From Streptomyces sp. Q6 (GTDB taxonomy: Bacteria; Actinomycetota; Actinomycetes; Streptomycetales; Streptomycetaceae), in the NCBI RefSeq assembly GCF_036967205.1, contig NZ_CP146022.1, positions 3,472,001 through 3,536,000 of the forward strand: a stretch of DNA of 64,000 bases, written 5' to 3'. The position numbers and the translations under genes are program-made. Below the pieces are notes generated by a model. That model ran no database searches. It was given only the letters and a program-made list of their open reading frames with translations, and was not told the DNA's origin. Positions 1-64,000 of this stretch are shown here, piece by piece (position 1 is the stretch's first letter; each line of letters starts with the position of its first letter).

Positions 1-354
1 GAGCCGCAGGAGGTCGTCGTCGATGTCGTCGGGGTCGGTGGCGACGCCCACCTCCTCGTACGCGAACTCCGTGGCCCGGCCGACCTCTTCGAGCTTGCGG
101 GCGTAGTTCTCGCGGCGCCGCACGAGGTCGACGGCGCGGTGCTTGGCGGTGGCCGTGAGCCAGGCGCCCGGGTTGTCGGGGACGCCGGACCCGGGCCACT
201 TCTCCAGCGCGGCGACCAGCGCGTCCTGCGCCAGGTCCTCCGCGATGCCGACGTCCCGCACGATGCGGGTGACGGCGGCGATGACGCGGGGCGCCTCCAT
301 GCGGAAGACGGTCTCGACGGTGCTGTGGGCCGTGGCATTGTGTCGCTCTGTCAC
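1..354 (-). CDS. ECF sigma factor (ECF42-like), C-terminal part beyond window edge
   Basis: Partial gene: 118 codons from a GTG at 352-354 run off the left edge. The visible part is sigma region 2, with the typical AEDLAQDALVAALEKWP helix and a NPGAWLTATAKHRAVDLVR stretch that would bind the -10 element and core polymerase. A sigma gene directly downstream of a DGPF/YCII protein on the same strand is the known hallmark of the ECF42 group, which lacks a classical anti-sigma factor and carries a long C-terminal TPR-like extension; that extension would lie outside this window. An in-frame ATG at 298-300 is an alternative start but would cut into the sigma domain. Role (alternative sigma factor) is secure; ECF42 assignment rests on context. 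Confidence 0.85.
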   Translation of the reverse strand, partial: MTERHNATAHSTVETVFRMEAPRVIAAVTRIVRDVGIAEDLAQDALVAALEKWPGSGVPDNPGAWLTATAKHRAVDLVRRRENYARKLEEVGRATEFAYEEVGVATDPDDIDDDLLRL

Positions 355-404
355 GACCCACCATCAGACACCGCTTCCGGCCGGAGTCCAAGGTTCGGCG
401 TCCG

Positions 405-761
405 TCAGCCCTCGGCGATCTCCCGGACCTCGGAGGTGACCGTCCAGTGGTCCTCGTGGACCTTCAGGAACCGCTTGGTCCACTCCAGGACCTCGGCCTC
501 GTCCTTGGCCTGGAGGATCGCGTAACCGCCGATGACCTCCTTGGACTCGGTGAACGGGCCGTCGGTGACGGTGATCTCGCCCTTCTCGTAGCGCACGCGC
601 TTGCCCTGCGAGGTCGGGGTGAGGCCCGCCGTGTCGAGCAGCACGCCGGCCTTGGTCATCTCCTCGATGAGCGCGCCCATGCGCTGCATGAGTTCGTCAC
701 TGGGGCCCTCGGCGGGGGCGTTGTTCTCGTCGATGCGAACCATCGTCAGGTAGCGCGGCAT
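405..761 (-). CDS. DGPF/YCII-domain protein, partner of the downstream ECF sigma
   Basis: A 118-residue protein of the YCII-related (DGPF) family. The signature DGPF sits at residues 67-70 inside VTDGPFTESKEVIGGY, and the dimeric ferredoxin-like alpha/beta fold expected of the family fits the length. It has a good Shine-Dalgarno (GAGGAG) before the ATG. It lies 50 nt upstream of the ECF sigma gene on the same strand, so the two are probably co-transcribed. DGPF proteins are genetically linked to ECF42 sigma factors, but their biochemical role is not established, and I do not assign an enzymatic function. Confidence 0.85.
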   Translation of the reverse strand: MPRYLTMVRIDENNAPAEGPSDELMQRMGALIEEMTKAGVLLDTAGLTPTSQGKRVRYEKGEITVTDGPFTESKEVIGGYAILQAKDEAEVLEWTKRFLKVHEDHWTVTSEVREIAEG

Positions 762-859
762 GGTGTTCTCCTCGGTGAACCGGATCGGTGAGCGAGCGGC
801 CGTGGCGGCCTCTCACCCCTGCGTCGAACGGGAGACGGCCGGATCGACACGGTCGCCGG

Positions 860-876
860 AATTTCTCGAAGAAATT
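860..876. promoter_or_regulatory. perfect 7-3-7 inverted repeat between divergent genes
   Basis: The arms aatttct and agaaatt flank a 3-nt spacer (cga). This AT-rich palindrome stands out in very GC-rich DNA and lies in the intergenic region between the DGPF gene (minus) and the methyltransferase (plus), just upstream of a TACGGT hexamer at 879-884 that could be a -10 element for the rightward gene. It is a candidate operator; the binding protein is unknown. Confidence 0.5.
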
Positions 877-917
877 CTTACGGTGCCCTCATCCGCCGCG
901 TGCCAGGGTCGCTGCCC

Positions 918-1527
918 ATGCCGTTCGACCACAACGACCACTACCACCGCCTCCTCCTGCGCCACCTGCCCGCGCACGGCCGCACCGCGCTCGACGTCGG
1001 CTGCGGAACGGGCCGTTTCGCGCGGCGGCTGGTGGCGCGCGGCTACCGGGTCGACGCGCTCGACCGGGACCCGGCGACGCTCGCGGCGGCGGAGGCGACG
1101 GGCGGCGGCCCCCGCTACCGCCTCGCGGACGCGTCCCGGGCCGAGCTGCCGCCCGCCCACTACGACGTCATCAGCTGCCTGGCCTCCCTGCACCACATGC
1201 CGTTCACCACGCTCACCCGCCTGCGCGCGGCCCTCGCGCCGGGCGGCCGGCTCCTCGTCCTCGGCTGCTACGCCGGCGCCACCGCGTGGGACATCGCCGC
1301 GATCCCGGCGAACGCGGGGACGCGCCTCGCGGTGTACGGCGTCGAGCGCGCCCGGGCCTGCCCCCGCCCCGCGCGGGGCGCCGGTCAGGGAACCGGGGAT
1401 GACGCTGCCCGAGGTGCGGACGGAGGCGGCACGGCTCCTGCCCGGCAGCGAGGTGCGCCGCCTCCTCCACTGGCGCTTCCTGTTGACGTACGTGGCGCCG
1501 AAGTACCCCGCACCTCTGGTGAATTGA
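918..1527 (+). pseudogene. SAM-dependent methyltransferase, frameshifted
   Basis: Class I methyltransferase with motif I DVGCGTGRF at residues 26-34 counted from the ATG at 918, then a motif region around DASRAELPPAHYDVISC and the helix LHHMPF. The frame starting at 918 is good to about 1345-1380. The natural C-terminus (PVREPGMTLPEVRTEAARLL followed by RRLLHWRFLL) continues in the next frame to a TGA at 1525-1527. The join needs removal of one base, and the region contains C/G runs, so it is either a decayed gene or a sequencing indel. A GTG at 900 is an alternative start. Substrate unknown. Confidence 0.7.
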
Positions 1528-1540
1528 CCTGCGAATTTCC

Positions 1541-1546
1541 TAAGGT
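1541..1546 (+). promoter_or_regulatory. -10 element TAAGGT, leaderless start
   Basis: TAnnnT hexamer six nucleotides before the ATG at 1553 with no Shine-Dalgarno, as expected for a leaderless transcript of the C45-like gene. No clear -35. Confidence 0.5.
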
Positions 1547-1552
1547 GCGCCC

Positions 1553-2518
1553 ATGGCCGCACCCTCACGGGGATCCCTCCGCCGACCCCTGCGCAAGACG
1601 TTCCGCGCCCTCGACATCGGGGACGGCGGTGACGGCCGGTGGGCCGCCCACGTACGGCCGATGTGGCCCCGGGCCGAGACCTGGCTGACCGAGGAAGGGC
1701 GGACCCCAAAGGGCGCCGCGCGCGCCCGGACACTGTTCGAGACGCACCTGCCGGAGCTGGTCCCGGTCCTCGACCGGCTCGCGCCGCAACTGGAGCGGCC
1801 GGGCGCCGACACGGTCCTCACGCTCGCGGCGGCCCGCGCGTTCTTCGCGGGCTGCACCCAGTCCGGCGCCCCCGGCACCCTCGTACGCAACTACGACTTC
1901 ACGCCCGACGACTGCGAGGGCACCGTCGTCCGCTCGCACTTCCTGCGCCCCGTGATCGGCATGCAGGAGGCGGGCTGGGGCCTGCTCGACGGCATGAACG
2001 ACGCGGGGCTCGCCGTCTCCCTCACCTTCGGCGGGCGGCTGGTGCACGGCCCCGGCTTCGCGTTCCCGCTCCTGCTGCGGTACGTCCTGGAGACCTGCGA
2101 CACCGTCGGACAGGCGCTGGAGAAGCTCGCCCCGATCCCGGTCGCCGTCCCGCAGAACATCACGCTCGTCGACGCCGAGCGCGCCGTGACCGCGTACCTG
2201 GGTCCCGACATCCCGCTGACCCTGGCGCCGGACGCGTGCGCCGCCAACCACCAGCACCTGCCGGTCCCGGCCGAGCAGGAGCGGGCCACCCGGACCGGGG
2301 CGCGCCTCGCGGCGGTGCGGGCGGCGGGCCCGGACGTGAGCGCCCTGCTGCGGCCGCCGCTGCACAAGGGCACGTACGACGACGGCCTCGGGACCGTCTA
2401 CACCGCGCACTACGAGCCGGTCGCGGGCCGGGTGACCTACCACTGGCCGGACGGCACCGACTGGCCGCAGTCGTTCGCGTCCTTCGAGGCCGGCGAGCGC
2501 CGGGTGACGCTCGGCTAG
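1553..2518 (+). CDS. C45-family / NTN-hydrolase-like acyltransferase
   Basis: 321 residues. A GCTQSG sequence at residues 100-105 followed by RNYDF at 112-116 matches the C45 peptidase / acyl-CoA:6-aminopenicillanate acyltransferase family, in which a Cys (here Cys101) becomes the N-terminal nucleophile after self-cleavage and an RNYD-type motif follows closely. If processed like its relatives, the first 100 residues would be the propeptide. The family hydrolyses or transfers acyl groups on amides; the substrate here cannot be read. No signal peptide, so it is probably cytoplasmic. The start is fixed by the -10 element six nt upstream. Its stop overlaps the stop of the convergent NACHT gene. 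Confidence 0.75.
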   Translation: MAAPSRGSLRRPLRKTFRALDIGDGGDGRWAAHVRPMWPRAETWLTEEGRTPKGAARARTLFETHLPELVPVLDRLAPQLERPGADTVLTLAAARAFFAGCTQSGAPGTLVRNYDFTPDDCEGTVVRSHFLRPVIGMQEAGWGLLDGMNDAGLAVSLTFGGRLVHGPGFAFPLLLRYVLETCDTVGQALEKLAPIPVAVPQNITLVDAERAVTAYLGPDIPLTLAPDACAANHQHLPVPAEQERATRTGARLAAVRAAGPDVSALLRPPLHKGTYDDGLGTVYTAHYEPVAGRVTYHWPDGTDWPQSFASFEAGERRVTLG

Positions 2519-5500
2519 AGCCCGCCCACGTCCCACACCCGGATCGTGCCGTCCGAGCCCGCCGTGGCCAGATGGCGGCCGTCGGAGTCGAAGCCCAGGG
2601 ACGTGACGACGCCGAGGTGGCCCTGGAGTTCGCGCAGCCGGTGCGGCCCAGGACCCGTCGACCAGAGCTCGACGGCGCCGTCCGCCTCGGTGTCGTATCC
2701 GAGGCTGTCGGAGCGGGCCAGGGCGAGGACCGGCTGTGCGGGGTGGTGGGCGGCGGCCGTCGATCCCGGCAGCCGGGCCACGCGAGTCCACGTGCCGTCG
2801 CCGTCGCGGCGCCAGAGTTCGCCGCGCGCGTTGCCGGCCGCGTAGAAGGCGGTGCCGCCGGGGGCGACGGCCAGGACCTCGGCCCCGTAGTCGCCCCAGT
2901 CGTCGCGGCGGGTGATCGTCCGCCCCTTGCCGAAGCCGGGCCGCCGGTAGCGCACGACGGCCTCGCTGTTCGACAGGGCCAGCAGATCGCCGTCGGGCAG
3001 GAACACCGGCCACGCCGCCTGCACGGGCGCGTCGGACGCGGCGGGCGGCCGGATCACCGGGACCGTCCCGTCGGCGGTGATCCGCCACACCCCGAAGTCG
3101 CCGCTGCTGTCGACCAGCCCGGCGAGCCGTCGCCCGTCGGCGTCGACGGCCAGCTGGTACGTGGGGACGTCCGGCTTGTCAGGGGTCAGCCAGCGCTCCC
3201 CGCGCCGTTGCAGCAGGTGGTCCTCGCTGCCGACGGCCAGATACTGCCCGTCCGGGCTGAAGGCGACCGAGTGGACGGCGCTCCTCGGCACGCCTCCCTC
3301 GATGTCCTTCGCCGCTCGCCACGGGCCCGCCATCCGTTCCGCCCCGCCCAGCCGCGACCCCCGCCACAGGCGGCCTCGGTCGTCGCCCCACACGAGTTCC
3401 CCGCTGCCGGGCCGGAAGGCCACCGCCCGCATGCGGGCCGCGTCGGGTGCCGAGAAGACCAGACGGCTCGTGTCCCGGTCGCGGGTCAGGGCGACCGCGC
3501 CGCCGCCGGCCACGACGGCGACCCCGGCCGCGAGCAGCACCCGGCGCCGGACGACCGCGGGCGCGGTGCGCGGCGGTCCGGGGGCGGCCTCCACGTACGT
3601 GGGGCGCGCGGCGAGGGACTCCTGGAGGCGGATGTGCCGGAACTGGTAGGTGCCGCCGGACTGGCGCAGGATCTCGCGGCGCCGCGCGTCCGCCAGGAAC
3701 GCGAACAGGCGCCACGGCAGCCTGCCGCGCGTCCACAGCCACAGCCGCGCGAGGACGAAGCGGGGCCAGGCCCGCGACAGGAGCAGGAAGTACGCGAAGA
3801 CGGCGCCGGGCAGCACCACCGTCCAGCCGACGCCCTTCGCTCCGATGCCGAACGAGGAGCCGGTGCGCCGCCAGTCGTGGGCGAGGAACGCGCCGATGTC
3901 GCCGTGCCCCGGCCAGCCGGGCCAGCCGGTGGCCCAGCGGAAGACGAGCCCGCCGACGACCACGCCCGCGCGCAGCCCGAACGTGGCGAGCCCGCCGAAC
4001 ACCAGGCCCGCGAGCAGCGCCCCCGCGAGGCTCGAACGGCGGTCCTGGGCGAGGGAGTTGAGCGGGCTGACCTGCGCGGCGCTGGACGGCGGGGCGTTCA
4101 GCCAGGCGTGTGCGGCGAGCGCGGCCCCGGTGACCACGCACAGCGCGCCGCACACGGTGACCAGCTTGGTGAACTCCTCGGCGCCCAGGAGGGTGCCGAA
4201 CCCCAGTGTGTAGCTGCTGACCCGGACCAGCGTCACCACGACGGCCACGGGTCCGACGGTCCACGCGCACAGCACCGCCCCGCGCAGGAACCCGCGCCGC
4301 AGCCGGTCCGCCGATCCGCGCAGCGCCCACGAGAGACGGCCCGGCGGGCGCCCCGCGGTGACGTACCAGACCACGGAGGAGACGAGTGCGAAGGCGAGGC
4401 CGAGGCTCAGGGCGTTCTCCACGGCGAACCCGGATTCGCTGTCGAGGCCGCCGGTCGCCAGTTCCCAGGCGAGCACCGCCGCCGCGAGCACGAGCCCGCC
4501 GGTGAACCCGACGACCGGTCCGAGCCACACCGGCAGCAGCCGCCCGCCGAGCAGCCACCAGGCCAGATCGCGCTCCCGGTGGTCGTGCAGTTCCCGGGCC
4601 AGGAAGGTCAGCCAGTGCCGCGCCTTGCGCGGGTTCCACCGCTCGTCCTCGCCGGTGCCGTACGCCGCGTCGATCACCCGGTGCGTCAGATGATCCTCGA
4701 CGGCGTACCGGCAGTCGAAGCGTTCCGCGTCGAGGAGTTCGCCGGGCCCCTCGCCGGCGCCGCGGTAGACGAGCCGGGCCGTCGTCACCATCAGCGGCGT
4801 GGCCAGGGCCTGCGCGAGCGGTCCCGCGGGTTCGGCGCGCAGCCGCTCGTGGACCGGGGTCCAGGCGTCGGGGTCGGGCCAGTCGAGGCTCCGCAGGTAG
4901 GTGATGACGTCGTCGGGCGGCACCGGCCGCACCTCGACGACCGGGGCGTGCCGCAGGGTCGGGGCGCCGCCCTTGATGAGCTCCTCGTACTCGACGGCAC
5001 GGCAGGTGACGACGACCGGGCGGTCACCGCCGAGCGCGTCGTCGATGCCGCGGATGGCGCCGCGGCGCGCGGACTCCGGGATCTCGTCGAGCCCGTCGAG
5101 GACCGGGAGCAGCAGGCCGTGGGCGAGCAGGGTGCGCGGGATGTCCTGGTCGCCGCTGTAGTACGGCACGGCGAGGGAGCGGGCCATCCAGTCGTCGAGG
5201 CGTTCGCGCACCGGGTCCCAGGTCGACACGGGCAGCAGGACGGGGACGGGTCCGCCGGGGGTGCGCGCGTCGAGGAGTCCGAGGGTGAGCAGCAGGGCGA
5301 GGACGGACTTGCCGGCGCCCGGCTCCCCGATGACGACGAGCCGCCCCTGCTCCAACTGCGCGTACCCGGAGGCGAGTTGGTCGGTCGCCTCGGTGAACTG
5401 CCCGGACAGGCGCCCGTCGAGCCGCCGGCGCAGCACCCGGCCGCCCGCTCCCGGCGCGGCGTTCGGGTCGGCGACGTCGCGGACGGTGCTCGCCCAGCTC

Positions 5501-5820
5501 AGCGGGAGGACGCTGGGCTCGCGCAGCTGCCGTGCCGTGGCCTCCTCCCGCCACTGGACGCGGACGGTGCGGGCGAGGTCGTCGGCGTAGACGCCGGGGT
5601 CGGTGGGGTCGGCGGTGCGGCGCAGCCGGGCGGCGATGCCGATCAGCAGGCCCGTGACGGCGATGAGCAGGGAGACCACGGCGGCCACCTCGTCGGCGCC
5701 GAACCCGCCGGACAGCATCCACGCGGCGAGCGCCAGCGTCCCCGCCCCCACCGTGCCGAAGAGGCCGGCACGGACGAGGCGCAGATGTGATTCCCGACGT
5801 CCGGACGGCCCCCGTAGCAC
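2515..5820 (-). CDS. membrane-anchored NACHT STAND NTPase with C-terminal WD40 repeats
   Basis: 1101 residues from a GTG at 5818-5820. Order of parts: two membrane segments (about 16-36 and 46-66), a NACHT NTPase with Walker A GEPGAGKS at 165-172 and a Walker B LDGLDE at 241-246, a helical region, six or so membrane segments between about 428 and 685, the STAND-type motif YQFRHIRLQESLA near 725-737, another membrane helix at 760-778, then a WD40 region from about 790 to the end, whose last repeat reads SDGTIRVWDV. STAND proteins sense a ligand through the repeat domain and oligomerise through the NTPase. Some bacterial NACHT proteins act in phage defence, others are regulatory, and I cannot decide between them. 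A CACAAT hexamer lies six nt before the GTG. Confidence 0.85.
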   Translation of the reverse strand: MLRGPSGRRESHLRLVRAGLFGTVGAGTLALAAWMLSGGFGADEVAAVVSLLIAVTGLLIGIAARLRRTADPTDPGVYADDLARTVRVQWREEATARQLREPSVLPLSWASTVRDVADPNAAPGAGGRVLRRRLDGRLSGQFTEATDQLASGYAQLEQGRLVVIGEPGAGKSVLALLLTLGLLDARTPGGPVPVLLPVSTWDPVRERLDDWMARSLAVPYYSGDQDIPRTLLAHGLLLPVLDGLDEIPESARRGAIRGIDDALGGDRPVVVTCRAVEYEELIKGGAPTLRHAPVVEVRPVPPDDVITYLRSLDWPDPDAWTPVHERLRAEPAGPLAQALATPLMVTTARLVYRGAGEGPGELLDAERFDCRYAVEDHLTHRVIDAAYGTGEDERWNPRKARHWLTFLARELHDHRERDLAWWLLGGRLLPVWLGPVVGFTGGLVLAAAVLAWELATGGLDSESGFAVENALSLGLAFALVSSVVWYVTAGRPPGRLSWALRGSADRLRRGFLRGAVLCAWTVGPVAVVVTLVRVSSYTLGFGTLLGAEEFTKLVTVCGALCVVTGAALAAHAWLNAPPSSAAQVSPLNSLAQDRRSSLAGALLAGLVFGGLATFGLRAGVVVGGLVFRWATGWPGWPGHGDIGAFLAHDWRRTGSSFGIGAKGVGWTVVLPGAVFAYFLLLSRAWPRFVLARLWLWTRGRLPWRLFAFLADARRREILRQSGGTYQFRHIRLQESLAARPTYVEAAPGPPRTAPAVVRRRVLLAAGVAVVAGGGAVALTRDRDTSRLVFSAPDAARMRAVAFRPGSGELVWGDDRGRLWRGSRLGGAERMAGPWRAAKDIEGGVPRSAVHSVAFSPDGQYLAVGSEDHLLQRRGERWLTPDKPDVPTYQLAVDADGRRLAGLVDSSGDFGVWRITADGTVPVIRPPAASDAPVQAAWPVFLPDGDLLALSNSEAVVRYRRPGFGKGRTITRRDDWGDYGAEVLAVAPGGTAFYAAGNARGELWRRDGDGTWTRVARLPGSTAAAHHPAQPVLALARSDSLGYDTEADGAVELWSTGPGPHRLRELQGHLGVVTSLGFDSDGRHLATAGSDGTIRVWDVGGL

Positions 5821-5904
5821 AGCAGCATTGTGGCGCCGCGAGGGCCGCCGGGACCCCGCCGGGAGCCCGTCACTTGGCGCACTCCCGGCGCACCGGTCAC
5901 CGGC

Positions 5905-6942
5905 TCAGCGCAGGGACTCCCACAGCTCACGCGCCTCGGGCTGGTCGGCCACGACCCGGTTGGAGTCGGAGGGGGCGGGCACCACCGGCATCATCACCGT
6001 CGTCATGGAGTCGGACGTCAGACCGCTCAGGCTCCGGGCCAGGGAGGACAGTTCGGTCAGCGAGTCGAGGCCGGTGTCGGCGGTGAGGCTCCCGGTCGCG
6101 GCGTCGGCGACCTTGTACAGCCGGGTCGGGTCGGTCAGCAGCCCGCTGCCGGACACCTCGTCGGCCAGCGCCTTCACCAGCTGCTGCTGGAGCTTGATGC
6201 GGCCGAGGTCGCTGCCGTCGCCGACGCCGTGCCGGGTGCGCGCGAAGGCGAGGGCCTGCTTGCCGCCGAGGTGGTGCTCGCCCGCCGTCAGGTGGAGCCG
6301 GCTGAGTTCGTCGTCGATGTCCTCGTCCGTGGTGACGTCCACGCCGCCGAGCGCGTCGACGAGTTTCGCGAAGCCCGCGAAGTCGACCTCCAGGAAGTGG
6401 TCCATGCGCACGCCGGTGAGGCGCTCGACGGTCTTCACCGCGCAGACCGGACCGCCCACCGCGTAGGCGCTGTTGAACATGACGTTGTACGCGACCGCGG
6501 TCGTGCCCCCGGACTCCGTCGGGCAGGACGGGCGCTCGACGAGCGTGTCACGGGGGATGGAGACGACGGTGGCCTCGCTCCGGTCGGCGTTCAGGTGCAC
6601 GACCATGGCGGTGTCGGAGCGTGCGCCGCCGCTGTCACCGCCGCCGAGCGCCTTGTTCGCCTTGCCGGTGCGCGAGTCGGAGCCGAGGACGAGGAGGTTG
6701 AGGACCCCCGTCTCGACCGGCTCCGGCGACGCGGAGGCCGACGCCGACGGTGAGGCGGCGACCTGGTCGGCGCGGGCCGGACGGTCGTCGCCGAGCGCCT
6801 TGTCGATGTCGACGCTGCGTATGTTGCTCTCCAGGTGCCAGTACGCCCAGCCACCCGCGGCTCCGCCGAGCACCACGACGCAGCCGAAGACGATCGCCAC
6901 CGCCTTCACCGTGCGCGCACGGAACCTTTTCTTGTCAGTCAC
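5905..6942 (-). CDS. LytR-CpsA-Psr (LCP) family cell-wall glycopolymer transferase
   Basis: 345 residues, GTG start at 6940-6942. One N-terminal membrane segment at about 12-33 with the rest extracytoplasmic, a Ser/Ala/Pro linker near 60-75, then the LCP domain with LLVLGSDSRTG, RSDTAMVVHLN, VSIPRDT and FARTRH, the arginine and aspartate positions that bind polyprenyl pyrophosphate and magnesium in this family. LCP enzymes attach teichoic-acid-like or capsular polymers to peptidoglycan. A leaderless promoter just upstream supports the GTG start. The acceptor polymer is unknown. Confidence 0.93.
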   Translation of the reverse strand: MTDKKRFRARTVKAVAIVFGCVVVLGGAAGGWAYWHLESNIRSVDIDKALGDDRPARADQVAASPSASASASPEPVETGVLNLLVLGSDSRTGKANKALGGGDSGGARSDTAMVVHLNADRSEATVVSIPRDTLVERPSCPTESGGTTAVAYNVMFNSAYAVGGPVCAVKTVERLTGVRMDHFLEVDFAGFAKLVDALGGVDVTTDEDIDDELSRLHLTAGEHHLGGKQALAFARTRHGVGDGSDLGRIKLQQQLVKALADEVSGSGLLTDPTRLYKVADAATGSLTADTGLDSLTELSSLARSLSGLTSDSMTTVMMPVVPAPSDSNRVVADQPEARELWESLR

Positions 6943-6948
6943 GCAGGG

Positions 6949-6954
6949 AACGTA
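6949..6954 (-). promoter_or_regulatory. -10 element TACGTT, leaderless start of LCP gene
   Basis: Read on the minus strand, TACGTT lies six nt before the GTG at 6942 and there is no ribosome-binding site in between. Confidence 0.5.
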
Positions 6955-7037
6955 AGTCCGAATTATTACGGCGGTAAACCACTTGGCATGACCGATTCGG
7001 AAATCTCAGGAGGTTCTCAGACCGCTCCCGGCCCTGC

Positions 7038-7286
7038 TCAGACCGCTTCGAACCGCCACCGGTGCACCGCCCGGGTCACCAACTCCCCCTCGGGCTCGGG
7101 GAGTTCAGGCAGAACGGCGTCGTACTCCGCGTCCCACCAGGTGATGACGAGGACCCGGTCCCCCGGCGCGCGAAAATTTTCGCGCCGGGCCGGCTCCCGC
7201 TCCAGGACCTGAGCCCGGACCCAGGCCAGCAGCTCCTCGCCGCGGCCCTCGACGGCCCGGGCCTCCCACATCAGGGCGACCGTCAC
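7038..7286 (-). CDS. conserved hypothetical protein, coupled to tsaD
   Basis: 82 residues beginning [14 protein letters not shown]. The GTG start overlaps the TGA of tsaD in a GTGA junction, so translation is probably coupled. Compact, soluble, with alternating strands such as [18 protein letters not shown]; the size and pattern suggest a small ferredoxin-like fold similar to antibiotic-biosynthesis monooxygenase domains, but no catalytic motif is visible. I do not recognise a function. It is the last gene of the tsaB-rimI-tsaD transcript. Confidence 0.75.
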
Positions 7287-8377
7287 GAGTACAGGTTCTC
7301 CTTGCTGACCTCGTGCACATGGTCGTGGTGGTGGTGCCCCGGCACATGCGTCTCGGTGACCGGCAGCGACGAGTCCGCGGACAGGTCCCACGACGAGGCC
7401 GCCCGGTTCCTCGCCACCATCTCGGCGCCGAGCGCGGCGACCATCGCGCCGTTGTCCGTGCACAGCTTGGGGCGCGGCACACGCAGCCGGATCCCGGCCC
7501 GCTCGCAGCGCTCCTGGGCGAGCGCGCGCAACCGCGAGTTGGCCGCGACACCGCCGCCGATCATCAGGTGGTCGACGCCCTCGTCCTTGCAGGCCCGTAC
7601 GGCCTTGCGGGTCAGCACGTCCACGACGGCCTCCTGGAACGACGCCGAGACGTCGCGCACCGGCACGTCCTCACCGGCCGCCCGCTTGGCCTCGATCCAG
7701 CGCGCCACGGAGGTCTTCAGACCGGAGAAGGAGAAGTCGTACGCGGGATCGCGCGGCCCGGTGAGTCCGCGCGGGAACGCGATCGCGTTCGGGTCGCCCT
7801 CCCTCGCGTACCGGTCGATGACGGGTCCGCCCGGGAAGCCCAGGTTGAGCACGCGGGCGATCTTGTCGAAGGCCTCGCCGGCCGCGTCGTCGATGGTGGC
7901 GCCGAGCGGCCGTACGTCGGAGGTGATGTCGGCGGAGAGGAGCAGCGACGAGTGGCCGCCGGACACCAGCAGCGCCATCGTCGGCTCGGGCAGCTTGCCG
8001 TGCTCCAACTGGTCGACGCAGATGTGCGAGGCGAGGTGGTTGACGCCGTAGAGCGGCTTGCCGAGGGCGTACGCGTACGCCTTCGCGGCGCTCACGCCGA
8101 CGAGCAGGGCACCGGCGAGGCCGGGCCCGGCGGTCACCGCGATCCCGTCGAGGTCCTTCGCGGTGACCCCGGCGTCCTTCAGGGCGCGCTGGATGGTGGG
8201 GACCATCGCCTCCAGGTGCGCGCGGGAGGCGACCTCGGGGACGACGCCGCCGAAGCGGGCGTGTTCGTCGACGCTGGAGGCGACGGCGTCGGCGAGCAGG
8301 GTGGTGCCGCGGACGATGCCGACGCCGGTCTCGTCGCAGGAGGTCTCGATGCCGAGGACGAGCGGTTCGTCAGCCAT
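7283..8377 (-). CDS. tsaD: tRNA N6-threonylcarbamoyladenosine transferase TsaD
   Basis: 364 residues from the ATG at 8375-8377. ASKHA fold with [11 protein letters not shown] at residues 10-20, the metal-binding NHLASH (His114 and His118), VSGGHSSLL, and [11 protein letters not shown] near the C-terminus. With TsaB and TsaE it transfers the threonylcarbamoyl group to A37 of ANN-decoding tRNAs. The start is preceded by a purine-rich AAGAGAAGAAGC and overlaps the end of rimI by 8 nt. An upstream in-frame start (8392) is less likely because MADEPLVLG aligns with the family N-terminus. The C-terminus carries an odd histidine-rich tail ([10 protein letters not shown]). Confidence 0.97.
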
Positions 8378-8870
8378 GCTTCTTCTCTTCACTCACGGTG
8401 CTGGTGGTGGTCAGGCGCATCACGAGGGCGTCCACGTTGCCCGGCTGGTAGTAGCCGCGGCGGAAGCCGATCGGCTCGAAGCCGAAGCGTTCGTAGAGCT
8501 TCTGCGCCCGGGTGTTGTCGACCCGCACTTCGAGCATCACTTCGGCGACCTCGAAGGCGGTGGCGTGGCGGAGCAGTTCGGTGAGCAGCCGGGCGCCGAG
8601 CCCGGTGCCCCAGTGGTCGCGGGCGGCGGCGATGGTCTGCACGTCGGCGAGGTCCCCGGAGGCGGCGAGCCCGCCGTACCCGACGAGCCGGTCCCCCTCG
8701 TACGCGACGACGTACCGCCGGGACGCCCCGACGCCGCGCGCGTGGGCGAGCTCGGACCAGAACATGCCGCGCGACCAGGCGTCGTCCGGGAACAGGTCCT
8801 TCTCCAGGGCGAGCACGGGATCGATGTCCCACCAGCGCATCTCGCGCAGTTCCACGTCCACGCCGGTCAC
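8370..8870 (-). CDS. rimI: ribosomal protein S18-alanine N-acetyltransferase-like GNAT
   Basis: 166 residues, GNAT fold with the acetyl-CoA loop around [13 protein letters not shown] and the C-terminal [16 protein letters not shown]-like region (here [11 protein letters not shown]). The GTG start at 8868-8870 overlaps the tsaB stop as GTGA. rimI between tsaB and tsaD is the common bacterial arrangement. It probably acetylates the N-terminus of S18, though in actinomycetes RimI can have a broader range. Confidence 0.9.
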
Positions 8871-9520
8871 TGGGGGGTGACCACCTTGTAGTTCTTGGGG
8901 ACCTGCGCGTCGGGGCGGCGCAGGTAGAGGGGGCGTGGTTCGAGCAGTTCCGCACCCGCGGCGAGCTTCTCGGCGGCGAAGGCGGCGAGCGCGGCGGCGG
9001 ACACGTGCTCGGGCCCGTGGGCGTCGGGGAACGTGTCCGGGTAGAGCACCGCTCCGGCGCCGACGGCGGGCAGCCCGGCGACCCGCTCGGCGATGTCGGC
9101 GGGCCGGTCGACGGCGGGCTCGGTGACGCGGGTGCGCACGTCGTCGTAGCGGGCCCAGTAGACCTCCTTGCGCCGCGCGTCGGTGGCGACGACGAAGGGG
9201 CCTTCGACCTGGGCCTCGTAGGCGAGCCCGTCCAGCGTGCACACACCGTGCACGGGTACGCCGAGCGCGAGCCCGAAGGTGTCGGCGGTCATCAGGCCGA
9301 CCCGCAGACCGGTGTACGGTCCCGGGCCGACGCCCACGACGATCCCCGTCACGGCGTCGAGCGACGTCCCGGCCTCGGCGAGCACCCGGTCGACGGCGGG
9401 GAGCAGCAGCTCCCCGTGTCTGCGGGCGTCGACCTGACTCGACTCGGCGACGACGGAGGTCCCGTCGTGCAGCGCGACGGTGACGGCGGGGGTTGCGGTA
9501 TCCAGCGCGAGCAGCAGCAC
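8867..9520 (-). CDS. tsaB: tRNA threonylcarbamoyladenosine biosynthesis protein TsaB
   Basis: 217 residues beginning MLLLALDTATPAVTVAL, with GVGPGPYTGLRVGL, the ASKHA hallmark of TsaB, at about 67-80. It is a TsaD paralogue that scaffolds the TsaB-TsaD-TsaE complex. GTG start, six nt after a TAGGCT -10 element, so the tsaB-rimI-tsaD-7038 transcript is likely leaderless. Confidence 0.95.
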   Translation of the reverse strand: MLLLALDTATPAVTVALHDGTSVVAESSQVDARRHGELLLPAVDRVLAEAGTSLDAVTGIVVGVGPGPYTGLRVGLMTADTFGLALGVPVHGVCTLDGLAYEAQVEGPFVVATDARRKEVYWARYDDVRTRVTEPAVDRPADIAERVAGLPAVGAGAVLYPDTFPDAHGPEHVSAAALAAFAAEKLAAGAELLEPRPLYLRRPDAQVPKNYKVVTPQ

Positions 9521-9526
9521 GCAAAC

Positions 9527-9532
9527 AGCCTA
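9527..9532 (-). promoter_or_regulatory. -10 element TAGGCT, leaderless start of tsaB operon
   Basis: On the minus strand TAGGCT is six nt before the tsaB GTG. No Shine-Dalgarno is present. This separates tsaB-rimI-tsaD from the tsaE transcript to the right. Confidence 0.5.
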
Positions 9533-9619
9533 CGGCGCTCCGGAGGCTGACACGTCCGCACTCCCGCACAACCGGAGCGGGCCCGGCCCCGGTGCTACCG
9601 TCACGGGGAGCCTTCGCTG

Positions 9620-10198
9620 GTGACGTACATGAGAGGCAGGCACCTGGTGGCACGGAGCAGCACCGGATTCGTGACCGCGCTGACGGCGGGCGCGCTCGCC
9701 GTGGTCGGCTTCCTCGCGTACCAGGCGTCGGCGAGCGCACCGGCCGACCTCGCCAAGCCGAAGGACACCTCCCCCTCGGCGACGGCGTCCACGGCCCCGA
9801 AGCACAAGTCGGACCCGAAGGCCCTGCCCGCGCAGTCCGGCAAGGGCGAGCGCGTCGTCTACTCGCTGGGCGAGGACCGCGTGTGGCTGGTCACCCCGGG
9901 CGCGAAGGCCCCGCGCACGTACGAGGTCACGCCGGGAACGGTGGACCCGGCGCCCGGCTCGTACACCGTGACCTCCCGCTCGGGCACCATCACCGGCACC
10001 GACGGGGTGGCGATCGAGCACGTGGTCCGCTTCGCGACGACGGACGGGGTGGCGATCGGCTTCAGCGCGGCGGTCGACGGCTCGACCCCGAAGCCCGACC
10101 CGTCCAAGCAGACGGGCGGCATCCGCGAGTCCCGCGCGAACGGCACCCTGATGTGGGAGTTCGCGACGATCGGCCGCAAGGTGGTCGTGGTTCCGTAG
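9620..10198 (+). CDS. secreted or membrane-anchored conserved protein
   Basis: 192 residues. One hydrophobic segment at about 15-35 (FVTALTAGALAVVGFLAYQA) acts as signal or anchor, followed by a Ser/Thr/Ala/Lys linker and a beta-rich domain ending in VATIGRKVVVVP-like strands (here ATIGRKVVVVP). GTG start 9620 has a GGGGAG nine nt upstream, so it is leadered. It is on the opposite strand to its tsa neighbours, inserted between tsaB and tsaE. Extracytoplasmic location is inferred; function unknown. Confidence 0.75.
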   Translation: MTYMRGRHLVARSSTGFVTALTAGALAVVGFLAYQASASAPADLAKPKDTSPSATASTAPKHKSDPKALPAQSGKGERVVYSLGEDRVWLVTPGAKAPRTYEVTPGTVDPAPGSYTVTSRSGTITGTDGVAIEHVVRFATTDGVAIGFSAAVDGSTPKPDPSKQTGGIRESRANGTLMWEFATIGRKVVVVP

Positions 10199-10217
10199 GG
10201 TCCCGCGGGCCCCGCGC

Positions 10218-10376
10218 CTACGCGGCGTCGGGCCGCGCCTTCACGTCCCGCCCGATGCGCGGCGGGGGCGGCGGTGTCGAGACGGCCCGCGCCGCCGCAC
10301 AGGACGCCAGCAGGTCCCGCATGGACACCTGGCGCGGCGCGGCAGTCCGTCGTACGTCACGTTCCGAAGCAGACAT
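10218..10376 (-). CDS. 52-residue conserved-type small protein behind a palindromic operator
   Basis: Short gene from ATG 10374-10376, with a strong GGGAGG ribosome-binding site six nt upstream. The product begins MSASERDVRRTAAPRQ, has an amphipathic stretch with one cysteine (RDLLASCAAARAV), a run of five prolines, and a basic tail. Codon third positions are GC-rich as expected for a real gene. No membrane segment. Its upstream region contains a perfect 20-bp palindrome. I do not recognise the family. Confidence 0.6.
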   Translation of the reverse strand: MSASERDVRRTAAPRQVSMRDLLASCAAARAVSTPPPPPRIGRDVKARPDAA

Positions 10377-10406
10377 GGACGCCTCCCGGGGCCGCCGAAG
10401 CAGTCG

Positions 10407-10426
10407 TGGTTAGGTAGACCTAACCA
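10407..10426. promoter_or_regulatory. perfect 20-bp palindrome (9-2-9), candidate metal-regulator operator
   Basis: Arms tggttaggt and acctaacca with a 2-nt centre. It contains TTAGG and CCTAA half-sites like those of DtxR/IdeR/DmdR iron boxes, but their spacing is 4 nt, whereas the canonical box has 9 nt, so it is not a standard iron box. It sits 31-50 nt upstream of the small gene at 10218-10376 on the promoter side. Confidence 0.65.
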
Positions 10427-10486
10427 AGGTGGACCTCCATGTGAACACGCCGACGGCGCGTCGCGCAACATTTTGCCGACGCGTTG

Positions 10487-10508
10487 TCGGGATACGTTCG
10501 GGATACGG
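10487..10508. repeat. two tandem 11-bp direct repeats
   Basis: tcgggatacgt is followed directly by tcgggatacgg, one helical turn apart. It lies between the end of tsaE and the palindrome upstream of the small gene at 10218-10376. It may be part of that gene's control region or a chance duplication. Confidence 0.4.
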
Positions 10509-10533
10509 CGCGTGACCGCGCGCCCGACGGGTC

Positions 10534-11088
10534 TCAGGCCGCGAGCGAGCCCAGGTCCGACCCGGCCCAGCGGTCCCCGATCCCGTTCAGGGTCACGATC
10601 CGGACCTCGTCCGTGGTGTCGCCCGTGGCGCGGTCGATGATGACGTGCAGCCGGTCGTCGGAGAGCTCCTCGACCTTGCCGTCGCCCCACTCCACGACGA
10701 CGACCGAGTCCGGCAGGGACACGTCGAGGTCGAGGTCCTCCATCTCGTCGAGGCCGCCCCCGAGGCGGTACGCGTCGACGTGCACCAGGGCGGGCCCGCC
10801 GGACAGGTGCGGATGCACCCGGGCGATCACGAACGTCGGTGAGGTCACCGCACCGCGCACGCCCAGGCCCTCGCCGAGGCCGCGGGTCAGGGTCGTCTTG
10901 CCCGCGCCCAGCTCACCGGTGAGCATCACGAGGTCGCCGGGGCGCAGCTGTTCGGCCAGCGCGCGGCCCAGGTCCCGCATGGCGTCGGGAGAGGTGACGG
11001 TGACCGTGGCCGTGCGGACGGAGGCGACGGACGGGGTGGGGGTGGCGGGATCAGCCGCCGGGCTGTGCGGTGCTGCCGGTGTCTCCAT
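10534..11088 (-). CDS. tsaE: tRNA threonylcarbamoyladenosine biosynthesis ATPase TsaE
   Basis: 184 residues. P-loop GELGAGKTTLTRGLG around residues 59-73, then SPTFV and the HVDAYRL motif (Walker-B region) typical of TsaE/YjeE. It drives turnover of the TsaB-TsaD complex. The N-terminal 25 residues are a Pro/Ala-rich extension. Its start overlaps the end of the upstream hydrolase by 38 nt. Together with tsaB and tsaD it gives a nearly complete t6A set; only tsaC is absent from this window. Confidence 0.94.
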   Translation of the reverse strand: METPAAPHSPAADPATPTPSVASVRTATVTVTSPDAMRDLGRALAEQLRPGDLVMLTGELGAGKTTLTRGLGEGLGVRGAVTSPTFVIARVHPHLSGGPALVHVDAYRLGGGLDEMEDLDLDVSLPDSVVVVEWGDGKVEELSDDRLHVIIDRATGDTTDEVRIVTLNGIGDRWAGSDLGSLAA

Positions 11089-12283
11089 AAGGACCCACGG
11101 TAGCGGCTGCCGGAACCGCTCCGACGCGGGCCAGGAGGTCCGCGAACCGGTCCGTGACGACCTCCGGGTGCTCCATCATCACGAGGTGCCCGGCGTCCGG
11201 TACGAGCACGAACTCCGCCTGCGGCAGCAGCGCCGCGATCGCCTCGCTGTGCTCGCTCGGCGTCACCAGATCCTGCTCACCGGCGAGGACGAGCGCCGGG
11301 ATGTCGGCGAAGTGGTTCAGGGCGGCCGTCTTGTCGTGCTCCTGGAACGCCGGGTAGAACTCGGCGACCACGTCGATCGGCGTCCCCTCGATCATCCGCT
11401 CCGCGAACCGGGCGACCGCCGGGTCGACGTCCCGCGACGCGAACGAGTACCGCTTGATGATCCCCGCGAACAGGTCGGCCGTGGCCCGCCGCCCCTTCTC
11501 GACGAGCTCCGCCCGCTGGCCGAGGGCCTTGAGGATGCCGGGCAGCACCCGCCGGATCGCGTTGACCCCGGCCACCGGCAGCCCGTAGTTGACCTCGCCG
11601 AGCTTCCCCGACGACGTCCCGACGAGGGCCACGCCCACGACGCGCTCGCGGATCAGCTCGGGACACTGGTCGGCCAGCGCCATCACGGTCATGCCGCCCA
11701 TGGAGTGGCCGACGAGGACGAGCGGGCCCTCGGGCGCGGCCGCGTCGACGACGGCCTTGAGGTCGCAGCCGAGCCGGTCGATGGTGACCGGCGCCCCCTG
11801 CTCGACCTGCTCGGTCCCGCGCCCCGACCGGCCGTGGCTGCGCTGGTCCCAGTAGACGCAGCGCACGACACCGCGCAGGGCGGCGCGCTGGAAGTGCCAG
11901 GAGTCCTGGTTGAGGCAGTAGCCGTGGCTGAAGACGACGGTGACCGGCGCCGGGTCCTTGCGGCCGAACAGGCGCCGCCTGCGCGGACCGCCGCCGCTGT
12001 CCGGCTCGACCTCGTCCACCTCGTAGTACAGCTCGGTGCCGTCGTCGCCGTAGGCCTTGCCGGGGGTGCCGCGCAGCGCGCCGTAGGGGCCCGAGGCGTC
12101 CAGGGCGAGCCGGGCCTTGCGCCGCATGCCGCGCCCCACCGTGAGCCGCTCGACGGCCACTCCGGCGGCGGCGCCCGCGGCGACCACGCCGATCGCGGCG
12201 CCCGCGAGGCCGGCCCGGCGCCAGCTCCCCGAAGCCGCGGCTTCGGCGACGGCCGCCGTGGCCTGTGCGGTGTCCTCGCTCAC
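11051..12283 (-). CDS. alpha/beta hydrolase with N-terminal membrane segment
   Basis: 410 residues, GTG start with AAGGAG six nt upstream. A hydrophobic Ala/Gly/Val segment at about 24-45 may anchor it. The hydrolase core has FSHGY (oxyanion region), YWDQRSHGRS, the nucleophile elbow GHSMGG with Ser194, and the C-terminal acid/His region around AGEQDLVTP and VPDAGHLVMMEHP. Substrate is unknown. In Streptomyces a hydrolase regularly sits between alr and tsaE; the 38-nt overlap with tsaE suggests one transcript. Confidence 0.88.
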   Translation of the reverse strand: MSEDTAQATAAVAEAAASGSWRRAGLAGAAIGVVAAGAAAGVAVERLTVGRGMRRKARLALDASGPYGALRGTPGKAYGDDGTELYYEVDEVEPDSGGGPRRRRLFGRKDPAPVTVVFSHGYCLNQDSWHFQRAALRGVVRCVYWDQRSHGRSGRGTEQVEQGAPVTIDRLGCDLKAVVDAAAPEGPLVLVGHSMGGMTVMALADQCPELIRERVVGVALVGTSSGKLGEVNYGLPVAGVNAIRRVLPGILKALGQRAELVEKGRRATADLFAGIIKRYSFASRDVDPAVARFAERMIEGTPIDVVAEFYPAFQEHDKTAALNHFADIPALVLAGEQDLVTPSEHSEAIAALLPQAEFVLVPDAGHLVMMEHPEVVTDRFADLLARVGAVPAAATVGPYGDTGSTAQPGG

Positions 12284-12405
12284 GTGCCGCTCCTTAGTGC
12301 GCTCTGCCCGCGTCCTGCGCTGCGTGCTGCCCTGGTGTGCCGAGTTTCCTGTTCGGTTCGAAGTTCACATAGCCCTGGCGGCCGCCGCTCAACCCGTGTC
12401 CGTGG

Positions 12406-13569
12406 TCACGCGCCGTCCGCCGGCCCGTCGCCGACATAGACGCGCGGGACCCGTGAACCGATCCGCGTGACGATCTCGTACGCGATGGTGCCCGCCGCGG
12501 CCGCCCAGTCCTCGGCGGTCGGCTCGCCCGCGTCACCGGGGCCGAACAGCACCGCCTCGTCCCCCGCGGCCGGCTCGTCACCGCCGAGGTCGACGACGAA
12601 CTGGTCCATCGCGACCCGCCCCGCGACCGTGCGCCGCTTGCCCGCGATCAGGACCGGGCCGGTGCCGGAGGCGTGCCGCGGGATGCCGTCCGCGTAGCCG
12701 AGCGGGACGAGGCCGAGGGTCGTCGCTCCCGGGGTGACGTAGTGATGCCCGTAACTGACGCCGAGTCCACCCGGCGCGTGCTTCACGAGCGCGAGGTTCG
12801 CCTTCAGGGTCATGACGGGGCGCAGGCCGAAGTCGGCGGGCGTGCCCAGCTCGGGGCTGGGCGAGATGCCGTACATCGCGATACCGGGGCGGACGAGGTC
12901 GAAGTGGGTCTCGGGCAGGGTCAGCGTCCCCGGCGAGTTCGCGATGTGCCGCACCTCGGGGGTGATACCCCGCTCCTGCGCGTACCCGACCATCTCGCGG
13001 AAGGAGGCCAGCTGCGCGGCGGTCGAGGGGTGCCCCGGCTCGTCGGCGCAGGCGAAGTGCGACCACAGTCCGGTGACGGTGACGAGACCGGCCTCCTGCG
13101 CCTTCAGGGCCTCGCGCACCAGCTCGGGCCAGTCGGCCGGCAGGCAGCCGTTGCGCCCGAGTCCCGTGTCGGCCTTGAGCTGGATGCGGGCGACCCGGCC
13201 CGACTCCCGTGCCGCGGCGGCGACTTCGCGCAGCGCCCACATGCCGCTGACCGACATGTCGAGGTCGGCCTCGATGCCCTCGCGCCAGGGCCCGCCGGGC
13301 ACCCACAGCCAGCACAGGAGGCGGCCGGTGATGCCCGCCGCGCGCAGCTCCAGGGCCTCTTCGGCGGTGGCGGTGCCGATCCACTCGGCACCCGCCTCCT
13401 TCGCGGCGCGGGCCACCGGGAGCGTTCCGTGCCCGTAGGCGTCCGCCTTCACCACGGCCATGAACGCGGCCCCCGGCGCGTGGGCGCGCAGGGACCGCAC
13501 GTTGGCCTTCAGTGCGGCCAGGTCGATCTCGGCGCGGGCGCGGAGCGGGGCAGTCACGTTCTCGTTCAT
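12406..13569 (-). CDS. alr: alanine racemase
   Basis: 387 residues. The PLP lysine is Lys41 in VVKADAYGHG. The second catalytic residue is the Tyr in GVSYGHHYV, and RPGIAMYGISP and the C-terminal beta-domain with VAMDQFVVDLG are all present. It makes D-alanine for peptidoglycan. It is first in a run alr / hydrolase / tsaE on the minus strand, with 122 nt between alr and the hydrolase. Confidence 0.97.
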   Translation of the reverse strand: MNENVTAPLRARAEIDLAALKANVRSLRAHAPGAAFMAVVKADAYGHGTLPVARAAKEAGAEWIGTATAEEALELRAAGITGRLLCWLWVPGGPWREGIEADLDMSVSGMWALREVAAAARESGRVARIQLKADTGLGRNGCLPADWPELVREALKAQEAGLVTVTGLWSHFACADEPGHPSTAAQLASFREMVGYAQERGITPEVRHIANSPGTLTLPETHFDLVRPGIAMYGISPSPELGTPADFGLRPVMTLKANLALVKHAPGGLGVSYGHHYVTPGATTLGLVPLGYADGIPRHASGTGPVLIAGKRRTVAGRVAMDQFVVDLGGDEPAAGDEAVLFGPGDAGEPTAEDWAAAAGTIAYEIVTRIGSRVPRVYVGDGPADGA

Positions 13570-13605
13570 GGTGCGCCCAGTCTCTCAGAGCGGTCGGAGC
13601 GGCCC

Positions 13606-14538
13606 TCAGGTACCGGGCCTGCGGCCCCACACGTACACGCGGTCGCCCTTCTTGAGCACGCCCCAGAGCTTCTTGGCGTCGGCGAGCCGCATGTTGACGC
13701 AGCCGCGCGAGCCGGGCGGGTTGTAGACGCTGCCGTAGATGGCGTGGAAGGCCTGGCCGCCGCTGAAGAACTGGCTGTACGGCATGGGGGTGTTGTACAG
13801 CGTCGACCAGTGGTTCTTGTGCTTCCAGTAGACCTTGTGCCAGCCCGCGCGGGTCGCGTACCCGGCGCGGCCGCTGCGGATCGGGACGGGCCCGTAGACG
13901 ATCTTCTTGCCCTTGCTGACCCACATCAGCTGGCGCGGCAGGTCGACGCAGGCGAGGCGGTACGCGCGCGTGGGGCACTTCTTCGCCGCGTTCGGGTTCT
14001 TGCGGGCGCTGATGGAGCGCATCCGGCCCCAGGTGACGGGCCCGGCGAAGCCGCTGTTCGGGCGGATGCCCTGCTTGGTCTGGAAGGCGCGGATGGCCTT
14101 GCAGTCGGCGGCGGACTGACGGCCGTCGACCTTGAGCTTCAGCCAGCGCTCGACCTGGCGCTGGTAGGGGCCGGTCTTCGTGGTGCAGCGCGCGGCGGCG
14201 AACTGTCCGAGACCGGGTCCCGGCGCCGGCTGCGCCTCGCTCGCGGGCACGTACTCGACGCTGTCGTCGACCGGGACGGACGGCTCGTACGGCTCGATCG
14301 CGTCCTCGGCGGCGCTCGGCTCGTACACGCGCGGCGGCAGCACCTGGTCGGGGGTGTCCATCCGCCAGGGCTGGTACGGGGTGAGCGGGACGCCGGGGAC
14401 GAGCGCGGGTCCCGCGGCGGGCGCCGGGGCCGAGGGCCGGGGCGGCGGTCCCGGGTCGGCGAAGGCGGGGACCGCCGGGAGCGCGGCGGCGAGGGCGAGC
14501 AGCGCGGCCAGGGCGCCGCGCACAGGAGTGCTGGTCAT
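13606..14538 (-). CDS. secreted L,D-transpeptidase with peptidoglycan-binding domain
   Basis: 310 residues from the ATG at 14536-14538. Signal peptide at 1-27 (ALAALLALAAALPAVPAFA), a Pro-rich linker to about 110, a peptidoglycan-binding helical domain at about 122-175 (YQRQVERWLKLKVDG), then a YkuD domain at about 195-305 with His265 and the catalytic Cys280 in GSRGCVNMR. It forms 3-3 cross-links or attaches proteins to peptidoglycan. It ends 36 nt downstream of the alr start and is divergent from the TetR gene at 14677. Confidence 0.93.
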   Translation of the reverse strand: MTSTPVRGALAALLALAAALPAVPAFADPGPPPRPSAPAPAAGPALVPGVPLTPYQPWRMDTPDQVLPPRVYEPSAAEDAIEPYEPSVPVDDSVEYVPASEAQPAPGPGLGQFAAARCTTKTGPYQRQVERWLKLKVDGRQSAADCKAIRAFQTKQGIRPNSGFAGPVTWGRMRSISARKNPNAAKKCPTRAYRLACVDLPRQLMWVSKGKKIVYGPVPIRSGRAGYATRAGWHKVYWKHKNHWSTLYNTPMPYSQFFSGGQAFHAIYGSVYNPPGSRGCVNMRLADAKKLWGVLKKGDRVYVWGRRPGT

Positions 14539-14623
14539 GGGCCGAGGGAATCCCGGTGCGGCCCGCTCCCCGGGCAGCCGCGCGGCGAGGTCCCCCGAAA
14601 AGCCGTTGATCGGCCCGGCCGCA

Positions 14624-14659
14624 CCTAGGTACCGTAGGACAAAACCTAGGAGCATTAGG
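14624..14659. promoter_or_regulatory. tandem pair of 15-bp imperfect palindromes, TetR operator candidate
   Basis: CCTAGGTACCGTAGG at 14624-14638 and CCTAGGAGCATTAGG at 14645-14659. Each has CCTA and TAGG arms around 7 nt, and the two begin 21 nt apart, two helical turns. They occupy the promoter region just upstream of the TetR-family gene and downstream of the divergent transpeptidase start, so autoregulation is likely. Confidence 0.6.
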
Positions 14660-14676
14660 AAAGAGGGGCCGGACCC

Positions 14677-15261
14677 ATGATGGCCAGGGCAGGGCTGACG
14701 ACGGAGCGCGTCGTGGCGGCCGCCGCCGATCTCGCGGACACGGTCGGCTTCGACCACATCACCATCGCGGCGCTCGCCCGCGGCTTCGGCGTCAAGGACG
14801 CGAGTCTGTACGCGCACGTCAAGGGCCTGTCCGAGCTGAGCACCCGGGTCGCGATCCGGTCCGGCCTCGACCTCGCCGACCGGATCGCGGACGCGCTCGC
14901 GGGCCGGGCCGGGCGCGACGCGCTGCTCGCCTTCGGGCACGCCTACCGCGCCTTCGCCCTGGAGCACCCGGGGCGGTACGCGGCGACCCAGCTGGAGCTC
15001 GACCCGTCGGTCCTCGACGAGCACCCGGGCCTGCGCCGCAACCTCACGTGCACGTACGCGCTGCTCCAGGGCTACGGCCTGGAGGAACCGCACCTCACGG
15101 ACGCGGGGCGCGTCCTGCGCAGCACCTTCCACGGCTTCGTCACCCTCGAACTCGCGGGCGGCTTCCGGCACCGCAGGGACGTGGAGGAGACGTGGGCGAG
15201 CGCCCTGGAGGCGCTGCACGTCATGCTCACCCACTGGCCCGAGGGAGAAGTGCGTCGATGA
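14677..15261 (+). CDS. TetR-family transcriptional regulator
   Basis: 194 residues. N-terminal helix-turn-helix: ERVVAAAADLADTVGFDHIT, then IAALARGFGVKDASLYAHVKG, about residues 9-53. The C-terminal domain (about 75-185) has the pattern seen in TetR proteins with a WHG-type ligand domain, including HGFVTLELAGGF. Two ATG codons are adjacent at the start; GAGGGG lies upstream. Translationally coupled (ATGA) to the following hydrolase, so that enzyme is probably its target or effector partner. Confidence 0.9.
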   Translation: MMARAGLTTERVVAAAADLADTVGFDHITIAALARGFGVKDASLYAHVKGLSELSTRVAIRSGLDLADRIADALAGRAGRDALLAFGHAYRAFALEHPGRYAATQLELDPSVLDEHPGLRRNLTCTYALLQGYGLEEPHLTDAGRVLRSTFHGFVTLELAGGFRHRRDVEETWASALEALHVMLTHWPEGEVRR

Positions 15262-16094
15262 TCACCTCACACACCCTGCGCGTCCCCGGCGCGACCCTGC
15301 ACCACGAGCTGCGCGGCAGCGGTCCCGTCCTCCTCCTGCTGCCCGGCGCGGGCGGCGACGCGGCGGCCCTCGACCCGGTCGCGGACGCCCTCGCCGACAC
15401 CTTCACGGTGCTCACGCACGACCCGCGCGGCTACTCGCGCAGCACCCTGGACGGGCCGCCGGCCGAGCAGCGCGTGCCGGTCCACGCGGACGACGCGCTG
15501 CGCCTCCTGGACGCGCTCTCCCCGGACCGCCCCGCGTACGTGGCGGGCGTCTCCAGCGGCGCGATCGTCGCCCTCGACCTGCTGGCGCGGCACCCCGGCC
15601 GGCTCCGGCACGTGGTGGCCCACGAACCGCCGTCGTGGAGCGTGCTGCCGGACGCGGCCGAGCAGGCGGCGTTCTTCCAGGACGTGTACGAGACGTTCAT
15701 GGCGCGGGGCCTGGAGGCGGCGGGCGCGCGCTTCCTCGCGGGCGTCGGCCCGGTGATGCTGCCCGCACCGCCCCAGCCGGGCGAACTCCCCGAGCGCGTA
15801 CGGGAGATGAGACAGCGGCTGCTGGCGAACGCCCCGCTGGCGATCCGGTACGAGCACCGCAGCTTCGCGGCGTACGAACCGGACCTGGCCGCGCTGGCCA
15901 CGGCCCGCGACCGGCTGACCCTGGCGGCGGGCACGGCGACGCGCGGACATCTGCCGTACCGGCCCGCGGAGCTGCTGGCGCGGCGGCTGGACCTCGGCCT
16001 CGCGCACTTCCCCGGCGCCCACAACGGCTGGTCGACCCACCCCGCCGAGACGGCCGACCTGCTGCGCACCCACCTCTTGGGAGACACTCGATGA
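15258..16094 (+). CDS. alpha/beta hydrolase coupled to the TetR gene
   Basis: 278 residues, start at the ATGA junction with the TetR gene. Features: LLLLPGAGGD (oxyanion loop), HDPRGYSRS, nucleophile elbow GVSSG with Ser99, and a late HFPGAHNGW histidine. Cytoplasmic. Putative esterase or peroxidase-type hydrolase; substrate unknown. It ends one nt before the nnrD start, so the TetR gene, this gene and nnrD may share a transcript. Confidence 0.85.
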   Translation: MITSHTLRVPGATLHHELRGSGPVLLLLPGAGGDAAALDPVADALADTFTVLTHDPRGYSRSTLDGPPAEQRVPVHADDALRLLDALSPDRPAYVAGVSSGAIVALDLLARHPGRLRHVVAHEPPSWSVLPDAAEQAAFFQDVYETFMARGLEAAGARFLAGVGPVMLPAPPQPGELPERVREMRQRLLANAPLAIRYEHRSFAAYEPDLAALATARDRLTLAAGTATRGHLPYRPAELLARRLDLGLAHFPGAHNGWSTHPAETADLLRTHLLGDTR

Positions 16095-16095
16095 C

Positions 16096-17522
16096 ATGCG
16101 AGTCGCCTACGACGTCGAGACGGTCAGGGCAGCCGAACGCGCACTGATGGCGCGGCTGCCCGAAGGAACGCTGATGCGGCGGGCGGCGGCCGGGCTCGCC
16201 GCGGCCTGCGCGGAACTGCTCGGAAAGGTCTACGGGTCCCGGATCGCCCTCCTCGTCGGCTCCGGGGACAACGGCGGCGACGCCCTGTTCGCGGGCGCCC
16301 GCCTGGCCCGGCGCGGCGCGGGCGTGACGGCCCTGCTGCTCGCGCCGGAGCGGGCCCACGCCGGGGGCCTCGCGGCGCTGCGCGCGGCGGGCGGCACGGT
16401 GCTCGACGCGGAGTCGGACGCGGCGCCCGAACTGGTGGGCCGCGCCGACCTCGTCGTCGACGGGATCGTGGGCATCGGCGGCAAGGGCGGCCTGCGCCCC
16501 CGAGCGGCCCAACTGGCCGACGCCGTCCGGGGAGTGATGGTCTGCGTCGACCTGCCGAGCGGGGTGGACGCCGACACCGGCGAGGTCCGCGGCGACGCGG
16601 TGCGCGCGGACGCGACGGTCACGTTCGGCGCGTACAAGCCCGGACTCCTCATCGACCCGGCGCACGCCTACGCGGGGGCGCTGCGCCTGATCGACATCGG
16701 ACTCGAACTGCCGCGCGGCGACGCCGCGTTGGAGGCGCTCCAGTACGCGGACGTCGCGGAGCTGCTGCCCGAGCCGACCGGCGAGAGCGACAAGTACCGG
16801 CGCGGGGTCGTCGGCGTGGTCGCGGGCTCCGCGCGCTATCCGGGGGCCGCGGTCCTCGCGGTGGCCGGGGCGCTGCACGGCGGCGCGGGCGCGGTGCGCT
16901 ACGTGGGCCCGGCGGCGGACGCGGTCCTCGCCCGCTTCCCGGAGACGCTGGTGTCGGCGGGGCCGCCGTCCAAGGCGGGGCGGGTGCAGGCCTGGGTGCT
17001 CGGCCCCGGCCTGGGCGACGACCGGTCGGGCGTCCTCGACGTCCTGGCGTCGAACGTCCCGGTCCTGATCGACGCGGACGGCCTGCGCCTCGCGGACGCG
17101 GACGTGATCCGCACCCGCACGGCCCCGACCGTCCTCACCCCGCACGCGGGCGAGGCGGCGGCCCTCCTGGGCACGGACCGCGCCGAGGTGGAGTCCCGAC
17201 GCCTGAGTTCCGTCAAGGAGTTGTCGTCCCGGTACGCGGCGACGGTCCTCCTCAAGGGCTCGACGACCCTGATCGCCTCGCCCGGCGCCCCGACCCGGGT
17301 CAACCCGACGGGCACCCCCTGGCTGGCCACGGCGGGCAGCGGCGACGTCCTGTCGGGCCTGACGGGCTCCTCCTGGCGGCGGGCCTCGCCCCGGCGGACG
17401 CGGCCTCGGTCGGCGCCCACCTCCACGGCCTGGCGGCCCGCCGCGCGGCGGACGGCGCCCCGGTGTCGGCGCAGGACGTGGCGGCGGCGATCCCGGCGGT
17501 GTGGCGGGACGTACGCCACTGA
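16096..17522 (+). pseudogene. nnrD: bifunctional NAD(P)H-hydrate epimerase/dehydratase, frameshifted near the 3' end
   Basis: The N-terminal NnrE-type epimerase domain has VGSGDNGGDALFAGARLA (residues 54-71) and VDLPSGVDADTGEV. The C-terminal NnrD-type kinase-like domain has VLGPGLG, TPHAGEAAALLG and TAGSGDVLSGLTG. After TG the frame runs into TGSSWRRA, whereas the expected tail (LLAAGLAPADAASVGAHLHG and on to WRDVRH) lies in the neighbouring frame and ends at a TGA at 17520-17522. A single missing base in ctcctcctgg (17366-17375) explains this. The enzyme repairs hydrated NAD(P)H and is normally conserved, so a sequencing error is at least as likely as a real mutation. Confidence 0.85.
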
Positions 17523-17561
17523 CCCGACGGGCGGCCGGGCCGGGCGGGAAGGCGCCCGCGC

Positions 17562-17924
17562 CTACGCCTCGGCGCGGAACGCGCGCACGACCTCGATCTC
17601 CCCGACGATGTGCGCGTTGAACTCGTCCAGCTCCTCGGCGGGCACCCACAGTTCGAGGATCGTCTCGCCGCCCGCCCGCCGGACCGGGTACCGGCGCAGG
17701 AACGCGGTGTCGACCTCGAACCGCGTCACGAAGCCCGCGCCGTCGTGCTTGACGTTCCAGTCGCGCGCGATGCGGATCGCGTAGTCCTCGTTGAGGACCG
17801 GATAGAAGATCGGCTGCTCGGGGAGCCGGGGCGGCCAGGCACGCCACCCGGACTCCCGCACCAGGTCCAGCTCCACGGGCCCGGTGGGGCGCCACAGCGT
17901 CGTCGTCGACGCGGTGTCGCTCAT
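17562..17924 (-). CDS. conserved hypothetical protein coupled to acpS
   Basis: 120 residues. Sequence such as [22 protein letters not shown] followed by [18 protein letters not shown] matches a family often labelled 'ADP-ribosylation/crystallin J1' in Streptomyces annotations, though no ADP-ribosyl hydrolase motif is visible. Soluble. It starts inside the acpS stop (ATGA) and is therefore translationally coupled to it. Function unknown; the label is from memory of the family. Confidence 0.75.
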
Positions 17925-18292
17925 CCCTCCGCCACCACCACGGCCGACGCCACCCCCGCGTCATGGCTCAACGACACATGGAACCCCTGCACGCCCAGCT
18001 CGGCGGCGCGCGCCGCCACCGTGCCGCTCACCCGCAGCCGGGGCTGCCCGCTCTCCTCGACCCACACCTCCGCGTCGGTCCAGCGCAGCCCGGCCGGCGC
18101 TCCCAGCGCCTTGGCGAGTGCCTCCTTCGCGGCGAACCGGGCGGCGAGCGAGGCGACCCCGCGCCGCTCGCCGCTCGGCAGCAGCAACTCCCCCGCGACG
18201 AACAGCCGCCCGGCCATCCCCGGCGTCCGCTCCAGGGACGCCGCGAACCGCTCGATCTCGGCCACGTCGATTCCGACCCCGATGATGCTCAT
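17921..18292 (-). CDS. acpS: holo-[acyl-carrier-protein] synthase
   Basis: 123 residues. [12 protein letters not shown] carries the Mg-binding Asp9 and [12 protein letters not shown] carries Glu57, both diagnostic of AcpS. It transfers phosphopantetheine from CoA to ACPs. The ATG at 18290-18292 is chosen because a TAGGGT hexamer lies exactly seven nt upstream (leaderless) and the family starts MSIIGVGID; a GTG at 18301 would add three residues. CoaA, upstream in CoA supply, is encoded about 2.3 kb to the right. Confidence 0.95.
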
Positions 18293-18299
18293 GCCGAGC

Positions 18300-18305
18300 A
18301 CCCTA
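18300..18305 (-). promoter_or_regulatory. -10 element TAGGGT, leaderless start of acpS
   Basis: On the minus strand TAGGGT is seven nt before the acpS ATG, with no Shine-Dalgarno in between. It lies just beyond the end of glmS, so acpS has its own promoter. Confidence 0.5.
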
Positions 18306-18325
18306 CGGAACGCGTCACCCGGCCC

Positions 18326-20167
18326 TCACTCCACCGTCACCGACTTCGCCAGGTTCCGCGGCTGGTCCACCTCGTTGCCGCGGGCCGTGGCCAGCTCGCA
18401 CGCGAACACCTGCAACGGCACCGTCGCCACGAGCGGCTGCAACAGGGTCGGCGTGGCCGGGACGCGCACCAGATGGTCCGCGTACGGGACGACGGCCTCG
18501 TCGCCCTCCTCGGCGATCACGATGGTCCGCGCCCCGCGCGCCCTGATCTCCTGGATGTTGGAGACGATCTTGTCGTGCAGGACCGAGCGGCCGCGCGGCG
18601 ACGGGACGACGACCACCACCGGCATGCCCTCCTCGATCAGCGCGATCGGCCCGTGCTTCAGCTCACCGGCCGCGAAGCCCTCGGCGTGCATGTAGGCGAG
18701 CTCCTTGAGCTTCAGCGCGCCCTCCAGGGCGACCGGATAGCCGACGTGCCGGCCCAGGAACAGCACGGTGTCCGCCCCGGCCAGCGAGCGGGCGAGCTCG
18801 CGGACCGGCTCCATCGTCTCCAGGACCCGCTCGACCTCCTCGCCGATGCGCGCCAGGTCCCCTACGACGGCGAGGATCTCGTCGGCCCACTTGGTGCCCC
18901 GCACCTGCCCGAGGTACAGCGCCACCAGGTAGCAGGCGACGAGCTGCGTCAGGAACGCCTTGGTCGAGGCGACCGCCACCTCGGGCCCGGCGTGCGTGTA
19001 GAGGACGGCGTCGGACTCGCGCGGGATCGTCGACCCGTTCGTGTTGCAGATGGCGAGCACCGTCGCGCCCTGCTCCCGCGCGTGCCGCAGCGCCATCAGG
19101 GTGTCCATCGTCTCGCCGGACTGGGAGATCGCGATGACCAGCGACCGGGCGTCGAGGATCGGGTCCCGGTAGCGGAACTCGCTCGCCAGCTCCACCTCGC
19201 AGGGCAGCCGGGTCCAGTGCTCGATGGCGTACTTGGCGATCAGACCCGCGTGGAACGCCGTACCGCACGCCACGATGACGACCTTGTCGACCATCCGCAG
19301 CACCTGCGGCGGGATGCGGAGCTCGTCCAGCGTCAGCTGTCCCTCCGCGCCGATCCGCCCGAGCAGGGTGTCCGCGACCGCCTTCGGCTGCTCGGCGATC
19401 TCCTTGAGCATGAAGTAGTCGTAGCCGCCCTTCTCGGCGGCCGACGCGTCCCAGTCGACGTGGTAGTGCCGGACGTCCGCCGCGCGCCCGTCGAAGTCGG
19501 TGACGACGACCCCGTCCCTGCGCAGCTCGACGACCTGGTCCTGACCCAGCTCGATGGCCGACCGGGTGTGCGCGATGAAGGCCGCCACATCCGACGCGAG
19601 GAACGCCTCGCCCTCCCCCACGCCGACCACCAGCGGCGAGTTCCGGCGCGCGCCCACCACCACGTCCGGCGCGTCCGCGTGCACCGCGACCAGCGTGAAC
19701 GCCCCCTCCAGGCGGCGGCAGACCCGGCGCATCGCCGCCGCGAGGTCGCCCGCGTACTCCTCGGCCAGCAGATGCGCCACGACCTCGGTGTCCGTCTCGG
19801 ACGTCAGGTCGTGGCCGCGCTCGGCCAGCTCGGCGCGCAGCGGGGCGAAGTTCTCGATGATGCCGTTGTGGACGACGGCGACCCGGCCCGCGTTGTCCAG
19901 GTGCGGGTGCGCGTTGGTGTCCGTGGGGCCGCCGTGGGTGGCCCAGCGGGTGTGCCCGATCCCGGCGGGCCCGGCCGGCAGCGGCCGGTCGACCAGCTCC
20001 TTCTCCAGGTTGACGAGCTTGCCGGCCTTCTTGCGGGAGGCCAGCGAACCGTCCGCGACGACGGCCACCCCGGCCGAGTCGTAGCCCCGGTACTCCAGGC
20101 GTTTCAGCCCCGCGAGGACGACGTCGAGAGCCGACTGAGAACCTACGTATCCCACGATTCCGCACAT
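18326..20167 (-). CDS. glmS: glutamine-fructose-6-phosphate aminotransferase (isomerising)
   Basis: 613 residues beginning MCGIVGYVG. Cys2 is the glutaminase nucleophile. Two SIS domains follow the N-terminal glutamine amidotransferase domain, with SQSGETMDT in the first and the C-terminal PRNLAKSVTVE that closes the sugar site. It makes glucosamine-6-phosphate, the first step towards UDP-GlcNAc for peptidoglycan, and GlmM is encoded nearby. A TACGCT -10 seven nt upstream suggests a leaderless mRNA, with no room for a glmS ribozyme. Confidence 0.97.
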   Translation of the reverse strand: MCGIVGYVGSQSALDVVLAGLKRLEYRGYDSAGVAVVADGSLASRKKAGKLVNLEKELVDRPLPAGPAGIGHTRWATHGGPTDTNAHPHLDNAGRVAVVHNGIIENFAPLRAELAERGHDLTSETDTEVVAHLLAEEYAGDLAAAMRRVCRRLEGAFTLVAVHADAPDVVVGARRNSPLVVGVGEGEAFLASDVAAFIAHTRSAIELGQDQVVELRRDGVVVTDFDGRAADVRHYHVDWDASAAEKGGYDYFMLKEIAEQPKAVADTLLGRIGAEGQLTLDELRIPPQVLRMVDKVVIVACGTAFHAGLIAKYAIEHWTRLPCEVELASEFRYRDPILDARSLVIAISQSGETMDTLMALRHAREQGATVLAICNTNGSTIPRESDAVLYTHAGPEVAVASTKAFLTQLVACYLVALYLGQVRGTKWADEILAVVGDLARIGEEVERVLETMEPVRELARSLAGADTVLFLGRHVGYPVALEGALKLKELAYMHAEGFAAGELKHGPIALIEEGMPVVVVVPSPRGRSVLHDKIVSNIQEIRARGARTIVIAEEGDEAVVPYADHLVRVPATPTLLQPLVATVPLQVFACELATARGNEVDQPRNLAKSVTVE

Positions 20168-20174
20168 ACGCCGC

Positions 20175-20180
20175 AGCGTA
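20175..20180 (-). promoter_or_regulatory. -10 element TACGCT, leaderless start of glmS
   Basis: On the minus strand TACGCT lies seven nt before the glmS ATG. The nearest upstream gene on this strand ends at 20190, so the promoter fills the 22-nt gap. Confidence 0.5.
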
Positions 20181-20189
20181 CGACCGCCG

Positions 20190-20435
20190 TCAGCGCCCCC
20201 ACAGGAGCCTGTCCCGCGCGTCCTGGACGAGCCCCAGGTACTCGGCTTCCTCGCAGCGCGGCTTGCTGCCCATCTCGTAGAGGTCGAGACAGTCGTCGAG
20301 GTCCTCGCCTATGTCCTCGTCGGGCAGGTCGAGCGCCAGCTCGCTGTGGACCCGGCCCGCCCAGTCGTCACCGGCCGGCGCGGCGCGGAACCTCCCCCGT
20401 ACACGGACGAAGCCGGGAACGCGCAACACGGACAT
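20190..20435 (-). CDS. small conserved-type hypothetical protein, acidic
   Basis: 81 residues starting MSVLRVPGFVRVRGRF, with a basic first strand and a markedly acidic middle (LDLPDEDIGEDLDDCLDLYE) and two cysteines. Start at 20433-20435 is supported by a GAGGG ribosome-binding site, which is itself buried in a small hairpin. A TACCTT hexamer at 20487-20492 could be its -10. Not recognised; no membrane segment. Confidence 0.65.
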   Translation of the reverse strand: MSVLRVPGFVRVRGRFRAAPAGDDWAGRVHSELALDLPDEDIGEDLDDCLDLYEMGSKPRCEEAEYLGLVQDARDRLLWGR

Positions 20436-20448
20436 GAGGGTTTCCCTC
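20436..20448 (-). promoter_or_regulatory. hairpin covering a ribosome-binding site
   Basis: Perfect 5-bp arms gaggg and ccctc with a 3-nt loop, immediately upstream of the ATG at 20435. The GAGGG Shine-Dalgarno forms one arm, so it could be sequestered. The hairpin is short, so the effect may be modest. Confidence 0.4.
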
Positions 20449-20592
20449 CCGCCCCGCGGACGCGCCGGTGCCCCGCGGATCCCCGGAAGGTATCGCCGCC
20501 TCCACGCCGGGTCCATAGCTGTGACGGGTCCGTGCGGGCCCTGTCACGGCCCGGCGTGACGCACCCCACGCCCCGCTCCGGCCACACAGCCG

Positions 20593-20598
20593 TAACAA
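20593..20598 (+). promoter_or_regulatory. -10-like TAACAA, probable leaderless start of coaA
   Basis: TAACAAT lies six nt before the GTG at 20605 and no Shine-Dalgarno is present. The match to TAnnnT is imperfect, so this is weaker than the other leaderless sites. Confidence 0.4.
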
Positions 20599-20604
20599 TG
20601 GACT

Positions 20605-21624
20605 GTGATCTCTCCGGTCTCCGAGCCCCTGGCCACCGCGTCGACGGACTCCCGGAGCACCCACCGGCAGAAGCCGGAGGTGACTCCCTACGTCGACCTC
20701 ACCCGAACCGAGTGGAGTGCTCTGCGTGACAGGACGCCGCTGCCGCTGACCGCCGAGGAGCTGGAACAGCTGCGCGGCCTCGGCGACGTCATCGACCTCG
20801 ACGAGGTGCGCGACATCTATCTGCCGCTCTCCCGTCTCCTGAACCTGTACGTGGGCGCGACCGACGGCCTGCGCGGCGCGCTCAACACGTTCCTGGGCGA
20901 GACGAACGAGAAGGCCGCCCAGACCGGCACCCCGTTCGTCATAGGGGTCGCCGGTTCGGTGGCGGTCGGCAAGTCCACCGTCGCCCGCCTCCTCCAGGCC
21001 CTGCTCTCGCGCTGGCCCGAGCACCCGCGCGTCGCCCGCGTCACCACCGACGGCTTCCTGCTCCCCACCAAGGAGCTGGAGGCGCGCGGCCTGATGTCGC
21101 GCAAGGGCTTCCCCGAGTCGTACGACCGCCGCGCCCTGACCCGGTTCGTCGCCGACGTGAAGGCCGGCAAGGACGAGGTGACGGCCCCCGTCTACTCGCA
21201 CCTGATCTACGACATCGACCCCACGCGGACGCTGACGGTGCGGCGCCCCGACATCCTCATCGTCGAGGGCCTGAACGTGTTGCAGCCCGCCCTGCCCGGC
21301 AAGGACGGCCGCACCCGCGTCGGCCTCGCCGACTACTTCGACTTCAGCGTGTACGTGGACGCGCGCGCCGAGGACATCGAGGCCTGGTACCTCAACCGCT
21401 TCCGCAAGCTGCGCGCGACGGCGTTCCAGGACCCGTCCTCGTACTTCCGCAAGTACACGCAGGTCTCGGAGGAGGAGGCGCTCGACTACGCGCGCACCAC
21501 CTGGCGCACCATCAACAAGCCCAACCTCCTGGAGAACGTGGCGCCCACGCGCGGCCGCGCCACCCTCGTCGTCCGCAAGGGTCCCGACCACAAGGTGCAG
21601 CGGCTGCGGCTCCGCAAACTCTGA
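20605..21624 (+). CDS. coaA: type I pantothenate kinase
   Basis: 339 residues with GTG start. P-loop [12 protein letters not shown] at 114-125, then [28 protein letters not shown] and IVEGLNVLQ, all diagnostic of the CoaA/prokaryotic type I enzyme. It phosphorylates pantothenate, the committed step to CoA. The first 25 residues are an unconserved Ser/Thr-rich extension. Divergent from the 20190-20435 gene. Confidence 0.96.
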
Positions 21625-21632
21625 GCGCCCGT

Positions 21633-21638
21633 TACGGT
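21633..21638 (+). promoter_or_regulatory. -10 element TACGGT, leaderless start
   Basis: TACGGT is seven nt before the ATG at 21646, in the 21-nt gap after coaA, so the DUF389 gene has its own promoter and probably a leaderless mRNA. Confidence 0.5.
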
Positions 21639-21645
21639 TACGCGC

Positions 21646-22596
21646 ATGCTGCATCTGCGCCTGATCACCCCGGCCGACAAGACGGACGACGTGGTGCGTC
21701 TGATCGAGAAGACCGTCGGCACCACGCACCTGGCCGTGGTGCCGGGCGCGGCCCGCAATCCGGCGGGCGACGTCGTCATGTGCGATGTCGCCCGCGAGGC
21801 CGGTGACGAACTCATCGGCGCGCTGCGGGAGTTGGACATCGACAAGTGCGGGTCGATCGCCGTCGAGAGCATCGATCTGTCCCTGTCGCTGCGCGCCGAC
21901 AAGGCGGAGGACGAGGCACCGGGCGAAGGCGCGGACGCCGTTCTGTGGGAGCAGTTGTCGGACGCCACGCACGAGGAGTCGACGCTCACGTTCACGTACG
22001 TGGCGTTCCTCGTGATCGCCACGATGATCGCGGCGTGCGGTGTCGTCCTCGACAACGCGATCCTGATCGTGGGCGCCATGGCGGTCGGCCCCGAGTTCGG
22101 GCCGCTGGCCGGGATCTGCACGGCCGTGGTGCAGCGGGCGCCGAAACTGGCGCTGCGCTCACTGATCGCGCTGCTCGTCGGGTTCGTGGTCGCGATGGTC
22201 GTGACGGTGGGGTTCAGCTACTTCATGGACGCCGTGAACCTGTTCAGCGAGGCGCAGTTGGAGGCGGACCGCCCCAACACCGGGTTCGTGTACGCCCCCG
22301 ACTGGTTCTCGTTCGTGGTGGCCGTCCTCGCGGGCGCGGCCGGCACGCTCTCGCTCACGTCGGCCAAGTCGGGCGCCCTGGTGGGCGTGGCCATCTCGGT
22401 GACCACGGTCCCGGCGGCGGCGAACGCGGCGGTGGCGCTCAGCTACGACGACATGAAGCAGACGTGGGGCTCGACGCAGCAGCTGCTCCTGAACCTGCTC
22501 GCCATCGTCCTCGCGGGCACGCTCACGCTCCTGGCCCAGAAGTTCTTCTGGGCCAGGCACCGTGAACGGACCCGGTCGAAGCGCTCGCTCGGCTAG
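21646..22596 (+). CDS. DUF389 family membrane protein
   Basis: 316 residues. Soluble N-terminal part (1-110, ferredoxin-like pattern, acidic near 88-95) followed by DUF389: about five or six membrane segments from 116 on, with the conserved [21 protein letters not shown] loop. Inner-membrane protein of unknown transport or regulatory function. It converges with glmM: the two stop codons share the bases CTAG. Confidence 0.88.
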
Positions 22597-22603
22597 CCGA
22601 GCG
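22586..22603. terminator. 18-bp perfect palindrome centred on two overlapping stop codons
   Basis: cgctcgg CTAG ccgagcg is self-complementary, and the central CTAG supplies TAG for the DUF389 gene (plus) and for glmM (minus). With no loop it could form only a cruciform or a short hairpin; it may help stop transcription from either side. Confidence 0.4.
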
Positions 22604-23951
22604 CCGACTTCACGACGTCGGCGAGCCGCCCGGCGACGGACCGGGCCTGCTCGATGTCCGCGGCCTCGACCATCACGCGCACCAGCGGCTCGGTGCCGGA
22701 CGAGCGCAGCAACACCCGCCCGGTGGAGCCGAGTTCACGCTCGGCGTCGGCCACGGCGGTGGTCAGCTCGGCCGACGTCGCGACCCGCGACTTGTCGACG
22801 TCCGGGACGTTGATGAGCACCTGCGGCAGCCGCTCCATCACGCCCGCGAGGTCCTTGAGCGTACGGCCGGTCTGCGCGACCCGGGCCGCGAGCAGCAGGC
22901 CGGTGAGCGTGCCGTCGCCGGTCGTCGCGTGGTCGAGCACGATGACGTGGCCGGACTGCTCGCCGCCCAGCGCGTACCCGTGCTCCTTCATGTTCTCCAG
23001 GACGTACCGGTCGCCGACCGCGGTCTGCACGAGGTTGATGCCCTCGCGCTCCATGGCCAGCTTCAGGCCGAGGTTCGACATGACGGTCGCGACAACGGTG
23101 TCTTCGCGCAGCGCGCCCCGCTCCCGCATCGCGAGGGCGATGACGGCCATGATCTGGTCGCCGTCCACCTCGGAGCCGGTGTGGTCCACGGCGAGGCAGC
23201 GGTCGGCGTCCCCGTCGTGCGCGATACCGAAGGCGGCCCCGTGCTCGACGACGGCGGCCTTCAGGAGGTCGAGGTGCGTGGAGCCGCACCCGTCGTTGAT
23301 GTTGAGCCCGTCCGGCTCGGCACCGATCGTGACGACCTCGGCGCCCGCGCGCGTGAAGGCCTCCGGGGAGACCCGGGACGCGGCGCCGTGCGCCTCGTCG
23401 AGGACGATCTTCAGCCCGTCGAGCCGGTTCGGCAGCACCCCCATGAGGTGCGCGACGTACTGGTCGAGCCCCTCGTCGTACGAGGTCACGCGGCCGACGC
23501 CCGCACCGGTCGGGCGGTCCCAGGGCGCGCCGGTGCGGTGCTCGTCGTAGACCGCCTCGATCCGCTCCTCCAGGGCGTCGTCGAGCTTGTGCCCGCCGCG
23601 GGCGAGGAACTTGATGCCGTTGTCCGGCATGGCGTTGTGGCTCGCGGAGAGCATCACGCCGAGGTCGGCTCCCAGCGCACCGGTGAGATACGCCACCGCG
23701 GGGGTGGGCAGCACACCGACGCGCAGGACGTCGACGCCCGCGCTGGCCAGGCCCGCGACGACCGCGGCTTCCAGGAACTCGCCCGAGGCACGCGGATCAC
23801 GGCCCACGACCGCCACCGGGCGGTGACCGGCGAAACTTCCTGCCTCGCCGAGCACGTGCGCCGCGGCGACCGAGAGCCCGAGCGCGAGCTCGGCCGTCAG
23901 GTCCGCGTTGGCGACACCGCGCACGCCGTCCGTGCCGAAGAGTCGTCCCAC
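22593..23951 (-). CDS. glmM: phosphoglucosamine mutase
   Basis: 452 residues from the GTG at 23949-23951, which has GGAGGA six nt upstream and a standard [13 protein letters not shown]-terminus. The phosphoserine is Ser104 in MLSASHN, the Mg site is DGDADR, the sugar loop GGEQSGH, and the phosphate loop [12 protein letters not shown]. It converts GlcN-6-P (from GlmS) to GlcN-1-P. Earlier in-frame starts lack a ribosome-binding site and the family N-terminus. Confidence 0.97.
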
Positions 23952-24050
23952 TTGTTGTCCTCCACTGCATTTCCCGGGGTCCGTGTCATGAGCGGCTACG
24001 CCGCAGGCCCCCGGACCCCCAGCCGACAAAACAGTCATCCATAAGCCGAA

Positions 24051-24083
24051 CGCCCCGTCGGCACGCGAGGTGCCGCCGGGGCG
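24051..24083 (-). terminator. terminator hairpin downstream of rpsI
   Basis: Stem cgccccg + cggcac pairs with gtgccg + cggggcg, with one mismatch and a 5-nt loop. It lies 30 nt past the rpsI stop and before glmM, ending the rplM-rpsI transcript. No T tract, as usual in Streptomyces. Confidence 0.75.
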
Positions 24084-24112
24084 AACGGGAAAAGACAAGC
24101 AGGCAGCGAGAT

Positions 24113-24634
24113 TTAGCGCTTGCTGTACTGCGGGGCCTTACGGGCCTTCTTGAGACCGGCCTTCTTGCGCTCGACCGCACGGTCGTCACGCTTGAGGTAA
24201 CCGGCCTTCTTGAGCGCCGGGCGGTTGTTCTCGACGTCGGCCTCGTTCAGCGCGCGGGCGACACCGAGACGCAGGGCACCGGCCTGGCCGGAGACGCCGC
24301 CACCCGAGATGCGGGCGATGACGTCGTAGCGACCGTCGAGCTCCAGCACCTTGAAGGGCTCGTTGACTTCCTGCTGGTGCACCTTGTTCGGGAAGTAGTC
24401 CTCGAGCGTGCGCCCGTTGACCTTCCACTTGCCGGTGCCGGGCACGATGCGAACGCGCGCGATGGCGTTCTTGCGGCGGCCCAGGCCGGCGGCCGGCTGC
24501 GGGTCACCGAAGCGGGCCGGGTTGGACTCCGAGGTGTACTCGCCCTCGACGGGCGCGTCCGACTCGGTGGTGTAGCTCTCGACGTCGACGATCTCGGTCT
24601 CTTCGACCGGCGTCTCGGCAGTGGTCTCGGCCAC
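24113..24634 (-). CDS. rpsI: 30S ribosomal protein S9
   Basis: 173 residues. The conserved domain begins at about residue 50 ([15 protein letters not shown]) and ends in the basic [10 protein letters not shown] tail that reaches the P-site tRNA. The first ~48 residues are an acidic, Thr/Glu-rich extension typical of actinobacterial S9. Second gene of the rplM-rpsI operon, 44 nt after rplM. Confidence 0.97.
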
Positions 24635-24678
24635 GATTCTCCTCAGATTCTTTTCTGTCTTAGGGGGTGTGGCCGGAA

Positions 24679-25122
24679 CTACTGCGCGACCTGGGTGATC
24701 TCGAACGGCACCGGCTGCTGGGCAGCGTGCGGGTGCTGGTCGCCCGAGTAGACCTTCAGCTTCGAGAGCATCTGACGGCCGAGCGTGTTCTTCGGGAGCA
24801 TGCCCTTGATGGCCTTCTCGACGGCCTTCTCGGGGTTCTTCGCGAGAAGCTCGTCGTAGCGGACGGACCGCAGACCACCCGGGTAACCGGAGTGGCGGTA
24901 CGCCATCTTCTGGGTCTTCTTGTTGCCGGACAGGTGCACCTTGTCCGCATTGACGATGACGACGAAGTCGCCCATGTCCATGTGGGGGGCATAGGTCGGC
25001 TTGTGCTTGCCACGGAGGAGGGTCGCCGCAGTGGTTGCCAGACGGCCCAGGACGATGTCCTGAGCGTCAATGACGTGCCACTGGCGAGTCACGTCACCGG
25101 GCTTGGGGCTGTACGTACGCAC
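24679..25122 (-). CDS. rplM: 50S ribosomal protein L13
   Basis: 147 residues from the GTG at 25120-25122, giving the standard [20 protein letters not shown] start; an AAGG ribosome-binding site precedes it. [15 protein letters not shown] and the [12 protein letters not shown] motif are present. First gene of the rplM-rpsI operon, with a 176-nt upstream gap holding its promoter; I see no clear -10 there. Confidence 0.96.
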
Positions 25123-25298
25123 TTCGCAGCCTTCTTCTTCAGTAGATGGGTGCTGAAACATGGCATCACTGAAGCGATCGTGCAGCTGGGGACGACAGTG
25201 CCGGGTTCAGCGCCCGTATGCCGCCCACTGGTAACTGCTCCAGGGAACCTACGTAAGGGCCTCTCGCCTGAGAGCGACCAAGCCGATACGCATAACGA

Positions 25299-26537
25299 CT
25301 AGGCAGGATACCTTCGCCGACCCGAACGGGTCAAAACGCGGTCGTCCCGGGAGCCGGGGACCGTGGCCGGTCCTGCCGTGCCGCGAGGTTCCAGGGTAAC
25401 CGGGACGCGTCGTGCACCGCGCCGCCCGACGGCGAGCACCAGGCCGCACAAGGTCGCGCAGTCCAGGAACGCCCGGCGCACACCGGTGTCGAGCCAGGGC
25501 CAGGTGATCCCCGGCACCTGCGGGAGCAGGGCGGCCCACAGCCACGGGTCGCGGGCGGCGGCGCCCCGCTCCAGGGCCCCCGCGACCAGCAGCGGCACGG
25601 CGACCAGGAGGTAGTGGTCGTAGCTGGGCCGCGAGACGAGGAACGCGGAGAGCATGAGGAGCACCGCGGTCTCCGAGATCCGCCCCGGGCCCGCGTCGCC
25701 CCGGCCCCAGCGCCGCCACGCGCACCACAGCCCGGCCGCCGCCCCCGCCGCGGCGATCGCGGTCGCCGCGCCCGCGGGGACGCCGAGCCGCGTGAGGACG
25801 GCCCCCGGCGACGCCTCGTAGAGCCGCACGAAGCCGTCGTCGCCGCGGAGCAGGAAGGGCAGGGTGCGGGTGAAGAAGCCGGCCGGGTCGGGCATCGCCA
25901 GGGCCGCGGCGCCGGAGGCCGCGGCGGGCACGAGGACCAGCGCCGCGAGACCGCGCCACTGCCGGGCGAGGACGAAGAGGAGCGCGACCGGGGCGAGCAG
26001 CGGCTTCAGCGCGAGGGCGGCGCCGACCACCACGCCCGCCGCGAGCCACCGGCCCCGCACCGCGCACAGCAGGGCGCAGGGCAGGGCGAGGGCGGCGGTC
26101 ACGGTCCAGTTGCCGAGGTGCACCAGGTGCGCGAAGGGCGCGCAGCCGACGGCGAGCGCGAGCAGCCCGAGCACGGCGAACCGGCTGCGCCGGGCGACCC
26201 CGTGCACCCGCAGCGCGCACGCCCACGCGCCGACCAGCCCCGCCGTGACGAGCACGGGGACGACCGGGCGCAGCACCCACGCCGGCAGCAGCGCCTGCGG
26301 CACGGCGGCCAGCACGGCGCTCGGGAAGTAGAGGAAGTGCGGATCGTCGTACGGGGACCCGCCGCGCAGCCACACGTCCGCGGCCCGTACGACGATGCCG
26401 TTGTCCATGCCGCCGCCGGGGGCCTTGAGCGCGGCGTGCACGGGGAGCACGGCGAGCACGAGACCGAGGGCGCCCCACGCGGCGGCCGGCGCGGGCTTCG
26501 ACAGCCACCCGATCACGGGCGATTTGACCGTATTCAT
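25299..26537 (-). CDS. GT87/DUF2029-type polyprenol-phosphate glycosyltransferase, integral membrane
   Basis: 412 residues, eight or more membrane segments, and an SPYDDPHFLYFPSAVLA region after the first periplasmic loop as in DUF2029/GT87 proteins (PimE-like mannosyltransferases). These GT-C enzymes use polyprenyl-phosphate sugars on the outer face of the membrane. The start at ATG 26535-26537 is fixed by TAACGT seven nt upstream. Acceptor unknown. Confidence 0.8.
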   Translation of the reverse strand: MNTVKSPVIGWLSKPAPAAAWGALGLVLAVLPVHAALKAPGGGMDNGIVVRAADVWLRGGSPYDDPHFLYFPSAVLAAVPQALLPAWVLRPVVPVLVTAGLVGAWACALRVHGVARRSRFAVLGLLALAVGCAPFAHLVHLGNWTVTAALALPCALLCAVRGRWLAAGVVVGAALALKPLLAPVALLFVLARQWRGLAALVLVPAAASGAAALAMPDPAGFFTRTLPFLLRGDDGFVRLYEASPGAVLTRLGVPAGAATAIAAAGAAAGLWCAWRRWGRGDAGPGRISETAVLLMLSAFLVSRPSYDHYLLVAVPLLVAGALERGAAARDPWLWAALLPQVPGITWPWLDTGVRRAFLDCATLCGLVLAVGRRGARRVPVTLEPRGTAGPATVPGSRDDRVLTRSGRRRYPA

Positions 26538-26544
26538 GCGGCTC

Positions 26545-26550
26545 ACGTTA
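26545..26550 (-). promoter_or_regulatory. -10 element TAACGT, leaderless start of GT87 gene
   Basis: On the minus strand TAACGT is seven nt before the ATG at 26537. The divergent gene starting at 26614 has a matching leaderless promoter, so the 76-nt gap holds two back-to-back promoters. Confidence 0.5.
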
Positions 26551-26600
26551 GGCCGGAGGAACAATGGGACAGCGGCGCCATGCCCGCTTCCGGGCCCCTC

Positions 26601-26606
26601 TAAGAT
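26601..26606 (+). promoter_or_regulatory. -10 element TAAGAT, leaderless start
   Basis: TAAGAT is seven nt before the ATG at 26614 and close to the consensus TAGAAT/TANNNT. It selects 26614 over the in-frame ATG at 26605, which lies inside the -10. Confidence 0.55.
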
Positions 26607-26613
26607 GCGCACC

Positions 26614-27459
26614 ATGAGTTTCGGGCAAGGGGGACCCCAGTGGGGGCCGAGTGGCAACGGAAACGCGCCGGACTGGGCGGCCCTGGCCGAGGAGTCCGAG
26701 GCACGCGCGCGCAAGAAGCGCTGGCTGCTGATCGGCGGCGCGGTCGTGGCGACGCTCGCGGTCGGCTCGGCCGTCGCCTGGGGCATCGTCTCGGCGAACA
26801 AGGACAGCGAGGCCGGCAACAAGCCCGCCGACCAGCTGCCGAGCACCGCGGACATCCCCAGTGAGGACCGCACTCCGGGCCCGTCCTTCGCGGAGACCTC
26901 GGCGCCGCCGCCGCTCGACCCGAACGACTTCATCGACAGCGCGGAGAAGGACAAGGCCCCGCTCAGCGCGGACACCCTCTTCCCCGGCACGACGCTGACC
27001 ATGAGCGGGCGCGTCTACCAGAAGGGCGCCACCAGCCGCACCACCGACTGCTCCTCCGTGGCGCAGAAGGGCCTGGCCGCCGTCCTGAAGAAGAACGACT
27101 GCACCCAGGTCATCCGCGCGACCTACTACAAGGGCGGCACCGCGGTGACCGTCGGCGTCGCCGTCTTCGACACGAAGGCACAGGCCGCCAGGGCCAAGGA
27201 GGAGTACGAGGACGGCACGATCGTCTCGCTGCCCGGCTCCGGCGTGCCCACGTTCTGCCGTACGACGGTCTGCCGCACCACCGCGCGCGCCTTCGGCCGC
27301 TACGCGTACTTCACCAACGGCGGCCTCACGAACGGCACGGACGCCACCAAGAAGGACACCGCCCTGTTCACGCTGGGCGACGACCTTCAGGAGTTCACCT
27401 TCCAGCAGATCTACCGACGTGGCCAGGTCCAGGCCTCCGCGGCGGCGACGGCAGGCTGA
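26614..27459 (+). CDS. single-pass membrane protein with extracytoplasmic domain
   Basis: 281 residues. A short cytoplasmic Gly/Gln-rich N-terminus (MSFGQGGPQWGPSGNG), a charged helix (EESEARARKKR), a membrane segment at about 40-60, a Pro/Ser linker, then a folded outer domain with four cysteines (TTDCSSV, KKNDCTQV, TFCRTTVCRT) that could form two disulphides. Conserved-looking but of unknown function. Its 3' end overlaps the convergent GtrA gene by 65 nt. Confidence 0.82.
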   Translation: MSFGQGGPQWGPSGNGNAPDWAALAEESEARARKKRWLLIGGAVVATLAVGSAVAWGIVSANKDSEAGNKPADQLPSTADIPSEDRTPGPSFAETSAPPPLDPNDFIDSAEKDKAPLSADTLFPGTTLTMSGRVYQKGATSRTTDCSSVAQKGLAAVLKKNDCTQVIRATYYKGGTAVTVGVAVFDTKAQAARAKEEYEDGTIVSLPGSGVPTFCRTTVCRTTARAFGRYAYFTNGGLTNGTDATKKDTALFTLGDDLQEFTFQQIYRRGQVQASAAATAG

Positions 27460-27979
27460 CGGCGCGCAGCGTCAGCGTCTCCTCGACGGACTCGACGAGC
27501 CCGGCCGTGTCGAACCCGTGCCGCACGACGACCGACACCTGGGGCACGCTCTTGAACACCCAGGTGCGGTACGACCAGAAGCGGAACAGGGTCGCGACGC
27601 CGATGCCGCCGAACTTGAAGAAGTTGCTCCACAGGGCGTCGTGCAGGCCGAGCCCGTACGTCGCCCCGAAGAGCACCCCGTTCTCGATGAGCAGGCCGAC
27701 GGCGCTGAAGAACGCGAACAGCGCCGCCTCCCGCCGCATGCTCCGCCCCGACTCCTGGCCGCGGTAGGTGAAGTACCGGAAGCCGATGTAGTTCCCGACG
27801 ATCGCGATCGCGGTGGCGGCGACACTGGCGCGCACCGTCTGCAGGTCCGTGGCCCAGCGCAGCAGGTTGAACGCGGCGAGGTTCACGACGATGCCGAGCA
27901 GCCCGACCACGCCGAACTTGGCGATCTCGGCGTACAGCCTGCCCAGTGCGGACGGGGCTCCCCCGTGCCGACCGCCCAT
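27395..27979 (-). CDS. GtrA-like flippase-type membrane protein
   Basis: 194 residues, four membrane segments, starting EIAKFGVVGLLGIVVNLAAF and containing NYIGFRYFTYRGQ and FRFWSYRTWVFK, the GtrA pattern. GtrA proteins are thought to move polyprenol-linked sugars across the membrane. Its ATG overlaps the stop of the polyprenol-mannose synthase gene by one base, so the two are coupled: synthase plus translocator. Last gene of the operon beginning at 35164. Confidence 0.88.
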   Translation of the reverse strand: MGGRHGGAPSALGRLYAEIAKFGVVGLLGIVVNLAAFNLLRWATDLQTVRASVAATAIAIVGNYIGFRYFTYRGQESGRSMRREAALFAFFSAVGLLIENGVLFGATYGLGLHDALWSNFFKFGGIGVATLFRFWSYRTWVFKSVPQVSVVVRHGFDTAGLVESVEETLTLRAVSLPSPPRRPGPGHVGRSAGR

Positions 27980-28761
27980 CACCGGTAGCGGCGGCGCAGG
28001 CGCAGCGGGATCATCGCCGACTCGATCTGCGTGCCGAGGCTCATCTTCGACTCCCCCTCGGTCCGCTCCTCGAACCGGATCGGCACCTCGACGACCTCGC
28101 AGCCGCCGCGTACGGCCTTGTACTTGAGCTCCACCTGGAAGCTGTACCCGGCGCTGTCTAGCGACGTCACGTCGACCGCGGTGAGCACGTCGGCCCGCCA
28201 CAGGGTGAACCCGGCGGTCAGGTCGGAGATCTGCTTGGTGCCGAGCACGGTGCGCGCGTACCCGTTCGCGAACCGGGACAGGGCCTTGCGGTGCCAGCCC
28301 CACTCCTCGTCGAGCGAGCCGCCGTCGACGTACCGGCTCCCGATGACGAGCCCCGCGCCCGACTCCTCGGCGGCGGCCAGCATCCGCGGCAGGGCCTCCG
28401 CCGGGTGCGACCCGTCGGCGTCCATCTGCACGACGTACGTGGCGCCCTCGGCGACGGCCGCGCTCATCCCGGCCGCGTACGCCCGCCCGAGCCCGTCCTT
28501 CTCGACCCGGTGCAGCACGCTCATCCGGCGCCGCCCGGCGGGCAGGTCGGTGTTGTACTTCTCGGCGAGCTCCTCGGCGATCCGCCCGGTCCCGTCCGGA
28601 CTGGAGTCGTCGACGATCTTCAGATGCAGCCCCGCCATCGGCTGCCCGAGCACCAGCTCGGCGATGCGCGGCAGGTTCGCGGCTTCGTTGTAGGTCGGCA
28701 TCACCACGGTGACCGCGGCGTCGGATCTCCCCGGACCCGAACTGCCCTGTACGTGACCCAT
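27979..28761 (-). CDS. polyprenol monophosphomannose synthase (GT2, DPM1-like)
   Basis: 260 residues from ATG 28759-28761 with a GGAGG nine nt upstream. VTVVMPTYNEAANLPRI, the DDSSPDGTG motif, VVQMDADGSHPAEALP and the SLDEEWGWHRK region are typical of dolichol/polyprenol-phosphate mannosyltransferases. It transfers mannose from GDP-Man to polyprenol phosphate, giving the lipid donor for the GT-C enzymes encoded upstream. A GTG at 28779 would add six residues and is less likely. The hexose (mannose or glucose) is not proven. Confidence 0.9.
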   Translation of the reverse strand: MGHVQGSSGPGRSDAAVTVVMPTYNEAANLPRIAELVLGQPMAGLHLKIVDDSSPDGTGRIAEELAEKYNTDLPAGRRRMSVLHRVEKDGLGRAYAAGMSAAVAEGATYVVQMDADGSHPAEALPRMLAAAEESGAGLVIGSRYVDGGSLDEEWGWHRKALSRFANGYARTVLGTKQISDLTAGFTLWRADVLTAVDVTSLDSAGYSFQVELKYKAVRGGCEVVEVPIRFEERTEGESKMSLGTQIESAMIPLRLRRRYR

Positions 28762-28834
28762 TCTCTTTTCCCTCCCCACCGGGGGCCTCCCCAGCCCTCG
28801 GAAATCTCAGCCCGTCCCGGCCCGTCCGGCCCGG

Positions 28835-30595
28835 TCAGGTGTGGACCTTGCGGTCACCCGCGTCGTCGGCCTCCTTGCCGTCGTCGGCGACTCCGGTCCG
28901 CTTCAGAAGCAGTACCTGTACGTGGTCGAGCTTCTTGGTGCGCACGACGCGGAAGTTCCGGTCGAGCGCGGTCCTCATCGGCTTCGCCATCCCCGCGTAC
29001 GGGTCGCCGTCGTACGTGGTGGCCACCAGCCAGAGGCGGTCGGTGCGGGCCAGGCACGAGGACGGCTTGGGGCACTCGGCCGCGTCGAACGAGCCGCGCT
29101 GCTGCGGGGTGCGGTACATCAGCACGTCCTTGGGGCGCCCCGCGTCGTCGCGCAACTCGTAGGCGATGGCCCGGCGTTCGGACATGGCACCGTTGAACAC
29201 GATCCCGTCGCCCTTGCGCTGGTCCGCCGCGACGATGCGCGCGGCGCCGCGGAAGTCCGGCTCCCCCAGCGCGTTCTGCCGGGTCTCGCGCAGGCCGGGC
29301 AGCGACTGGAAGGCGATCCCCGCGACCGCGGCCGCCACCAGCACCCAGCCGATCCCCCGTCGTGCCACGGCCGCTGTCCCCGCCTTCGCCCCCGCGACGG
29401 GACCGGCGATCCGGCACACGGCCACGGCCCCGAGCAGCACCCACGCGGGCGCTGTGAACAGCAGATAGCGCGGCAGGAAGAGGTGCAGCTGAGCCGCCGT
29501 CACGAACGTGGCCACCGGAGGCAGCGCGACCCAGACGAACAGCACCGGGGCGCGCCGCCCCGCGAAGCACAGCCCCAGCAGGCCGAGCGCCATCACCGGT
29601 ACGGCCACGGCCCAGGACCCGAAGAGGTGCGAGGGGAAGTCCGTGAGCTCCTTCAGCCCCGGGTTGTTCCAGGCGATCTGACCGCTCTGGCCGGAGCCGG
29701 ACACCGCCATGGGCATCACGAAGCACATGCCCAGCGTGCAGGCCGCGGCGTAGGCCCAGCCCACGATCCGGTCACCGGCACGCCGAGCCAGCAGGATCAT
29801 CACCAGGTGCGCGCCGAGCACCGCCAGCGAGGCCAGGTGACTCCAGCCGATCAGCGGCACGGACAGCGTGTAGGCGACCCACACCTTGAACGACGGCTGG
29901 TCGAGGGCCCGGACGAGCAGCCAGGTCGACAGCAGCACCGCCGCCACCGCGAAGGCGTACGGCCTGACCTCCTGCCCGTACCGGGTAGTGACGGGAACGA
30001 CCGCGAAGGCGAGGCCGGCGAGCACGCCCACCTGTGTGGTGAACAGCCGACGGCCGAGCAGCGCGAGCAGTCCGGCGGCGGCCGCCATGGCCAGCGCGCC
30101 GGGGATGCGCAGCGCGGTCTCGGAGTCTCCGGCGACCGCGACCCAGCCGTGCATGACCACGTAGTACGGCGTGAACACCACGTCGATGGAGCGGATCAGC
30201 AGGCTCAGGTCGTGGAACGACAGGGCCGACGCCCACCAGGTGGCGTGCTCGTCGCGCCACAGCTGGCGGTCGTCGATGTTCCGCAGGATCAGTGCGAGGG
30301 CCAGGGCCGTGGGCAGCAGGAAAGTGAGCGCTCCCACGACGCGTCCGCCACGCGACGGTGCCTCGGCCGGGGTCTCCTCCGGCTCGGTGGGCTGCTGCCG
30401 CTCAGGTGCGGGCGCGGGCGCCACCGGCTCGGCGAAGGCTTCCGCGGCTCCATAGGCCCCCGGAGCCCCGTACGCGTCGTGGCCGTACGCGCCCTGGCCG
30501 TACGCGTCCTGGGCACCGGCGTAGCCGTCGCCGTAGGGGGTCCCATAGGGGCTGCCCTGGGAACTTCCCTGGGGACTTGAGGCATGCAGACTCAT
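28835..30595 (-). CDS. GT-C (GT39-like) glycosyltransferase with Gly/Tyr-rich cytoplasmic tail
   Basis: 586 residues. Residues 1-85 are a low-complexity Gly/Ala/Tyr tail (YGQGAYGHDAYGAPGAYGAA), then about ten membrane segments. The first outer loop has LWRDEHATWW, the acidic Asp-Glu motif expected of GT-C enzymes that use polyprenyl-phosphate sugars. The C-terminal 140 residues form an outer domain. Start overlaps the stop of the upstream GT-C gene (ATGA). Probably uses the product of the 27979-28761 synthase. Confidence 0.82.
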   Translation of the reverse strand: MSLHASSPQGSSQGSPYGTPYGDGYAGAQDAYGQGAYGHDAYGAPGAYGAAEAFAEPVAPAPAPERQQPTEPEETPAEAPSRGGRVVGALTFLLPTALALALILRNIDDRQLWRDEHATWWASALSFHDLSLLIRSIDVVFTPYYVVMHGWVAVAGDSETALRIPGALAMAAAAGLLALLGRRLFTTQVGVLAGLAFAVVPVTTRYGQEVRPYAFAVAAVLLSTWLLVRALDQPSFKVWVAYTLSVPLIGWSHLASLAVLGAHLVMILLARRAGDRIVGWAYAAACTLGMCFVMPMAVSGSGQSGQIAWNNPGLKELTDFPSHLFGSWAVAVPVMALGLLGLCFAGRRAPVLFVWVALPPVATFVTAAQLHLFLPRYLLFTAPAWVLLGAVAVCRIAGPVAGAKAGTAAVARRGIGWVLVAAAVAGIAFQSLPGLRETRQNALGEPDFRGAARIVAADQRKGDGIVFNGAMSERRAIAYELRDDAGRPKDVLMYRTPQQRGSFDAAECPKPSSCLARTDRLWLVATTYDGDPYAGMAKPMRTALDRNFRVVRTKKLDHVQVLLLKRTGVADDGKEADDAGDRKVHT

Positions 30596-32565
30596 CGCTT
30601 CACCCAGATCCGGAACGCACCGTCGCCCTTGCTCGTCGTGAAGCGAGACACCGCGGCGAGACGGTAGTGGGAGTTTCCGCGCAGCGCCTTCACGACGGCC
30701 TCGTCCACCTCGGGCGTGACCGTTCCGCGCAACACGATGACGTCGAACTTCGCGTCCAGGACCGCGGCGCGATAGGCGTCGGGGCCGGAGTGCTGCTTGC
30801 CCTTCGTGTCCTTGTAGTCCATGCCGAACGTGCTCTGCCACTGGTCGTACCCGGTCACGTCCCGCAGGTAGTACGCGGGCACCTCGTGCTCCTCGGCCAG
30901 GAACGTGCCCTTGCGGTCGACCAGAGTGCGCAGCACGGTCGTCATCTCGCGCGAGTCCGGGAAGCTGTACGCCTGCTGCGCCTGCACCATGCCGAAGACC
31001 AGCGTCAGGACGTACAGCATGATGCCCAGCTGCGGGTGCCTGAAGTGCGGGCCGACCAGCCGGGACAGACCGAGGCCCGCCATCGGCCCGGCGAAGAGCA
31101 GACCGAAGCCGACGTGCTTGAACAGGGAGATCTCGGTCTGGAGGTGAATCTGGTAGGCCGGGGCGAGCAGCGCGGTGCCGGTCAGCAACAGGCCGAGCGA
31201 GACACGGCGCAACCGGCCCGGAGCCTGCCGGTCCACCCACGGCATCTCTCCCATGGCGGGCCGGATCGCGTAAGCGATGGAGCCGCTCAGCGCGGCGAGG
31301 AACATCAGGCCGCCCCACTCCGCGCTGTGCTGGAGGATCATGACGGCGGTGTCGGCGCCCTTGGCACGGTTGGTCGTGGTCTGGCTGATGCCGCCGAGCG
31401 TCCCGGTGTACAGGTACCCGGCACCCAGCAGGGCGCCCATCCCGAGTCCGAACAGCGCCCCGCGGGCGAGGGCGAGCACCCCGCGGTGCCGGTACGCGGT
31501 GAGGACCGCGAGGACCACCAGGGTGGGCAGGAAGAGACCGGCCGCGTACTTCGTCGCGAAGGCGAGAGCGGCGGGCGGCGCACCCAGCATCACCGCCACG
31601 ATCGTGGATCGCCCGGTCCGCACGATGATCCACATGGACAGCGCGAGCAGGAAGACGGCCGCCGCGTCGAAGGTGGCGAAGTTGCCGAGGAACACGGTCG
31701 ACTGGATGACCGAGAACAGCGCGGCCGCCCCGAGCGCCGCCCGGACGTTGAACATCCGCCGCGTGGTGGCGTACAGCAGGCCGGTGGCCCCCAGCATGAA
31801 CAGCAGGCTCATGACGCGGACGCCGGTGAGACCCGCGTAGCTGTCGATCATCGCCGCGAGCACCGGGTACAGCTTCGGGTAGCCCGAGAAGTAGCCTTCG
31901 AAGTCACCCGGCACCGGCGTGCCGTGCAGGATGTTCCCGACCTCGTAGTGGCCCGCCGCGATGTACAGCGCCTCGTCCTGGAAGGCGGTGCCGCGCAGCC
32001 GCAGCGAGAGCCCTGTCTGGATCAGCAGGACGCACAGCAGTACCCAGCGTCCGAGCTTGCGGGCGCGCCTGCCGTCGACGGACCACGCGGACTCCGGCGT
32101 CTCGGGCAGCGTGTAGCCCGGCTTCTCCGGCTCCGGCGCCACGGTCTCAGGCTCCGGCTCAGCCACCGCCACGTGGGACGCGTACGGGTCGTAGGGCGCG
32201 TACGTGTCGTAGGACTGCTGGTCCAGGTACTCGGACGTGCGGCCGTCGAACCGCCAGCCGCCGGTCCGGTAGGCGGGCGGTTCGTCGTCGTACACCGGAT
32301 AGGTCGGGTGGTACACGGGGGACGTGTACGGCCGTTGCGCGTACTGCTGCTGCTCCGCGTACCGCTGTTCTTCCGCGTACCCCGGTTGCTGCGCGTACTG
32401 CTCCTGAGGCGCGTACTCCTGCTGCCGCGCGTACTGCCCCTGGTCCCCGTACTGCTGCCGCGCGTACTGCCCCTGGTCCCCGTACTGCTGCTCCCCGTAC
32501 TGCTGTTCGCCATACTGCACACCGGGGTCGTCCGCCCACGTGGGCGTGTGGTTTCGGTTGGTCAC
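30592..32565 (-). CDS. GT-C glycosyltransferase with Gln/Tyr-rich N-terminus
   Basis: 657 residues from a GTG that overlaps the GH26 stop (GTGA). Residues 10-80 are Gln/Tyr/Glu repeats (EQQYGEQQYGDQGQYARQQ), followed by a Pro-rich stretch and, from about 170, ten or so membrane segments. The first outer loop contains FQDEALYIAAGHYE, the Asp-Glu acid pair of GT39-like enzymes. C-terminal domain of about 140 residues is outside the membrane. Acceptor unknown; presumed to elongate or decorate the same polymer as its neighbours. Confidence 0.82.
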   Translation of the reverse strand: MTNRNHTPTWADDPGVQYGEQQYGEQQYGDQGQYARQQYGDQGQYARQQEYAPQEQYAQQPGYAEEQRYAEQQQYAQRPYTSPVYHPTYPVYDDEPPAYRTGGWRFDGRTSEYLDQQSYDTYAPYDPYASHVAVAEPEPETVAPEPEKPGYTLPETPESAWSVDGRRARKLGRWVLLCVLLIQTGLSLRLRGTAFQDEALYIAAGHYEVGNILHGTPVPGDFEGYFSGYPKLYPVLAAMIDSYAGLTGVRVMSLLFMLGATGLLYATTRRMFNVRAALGAAALFSVIQSTVFLGNFATFDAAAVFLLALSMWIIVRTGRSTIVAVMLGAPPAALAFATKYAAGLFLPTLVVLAVLTAYRHRGVLALARGALFGLGMGALLGAGYLYTGTLGGISQTTTNRAKGADTAVMILQHSAEWGGLMFLAALSGSIAYAIRPAMGEMPWVDRQAPGRLRRVSLGLLLTGTALLAPAYQIHLQTEISLFKHVGFGLLFAGPMAGLGLSRLVGPHFRHPQLGIMLYVLTLVFGMVQAQQAYSFPDSREMTTVLRTLVDRKGTFLAEEHEVPAYYLRDVTGYDQWQSTFGMDYKDTKGKQHSGPDAYRAAVLDAKFDVIVLRGTVTPEVDEAVVKALRGNSHYRLAAVSRFTTSKGDGAFRIWVKR

Positions 32566-33578
32566 GGCTTCGCCACATCGAATCCGAAGGCACCGTTCAC
32601 GGACTGCTCCCGGAAGGTCTTCTTGGAGAGCGGGCCGCTCTCGATGCGCCAGTCCGTCTCCTTGTCGAAGTTGAACCAGACGAATCCGATGACGTCGTCG
32701 CGCTGCGCGGTCCCCCGGAAGAGGTCCTTGATGTCGGTGGGCTTGCGCTCACCGGCCTGCGCGGCGGTCTCCGCGATGATGAACGGCTTCTTCGTGAAAC
32801 CGCGGATCTGCGCCATCGTCGGCTCGAACAGCGTCGCGTACGTCGACGGGCCGGTGGCCGCGTAATAGCCGATGACGCCCACCCAGTCGACGTACCCGTC
32901 GCCCGGCCAGTAGGGCTCGAGCTTCACCTTCGGCATCGGCGTGATGATGTTCGGGCTCCACACCCAGATGACCTGGGTCGCCCCCACCTCGTCGAACACG
33001 TCGTGGACGTGCTTCCACGCGGCCACGAACTCCTTCGCGGTGGCCTTCTTGGTGCCCCACTCGTACCAGAACCCGTTCATCTCGTGCGCGAAGCTGATCG
33101 CGACGGGCAGGTTCAGCTCCTTGACGGAGGAGGCGTAGTCACGCAGATACGCGTCCTCCTTCCCGGCGGCGATCTCCTTCAGGGACACCTTGAACGGCTC
33201 CCAGGCGATGAAGGACAGCGCCCCGTAGTCCCACGAGTTCTGGACGAGGCGACTCTCGTAGCGGTCGCCCCAGGCCGAGTAGAACTCGACCAGGTTCGGC
33301 TTCTTGCCGGCGGACTTCGCGAACGACTCGATGGCCGTCATCTTCGCGGGCGCGCCGTCGGCGGCGACCCCGAAGTACTTCTTGGCGGGCTTGAGCAACG
33401 GACGTACGTCGTACGGCGGCTCGGGCTTCTCGGAGGGCGAGGCCTCGTCGGCCGAGGCGGCCGGGTCCTTGCCCTGGCTGCGCGCGTACTCGTCGCGTCC
33501 GGTGTCGGAGAAGGTGCTGCACGCGGAGAGGACGGCGAGCGCCGTCGCCACGAGCAGCATCCGTATGACGGTCTTCAT
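32562..33578 (-). CDS. GH26-like glycoside hydrolase lipoprotein
   Basis: 338 residues. Lipoprotein signal ending LSAC with Cys20, then a Ser/Asp/Glu linker and a (beta/alpha)8 hydrolase. SFAHEMNGFWYEWG (Glu166, acid/base) and FIIAETAAQAG (Glu270, nucleophile) match the two catalytic motifs of family 26, which includes beta-mannanases and related enzymes. It is anchored on the outer face of the membrane next to the GT2 synthase gene, with which it shares an ATGA junction, so it may trim or release the polymer. Confidence 0.85.
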   Translation of the reverse strand: MKTVIRMLLVATALAVLSACSTFSDTGRDEYARSQGKDPAASADEASPSEKPEPPYDVRPLLKPAKKYFGVAADGAPAKMTAIESFAKSAGKKPNLVEFYSAWGDRYESRLVQNSWDYGALSFIAWEPFKVSLKEIAAGKEDAYLRDYASSVKELNLPVAISFAHEMNGFWYEWGTKKATAKEFVAAWKHVHDVFDEVGATQVIWVWSPNIITPMPKVKLEPYWPGDGYVDWVGVIGYYAATGPSTYATLFEPTMAQIRGFTKKPFIIAETAAQAGERKPTDIKDLFRGTAQRDDVIGFVWFNFDKETDWRIESGPLSKKTFREQSVNGAFGFDVAKP

Positions 33579-35164
33579 GCGGTGGCGACCTCCTGTCGCC
33601 GCGGCTGCACGAGCACCCGGCCGACGACCATCGCGTAGAACAGACCCGCGGACAGCATCAGCGCGAAGTCCGGCGGGTACAGCGTCAGGACGCGCCAGGC
33701 GGCGACGACGACCCAGGCGACGGCGGTGCCGCCGGTCCAGCCGATCATGCCGACCCAGTAGCGGCGCATACCGTTCTTCTTGGCGCCCTGCGAGCCGGTC
33801 GGCTTCCAGCCCATCGGGCGCCCGCGCAGCACGTCCCAGACGGCGAAGACGTGCGACCAGCCGTACATGAGCCGCACCGACCAGGCCTCCAGCCGGTACG
33901 GCGCCCGGTGCCACAGCGGCAGTACGAGGGTCACGTACGCGACGCTCGGCAGCACCCACATCGACGCCTCGGCCCGCAGCAGGTCGGGGCGCAGGATCAG
34001 CAGGGCGAGCGGGATGACCGGCATGAGGAAGGTGGCGAGGGCCGTCTGGAGGTAGTACAGGAACCCGGAGACGTAGCAGAGCCGGGTCTTGAACTTCATC
34101 TCCATCTCCCAGAACCGCTTGCTGGTCAGCAGCTCCAGGGACCCCATGCACCAGCGGTACTGCTGGTTGTGGAACGCGCCCGCCGTGTCGGGGCACACCC
34201 CCGCCGACAGCGCGACCGGCACGTACCGCAGGTGCCAGCCCAGCGCCCGCAGGTCGAACCCGGTGTACATGTCCTCGGAGTGCTCGATCAGCGTGATCCC
34301 GCCGATCTCGGCGAGCGCCGCCCGCCGGTACACGGCGCACGAACCGACGCAGATGGACCCGTCCTTGTCCTCGCGGGACGTCTGCACGGACCGGTAGAAC
34401 TGCTCCTGCACGGCGCCCGCGCCGCGCTCGATCCAGTTCTGCCGGTCGACGGCGCGGAAGAACTGCGGCGACTGCACGATGCCGACCCGCGGGTCGTCGT
34501 CCATGTGCGGAAGCAGCTCGTCGAGCAGGTCGTGCCGGGGGGCGAAGTCGGCGTCGAGGATCAGGATGTGGTCGCCGTACGTCATCTGGAAGGCATGGTG
34601 CAGGTTGCCGGCCTTCTTGAACCAGCCGCGGTTGGGCCGCACCACGTAGTGGAACCCGAAGTCCCCGGCCATGGCGCCGACTTCACCGTCGTCGGCGTCG
34701 TCCAGGACGTAGACGTTCACGACCCCGCGGTAGGTGTCCGCGAGGCGGCTGACATGCACCCAGGTGTTGTGCAGCACCTCCAGCGGCTCCCCGCACACCG
34801 GCAGGAACACGTCCACGCTCGGATAGTGCGCGGGCTGCCAGCGCCGCACGAGCCGCCGGTGCCCCTTGATGTCGAAGTCCTTGCTCAGCCCGTCCAGATA
34901 GAGCGAGATGAGATAGTCCGCGACCACGAAGGCCAGCATCGGCATCGTCAGCCAGAACCACGGGCTGGAGGCGGTGAACAGGAACTGACTCATCGCCAGA
35001 CACGCGAAACTGATCAGCGAGCCGACGGTCAGCATCCACAGGTGCCGATGGGCGTACGAGTACTTCTCCACGTCGTCCGGCGGCTGCGGCAGCAGCCCCT
35101 GGTTCCGCGAAACGGGCCCGCGCCTCCGGTTGGTGGAGCCACGGGCAGCCCCCACTGCGCTCAT
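33575..35164 (-). CDS. membrane GT2 processive glycosyltransferase (cellulose-synthase-like)
   Basis: 529 residues from the ATG at 35162-35164 with a G-rich ribosome-binding site. Two membrane segments at about 40-90, then the GT-A domain with VLDDADD (Asp155-156), the DAD at 204-206, the ED at 297-298 and the QQYRW (334-338) signature of processive synthases, followed by four or five further membrane helices. First gene of a six-gene operon whose junctions are mostly ATGA/GTGA overlaps. The product is probably a beta-linked polymer; a mannan is suggested by the GH26 partner but is not shown. Confidence 0.9.
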   Translation of the reverse strand: MSAVGAARGSTNRRRGPVSRNQGLLPQPPDDVEKYSYAHRHLWMLTVGSLISFACLAMSQFLFTASSPWFWLTMPMLAFVVADYLISLYLDGLSKDFDIKGHRRLVRRWQPAHYPSVDVFLPVCGEPLEVLHNTWVHVSRLADTYRGVVNVYVLDDADDGEVGAMAGDFGFHYVVRPNRGWFKKAGNLHHAFQMTYGDHILILDADFAPRHDLLDELLPHMDDDPRVGIVQSPQFFRAVDRQNWIERGAGAVQEQFYRSVQTSREDKDGSICVGSCAVYRRAALAEIGGITLIEHSEDMYTGFDLRALGWHLRYVPVALSAGVCPDTAGAFHNQQYRWCMGSLELLTSKRFWEMEMKFKTRLCYVSGFLYYLQTALATFLMPVIPLALLILRPDLLRAEASMWVLPSVAYVTLVLPLWHRAPYRLEAWSVRLMYGWSHVFAVWDVLRGRPMGWKPTGSQGAKKNGMRRYWVGMIGWTGGTAVAWVVVAAWRVLTLYPPDFALMLSAGLFYAMVVGRVLVQPRRQEVATA

Positions 35165-35249
35165 GCTTAACCCCCCGGGCCGGCCCCGGCCCGCGCTGCC
35201 CCCACGTGCGCCCGGCCACCCCAGGTGAATCCTTGGCCAGACCCGGGCG

Positions 35250-35255
35250 AGCATA
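35250..35255 (-). promoter_or_regulatory. -10-like TATGCT upstream of the GT2/GH26 operon
   Basis: On the minus strand TATGCT lies about 85 nt before the start of the GT2 gene. I see no convincing -35. Would give a leader of roughly 80 nt. Confidence 0.3.
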
Positions 35256-35333
35256 GCCGAGATACAGGGGTTAATTCCGAACAGGCGTGTTACCTGAGGG
35301 TTTCATCTCTTCTCGCAGCCGCCGTACAACCAT

Positions 35334-35349
35334 CGGCCCCTTTCGGCCG
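35334..35349 (-). terminator. short hairpin downstream of truA
   Basis: cggcc and ggccg arms around a 7-nt loop, beginning 9 nt past the truA stop. Short but well placed. Confidence 0.4.
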
Positions 35350-35357
35350 TCTGCACT

Positions 35358-36212
35358 TCAGCAGCAGCCCGCCCCCGGCAGGGTCCGCCTGTTCCGCGCC
35401 TCGAGATTGCGCGCGGCCAGCAACTCATCGGCGGGGTAACCGACTTCCTCGAGCGTGAGCCCGTGCGGCCGCACCACGTGCACCGCCGAATCCCGCACCC
35501 CGGCCGCCAGCACCTTCCCGGGCCACTCGGGTCCGCGGTGCCCGTCACCGACGAAGAGCAGCGCCCCGATGAGCGAGCGCACCATGTTGTGGCAGAACGC
35601 GTCGGCCCGCACGGTGGCGGTGATGATCCCGTCGTCGTCCCGTACGAGACTGAGCTCCTGCAGCGTACGAATGGTGGTCGCACCCTCCCGCCGCTTGCAG
35701 TAGGCCGCGAAGTCGTGCTCCCCGAGGAGCCGTTCGGCGGCCGCGTTCATCGCGTCCACGTCCAACGGCCAGTCGTGCCAGAGCACATGCCCCCGCAGCA
35801 GCGGGTCGACGCCGCCCGGGTGGTCGGTCACCCGGTACGCGTACCGCCGCCAGATCGCGGAGAAGCGCGCGTTGAACCCGCTCGGCGCCTCGGCCACCGA
35901 CCACACCCGCACGTCCCTGGGCAGCCGTCCGCCCAGCCGCTTCAGCAGCTTCTCCTCGTGCTCGGCCCACACGTCCACCGGCAGATCGACATGCGCCACC
36001 TGCCCCCGCGCGTGCACCCCGGAATCGGTCCGCCCGGCCACGGTCAGCTCGTACGTCGTCGAGGACCGGGTCACGGTCCGCAGCGCGTCCTCGATCTCCC
36101 CCTGCACGGTCCGCCGCCCGGCGGCCTGCTTGGCCCACCCGGAGAAGTCCTTGCCGTCGTACGACAGATCGAGCCGCACCCGCACGAACCCGTCCGCCAC
36201 TTCGTCACTCAC
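35358..36212 (-). CDS. truA: tRNA pseudouridine(38-40) synthase
   Basis: 284 residues, GTG start with AGAGGA upstream. [16 protein letters not shown] and the catalytic [10 protein letters not shown] with Asp63, then RYAYRV and [13 protein letters not shown]. It modifies the anticodon arm of several tRNAs. The C-terminus ends in two cysteines. It follows rplQ but is separated by two hairpins, so it may be expressed partly on its own. Confidence 0.95.
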
Positions 36213-36276
36213 CCAAAGATCCTCTCAGCAACGCGAAGCGGGCCCGCCCCCGTGAAGGAACGGACCCGCTAAGACG

Positions 36277-36292
36277 CACCCCCGAAGGGGTG
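36277..36292 (-). terminator. hairpin between rplQ and truA (second)
   Basis: cacccc and ggggtg arms around cgaa, 60-80 nt past the rplQ stop and upstream of truA. Acts together with the larger hairpin at 36303-36334. Confidence 0.5.
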
Positions 36293-36302
36293 AAGGGACT
36301 GC

Positions 36303-36334
36303 CCGGGTGGCCACGACGAGCCGCGGCCACCCGG
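36303..36334 (-). terminator. terminator hairpin downstream of rplQ
   Basis: Perfect 10-bp arms ccgggtggcc and ggccacccgg around 12 nt, starting 21 nt past the rplQ stop. This ends the alpha operon. Confidence 0.75.
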
Positions 36335-36354
36335 AAGCAGAACCCGGTGGACGA

Positions 36355-36852
36355 CTAGGCGTCCTTCGACTCCTCGGCGGCCTCGGCCGGCTTGGCGTCC
36401 TCGACGACCTCGGCGGCCGGAGCGGCGGCCTCGGTGTCCTTGGCGGCACGCTTGGTGGCGGCCTCGGCCTCACCGGTGGCCTGCTGCGCGACCGTCAGGG
36501 CCTCGACCAGCTCGATGACAGCCATGGGCGCGTTGTCGCCACGGCGGTTACCGATCTTGGTGATACGGGTGTAACCACCCGGACGGTTCTCGTAGCGCGG
36601 GGCGATCTCGGTGAACAGCGTGTGGACGACGCTCTTGTCCGAGATGACCGTGAGCACCTGACGGCGGTTGTGAAGGTCGCCCTTCTTCGCCTTGGTGACC
36701 AGACGCTCCGCGTACGGGCGCAGACGACGGGCCTTGGCCTCGGTCGTCGTGATCTTGCCGTGCTCGAAGAGCGACTTCGCGAGGTTCGCGAGAAGCAGCT
36801 TCTCGTGCGCGGCGCTGCCGCCCAGACGGGCACCCTTGGCGGGCTTCGGCAT
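36355..36852 (-). CDS. rplQ: 50S ribosomal protein L17
   Basis: 165 residues. Conserved core from [18 protein letters not shown] through [20 protein letters not shown] to about residue 120, then an Ala/Glu/Lys-rich tail that is longer than in enterobacteria and common in Streptomyces. Last gene of the alpha operon. Confidence 0.97.
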
Positions 36853-36967
36853 GATGTTTCTCCTTGGTGTCTGCCCCGGCCGTATCAGGTACCGAAGTCA
36901 GTGTCCGAGCGGGCGGGTTCGCCCGTCGGAGATCCGGGGGACGCGAGCGTCCCCCGGAGAAGACCGG

Positions 36968-37990
36968 TCAGTACTGCTCGGTCTCCACGAAACCCGCGTC
37001 CGCGTCGTCGTCGGCGCCGAAGGCGTCGGCGGCGGCGGTCGGGTCGAATCCGGGCGGGCTGTCCTTGAGGGCCAGGCCCATGCCGGCCAGCTTCGCCTTG
37101 ACCTCGTCGATCGACTTCGCACCGAAGTTGCGGATGTCGAGCAGGTCGGCCTCGGAGCGGGCGACGAGCTCACCCACGGAGTGGATGCCCTCGCGCTTGA
37201 GGCAGTTGTACGACCGAACGGTGAGCTCGAGCTCCTCGATCGGCAGGGCGAGATCGGCGGCGAGAGCGGCGTCCGTCGGGGACGGGCCCATGTCGATGCC
37301 CTCGGCGTCGATGTTCAGCTCGCGGGCGAGACCGAACAGCTCGACCAGCGTCTTACCGGCGGACGCCATGGCGTCGCGCGGCCGCATGGCCTGCTTGGTC
37401 TCGACATCGACGATCAGCTTGTCGAAGTCGGTGCGCTGCTCGACACGCGTGGCCTCGACCTTGTACGTGACCTTCAGAACCGGCGAGTAGATCGAGTCGA
37501 CCGGGATGCGCCCGATCTCCTGACCGACCTGCTTGTTCTGGACGGCGGAGACGTAGCCGCGACCGCGCTCGACGGTCAGCTCCATCTCCAGCTTGCCCTT
37601 GCCGTTGAGCGTGGCGAGGACGAGGTCGGGGTTGTGCACCTCGACACCGGCCGGGGGCGCGATGTCGGCGGCGGTGACCAGACCCGGGCCCTGCTTGCGC
37701 AGGTACATCACGACCGGCTCGTCGTGCTCCGAGGAGACGACCAGCTGCTTGATGTTGAGGATCAGGTCGGTGACGTCTTCCTTGACGCCCGGCACGGTGG
37801 TGAACTCGTGCAGGACACCGTCGATACGGATCGACGTGACCGCCGCACCCGGGATCGACGACAGAAGCGTGCGACGGAGCGAGTTGCCGAGGGTGTAACC
37901 GAAGCCCGGCTCCAGCGGCTCGATCACGAACCGGGAGCGGAACTCGTCGACGACCTCTTCGGTCAACGAGGGACGCTGAGCAATCAGCAT
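36968..37990 (-). CDS. rpoA: DNA-directed RNA polymerase subunit alpha
   Basis: 340 residues. Alpha-NTD (1 to about 230; [20 protein letters not shown] then [10 protein letters not shown]) for assembly, an acidic linker, and alpha-CTD around 250-310 ([36 protein letters not shown]) for UP elements and activators. The acidic tail [19 protein letters not shown] is typical of Streptomyces. Between rpsK and rplQ as expected. Confidence 0.98.
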
Positions 37991-38132
37991 TCTGCGAATC
38001 CTTCAGTCAGGGGCACCCACTATTTGATGCCCTGGCACCGGGCGGTAGCCCGGTATGTACTACAGCTACAAGGGTACGGGCGGTACCGCTCATCAGAGCC
38101 GTACCGCCCGAAAACCTCAAGACAGCCGTGCG

Positions 38133-38537
38133 TCAGACGCGGCGGCGCTTCGGCGGACGGCAGCCGTTGTGGGGCGTCGGGGTGACGTCCTGGATCGAGC
38201 CGACCTCGAGGCCCGTCGCCTGGAGCGAACGGATGGCGGTCTCACGACCGGAACCCGGGCCCTTGACGAAGACGTCGACCTTGCGCATGCCGTGCTCCTG
38301 CGCGCGACGGGCAGCCGACTCGGCGGCCATCTGCGCGGCGAACGGCGTGGACTTGCGCGAGCCCTTGAAACCGACGTGGCCGGCGGAGGCCCACGAGATC
38401 ACGTTGCCGGTCGGGTCCGTGATGGACACGATCGTGTTGTTGAACGTGCTCTTGATATGAGCGTGCCCGTGAGCGACGTTCTTCTTTTCCTTGCGGCGCA
38501 CCTTCTTGGCAGCGCCCTGACGACCCTTGGGGGGCAT
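38133..38537 (-). CDS. rpsK: 30S ribosomal protein S11
   Basis: 134 residues: basic N-terminus ([19 protein letters not shown]), [16 protein letters not shown] and the C-terminal [18 protein letters not shown]. Platform protein near the mRNA exit. ATG preceded by a GGAG-type site (CTCCTGTAGG complement). Confidence 0.97.
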
Positions 38538-38602
38538 GTCGTTCTCCTACAGGGAGGTGGTCGGTCCTACAGCGAAGACCGCTGGTGAGCGTCCGCTGAG
38601 GA

Positions 38603-38983
38603 CTACTTCTTGCCCGGCTTCTTCTTACCGGCGATGGCGCGACGCGGGCCCTTGCGGGTGCGGGCGTTCGTGCTGGTGCGCTGGCCGCGGACCGGCAGAC
38701 CACGACGGTGACGGAGACCCTGGTAGCAACCGATCTCGACCTTGCGGCGGATGTCGGCCTGGATCTCGCGACGGAGGTCACCCTCGGTCTGGAAGTTGTG
38801 GTCCACGTACTCGCGGATCTTGACGAGGTCTTCCTCGCTCAGGTCGCGAACACGGACGTTGCGGTCCACACCGGTGGCGTCCAGGGTCTCCTGGGCGCGC
38901 GTGCGACCGATACCGAACACGTACGTGAGGGCAACCTCGACGCGCTTGTCGCGCGGGAGGTCAACACCTTCAAGGCGTGCCAT
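38603..38983 (-). CDS. rpsM: 30S ribosomal protein S13
   Basis: 126 residues beginning [19 protein letters not shown], with the [17 protein letters not shown] helix-hairpin and the basic [18 protein letters not shown] tail that contacts P-site tRNA. Follows rpmJ after a 212-nt gap. Confidence 0.97.
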
Positions 38984-39078
38984 TCAAGGCTCCTGTTGAT
39001 ACTCGGAGGTCTGTAACAGAGCCACTCCCACTCGCCGTCCCCTTCGTGCTGAAGGGTTGGTACGAGCTGGGTCCCCGG

Positions 39079-39098
39079 CCTCCGACCGAGGGTGTCGC
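39079..39098 (-). promoter_or_regulatory. leader-like sequence in the rpmJ-rpsM gap, partial match to rpsJ/rpsL element
   Basis: On the minus strand GCGACAC is followed by CCTC then GGTCGGAGG. The flanking blocks GCGACAC and GGTCGGAGG also bracket the rpsJ leader element, but the central part is missing here. The match could be coincidental. Confidence 0.25.
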
Positions 39099-39195
39099 CA
39101 CGGTGGACTGATCCACCGCCGGCGGGCTCTGCATGTGTACTCAATGTGCTGCGTCGCGCGAAATCTGCGAACGAACTGCAGTTAACGGGTCTGCG

Positions 39196-39309
39196 TCAGC
39201 CCTGGCGCTGCTTGTGGCGCGGGTTGTCGCAGATCACCATGACCCGACCGTGACGGCGGATCACCCTGCACTTGTCGCAGATCTTCTTGACGCTCGGCTT
39301 GACCTTCAT
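39196..39309 (-). CDS. rpmJ: 50S ribosomal protein L36 (zinc-binding type)
   Basis: 37 residues, [19 protein letters not shown] and on, with Cys11, Cys14, Cys27 and His32 forming the zinc knuckle. This is the zinc-containing form; many actinomycetes hold a second, zinc-free L36 elsewhere under zinc control. Between infA and rpsM as usual. Confidence 0.96.
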
Positions 39310-39365
39310 GGGTGAGGTTCTCCGGGTCAGTTGCCGGCGGCCCGCAGAGCGGGACTGGGCAAGAT

Positions 39366-39587
39366 CTACTTGTACCGGTAGACGATCCGGCCACGCGTCA
39401 GGTCGTACGGAGACAGCTCCACCACGACCCGGTCGTCAGGGAGGATGCGGATGTAGTGCATACGCATCTTGCCGCTGATGTGTGCCAGGACCTGGTGGCC
39501 GTTCTGGAGCTCCACCTTGAACATGGCGTTCGGGAGAGACTCGACGACAGTGCCTTCGATCTCGATGGCACCTTGCTTCTTGGCCAC
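39366..39587 (-). CDS. infA: translation initiation factor IF-1
   Basis: 73 residues from the GTG at 39585-39587, giving [20 protein letters not shown], with the S1-like OB fold ending [20 protein letters not shown] site lies upstream. First gene of the infA-rpmJ-rpsM-rpsK-rpoA-rplQ transcript; promoter in the 175-nt gap after map, where TAGACT at 39679-39684 is a weak -10 candidate. Confidence 0.96.
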
Positions 39588-39762
39588 GCTTCGCCCTTCG
39601 AATCGACTACCTTGATCGACTCCCGAGTGGAACGCTTCCCGACGTGCAGGCATGCGGATACACGAGAGCCGACGAGTCAGTCTACGTCAGTACCATCGGA
39701 AAGACGAATCCACGAATTCTGCCCCACACCCAAGATCCTTACGCAGCCGACGCGCCTCCGAC

Positions 39763-40599
39763 TCACGCCAACGGATCCGGCGCCGCCGTCACACCGAGCT
39801 CGGCCAGCTTGGCCTTTCCGCCGTCCGGAGCCGTCAGGACCAGGGGCCCCTCCTCCGTCAGCGCCACGGAGTGCTCCCAGTGCGAGGACCAGGTGCCGTC
39901 CGTGGTGATGACGGTCCAGTCGTCCTCCAGGACCTCGGTGCGCGGGGTGCCCAGGGAGACCATCGGCTCGATCGCGAGGCAGAAGCCGGGGACCAGCTTC
40001 GGGCCCTTGCCGCGGCGGCGCTCGACGTAGTTCAGGACGTGCGGGTCCATGTGCATCTCGGTGCCGATGCCGTGGCCGCCGTAGTCCTCGACGATCCCGT
40101 ACTTGCCGCCGCCCGGCTTGGGCTGGCGGCGGATGTACGTCTCGATGGCGCGGGAGATGTCCACGAGGCGGTTGCCCGCCTTCATCGCGGCGAGCCCGGC
40201 CCACATCGACTCCTCGGTCACCCGGGACAGCTCGATGAGCTCCGGGGCGTGACCGGACCCCACGAAGGCGGTGTACGCGGCGTCACCGTGCCAGCCGTCC
40301 ACGATCGCGCCGGCGTCGATGGAGATGATGTCGCCGTCCTCCAGGACGACGTCGTCGCTCGGGATGCCGTGGACCACGACCTCGTTCTTCGAGGTGCAGA
40401 TGGTCGCGGGGAAGCCGCCGTAGCCGAGGAAGTTCGACTTCGCCCCGTGCTCGGCGAGGACCTTGCGGGCGACCTCGTCCAGATCCCTGGTGGTCGCGCC
40501 GGGCACGGCCGCCTCACGGGTAGCGGCGTGGATCGCCGCGACGACAAGCCCCGCCTCCCGCATCTTGCGAATCTGGTCGGGGGTCTTGATCTGCACCAT
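39763..40599 (-). CDS. map: methionine aminopeptidase type I
   Basis: 278 residues. Metal ligands are visible in ISIDAGAIVDGWHGDAAYT (two Asp), GGHGIGTEMH (His), CLAIEPMVSLG (Glu) and WSSHWEHSVAL (Glu). Removes N-terminal Met from nascent proteins. Separated from adk by a strong hairpin, so it likely has its own promoter, unlike E. coli-style operons. Confidence 0.96.
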   Translation of the reverse strand: MVQIKTPDQIRKMREAGLVVAAIHAATREAAVPGATTRDLDEVARKVLAEHGAKSNFLGYGGFPATICTSKNEVVVHGIPSDDVVLEDGDIISIDAGAIVDGWHGDAAYTAFVGSGHAPELIELSRVTEESMWAGLAAMKAGNRLVDISRAIETYIRRQPKPGGGKYGIVEDYGGHGIGTEMHMDPHVLNYVERRRGKGPKLVPGFCLAIEPMVSLGTPRTEVLEDDWTVITTDGTWSSHWEHSVALTEEGPLVLTAPDGGKAKLAELGVTAAPDPLA

Positions 40600-40649
40600 G
40601 GGGGCCTGCGCTCTCCGTCATCCGGTAAAGAGGGGACCTACCAACACTA

Positions 40650-40683
40650 AGGCCGCGGCACCCCTGAGGGGGAACCGCGGCCT
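40650..40683 (-). terminator. terminator hairpin between adk and map
   Basis: 9-bp arms aggccgcgg and ccgcggcct, with an inner cccc/gggg pairing around a tga loop, starting 29 nt past the adk stop. Confidence 0.7.
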
Positions 40684-40711
40684 CAGCCACGTACGGCGAA
40701 GAACAGGACGA

Positions 40712-41359
40712 CTAGCGCCCCAGGGCCTCCATGGCCCGCGCCGTGACCTCTTCCACCTTGCCGAGGGCGGAGATCGTCACGACGAGCCCCTGCTCCCGGT
40801 AGTAGTCGATGATCGGCTCGGTCTGCGTGTGGTAGACCTCGAGCCGCTTGCGCACGGTCTCTTCCTTGTCGTCGTCACGCTGGTACAGCTCGCCGCCGCA
40901 GACGTCACAGACGCCCTCGGCCTTCGGCTGCTTGTACGCGACGTGGAAGACGTGTGCCGAGTCGTTACGGCAGATGCGGCGGCCGGCGATGCGCTTGACC
41001 ACCTCGTCCTCGGGGACCTCCAGGTCCAGGACCGCGTCCAGCTTCACGTCGTCGCCCTTGAGGGCGACGTCCAGCGCCTCGGCCTGCGAGACGTTGCGGG
41101 GGAAGCCGTCGAGCAGGAAGCCGTTCTCGGCGTCCGGCTGTTCCATGCGGTCCTTGGCCATCCCGATGGTGACCTCGTCCGGTACCAGGTGACCCGCGTC
41201 CATGTAGGACTTCGCCTGCTTGCCGAGATCCGTGCCCTTGCTGATGTTGGCACGGAAGAGGTCGCCCGTGGAGATGTGCGGGATCGACAGGTTCTGCGCA
41301 AGGTACGCGGCCTGCGTTCCCTTGCCAGCACCGGGCGGCCCGACGAGGACGATTCGCAT
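40712..41359 (-). CDS. adk: adenylate kinase
   Basis: 215 residues: P-loop GPPGAGKGT at 7-15, DGFPRNVSQAEAL, and a LID region with CRNDSAHVFHV and CDVCGG. The LID has three cysteines, not the full four-Cys zinc finger of some Gram-positive enzymes. Its ATG overlaps the secY stop by one base, so it is coupled to secY. Confidence 0.97.
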   Translation of the reverse strand: MRIVLVGPPGAGKGTQAAYLAQNLSIPHISTGDLFRANISKGTDLGKQAKSYMDAGHLVPDEVTIGMAKDRMEQPDAENGFLLDGFPRNVSQAEALDVALKGDDVKLDAVLDLEVPEDEVVKRIAGRRICRNDSAHVFHVAYKQPKAEGVCDVCGGELYQRDDDKEETVRKRLEVYHTQTEPIIDYYREQGLVVTISALGKVEEVTARAMEALGR

Positions 41360-42672
41360 CAGCGGAGGAACCCTTCGTAATTGCGCTGCTGGAGCTGGCT
41401 CTCGATCTGCTTCACCGTCTCCAGACCAACACCCACGATGATCAGGATGCTGGTGCCGCCGAAGGGGAAGTTCTGGTTTGCCCCGAAACCAACCAACGCC
41501 ATCGTCGGTACGAGAGCGATCAGACCCAAGTACAGCGAACCCGGCCAGGTGATCCGGTTGAGCACGTACGAAAGGTACTCAGCGGTCGGTCGGCCAGCCC
41601 GGATGCCCGGGATGAAGCCACCATACTTCTTCATGTTGTCCGCGACTTCCTCGGGGTTGAACGAGATCGCCACGTAGAAGAACGCGAAGAAAACGATCAG
41701 GAGGAAGTACGTGACGATGTAAATCGGGTGATTTCCCTTGGTCAGGTGGTCGTCGATCCACAGCTTCCAGGACGAGTCGCCGCCCGCGAACTGCGCGACG
41801 AGTGCCGGGATGTAGAGGAGGGACGAGGCGAAGATGACAGGGATCACACCCGCCTGATTCACCTTGAGCGGGATGTACGTGGACGTACCACCGTAGGAAC
41901 GACGGCCGACCATGCGCTTCGCGTACTGCACCGGGATACGGCGCTGGGCCTGCTCGACGAAGACGACCAGGCCGACCATGACGAGGCCGACGAGGATGAC
42001 GGTGCCGAACTCGATCCAGCCGTCGGCCAGCGAACCACCCTGCTTGATGGCCCACAGGGCGGACGGGAAGGTGGCGGCGATCGAGATGAACATCAGGATC
42101 GACATGCCGTTGCCGATGCCCTTGTCGGTGATCAGCTCGCCGAGCCACATCATCACGCAGGTACCGGCGGTCATCGTGATGACCATCGTGATGGTGATGA
42201 AGATCGACTGGTCCGGCACGATCTCGCTCGCGACGGGGCAGCCCTGGAAGAGGGCGCCCGTGCGGGCGGTGGCCACGAGGCCGGTGCCTTGCAGGATGGC
42301 GAGCGCCACGGTCAGGTAACGCGTGTACTGCGTGATCTTCGCCGTACCGGCCTGCCCCTCCTTCTTGAGGGCTTCGAGGCGGGGGATCACCACGGTGAGC
42401 AGCTGCAGAATGATGCTCGCGGTGATGTACGGCATGATGCCGAGCGCGAAGACCGTGATCTGCAACAGCGCGCCACCGCTGAACATGTTGACCAGACCGA
42501 ACAGTCCGGTACTGGAGCTGGCCTGGTCCATGCACGTCTGGACGTTCGAGTAATCGACGCCGGGGATGGGCACATGTGCGCCGAGCCGGTAGATCACGAC
42601 GATGCCGAGCGTGAAGAGCAGCTTCTTGCGCAGGTCGGGCGTCTTGAACGCCCGGGCGAACGCGGTGAGCAC
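41359..42672 (-). CDS. secY: preprotein translocase subunit SecY
   Basis: 437 residues, ten membrane segments, MLTAFARAFKTPDLRKKLLF start and the FNPEEVADNMKKYGGFIPGIR loop before helix 8-9. Core channel of the Sec translocon. GTG start with GGAGGCACC upstream. It lies downstream of rplO but a strong terminator separates them. Confidence 0.98.
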   Translation of the reverse strand: MLTAFARAFKTPDLRKKLLFTLGIVVIYRLGAHVPIPGVDYSNVQTCMDQASSSTGLFGLVNMFSGGALLQITVFALGIMPYITASIILQLLTVVIPRLEALKKEGQAGTAKITQYTRYLTVALAILQGTGLVATARTGALFQGCPVASEIVPDQSIFITITMVITMTAGTCVMMWLGELITDKGIGNGMSILMFISIAATFPSALWAIKQGGSLADGWIEFGTVILVGLVMVGLVVFVEQAQRRIPVQYAKRMVGRRSYGGTSTYIPLKVNQAGVIPVIFASSLLYIPALVAQFAGGDSSWKLWIDDHLTKGNHPIYIVTYFLLIVFFAFFYVAISFNPEEVADNMKKYGGFIPGIRAGRPTAEYLSYVLNRITWPGSLYLGLIALVPTMALVGFGANQNFPFGGTSILIIVGVGLETVKQIESQLQQRNYEGFLR

Positions 42673-42837
42673 GGTGCCTCCTGCGACCCCCGCGCGCGTG
42701 CGTCAGAGGTGACGGTCTTGAGGATTCGACGAATAGGTAACGCTCAAAGTCCGGGATTGGTGCCGGGGGCACGCAAAGCCCAGAAATTAACAGCGGACGC
42801 CACCTTACCGGCGGACCCGCCCCCCTAGGAACGACCA

Positions 42838-42871
42838 ACCGGGGATACCCCTTTTGTGGGGTATCCCCGGT
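42838..42871 (-). terminator. very strong terminator downstream of rplO
   Basis: Perfect 14-bp arms (accggggatacccc with its complement) around a 6-nt ttttgt loop, 36 nt past the rplO stop and upstream of secY. It ends the spc transcript at rplO, so secY-adk must have their own promoter in the 165 nt between. Confidence 0.88.
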
Positions 42872-42906
42872 CGGGATCGCTCACGTCATCGAGACGTCCG
42901 AGTGAC

Positions 42907-43362
42907 TCAGACGAGCTCGGTGACCGTACCGCCGGCGGCGGTGATCTTCTCCTTGGCGGAGCCGGAGACGGCGTCGACCGTCACCTGCAGCGCCACGGTG
43001 ATCTCGCCCTGGCCCAGGACCTTGACGAGGCTGTTCTTGCGGACAGCACCCTTCTCCACCAGACCCTCGACGGTGACTTCGCCACCCTCGGGGTACAGCG
43101 AGGCGAGCTTGTCCAGGTTCACGACCTGGAACTCGACCTTGAAGGGGTTCCGGAAGCCCTTCAGCTTCGGGAGACGCATGTGGAGGGGCATCTGGCCACC
43201 CTCGAAGCGCTCCGGAACCTGGTAACGGGCCTTCGTGCCCTTCGTACCACGACCGGCCGTCTTACCCTTCGACGCCTCACCACGACCGACACGGGTCTTG
43301 GCGGTCTTGGCGCCGGGGGCCGGACGGAGGTTGTGGATCTTCAGCGGGTTGTTCTCCGCCAT
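42907..43362 (-). CDS. rplO: 50S ribosomal protein L15
   Basis: 151 residues from ATG 43360-43362, starting [19 protein letters not shown], with [16 protein letters not shown]. The start is one base past the rpmD stop. Last gene of the spc transcript. Confidence 0.97.
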
Positions 43363-43363
43363 G

Positions 43364-43543
43364 TCAGACCTCCTCAACCGTCACGAGGTGGCGGACGGTG
43401 TGCACCATGCCGCGGAACTCGGGGCGGTCCTCCTTGACGACCTGCGTGTTGATGCCCTTGAGACCAAGGGAACGCAGGGTGTCACGGTGGTTCTGCTTGC
43501 TGCCGATGTACGACTTAACCTGCGTGATCTTGAGCTGCGCCAT
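43364..43543 (-). CDS. rpmD: 50S ribosomal protein L30
   Basis: 59 residues, [20 protein letters not shown] then [17 protein letters not shown] overlaps the TAA of rpsE by one base (TAATG). Confidence 0.96.
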
Positions 43544-44145
43544 TACGCACCAGCCCCGGCACGCGCACGAAGCAGAGCCGCGGGAGCGACGTCCTCGAGG
43601 GGCAGACCACGGCGAGCCGCGATCTCCTCGGGACGCTGCAGGCCCTGAAGGGCCGCCACGGTCGCGTGCACGATGTTGATCGCGTTGTCGGAGCCCAGGG
43701 ACTTCGACAGGATGTCGTGAACGCCGGCGCACTCGAGCACGGCGCGCACCGGACCACCGGCGATAACGCCGGTACCCGGGGACGCGGGCTTGAGCAGCAC
43801 GACGCCGGCAGCCTTCTCACCCTGGATCGGGTGCGGGATGGTGCCCTGGATACGGGGGACCTTGAAGAAGTGCTTCTTGGCCTCCTCAACACCCTTGGCG
43901 ATGGCGGCCGGCACCTCCTTGGCCTTGCCGTAACCGACACCCACGGTGCCGTCACCGTCGCCCACTACGACGAGCGCAGTGAAGCTGAAGCGACGACCAC
44001 CCTTCACAACCTTGGCGACACGGTTGATCGCGACAACGCGCTCAACGTATGCGGTCTTCTCGGCGGCAGCGCCACCGTCGCGACCCTTCCGGTCCCGCCG
44101 CTCGCCGCCACCGGCACCGCCACCGCGGCGCTGGGGTCCAGCCAT
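43543..44145 (-). CDS. rpsE: 30S ribosomal protein S5
   Basis: 200 residues. An Arg/Gly-rich N-terminal extension ([20 protein letters not shown]), then [20 protein letters not shown] and [14 protein letters not shown], and an Ala-rich C-terminal tail. Part of the decoding accuracy centre. Confidence 0.97.
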
Positions 44146-44186
44146 TGGAATTACCTCTCTCTGTTTCCGCTAGCTACGGAACCGAC

Positions 44187-44570
44187 TCAGAACTTGAGTC
44201 CGGCTTCGCGGGCGGCGTCCGCCAGGGCAGCGATGCGCCCGGCGTACTGGTTTCCACCACGGTCGAACACGACAGCCTCGACACCGGCGGCCTTGGCGCG
44301 CTCGGCAACCAGGGCGCCGACCGACTTGGCCTGCGTGGACTTGTCGCCCTCGCCACCGCGGATCGAAGCGTCCAGGGTGGAAGCCGACGCGAGGGTGTGA
44401 CCCTTCACGTCGTCGATCACCTGGGCGACGATGTTGCGGTTCGAGCGGGTGACGACCAGGCGCGGACGCTCCGCCGTACCGGAGATGCTCTTCCGGATAC
44501 GGATGTGGCGACGCTTGATGGCAGCACGCTTGTAAGCGTCGCCCTTCAGAATCTTCTGCCCGTATGCCAT
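44187..44570 (-). CDS. rplR: 50S ribosomal protein L18
   Basis: 127 residues, [20 protein letters not shown] and [20 protein letters not shown]. Binds 5S rRNA. ATG 3 nt after rplF ends. Confidence 0.97.
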
Positions 44571-44573
44571 GGC

Positions 44574-45113
44574 TTACTTACCCGCCTTTCCGACCTTGCG
44601 GCGGATGACTTCGCCTTCGTACTTGACACCCTTGGCCTTGTACGGGTCGGGCTTGCGCAGCTTGCGGATGTTGGCCGCAACCTCGCCGACCTTCTGCTTG
44701 TCGATGCCCTCGACCGAGAACTTGGTCGCCGATTCGACCTTGAACGAGATGCCCTCGGGCGCCTCGATCAGGATCGGGTGGCTGTAGCCGAGCGAGAACT
44801 CCAGGTTGGAGCCCTTCGCCAGGACGCGGTAACCGACACCGCTGATCTCGAGCTTCTTCACGTAACCCGTGGTCACGCCGGTGATCATGTTCGCCACCAG
44901 CGTGCGGGACAGGCCGTGCAGGGCCTTGTTCTGACGCTCGTCGTTCGGGCGGGTGACGTTCAGGACGCCGTCCTCACCCTTGGCGATCTCGATCGGCGCC
45001 ACGACGGTGTGGCTCAGGGTGCCCTTGGAACCCTTCACCGTGACCGTCTGGCCGTCGATGGTGACGTCCACGCCGGCGGGAACCGTGATGGGGAGCTTGC
45101 CAATACGCGACAT
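44574..45113 (-). CDS. rplF: 50S ribosomal protein L6
   Basis: 179 residues, [41 protein letters not shown] and the C-terminal [19 protein letters not shown]. Upstream ribosome-binding site GGAGGAAA. Confidence 0.97.
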
Positions 45114-45137
45114 AGCTGTTTCCTCCGATTCCTTCCG

Positions 45138-45536
45138 CTACCAGACGTAGGCGAGGACTTCCCCACCCACGCCCTTCTTGCCTGCCTGCTGGCCGGTCAG
45201 GAGACCGTGGGACGTGGAGATGATCGCCACGCCCAGGCCACCGAGAACCTTCGGCAGGTTGGTGGACTTCGCGTAAACACGCAGACCCGGCTTGGAGATG
45301 CGCTTGATGCCGGCGATCGAACGCTCACGGTTCGGGCCGAACTTCAGCTCCAGGACGAGGTTCTTGCCGACTTCGGCGTCCTCGACCTTCCAGCCGGTGA
45401 TGAAACCCTCCTGCTGGAGGATCTCGGCGATGTGCGACTTGATCTTGCTGTGCGGCATAGCCACGGTGTCGTGGTACGCCGAGTTCGCGTTCCGCAGACG
45501 CGTAAGCATGTCTGCGATCGGATCAGTCATGGTCAT
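45138..45536 (-). CDS. rpsH: 30S ribosomal protein S8
   Basis: 132 residues taking the first ATG of [18 protein letters not shown]; the second ATG at 45530 is the alternative. The C-terminal [20 protein letters not shown] loop is present. In spc operons of other bacteria S8 can regulate its own operon; no such site is obvious here. Confidence 0.96.
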
Positions 45537-45762
45537 GAATTGGCCTTCGGCCTCTCTCGCCGGGGTTTCCTGTATGCGCCATCCCTCTCCCCACACAGAG
45601 GCGGGACGGGTGCGGCACGGGGACCTACGGCGTAGTAAGTCGGTCAGGGCGGCAGAAGCGCCCAACCCTCCTAGCCTAAGCCATGAGAGCTGGGGCCACT
45701 GCCGACCCGTTACTTACCGAGAGATCCAAGCAATCCCCTACGCCCCAAGGGGCAGTAGGTGA

Positions 45763-45948
45763 TTACCAGGAGCTCTTGGTCACGCCCGGCAGCTCGCCAC
45801 GGTGAGCCATCTCACGAAGGCACACGCGGCACAGGCCGAACTTGCGGTACACGGAGTGCGGACGGCCGCAGCGCTGGCAGCGGGTGTACGCGCGCACACC
45901 GAACTTGGGCTTACGAGCAGCCTTGGCAATGAGAGCCTTCTTCGCCAT
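45763..45948 (-). CDS. rpsN: 30S ribosomal protein S14, zinc-binding type
   Basis: 61 residues with Cys24, Cys27, Cys40 and Cys43 (CQRC and CRVC), the zinc-containing type Z. Like the L36 here it is the zinc-rich paralogue; zinc-free copies usually sit in a Zur-regulated locus elsewhere. Followed by 226 nt before rpsH in which a small hairpin lies directly after the stop (about 45737-45759). Confidence 0.96.
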
Positions 45949-45953
45949 CTCGC

Positions 45954-46511
45954 TTACGCCTCCTTGAACGGGAAGCCGAGGTGACGGAGAAGGGCACGGC
46001 CCTCAGCGTCGTTGGTCGCCGTGGTGACCACGGTGATGTCCATACCCCGGACGCGGTCGATCTTGTCCTGGTCGATCTCGTGGAACATGACCTGCTCGGT
46101 GAGACCGAAGGTGTAGTTGCCACGGCCGTCGAACTGCTTGGGAGACAGACCACGGAAGTCGCGGATGCGCGGAAGCGCGAGCGACAGGGTGCGGTCCAGG
46201 AACTCCCACATGCGGTCGCCACGAAGCGTGACGTGAGCACCGATCGGCTGGCCCTCACGCAGCTTGAACTGCGCGATGGACTTGCGGGCCTTGGTGATGG
46301 CCGGCTTCTGACCGGTGATCGTCGTCAGGTCACGGACGGCACCGTCCATGAGCTTCGAGTCACGGGCGGCGTCGCCGACACCCATGTTCACGACGATCTT
46401 CACGAGACCGGGGATCTGCATGACGTTCTCGTAGGAGAACTCTTCCTGCAGCTTCGCCGCGATCTCCTCGCGGTACTTCGTCTTGAGACGCGGAGTGGTG
46501 GTGGTCGTCAT
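45954..46511 (-). CDS. rplE: 50S ribosomal protein L5
   Basis: 185 residues, [35 protein letters not shown] and the [20 protein letters not shown] motif. Binds 5S rRNA. ATG overlaps the rplX stop by one base. Confidence 0.97.
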
Positions 46512-46834
46512 CAGATGTCCTCACCCGTCCGCTTGGCAACGCGGATCTTGTTGCCCTCGTCGTCGAAGCGGTAACCGACACGCGTGACGACCTTGTTGCC
46601 GTCCTTCTCAACGACCAGCTGGACGTTGGAGACGTGGACAGGCGCCTCGGTCGTGACGATGCCGCCGGCCTGCGAACCGCTGGCGGTCGGGCCGGCCTTC
46701 GTGTGCTTCTTGACCCGGTTGACACCCTCGACCAGGACGCGCTCGTCGCGCGGGTAAGCGGCAATGACCTTGCCCTGCTTGCCCTTGTCCTTACCGGTGA
46801 TGACCTGGACCAGGTCGCCCTTCTTGATCTTCAT
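46511..46834 (-). CDS. rplX: 50S ribosomal protein L24
   Basis: 107 residues, [20 protein letters not shown] (KOW motif) and [15 protein letters not shown]. Assembly initiator of the large subunit. Confidence 0.97.
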
Positions 46835-46836
46835 GC

Positions 46837-47205
46837 TTACAGCACCTCCGGCGCGAGCGAGATGATCTTCATGAACTTCTTCTCGCGCAGCTCACGGCCC
46901 ACCGGGCCGAAGATACGGGTGCCGCGAGGGTCGCCGTCGTTCTTCAGAATGACGGCGGCGTTCTCGTCGAAGCGGATGTACGAGCCGTCCGGACGGCGGC
47001 GCTCCTTGACGGTGCGAACGATGACAGCCTTGACGACGTCACCCTTCTTCACGTTGCCGCCGGGGATCGCGTCCTTGACGGTGGCGACGATGACGTCACC
47101 GATGCCCGCGTAGCGGCGACCCGAACCACCGAGAACACGGATGGTGAGGATTTCCTTCGCACCCGTGTTGTCGGCGACCCGAAGTCGCGACTCCTGCTGG
47201 ATCAC
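46837..47205 (-). CDS. rplN: 50S ribosomal protein L14
   Basis: 122 residues, [20 protein letters not shown] and [17 protein letters not shown]. First gene of the spc operon; the 148 nt between it and rpsQ hold three hairpins. Confidence 0.97.
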
Positions 47206-47233
47206 GTCTATCTCCTGATCGTCTGCCGGTTCC

Positions 47234-47263
47234 CGGCAGGGGTTCCGTGCGGAACCCCTGCCG
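47234..47263 (-). terminator. strong hairpin between rpsQ and rplN
   Basis: Perfect 13-bp arms cggcaggggttcc and its complement around gtgc. With the hairpin at 47330-47349 it marks the end of the S10 operon and the start of the spc operon. Confidence 0.7.
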
Positions 47264-47329
47264 AGCCTGGCGGAACTGTCCTGCGGAGTTTCCCGCAGGA
47301 ATTACTTGGCCTGTCGAAGGCGAGGCACA

Positions 47330-47349
47330 GCGGGGGCCTGAGCCCCCGC
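47330..47349 (-). terminator. hairpin just after rpsQ
   Basis: Perfect 8-bp arms gcgggggc and gcccccgc around ctga, starting 5 nt past the rpsQ stop. A smaller hairpin (ctgcgg/ccgcag, 47281-47298) lies between this and 47263. Confidence 0.65.
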
Positions 47350-47353
47350 CGGA

Positions 47354-47638
47354 CTACTTCGCCTTCTCGAGGATCTCGACGATGCGCCAGCGCTTGGTCG
47401 CCGACAGCGGACGCGTCTCCATCAGGAGGACGCGGTCGCCGACGCCGGCAGCGTTCTGCTCGTCGTGCGCCTTGAGCTTGTTCGTACGGCGGATGACCTT
47501 GCCGTACAGCGCGTGCTTGACGCGGTCCTCGACAGCGACGACGACGGTCTTGTCCATCTTGTCGCTGACGACAAGACCCTCACGGGTCTTGCGGAAGCCG
47601 CGGGCGGCAGTCTCTTCAGTCACAGTCTTCTCGCTCAT
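47354..47638 (-). CDS. rpsQ: 30S ribosomal protein S17
   Basis: 94 residues. An extension ([20 protein letters not shown]) precedes the core [19 protein letters not shown]. Its ATG overlaps the rpmC stop by one base. Last gene of the S10 operon. Confidence 0.96.
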
Positions 47639-47862
47639 CAGGCGCTCTCCACCGTCTCGATGCCCAGCTCGCGCTCACGCATGAGGGTGTAGATCCGCGC
47701 GATGTCCTTGCGGACGGCCTTGAGCCGTCCGTGGTTCTCGAGCTGACCGGTCGCCGCCTGGAAGCGGAGGTTGAACAGCTCTTCCTTGGCCTCGCGGAGC
47801 TTGTTGAGAAGCTCCTCGTTGCCCAGCTCGCGCAGCTCGGACGCCTTGGTCCCGGCCGACAT
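47638..47862 (-). CDS. rpmC: 50S ribosomal protein L29
   Basis: 74 residues from the ATG at 47860-47862 ([20 protein letters not shown]), which overlaps the rplP TGA by one base. A GTG one codon upstream is less likely. Two-helix protein at the exit tunnel. Confidence 0.95.
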
Positions 47863-48281
47863 CACGCCTCACCTGCTTCGCGCTTAACGATCTTGCACTT
47901 CATCGGCAGCTTGTGGGCCGCACGAGTCAGAGCTTCACGCGCGATCTTCTCGTTGGGGTACGACAGCTCGAACATCACGCGTCCGGGCTTGACGTTGGCG
48001 ATCCACCACTCCGGCGAACCCTTACCGGAACCCATGCGGGTCTCGGCAGGCTTCTTGGTGAGGGGACGGTCCGGGTAAATGTTGATCCAGACCTTGCCAC
48101 CACGCTTGATGTGGCGGGTCATCGCGATACGCGCGGCCTCGATCTGACGGTTGGTGACGTACGCCGGCGTGAGCGCCTGGATGCCGTACTCACCGAACGC
48201 AACCTGCGTGCCACCCTTGCTCATACCCGAGCGCTTGGGGTGGTGCTGCTTGCGGTGCTTGACCCGACGGGGGATCAGCAT
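47862..48281 (-). CDS. rplP: 50S ribosomal protein L16
   Basis: 139 residues, [38 protein letters not shown]. Near the A-site and 5S region. Five bases after rpsC. Confidence 0.97.
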
Positions 48282-48286
48282 GGTGG

Positions 48287-49123
48287 TCAGGCCTCCGTTC
48301 CGGTGCTCTCAGCAGCCGGAGCAGCGGCAGCCTCGGCCTTGGGGGCCTCGGCGGCCGGAGCCGTCTGCTGTGCGGGCTTGCGGCCGCGGCCGCCACGCTC
48401 GCCACCGCGGCCACCACGGCCGGCGGGACGGTCGTTGCCACCACGGGCCGGGCGGTTACCCGCACGGGCCGCGGCGTTCTCGGCGCGAACCTCGGCGATG
48501 TTCTTGACGTCGCCCTTGTAGATCCAGACCTTCACGCCGATGCGGCCGAAGGTCGTCTTGGCCTCGAAGAAGCCGTAGTCCACGTTGGCGCGGAGCGTGT
48601 GCAGGGGCACACGGCCCTCGCGGTAGAACTCCGAACGGGACATCTCGGCACCGCCGAGACGACCGCCACACTGGATCTTGATGCCCTTGGCGCCGGCCTT
48701 CATCGACGACTGCATGCTCTTACGCATGGCGCGACGGAAGGAGACGCGGGAGGACAGCTGCTCCGCGACGGCCTGGGCCACGAGCTGAGCGTCGACCTCG
48801 GGGTTCTTGACCTCGAGGATGTTCAGCTGGACCTGCTTGCCCGTGAGCTTCTCGAGGTCACCGCGGATGCGGTCGGCCTCGGCGCCACGACGGCCGATGA
48901 CGATGCCGGGACGAGCGGTGTGGATGTCCACACGCACGCGGTCACGGGTGCGCTCGATCTCCACCTTCGAGATGCCGGCGCGCTCCATGCCGGACGTCAT
49001 CATCCGACGGATGGCGACGTCTTCCTTGACGTAGTCCTTGTACAGCTTGTCGGCGTACCAACGCGACTTGAAGTCGGTCGTGACACCGAGCCGGAACCCG
49101 TGCGGGTTTACCTTCTGGCCCAT
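48287..49123 (-). CDS. rpsC: 30S ribosomal protein S3
   Basis: 278 residues. KH domain ([20 protein letters not shown] and [18 protein letters not shown]) and the S3 C-terminal domain with [14 protein letters not shown], then an Arg/Gly/Ala-rich tail (about 215-278) typical of Streptomyces. mRNA entry protein. ATG overlaps the rplV stop by one base. Confidence 0.97.
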
Positions 49124-49470
49124 TACCGGGTTCCTTCCTTGCTGCTGACGACCACGGTGATGTGGCTGGTCCGCTTACGGATCCGGTAGGCACGGCCCTG
49201 GGCACGCGGACGGAACCGCTTCAGGGTCGGGCCCTCGTCCACGTACGCCTCGCTGATGACCAGCGAAGACGCATCGGTGTGGTCGTAGTTGTGTGCAGCG
49301 TTGGCGATGGCGCTGTCCAGCACCTTGCCAACCGGCACGCTCGCGGCCTGCGGGGCGAAACGCAGGACCGCCTGAGCCTCCGTGGCATCCATGCCACGGA
49401 TGAGGTCCACCACGCGGCGGGCCTTCATGGGCGTGACGCGGATGTACCGCGCCTGGGCCCTGGCTTCCAT
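49123..49470 (-). CDS. rplV: 50S ribosomal protein L22
   Basis: 115 residues from ATG 49468-49470 ([20 protein letters not shown]), preceded by an AAGGGA site. In-frame ATGs at 49494 and 49506 would add 8 or 12 residues but lack a good ribosome-binding site. The loop reaching into the exit tunnel ([19 protein letters not shown]) is normal length. Confidence 0.93.
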
Positions 49471-49512
49471 GGTTGTCCCTTCGGTGTTAGTCATAGTCGA
49501 TTCCACCCCGCC

Positions 49513-49794
49513 TTAGCGGCGCTTCGACTTCCGGTCGTCCTTGACGTGACCCCGGAAGGTGCGCGTCGGCGAGAACTCGCCGAGCTTGTGGCCGACCATC
49601 GACTCGGTGACGAACACCGGGATGTGGGTCTTGCCGTTGTGCACCGCGATCGTGTGGCCCAGCATGCTGGGGATGATCATCGAGCGGCGGGACCAGGTCT
49701 TGATGACGTTCTTGGTACCGGCTTCGTTCTGTACGTCCACCTTCTTTACGAGGTGTCCGTCGACGAAGGGTCCCTTCTTGAGACTGCGCGGCAT
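49513..49794 (-). CDS. rpsS: 30S ribosomal protein S19
   Basis: 93 residues, [20 protein letters not shown] and [19 protein letters not shown]. Head protein next to S13. Confidence 0.97.
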
Positions 49795-49806
49795 CTAAAC
49801 CCGCTC

Positions 49807-50643
49807 CTAGCGCTTCTTGTTCGTCTTGCGGCGGCGGACGATGTACTTGTTCGAAGCCTTCTTCGGCGAACGAGTACGACCCTCCTTCTGACCCCACGGC
49901 GAGACCGGGTGACGACCACCGGAGGTCTTGCCTTCACCACCACCGTGCGGGTGGTCAACCGGGTTCATCGCCACACCGCGAACGGTCGGACGAACGCCCA
50001 GCCAGCGCTTGCGGCCGGCCTTGCCCCAGTTGATGTTCGACTGCTCGGCGTTGCCGACCTCGCCGATCGTCGCGCGGCAGCGCACGTCGACCAGGCGGAT
50101 CTCGCCGGAGGGCATACGAAGGTGGGCCATCGAGCCCTCCTTCGCCAGCAGCTGCACGGAGGCACCCGCGGAGCGGGCGAACTTGGCGCCGCCGCCCGGA
50201 CGGAGCTCGATCGCGTGGATCGTGGTACCGACCGGGATGTTGCGCAGAGCAAGGTTGTTGCCCGGCTTGATGTCGGCCGAAGGGCCGTTCTCGACCCGGT
50301 CACCCTGCGACAGGTTGCGGGGGGCGAGGATGTAACGCTTCTCGCCGTCCGCGTAGTGCAGCAGCGCGATGCGCGCGGTGCGGTTCGGGTCGTACTCGAT
50401 GTGCGCGACCTTCGCCGGCACGCCGTCCTTGTCGTGACGACGGAAGTCGATCACGCGGTAGGCGCGCTTGTGGCCACCACCCTGGTGGCGAACGGTCACA
50501 CGACCGGCGTTGTTACGGCCGCCCTTGCTGTGCAGCGGGCGGACCAGCGACTTCTCCGGCGTGGACCGCGTGACCTCGACGAAGTCGGCGACGCTCGAGC
50601 CACGACGGCCCGGCGTAGTCGGCTTGTACTTGCGGATTCCCAT
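49807..50643 (-). CDS. rplB: 50S ribosomal protein L2
   Basis: 278 residues, [20 protein letters not shown], the central [20 protein letters not shown], and the C-terminal [20 protein letters not shown] motif around the peptidyl-transferase centre. Confidence 0.98.
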
Positions 50644-50682
50644 TTCTCAGTCCTCGTCCGATATTCGGACCAGGGCGCTCCG

Positions 50683-51099
50683 TTAGGAGGCCTGGCCGAA
50701 GATGTCGATACGGTCGCCCTCAGCGAGGGTCACAATCGCGCGCTTGGAGTCGGCACGCTTGCCGAAACCGGTGCGGGTGCGCTTGCGCTTGCCCTGGCGG
50801 TTGAGCGTGTTGACGCCGGTGACCTTGACCGAGAAGACCGCCTCGACGGCCTGCTTGATCTGGGTCTTGTTGGCGCCGGGCGCCACGACGAAGGTGTACT
50901 TGCCCTCGTCGAGAAGCGCGTAGCTCTTCTCCGAGACGACCGGCTTGACGAGAACGTCACGGGGGTCCGTGAAGCTCTTGCTCAGCGGGGTCTCGACGGT
51001 GTTCTTGCCCTCGGTGGCGTGGCGCTTCGCCTTGGCGACGCGCGCGGCCTTGGCGGCCTTGGCGGCCTTCGAGGCGATGCTCGGGTGACGCGTAGCCAT
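50683..51099 (-). CDS. rplW: 50S ribosomal protein L23
   Basis: 138 residues. An unusual Ala/Lys-rich N-terminal extension ([20 protein letters not shown]) precedes the normal core [20 protein letters not shown]. Tunnel-exit docking site for trigger factor and SRP. ATG overlaps the rplD stop by one base. Confidence 0.96.
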
Positions 51100-51752
51100 C
51101 AGGCTTCGCTCCCTTCGGTGTCAGCGGCCTTGGGGCCAGACACGAAGGACTCGAAAGCGGCCTGGGTGAAGACCACGTCGTCCGAGACGAGAACGTCGTA
51201 CGTGTTCAGCTGGCCCGGCTCCAGGATGTGGACCTGGGGCAGGTTGCGAGCGGAGAGCAGCGAGGCCTCGTCAGCGCGGTCGATCACGAGGAGCAGGTTC
51301 TTGCGCTCCGAGATCTTGCCGAGCAGCGACTTCGCGGCCTTCGTGGAGACTCCGCCGTCGACCACGCCGGTGACGACGTGGATGCGAGCGTTGCGGGCCC
51401 GGTCGGTGAGGGCGTGGCGCAGGGCCGCGGCCTTCATCTTCTTCGGGGTCCGCTGCGAGTAGTCACGCGGGGTGGGGCCGTGAACGACGCCACCGCCCGC
51501 GAACTGCGGCGCGCGGGTCGAACCCTGGCGGGCGCGGCCGGTGCCCTTCTGGCGGTAAGGCTTCTTACCGCCACCACGGACCTCGCCACGACGCTTGACC
51601 TTGTGCGTGCCCTGACGGGCCGCGGCCAGCTGCGCGACGACAACCTGGTGGAGCAGCGGAACGCTGATCTTCTCTACGTCGAAGATCTCGGCCGGGAGCT
51701 CGACGGTCCCGGTCTTGTCGCCGGAGGGCGACAGAATGTCAATGGTGCTCAT
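51099..51752 (-). CDS. rplD: 50S ribosomal protein L4
   Basis: 217 residues, [20 protein letters not shown], the tunnel loop [20 protein letters not shown]. In E. coli L4 regulates the S10 operon through its leader; whether this long rpsJ leader responds to L4 is unknown. Confidence 0.97.
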
Positions 51753-51757
51753 AGTCC

Positions 51758-52402
51758 TCAGGCCCCCTTGGCCGCAGTGCGGACCAGGACGAGGCCGCCG
51801 TTCGGACCAGGAACCGCGCCCTTGATGAGGAGCAGGCCCTTCTCCGCGTCAACGGCGTGAACGGTCAGGTTCTGGGTGGTGACCCGCTCGTTGCCCATGC
51901 GACCCGCCATGCGCATGCCCTTGAAGACACGGCCGGGGGTGGCACAGCCACCGATGGAACCGGGCATACGGTGCACACGGTGGGCACCGTGCGACGCCTT
52001 GCCACCCTTGAAGTTGTGGCGCTTCATGACACCGGCGAAGCCCTTGCCCTTGCTCTTCGCCGTGACGTCGACCTTGACGCCCGACTCGAAGACCTCGGCA
52101 GTGATCTCCTGGCCCAGCGTGTACTCGCTGGCGCCGGAGGTGCGGAGCTCCACCAGGTGGCGGCGCGGGGTCACGTCGGCCTTGGCGAAGTGGCCCTTGA
52201 GGGGCTTGTTCACCTTGCGCGGGTCGATCTCGCCGAAGGCGATCTGGACCGACTCGTAGCCGTCCACATCGTTCGTACGGACCTGGGTCACGACGTTCGG
52301 GCCGGCCTTGACGACGGTGACCGGAACAACACGGTTGTTCTCGTCCCACACCTGCGTCATGCCGAGCTTCTCGCCCAGGATGCCCTTGATCTGCTTAGTC
52401 AT
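51758..52402 (-). CDS. rplC: 50S ribosomal protein L3
   Basis: 214 residues, [20 protein letters not shown] and the central loop [20 protein letters not shown] near the peptidyl-transferase centre. Confidence 0.98.
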
Positions 52403-52419
52403 CTTCAGATCACCGGCCC

Positions 52420-52728
52420 TCAGAGCTTGATCTCGATGTCGACACCGGCCGGGAGGTCGAGTCGCATCAGGGAGTCAACGGTCTTCGGGGTGGGGTCGAG
52501 GATGTCGATGAGGCGCTTGTGCGTGCGCATCTCGAAGTGCTCGCGAGAGTCCTTGTACTTGTGCGGCGACTTGATGACGCAGTACACGTTCTTCTCGGTA
52601 GGCAGCGGCACCGGGCCCGCGACCGACGCACCAGTACGCGTCACCGTCTCGACGATCTTCTTCGCCGAGGAGTCGATGACCTCGTGGTCGTAGGCCTTGA
52701 GCCGGATGCGGATCTTCTGTCCCGCCAT
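52420..52728 (-). CDS. rpsJ: 30S ribosomal protein S10
   Basis: 102 residues, [40 protein letters not shown]. First gene of the S10 operon. Also NusG partner in antitermination in other bacteria. Ribosome-binding site is weak (GTAGCC before ATG). Confidence 0.97.
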
Positions 52729-52793
52729 GGCTACTTAGTAGTCCTGTCTCTCGTAACGCTCTGGAACCTGAGGGCCCTGTTTCACACTTCCTC

Positions 52794-52817
52794 CGACCCA
52801 CGCGGTCGGGCGTGTCG
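52794..52817 (-). promoter_or_regulatory. 24-nt leader element, shared with rpsL leader
   Basis: On the minus strand it reads CGACACGCC then CGACCGCGTGGGTCG, ending 65 nt before the rpsJ ATG. CCGACC and GGTCGG can pair around GCGTG. The same 24 nt with one change occurs at 62598-62621 ahead of rpsL. Candidate shared leader RNA structure or binding site. Confidence 0.65.
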
Positions 52818-53108
52818 CAGTCCCGCTGACAGAAATATCCATACGGACTTCCCTGCTAGGGGAGCTGCGGCCCTGAGCCGCAAGGCTGGGGGAAGAAACC
52901 CACCAGGTGCCTGGTCTCGCCCCTCACTGAGCTTCCCGGAAGATTCCCGTACGTCCGCCCAAGCGCTGCCGCAAGCGACAGATAGGGCGACGAGTACTGT
53001 GGGACTCGCTTCCGGTCCTCCCGGCGGGAGGCGCGCAGCATCGGCACTCAACCGAGCAACCCCGACAGTCTGCCATACGGGGCATGTCCGGGGCCAATCG
53101 AGCCGTAG

Positions 53109-53137
53109 AGAGTACCCGGTGAGTGACGAAGGTCAAA
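53109..53137 (-). promoter_or_regulatory. S10-operon promoter candidate, TTTGAC-N17-TACTCT
   Basis: On the minus strand a -35 TTTGAC (53132-53137) and a -10 TACTCT (53109-53114) are separated by 17 nt, a near-ideal vegetative promoter. Transcription would start near 53102, giving a leader of about 370 nt before rpsJ. Confidence 0.6.
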
Positions 53138-53207
53138 CCCGGGGTACGGACGGCGCGAGCCGAGAGGGCTCGCGCTCCGGCCACCTGTGGCCGTGGTGAC
53201 GGCCTGC

Positions 53208-53534
53208 ATGTCTGAGCACGGGGGTGCGGCGGACCAGCCGCCTCGAATCCCGAGATCACGCCTCTTGGACTACCCGGAGACGGCCGACGCCCCGGCCCCG
53301 CCTCCCGGGGAACCCGAGCCCATGACCGGGGAACCCGAGCCGGCGGCGGCCGCGGATCCCGGGCGGCCGGCGACCGCAGGCCCGGCACCATCGGTGGCCG
53401 AGCATCCCGAACTGACCGCGCGTAAAAGGGAGTTCGCCGCACGGCTGGGCCCTGGCCGGCGCGCTGGGACCAAGGCGGCGCCCCGGGCAAACGGGCTCGC
53501 TCCCGGCACCCCCGGCCTGATCCGTTACCGCTGA
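53208..53534 (+). CDS. possible Pro/Ala-rich hypothetical protein
   Basis: 108 residues from ATG 53208, largely Pro/Ala/Glu-rich, with a repeated GEPEPMTGEPEP block and a basic C-terminus (KREFAARLGPGRRAGTKAAP). No ribosome-binding site, no promoter, no recognisable domain, but third positions are G/C-rich over most of its length and the ORF ends naturally with TGA. It may be real but poorly conserved, or spurious. Confidence 0.35.
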   Translation: MSEHGGAADQPPRIPRSRLLDYPETADAPAPPPGEPEPMTGEPEPAAAADPGRPATAGPAPSVAEHPELTARKREFAARLGPGRRAGTKAAPRANGLAPGTPGLIRYR

Positions 53535-53687
53535 CCCGGTTCCGCCGCGGCCGCCCCGTCCGGGTGAACGGAACATGTACGCGCATGGAACCCGGCCCCC
53601 CGGGCGACCCTCTAGCCAGGTGAACCACCTGAACCGAGGCGCGTGCCCGATCGACCGCTGCCTCCACAGCGGACGGAGAGCACCACC

Positions 53688-55703
53688 ATGCGGAAGAGAC
53701 CTGCGATACCGCAGCCCGATTCGCGAGGTAAGAGCGGTATCTCCCGGCGCAGTCTCGTCGTCGGCACCGCCGTCGCCGGCGCTCTCACCGCCTGTTCCCG
53801 CGTCACCCCCGCTCCCCCGCCGCACACCACCGCCCCGTCCCCCGCGTCGGGCCGCCCCGCCGCCCAGGCCGAGCGTGCCCTGCTGCTCCAGGTCCTCGCC
53901 CACCCCGACGACGACCTGTACTTCATGAACCCGGACACCCGGCAGGCACTGTCCGCCGGGACTCCGCTCGTCTGCGTCTACGTCACCGCCGGCGAGGCCG
54001 ACGGCGTGAACCGGACGCCGACGGACCGCGCCCCCGCCCCGAACAAGGCCGCCTACTCCGCCGCCCGCCACCAGGGCCTGCGCCAGTCGTACGCGACCCA
54101 GCTCGGCCTGCCCGTCTTCACCCCCTGGCAGACGGGCGTGCTGCGCCTGCCGGGCGGCTTCCGCGCCGAGGTCGACACCCTCGAACACCAGGGCCGCCGC
54201 GTCGAGTTGGTGTACCTGAACCTCGCGATGCACACCCCGGCGGGCCACATGGGCGTCCCCGCGCTCTGGCGCGACCGCGGCCTCCTCCTGCGCACACTCG
54301 TCCCGGACGGCGCACCGCTGCGCGCCGTCCAGACGTACGACTACGACTCCCTGGTCGATGTCCTCGTCGGGCTCTTCGAGCGCTACCGGCCGACCCTCGT
54401 GCAGACCCTCGACCCCGACCCGGACATCCAGCTCAGTGACCGGATCACACAGATCCGCGACAGCGAGCAGCCCGGCTACTCGGACCACGCCGACCACACC
54501 GCCGTCGCCTGTTTCAGCTGGGCCGCGCTGATCCGCTGGGCACAGGAGGCCAAGGGCGGGCCGCCCGCGTTCGTGGCCACCGCCTTCCGCGGCTACTACA
54601 ACCACCACTGGCCCAAGAACCTCCCGCCCCAGATCCTGGACCAGAAGGCCGCCCAGCTCGTCCCGTACGGCGCGGCCCCCGACTGGAGCTGCGGCAACCC
54701 GTCCGGCTGCGGCGACTACAACGTCGGCGGCGACCGCCCCCTCACCAACCGCAAGGGCTGGGTCCGCGCCACCCACCACCGCTATCCGGGCCCCCGGCTC
54801 GCGCTCGCCGAGAACGCCGACGGCCGCGTCACGGCGTACGGCGTCCTCGGCCTGCGCGCGGTGCGGTACGAGGAGCGGGCCGACGGGAGCGGCGCGTTCG
54901 GCGCCCCCGTCGACCTCGGCGGCGGCCCGCTCGCTCCGGTGCTCGGCAGCGCCGTACTGCCCGGCGGCCGCCACCTGGTGTTCGGCCTGCGGCTCGCGGC
55001 GATCGAGGGCAGGGGCGGCCCCGACGTGCGGGAGATCGTGGTCCTGGAGCGGCGCGGCCCGCGCGCGTACGGCTCCTGGACGGGTCTCGGCAACCCCGAG
55101 AGCGACGCCGACCGCGGTCGCCGGATCGGGGTCCCGGTCGCCGTCACCGCCCCCGACGGCCGCGTCCACCTCTTCGTACGCACCGCGGACCAGGGCATCA
55201 GCACCCGCGTGCGCGCCACGGCCGGGACCTGGTCGCCGTGGCGCGACCTCGGCGGCGGTCCCGTGCAGGACGGGCTCACCGCGGTCGTCGGGGACGACCG
55301 GCAGGTGCACGTGTACGCGCCCGGCCACTCCACCGTGCACCACTGGACCCCGGCGGGACCCGACCCGCTCACCGGTCTGCCCACCCCCGCCGACGCGATA
55401 GCCGCGGCGGGCAGCCGCCTCTACTACCGGCCCCCGGCCGCCGACCGGCTGCTCTCCCCCGGCGGCCCGGACGTGGAGTTCCCCGGGTACGGACCGGTGA
55501 CGGCCGCGGGGCCCTACCTCCTGGGCCGCGATGTCACCGGCCGCGTCCAGCTCCTGCACGACGGCCGGATCACCCGCCCGGTCACGGCCCCGGTCACGCT
55601 CGACGGCCCGGCGCTGCTCGCGGGCCGGCTCGGGCCGACGGCGGCGGGCCTGTCCCCCGATGCCCGGCCCTGGCTGTGGCGGCCCTCCCAGGCGAAGGCC
55701 TGA
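53688..55703 (+). CDS. secreted PIG-L deacetylase with C-terminal beta-propeller-like domain
   Basis: 671 residues, ATG 53688 with GGAGAG eight nt upstream. A Tat-type lipoprotein signal: SRRSLVVG at about 19-26 and a lipobox ending at Cys36. The PIG-L domain runs from about 66 to 330 with LAHPDDDLYF (72-76 HPDDD), and DHADHTAVA, the zinc ligands of N-acetylglucosaminylphosphatidylinositol deacetylase-like enzymes. From about 390 to the end repeated blades of about 45 residues (such as LAPVLGSAVLPGGRHLVFGL and VAVTAPDGRVHLFVRT) resemble a lectin-type propeller. Likely deacetylates a cell-surface or external glycan; substrate unknown. Confidence 0.87.
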   Translation: MRKRPAIPQPDSRGKSGISRRSLVVGTAVAGALTACSRVTPAPPPHTTAPSPASGRPAAQAERALLLQVLAHPDDDLYFMNPDTRQALSAGTPLVCVYVTAGEADGVNRTPTDRAPAPNKAAYSAARHQGLRQSYATQLGLPVFTPWQTGVLRLPGGFRAEVDTLEHQGRRVELVYLNLAMHTPAGHMGVPALWRDRGLLLRTLVPDGAPLRAVQTYDYDSLVDVLVGLFERYRPTLVQTLDPDPDIQLSDRITQIRDSEQPGYSDHADHTAVACFSWAALIRWAQEAKGGPPAFVATAFRGYYNHHWPKNLPPQILDQKAAQLVPYGAAPDWSCGNPSGCGDYNVGGDRPLTNRKGWVRATHHRYPGPRLALAENADGRVTAYGVLGLRAVRYEERADGSGAFGAPVDLGGGPLAPVLGSAVLPGGRHLVFGLRLAAIEGRGGPDVREIVVLERRGPRAYGSWTGLGNPESDADRGRRIGVPVAVTAPDGRVHLFVRTADQGISTRVRATAGTWSPWRDLGGGPVQDGLTAVVGDDRQVHVYAPGHSTVHHWTPAGPDPLTGLPTPADAIAAAGSRLYYRPPAADRLLSPGGPDVEFPGYGPVTAAGPYLLGRDVTGRVQLLHDGRITRPVTAPVTLDGPALLAGRLGPTAAGLSPDARPWLWRPSQAKA

Positions 55704-55840
55704 GACCCGCCCCGAGCTCGGCCTGACAGGTACACGATTTGCAGCGGAACGGTGACGCCGCGGGGCTCCCCCGGCCGCCCGCCCCGATGCCATGATCGAT
55801 TGGTGGTCCGTCACGGGGGCGGACCGGCAAGGGGGACGAC

Positions 55841-56296
55841 ATGTCATTCGACGAGGAGTGGGCCCGGTTAAAGGCCGACGCCCTGGAACGCCGCTCGACG
55901 GGGATGCGGCTCAACCAGCTCCCGGCGGACGCCGGTGGCGGAGGCGGGAACACGGGCGCGCCCGCGGCCGGCACCCTCATCGCCAAGGCCGAGTCCATCA
56001 ACGGCAACGCGAACCTGCTGATCGAGATAGCCGGTCTGCTCCAGGAGGGCAGACCCGACGCCGAACTCACCACCCTGGCCCGCGATCCGCGCGCCCACGA
56101 GGACGTCGCGGCGGCGGTCACCCGGTTCGCCACGTTCGCCGGTGACCAGTACCTGGACGCGGTCGCCCTGTTCGCCGCGCTCTCCACCAAGCTCCGTACC
56201 GCGGGCGGCGACTTCGTGAAGATCGAGGACGACACCGCGCAGCGCTTCCTGGACAAGGTCCTCGACGGCAGTTACCTCTCACCGGAGGCGCGATGA
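55841..56296 (+). CDS. small alpha-helical partner protein, WXG100/LXG-like context
   Basis: 151 residues beginning MSFDEEWARLKADALERR. N-terminal helix, a Gly/Ala-rich linker (about 30-45) and two further helical stretches. No signal peptide and no membrane segment. AAGGGGGACGAC precedes the ATG. It overlaps the next gene by ATGA. Size, helical content and position next to a WXG-like effector suggest a type VII-secretion chaperone or co-substrate, but no WXG motif is present, so this is inference. Confidence 0.7.
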   Translation: MSFDEEWARLKADALERRSTGMRLNQLPADAGGGGGNTGAPAAGTLIAKAESINGNANLLIEIAGLLQEGRPDAELTTLARDPRAHEDVAAAVTRFATFAGDQYLDAVALFAALSTKLRTAGGDFVKIEDDTAQRFLDKVLDGSYLSPEAR

Positions 56297-57681
56297 GCAC
56301 CGGCATCAGCCACCGCAAGGACGTCGAGTTCCTGGAGAGTTGCAGCCCGCCGCTCGTCCAGCGCAACGCCGACGAGTTCAAGCGCGTACACGACCTGCTG
56401 ACGTCGGCCGATCCGTCCGCCGAGCGGGCCGAGAAGCACACGCAGTGGAAGAGCGAGGGCAGCACCCACTACGAGGGCCGCCTCAGCGAGGGCCGCAAGC
56501 TGGTCACCCTGCTCGCCGACGGCTACGCGCAGGCCGCGACGGCCCTGAGCGACTACGCGGCCGCCCTGACCACCGCCAAGTCGTACTACTCCAGCGGCAA
56601 GCGGACCGAGCAGTCCCTCGCCGACCTGATCCACACCAAGGGCACGGCCATCACCCGCGAGGCCCAGGAGGCCGAGCCCATGCGGCAGTGGGAGGACATG
56701 CGGGCCACCACCGGCGTCATGGACTTCTTCGCCGAGCTGACCATGGACGTCGACGACATCAAGGACGAGGCGAACCGGCTGCACGACGCGGCGGGCTCCG
56801 ACTTCCACCTGGCCAAGACCACGGAGAAGGAGGCCCGCGACCTCTGCACGCACCGGCTGAAGCAGGCGTACGACATGGTGCCGGAGTTCCGTACGTACGC
56901 GGGCCGCACCGATCTCGTGTCGGCCATCCCGGAGCTGCGCCGCGAGGCCGCCGAGGCGAGCTCCAACCCGCTCACCCACCTGCCCGGCAGCGGTCCGAAG
57001 CAGGACTACTACCCCACGGCCGGCGACCAGATCGTCTCGCCGACGCTGCGCGACATCCGGCTCCAGGTCGCGGGGCTGCCCGGCGCCCGCGACAACTACT
57101 GGAACCCGCCGGGGAACGACCAGGAACGCGCCGAGTGGATCACGGCGAACAAGGACATCATCAACGCCGCGGCCCGCAACTCCGGGCTCCCGCCGGACAT
57201 GGTCGCCGGTATCGCCTGGCAGGAGATCGGCGGACAGCCCGGCATCCTCGACGACATGACCGACACCATCCGTGAGCAGGCCGACTCCCCGCTGAGTCCG
57301 ATCATCCCGGAGAACCTGCCCTGGCGGCTCGGCGGCGACCCCGACAACACGTCGATGGGCCCCATCGCGATCCAGGTGCGGCGCGGCGCCGAGGTCCTCG
57401 GCTACGACCCGGACCACCTCACGGACCAGCAGCGCGGCATGGTGGAGGAGGCCCTCCAGGATCCGGCGCAGAACATGTTCATCGCCTCCGAGTACCTGGC
57501 CCAGCTCAAGGCGGAGAGCGAGTTCGCGAACGTACCGCCCGAGGAGATGACCCCGGCCCAGTACCAGGAGCTCGCCGCGCGCTACAACGGCGGCCCGTAC
57601 TGGCAGTCCGAGGACGCCCAGGGCTACGGGCGCGGCTTCAGCAACAACCTGGACGACGCGAGGAAAGCGCTGCGCTCATGA
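56293..57681 (+). CDS. putative type VII-secreted lytic transglycosylase-like protein
   Basis: 462 residues. The N-terminal half (1 to about 220) is long and helical with a WxxxG-like QWKSEGSTHYEG at 51-62, resembling WXG100/LXG delivery domains. A linker of about 40 residues leads to a lysozyme-fold C-terminus: IAWQEIGGQPG with Glu311 as the expected acid, SMGPIAIQ at 354-361, and ARYNGGPYW at 429-437, the YNGG motif of SLT/lytic transglycosylases. No signal peptide, so Sec export is unlikely; export by a type VII (ESX) route would fit. Coupled by ATGA junctions at both ends to 55841-56296 and 57678-58001. Confidence 0.8.
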   Translation: MSTGISHRKDVEFLESCSPPLVQRNADEFKRVHDLLTSADPSAERAEKHTQWKSEGSTHYEGRLSEGRKLVTLLADGYAQAATALSDYAAALTTAKSYYSSGKRTEQSLADLIHTKGTAITREAQEAEPMRQWEDMRATTGVMDFFAELTMDVDDIKDEANRLHDAAGSDFHLAKTTEKEARDLCTHRLKQAYDMVPEFRTYAGRTDLVSAIPELRREAAEASSNPLTHLPGSGPKQDYYPTAGDQIVSPTLRDIRLQVAGLPGARDNYWNPPGNDQERAEWITANKDIINAAARNSGLPPDMVAGIAWQEIGGQPGILDDMTDTIREQADSPLSPIIPENLPWRLGGDPDNTSMGPIAIQVRRGAEVLGYDPDHLTDQQRGMVEEALQDPAQNMFIASEYLAQLKAESEFANVPPEEMTPAQYQELAARYNGGPYWQSEDAQGYGRGFSNNLDDARKALRS

Positions 57682-58001
57682 GCCACCCCACCCTCCCGGA
57701 CCCGGAGATCGCCGACCGCGGCTGTGTGCGCCTCGTGCTCGCCGTCCCGTTCATCCTGCTCACGCTGGTCGCGGCCTTCTTCTGCTGGACGGCCGTGACG
57801 ATCGTGCCGTCGGGCCGCTGGGACGACGACGCGTACCGCGGCATCGAGGTGTCCTGCTTCTTCACCGTGTTCCTGGCGGGCGCGGTCGTGATCCTGTGGC
57901 TGCTGCCCTCGGTGCGTCGCCTCATGAGCTGGCCGTGGGTGGTCCCGGCCGCGGCCCTGCTGGCGGTCGGCGCGGTGCGCTGGGCGACCTTCTCCCCGTA
58001 G
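57678..58001 (+). CDS. small membrane protein, possible immunity or anchor partner
   Basis: 107 residues with three hydrophobic segments (about 20-43, 59-79, 86-104). It starts inside the stop of the transglycosylase-like gene (ATGA) and ends the operon, 37 nt before the bidirectional terminator. Immunity proteins against peptidoglycan hydrolases are often membrane proteins encoded directly downstream, but no family is recognised. Could also be a membrane anchor. Confidence 0.75.
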   Translation: MSHPTLPDPEIADRGCVRLVLAVPFILLTLVAAFFCWTAVTIVPSGRWDDDAYRGIEVSCFFTVFLAGAVVILWLLPSVRRLMSWPWVVPAAALLAVGAVRWATFSP

Positions 58002-58037
58002 CTCCCCGCTCCCCGGAGCCGCGCACGAGGACACGCA

Positions 58038-58075
58038 GAGAGGGCCCGTACGACCGAAGTCGTACGGGCCCTCTC
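58038..58075. terminator. bidirectional terminator between the 55841-58001 module and tuf
   Basis: Perfect 17-bp arms around a cgaa tetraloop. It ends the rightward three-gene operon and the leftward tuf transcript (tuf stop at 58122). Very stable; T tracts are absent on both sides. Confidence 0.9.
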
Positions 58076-58121
58076 ACAGCTCGCAGGAGCTACCAGGCAT
58101 CAGCCCAGCAAGTAAGCGGAC

Positions 58122-59315
<1,194 letters not shown>

Positions 59316-59389
59316 TGGGTCCTCCTGTGGAGTGGTTCTGTACGCCTTGCTTCATCGGCGCCAGGTGATCTTTGCTGGACTGCTTCCTC

Positions 59390-59407
59390 CCGGGGGACGA
59401 CCCCCGG
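59390..59407 (-). terminator. hairpin in the fusA-tuf gap
   Basis: 7-bp arms ccggggg and cccccgg around acga, about 130 nt after the fusA stop and 75 nt before the tuf start. Confidence 0.4.
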
Positions 59408-59471
59408 ACCCCCGGCCGAACCCGTAGGCCGGCCGGAGCATCTCCGTGAAGGAGACGGGAAAGCGGATGAG

Positions 59472-59507
59472 TCCACCGCCGGGAACCCGGGGATTCCCGG
59501 TGGTGGA
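59472..59507 (-). terminator. hairpin directly after fusA
   Basis: 13-nt arms tccaccgccggga and tcccggtggtgga (one G-T pair, otherwise complementary) around 10 nt, 30 nt past the fusA stop. Could terminate or attenuate between fusA and tuf so tuf is expressed at a different level. Confidence 0.55.
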
Positions 59508-59536
59508 GTCAAGCCTAAAGCGTCAACTCGAGTGAG

Positions 59537-61663
59537 TTACTCGCCCTTGGCCTTCGCGATGATCTCCTCGGCGACGTTCCGCGGAACCTCGGCGTAGGAG
59601 TCGAACTGCATTGAGTAGCTTGCGCGACCCGACGTCTTGCTGCGGAGGTCTCCGACGTAGCCGAACATCTCCGAGAGGGGCACGAGGCCCTTCACGACGC
59701 GAGCGCCGCTGCGCTCCTCCATGGCCTGGATCTGGCCACGGCGGGAGTTGATGTCGCCGATGACGTCACCCATGTAGTCCTCGGGCGTGGTGACCTCGAC
59801 GGCCATCATCGGCTCGAGCAGCACGGGCTTCGCCTGCCGCGCGGCCTCCTTGAAGGCCTGCGAACCGGCGATCTTGAAGGCCAGCTCGGAGGAGTCGACC
59901 TCGTGGTACGCACCGTCGAGAAGCGTGACGCGAACGCCCGTCATCTCGTAGCCGGCCAGGATGCCGAACTGCATGGCTTCCTGCGCGCCCGCGTCCACCG
60001 ACGGGATGTACTCCCGGGGGATGCGGCCACCCGTGACCTTGTTGACGAACTCGTACGAGGCCTCGCCGCCCTCGATGGGCTCGATCGCGATCTGCACCTT
60101 GGCGAACTGACCGGTACCACCGGTCTGCTTCTTGTGGGTGTAGTCCACGCGCTCGACGGCCCGACGGATCGTCTCGCGGTACGCGACCTGGGGCTTGCCG
60201 ACATTCGCCTCGACGCGGAATTCGCGCTTCATGCGGTCGACGAGCACCTCGAGGTGAAGCTCGCCCATACCACCGATGATGGTCTGGCCGGTCTCCTCGT
60301 CCGAGTGCACCTGGAAGGAGGGGTCCTCCTCCGAGAGGCGCTGGATGGCGACACCCAGCTTCTCCTGGTCGCCCTTGGACTTCGGCTCGATGGCGACCTG
60401 GATGACCGGCGCCGGGAAGTCCATGGACTCCAGGATCACCTGGTGCTTGTCGTCACAGAGCGTCTCGCCCGTGGTGGTCTGCTTCAGACCCATGACGGCG
60501 ACGATGTCACCGGCACCCACCGACTCGATCTCCTCACGCTTGTTCGCGTGCATACGGTAGATCTTGCCGATGCGCTCCTTCTTGCCCTTGACGGGGTTCA
60601 GCACCGCGGTGCCGGACTCCAGGCGGCCCGAGTAAACCCGGACGAAGGTGAGCTTGCCGAGGTGCGGGTCGCTCATGATCTTGAAGGCAAGAGCGGCCAG
60701 CGGCTCGTCGTCCGACGGCTTGCGCTTGACGACGACCTCGGGGTCCTTGACGTCGTGGCCCTCGATGGCCTCGACGTCGAGCGGGGTCGGCAGGTAGCGC
60801 ACGACGGCGTCGAGCAGGGGCTGAACACCCTTGTTCTTGAACGCGGTGCCACAGAACACGGGGGTGACGGTGGTGTCGCCGCCCTTGCCCGAAGCGATGG
60901 TGATGCGGCGCACGGCCGCGTAGATCTGCTCCACCGTGGGCTCGGTGCCCTCGAGGTACAGCTCCATCATCTCTTCGTCGTTCTCGGCGATCGCCTCGAG
61001 CAGCTTGCCGCGGTACTCATCGGCGGCCTCGGTGTGCGTGGCCGGGATGTCGACGATGTCGTACGCCTCGCCCTTGGCGGCCTCGGCCGACCAGACGAAC
61101 GCCTTCATCGTGACGAGGTCGACGACACCCTGGAAGTCGGCCTCTGCACCGATGGGCAGCTGCATGACCAGCGGGGTCGCACCGAGGCGGTCGACGATCA
61201 TGTCGACGCAGCGGTGGAACTCGGCACCGGTACGGTCCAGCTTGTTCACGAAGCAGATGCGCGGCACGCCGTAACGGTCGGCCTGACGCCACACCGTCTC
61301 GGACTGCGGCTCAACGCCGGCGACGCCGTCGAACACCGTCACAGCACCATCGAGCACACGCAGGGAGCGCTCCACCTCAACGGTGAAGTCGACGTGCCCG
61401 GGGGTGTCGATGATGTTGATCGTGTAGTCGTCGTTCTCGAGCGGCCAGTGACAGGTGGTGGCAGCAGAGGTGATCGTGATGCCACGCTCCTGCTCCTGCT
61501 CCATCCAGTCCATCGTGGCGGCGCCGTCGTGGACCTCACCGATCTTGTACGAGACGCCGGTGTAGAAGAGGATCCGCTCAGTCGTGGTCGTCTTGCCCGC
61601 GTCGATGTGAGCCATGATGCCGATGTTGCGCACCTTGGCCAGGTCAAGTGAAGTGGTAGCCAT
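59537..61663 (-). CDS. fusA: translation elongation factor EF-G
   Basis: 708 residues. G domain with AHIDAGKT at 18-25, DTPGHVDF and NKLDRTGA, then domains II-V including [16 protein letters not shown] and [17 protein letters not shown]. Catalyses translocation. Third gene of the str operon. Confidence 0.98.
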
Positions 61664-61702
61664 AAGGCTTCAGTCTTCTCTCGGTCTCGATGTGGGTAGC
61701 GA

Positions 61703-62173
61703 CTACCAGCGGTAGTGCGCGAAGGCCTTGTTGGACTCGGCCATCTTGTGCGTGTCCTCGCGCTTCTTGACGGCCGCACCGAGGCCGTTCGAGGCGTCGA
61801 GCAGCTCGTTCGTCAGACGCTCGGTCATCGTCTTCTCGCGACGGGCGCGCGAGTAGCCGACGAGCCAGCGGAGCGCGAGCGTGTTGGCGCGACCGGGCTT
61901 GACCTCGATCGGCACCTGGTAGGTGGCGCCACCGACACGGCGGGACTTGACCTCGAGGGTCGGCTTGATGTTCTCCAGCGCGCGCTTCAGCGTGATGACC
62001 GGGTCGTTGCCCGACTTCTCACGCAGACCCTCCATGGCGCCGTACACGATGCGCTCGGCGGTGGAGCGCTTGCCGTTCAGCAGCACCTTGTTGATGAGGG
62101 AGGTCACCAGAGGAGAACCGTAGACCGGGTCGATGATGACCGGGCGCTTCGGGGCGGGGCCCTTACGAGGCAT
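61703..62173 (-). CDS. rpsG: 30S ribosomal protein S7
   Basis: 156 residues, [60 protein letters not shown]. Nucleates the 30S head; in E. coli it also regulates the str operon by binding the rpsL-rpsG gap, which is only 2 nt here. Confidence 0.98.
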
Positions 62174-62175
62174 TC

Positions 62176-62547
62176 TTACTTCTCCTTCTTGGCGCCGTAG
62201 CGGCTGCGGGCCTGCTTGCGGTTCTTGACACCCTGGGTGTCGAGCGAGCCGCGGATGATCTTGTAACGAACACCAGGCAGGTCCTTCACACGGCCGCCAC
62301 GCACGAGCACGATGGAGTGCTCCTGCAGGTTGTGTCCCTCACCCGGGATGTAGGCCGTGACCTCGATGCCGGAGGTCAGACGCACACGCGCGACCTTACG
62401 GAGGGCCGAGTTCGGCTTCTTCGGGGTGGTCGTGAACACACGCGTGCAGACGCCACGGCGCTGGGGCGAACCCTCGAGCGCGGGCGTCTTGTTCTTCTCG
62501 ACCTTGTCCTGCCGGCCCTTCCGGACCAGCTGCTGGATCGTAGGCAC
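62176..62547 (-). CDS. rpsL: 30S ribosomal protein S12
   Basis: 123 residues, GTG start. [13 protein letters not shown] with Lys43 and [13 protein letters not shown] with Lys88 are both wild-type, so no streptomycin-resistance change. Decoding centre protein. First gene of rpsL-rpsG-fusA-tuf. Confidence 0.98.
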
Positions 62548-62597
62548 TACTTCTCCGGTTTCTGTGTGCCGATCGTGAAACTAACCTGGAACATCGC

Positions 62598-62621
62598 CGA
62601 CCCACGCGGTCGGGTGTGTCG
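62598..62621 (-). promoter_or_regulatory. 24-nt leader element, shared with rpsJ leader
   Basis: On the minus strand it reads CGACACACC then CGACCGCGTGGGTCG, ending 50 nt before the rpsL GTG. It differs from the rpsJ copy at 52794-52817 by one base in 24. The surrounding leaders are otherwise largely unlike. Confidence 0.65.
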
Positions 62622-62839
62622 AATACTGCAGGCCCCCGCTCGAAGCGGGTGATCGGCAGATTGCGGTGGCCCTGATCGAAACCTTGACTGGCATCGATCG
62701 GGGCTCGCCGTGCGGCTGAAGACACGCACACGAGCCCAGGCACACCCCAGGCACAAGGTCTGAGCGTACCTATCTCATAGGCTGCGGTCAAAACAAATGC
62801 CCCGCAGCCAGGACACGCCGGGCGGAGCGTCACTGCCGG

Positions 62840-63373
62840 CTACGCGCCGCCACTCTGCGCCGCCGCCAGGATCATGATCAACAGGAACAGTGTCCACCCC
62901 GCCACCGAGAGCCACCCCAGTACGAGCCCGCCGACGGCCAGCCCGTCGCCCTGCTCGCCGGTGCGCCGGATCTCGGCCCGCGCCATGTGCCCCAGGATCA
63001 CGGCCGGGATGCCGGTGACACCCGCCGTGAAGAACGTGGCCACCCCGCACGACAGCGCGCCGATCGCCTTGCCGTTGGTGGGCGGCGGCAGCGGAACCGG
63101 CATAAACGTCCGCGGCACCGGCGCCTGCGGGAAGGACTGCTGCGGTACGGGCCCCTGCGGCAGGTCCGCGACGAGCACACCCAACTCCCCGACCGTGCGC
63201 GCCTGGTAGGCCCGCTCGACCCGCCTCTCGTACTCGTCCTGCGGCAGCCGCCCCTCGGCGAAGCCGGCCCGCAGGACATCGACCGCGCGCTCCCGGTCGG
63301 CGTGCGCGGCCAGCATCGAGGGCTGGTGACTCTGCGGCGGCCACGGTGCCGGCTGCCACGACGGATTCGACAC
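62840..63373 (-). CDS. DUF1707/DUF4190 membrane protein
   Basis: 177 residues, GTG start with GGGAG upstream. DUF1707 (about 20-72: HADRERAVDVLRAGFAEGRL and DEYERRVERAYQARTVGEL) followed by a Pro-rich linker and two membrane segments in a DUF4190-like C-terminus (about 100-175). Such proteins are abundant and of unknown function in actinomycetes. It lies between rpoC and rpsL and reads on the same strand. Confidence 0.9.
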   Translation of the reverse strand: MSNPSWQPAPWPPQSHQPSMLAAHADRERAVDVLRAGFAEGRLPQDEYERRVERAYQARTVGELGVLVADLPQGPVPQQSFPQAPVPRTFMPVPLPPPTNGKAIGALSCGVATFFTAGVTGIPAVILGHMARAEIRRTGEQGDGLAVGGLVLGWLSVAGWTLFLLIMILAAAQSGGA

Positions 63374-63427
63374 GAGACCACTCCCCCGGAGCCGGACATC
63401 TGCTGCCCTCCATCATGCGCCAACGCG

Positions 63428-63473
63428 CCGCAGGGCGGCCACCCCGAACTTTCTCGGGGTGACCGCCCTGCGG
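63428..63473 (-). terminator. strong terminator downstream of rpoC
   Basis: Stem of 11 bp (ccgcagggcgg/ccgccctgcgg), one mismatch, then 8 bp (caccccga/tcggggtg) around a 6-nt loop, 18 nt past the rpoC stop. Separates rpoBC from DUF1707 and rpsL. Confidence 0.88.
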
Positions 63474-63491
63474 GTCAAGCAACCTGCTCGC

Positions 63492-64000
<509 letters not shown>

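Follow-up and report, generated by a model that had tools for sequence, protein, structure and literature searches.

A mobile three-gene cassette of Streptomyces as a candidate type VII muramidase module with a predicted targeting partner and membrane immunity protein

Organization of the locus

Three open reading frames of 151, 462 and 107 amino acids, joined by an ATGA overlap at both junctions as an earlier note on this DNA had described, are located on the plus strand of a Streptomyces-type chromosome of 8.95 Mb. We refer to them as P (partner, 55841-56296), E (effector, 56293-57681) and M (membrane protein, 57678-58001); positions are those of the window, the whole stretch of 64,000 nucleotides that was analysed (C1:3472001-3536000). 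The module sits between the ribosomal-protein operon and a PIG-L gene on one side and the convergent tuf-fusA genes on the other. A Pfam match identifies the upstream gene as PIG-L; its product (53643-55703) also gives a weak Tat-signal match, and according to the table of neighbouring genes, this gene is absent beside the cassette at most other sites. Between the module and tuf, the sequence reads as a perfect 17-bp stem with a CGAA loop and no T-run (58038-58075, no strand), a likely terminator shared by both sides. No integrase-like gene was noticed when the neighbours of the module in the window were looked over. In another Streptomyces (L110), a different P-like gene and a toxin-like protein of ~750 amino acids are encoded between tuf and rpsJ, and this interval may be an insertion hotspot.

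The partner P consists of a conserved N-terminal motif, FDEEW...MRLNQLP (55841-55921), a Gly-rich linker and a predicted helical part. The motif is common to P-family paralogues near eccC and 5' of other large proteins. Residues F125-x-x-x-E129 (56213-56227) are a candidate motif for type VII export, and 43 of 47 partners have [FY]xxx[DE] at this place. Another copy of the motif, Y145-x-x-x-E149 (56273-56287), lies at the C-terminus and is present in 41 of 47. P resembles the PE or Lap-like partners of type VII substrates in its small size, its position directly 5' of the substrate (58 of 58 loci) and its Y/FxxxD/E motif. Neither P nor M matches any Pfam family, and the search of P with WXG100-like profiles reached at best an E-value of 0.088, in one of 26 members. 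A crude hydropathy scan detected no hydrophobic segment at the start of P (best window 1.41, at residue 56). When P was compared with solved structures by profile search, the only hits were two designed proteins (E-values 0.35 and 5.6), which were set aside.

The effector E appears to consist of two domains. Alignment and a structure model delimit a helical bundle at residues 1-206 (56293-56910), and in the model, residues 2-202 superpose on PPE15, PPE4 and PPE41. Trp52 (codon 56446-56448) is invariant, yet it stands in W-x-S instead of W-x-G in 30 of 31 homologues, and a Pfam and profile scan of E found no WXG100 or LXG match. The helical N-terminus that the earlier note had called WXG-like would therefore be better described as PPE-like, since the model fits PPE proteins best; with neither a Pfam PPE match nor a Pro-Pro-Glu start, E may at most work like a PPE protein. 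The N-terminal half showed no similarity to the N-termini of other P-linked proteins. The claim that E lacks a Sec signal agrees with a crude hydropathy scan, in which the best 12-residue window near the N-terminus scored 0.79 and no hydrophobic N-terminal segment or Sec/Tat-like start was apparent.

The second domain, at residues 258-462 (57064-57678), was delimited by sub-threshold Pfam matches, alignment, tblastn and the model, and is similar to lysozymes and lytic transglycosylases. The best Pfam match is SLT at residues 383-435, and because its score of 18.1 bits lies below the gathering score of 21.3, E is best regarded as a divergent SLT relative rather than a PF01464 member. The predicted structure of the 56293-57681 protein has the lysozyme-type helical fold of the lytic transglycosylase and lysozyme-like superfamily at its C-terminus, as had been proposed, and the closest structural match of this model domain is the type VI secretion system (T6SS) muramidase Tse3; a sequence search of E against solved structures returned no match. 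Glu311 and Tyr-Asn-Gly-Gly 431-434 occur at the positions reported earlier and are invariant in 31 aligned homologues, and E311, Q361, Y431 and N432 are each conserved in 31 of 31. Glu311 (codon 57223-57225), the predicted catalytic residue, is also found in 10 of 10 aligned domains, four from Streptomyces and six from enterobacteria. Because of the fold and these invariant residues, E is predicted to be muralytic and would cut the glycan strands of peptidoglycan, with Glu311 as general acid/base.

The 107-residue M contains three hydrophobic segments (residues 19-37, 58-76 and 82-100), which bears out its description as a three-TM protein. The acidic loop between the first two segments is predicted from the charge balance to lie outside.

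Co-conservation and mobility of the cassette

P, E and M are one unit. Among 58 distinct full-length effectors, P is upstream in all 58 and M is downstream in 56, with differing flanks, so the three genes are co-conserved. This set was pooled from L001-L070, L141-L159, L230, L232, L262 and L263, and identical proteins and copies covering <95% of a query were dropped. As for the two exceptions, L004 has an unmatched 114-aa three-TM protein in the place of M, and L067 has none.

The cassette moves between genomes and decays often. An E match of any kind is present in 64 of 392 sampled Streptomyces genomes. Counted from the match table, 42 of the 392 carry a near-full-length E, one with an internal TGA; the other 22 carry fragments only or, in three cases, a distant giant-protein relative. 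A scan of named genomes yielded 30 E loci, 29 labelled Streptomyces and one Microtetraspora, and the closest is that of Streptomyces sp. SID14478 (L014, 93% identity). In a class-wide sample, E matches occur in 11 of 394 genomes and 2 of 137 genera. Two Streptomyces linear plasmids carry the full P-E-M set beside IS elements. Flanking genes divide 31 loci into 17 site groups, which is an upper bound because some loci stand apart just because contig ends are close by.

Link of the partner family to eccC

The P family clusters at eccC. A profile of the P motif, for which 2 of the 10 paralogue seeds are themselves directly eccC-linked, detected a member in 9 of 20 eccC regions (389,520 bases) but in none of the 40 control regions (390,851 bases; Fisher p 1.1e-5); a short P remnant in control region L193 and a P match at the edge of eccC region L259 both escaped the profile. 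Six of the nine members are within 0.5 kb downstream of eccC. The 20 regions are 19 of 30 listed eccC loci and the eccC region of our own genome, in which no member was detected. A profile alignment of P with the eccC-linked paralogues gave a probability of 99.2 (E-value 2.7e-19), and in three regions (L102, L106 and L119), a P-family gene lies directly 3' of a gene of EccC size, confirmed as EccC for L119, the sole one scanned.

P matches were found in 178 of 392 Streptomyces genomes; most of these matches stem from other small proteins that have the N-terminal motif. Twenty P-match regions were taken and 17 inspected; in 11 of the 17, a large protein follows whose N-terminal region, by reading, looks like WXG or PPE. 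Pfam scans of six of these large proteins gave two weak PPE and two weak WXG100 matches, all under the curated cut-offs. In addition, the P-linked proteins L106:4986-6860 and L113:6543-8327 have an Abhydrolase_8 domain (Pfam E-values 2.6e-33 and 7.9e-31), which suggests that further toxin types may stand behind the P family.

At the genome level, eccC is over the cut-off in 139 of 150 sampled genomes, and weaker EccC-like matches are seen even in the 11 genomes below it. Of the 139 genomes with eccC, 67 have a P-family match, versus 0 of the 11 without (p = 0.0012, by hand count and uncorrected for shared ancestry). The co-occurrence of E with eccC, which the earlier note had raised as a check, is not significant (23 of 139 versus 0 of 11; p = 0.22, likewise uncorrected), because eccC exceeds the cut-off in nearly all of these genomes.

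Retention of M

M is more widespread than E, in 92 versus 64 of the 392 genomes. M without an E match was found in 38 of 392 genomes, some of them with weak or partial matches, and 10 genomes have E without an M match at the threshold used; three of the latter are of the giant-protein type, one is at a contig end, and one (G073) is M-positive by tblastn. E is broken at 25 loci (L121-L141 and L143-L146). M stands beside the remnant at 23 of them, as an open frame with a start in 21 of these, and is missing in L131 and L136. A near-full-length P is kept in only one of the 25, L141, where the effector gene (L141:4474-15924) is split by an insertion of ~9 kb and M is still an open frame. Forty further M regions were taken, of which 35 come from 33 of the 38 genomes with M but no E match and 5 are extra copies in other genomes. 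By script, the M frame has 95-135 aa in 23 of the 35, although one of the 23 (L185) is in fact frameshifted, and in the rest M is broken, partial, running on or without a start. A short E remnant adjoins M in 4 of the 40 (L162, L171, L183 and L191). Moreover, M is duplicated in tandem at L036, L040, L055, L056, L057, L059 and L061, and L036 has an additional C-terminal effector fragment with its own M.

Pairwise omega values at dS 0.1-0.5 are 0.39 for orphan M (38 pairs), 0.51 for M of intact loci (96), 0.21 for E (90) and 0.24 for P (67), versus a simulated neutral median of 1.06 with a 5% quantile of 0.66. In these close pairs, there are signs of purifying selection on M. Nearest-neighbour orphan pairs have a median of 0.48, with 8 of 43 at or above 1. 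In the wider range of dS 0.05-1.2, the medians rise to 0.91 (orphan M, 774 pairs) and 0.68 (intact-locus M, 928 pairs), a range in which codon bias and saturation inflate the ratio. Of 44 orphans, 40 keep D49, 43 keep W87 and 43 keep R101, whereas P24, P77, R80 and R81 are kept in just 28-30; a sizeable share of orphan M would therefore belong to diverged subfamilies or be drifting, and constraint on some orphans is possibly weaker.

The toxin domain in other bacteria

A tblastn search of E against plasmids matched 14 records, 3 from Streptomyces and 11 from Serratia, Rahnella, E. coli, Cronobacter and Nostoc; the matches outside Streptomyces cover E residues about 268-453 at 26-30% identity. 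Eight of these 11 records were inspected. Four of them, one from E. coli, two from Rahnella and one from Serratia, have the order hcp, effector, DUF2645; although its label says plasmid, the E. coli record includes chromosomal genes, among them parE and qseC. In another Serratia stretch, L273, hcp lies on the downstream side in opposite orientation. On two Cronobacter plasmids, the domain is followed by a gene for a 98-aa protein, which had no DUF2645 match in the one plasmid scanned, and the annotation of these stretches lists no hcp. A Nostoc plasmid protein of 1,491 aa (L267:1149-5624) has weak M8 peptidase and PPC matches and ends in the toxin domain; another gene comes next, and no ORF with at least two hydrophobic segments occurs within about 1.5 kb. 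In three Streptomyces genomes, the domain ends a protein of 2,884-3,134 aa (L147:452-9106, L274:4323-13727 and L275:4647-13421), and the ORF that comes next, of 99-143 aa, has three hydrophobic segments; a Pfam scan of one of the three giant proteins, L147, confirmed RHS repeats.

The Glu, an S-x-G and the Gln are common to the 10 aligned domains, four of them from Streptomyces. The enterobacterial neighbours of the domain have three hydrophobic segments and a longer first loop in six of seven cases (L264, L265, L266, L268, L272 and L273) and two segments in L271. Profile comparison detected no homology between M and DUF2645, and we therefore call them analogous. As in polymorphic toxins, one toxin domain is found on different delivery modules with a downstream candidate immunity gene that has orphan and tandem copies, the exception being Nostoc.

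The DUF2645 gene ygiZ was detected by megablast in 4,566 of 5,426 complete E. coli genomes, and DNA of the Hcp-linked effector in 1,254 of the 5,426; at the sensitivity of megablast, at least 3,312 genomes have ygiZ without the effector. In a K-12 record, ygiZ (L270:2979-3311) is located between mdaB and qseC without hcp or effector, whereas in another E. coli record, it follows hcp and a muramidase-like gene (L265:4363-5894). DUF2645 is also encoded on a Pectobacterium plasmid (L269:2914-3246), where neither hcp nor an effector is annotated next to the gene.

Discussion

We consider P-E-M to be an antibacterial effector cassette, consisting of a type VII-exported muramidase, its targeting partner and a membrane immunity protein, with a probability of about 0.7. 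According to this reading, P would pair as a small helical partner with the PPE-like bundle of E and bring it to the ESX/type VII machine, the one that most Streptomyces appear to have, and E would be exported without a Sec signal. The C-terminal domain would then act on the walls of neighbouring, probably related, bacteria, whereas M, with its acidic loop toward the wall, would shield the producer and its siblings. Comparison of gene contents shows M left behind as the cassette decays, presumably as an orphan immunity gene. The earlier note had left a choice between an immunity and an anchor protein; because M is often kept where E is gone, immunity is the better supported role, and this assignment draws on gene order, topology and retention.

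It had also left a choice between self-remodelling and competition, and the low frequency of E, its many sites and the solitary M favour competition. It is unlikely that E is a self-remodelling enzyme that opens the wall of its producer to serve the ESX machine, tip growth or sporulation, with P as guide and M as anchor or restraint. A lysozyme-type fold with a membrane partner would fit such a task, and the consulted part of PMC13059805 reports a wall hydrolase dedicated to type VIIb in Staphylococcus aureus; however, a housekeeping enzyme would be expected to be conserved with the ESX locus, and any E match occurs in just 64 of 392 Streptomyces genomes (42 full-length), at up to 17 site groups among 31 loci, with the same domain at RHS-type and Hcp loci. 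The resemblance of a predicted muralytic E next to a small three-TM M to phage lysis genes points in another direction. Endolysin-holin pairs also place a muralytic enzyme beside a small membrane protein, but tblastn of E found no match (E-value up to 0.01) in 50,697 phage records, the fixed partner P has eccC-linked paralogues, and it is difficult to see why a holin would persist by itself in genomes that lack E; a domesticated lysis cassette is thus highly improbable.

The export route bears on a further reading, in which a toxin-immunity module is released by lysis or another route and P is an intracellular inhibitor or chaperone. The lack of a statistical tie between E and eccC would suit it, as would the distance between the module at 3.528 Mb and eccC at C1:6.286 Mb in our own genome. 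We nevertheless find it doubtful in view of the P-family members directly 3' of eccC and 5' of large proteins with weak WXG/PPE matches, the PPE-like fold of E and the [FY]xxx[DE] motif of P.

A wider proposal, which we favour by a slight degree, is that the same muramidase domain, usually followed by a three-TM immunity protein, has been fitted to type VII secretion in Streptomyces (with the PPE-like bundle and P), to T6SS Hcp islands in enterobacteria and to RHS giants, and that the toxin is often lost and the immunity gene kept in both phyla. Because the pattern is the same as that of Streptomyces M without its effector, we predict that the uncharacterised ygiZ of K-12 is an orphan immunity gene directed at a wall-cutting T6SS effector present in about a quarter of complete E. 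coli genomes. A full-text search for either word, judged by the titles and the starts of abstracts of the papers listed, found no link of ygiZ or DUF2645 to immunity, and DUF2645 occurred in none of the listed papers, and no literature was found that joins Hcp, type VI secretion, orphan immunity, lytic transglycosylase and Escherichia coli. If true, the proposal gives a function to ygiZ, which is common in E. coli while the matching effector is rarer.

To our knowledge, the role of the Streptomyces ESX system is largely open. P-E-M offers a concrete candidate antibacterial cargo for it, with a partner, a predicted catalytic residue and a predicted immunity gene, and the eccC-linked P family could serve as a search tool for further cargo. 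The cassette also yields the prediction that a Gram-positive cell guards against a wall-cutting toxin by means of a small membrane protein. In the literature searched, by titles and the starts of abstracts, no type VII muramidase of Streptomyces was found.

Several known systems share parts of this arrangement. Relative to Tse3-Tsi3 of Pseudomonas, whose Tse3 is the best fold match of the catalytic domain, E would use another secretion system and has another N-terminal domain, and Tsi3 is a periplasmic protein, whereas M is a three-TM membrane protein. The part of PMC3792639 that we consulted describes Tse3-Tsi3 as an effector-immunity pair. The 2012 survey of polymorphic toxins (PMC3482391) lists, in its consulted part, a glucosaminidase toxin with a lysozyme-like fold delivered by T6SS and PVC, and that part makes no mention of such a domain together with type VII. 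The Hcp-effector-DUF2645 loci of enterobacteria are alike in sequence: the E domain is 29% identical over 172 residues to the protein of the E. coli record, with the same invariant Glu, S-x-G and Gln and a small membrane protein next to it. However, they belong to a T6SS setting without a PPE-like domain or P, and homology of DUF2645 to M is undetectable.

Among type VII systems, the type VIIb LXG toxins with Lap factors and immunity proteins (for example, TelC) are alike in having a small partner, a toxin and an immunity protein, and the FxxxD-like motif of P recalls the FxxxD motif of a type VIIb partner in the consulted part of PMC9600955. P-E-M differs from them in its PPE-like N-terminus, one partner instead of two, a muramidase-type domain and an actinobacterial host, and no sequence match between the two was found. 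In the part of PMC12691689 that we consulted, type VII-linked exported alarmone synthetases of Amycolatopsis have the order targeting factor, LXG toxin and small putative immunity gene, and the Streptomyces alarmone synthetase cluster B adjoins T7SS parts and putative immunity genes; those toxins act in the cytoplasm, whereas the lysozyme-like domain of E has a predicted target in the wall. Finally, the PE-PPE heterodimers of mycobacterial ESX-5 and ESX-3 resemble P-E in the modelled superposition of E on PPE proteins and in the Y/FxxxD/E motif of the partner, but E is set apart from PPE proteins by its C-terminal catalytic domain as well as by its start and the missing Pfam match.
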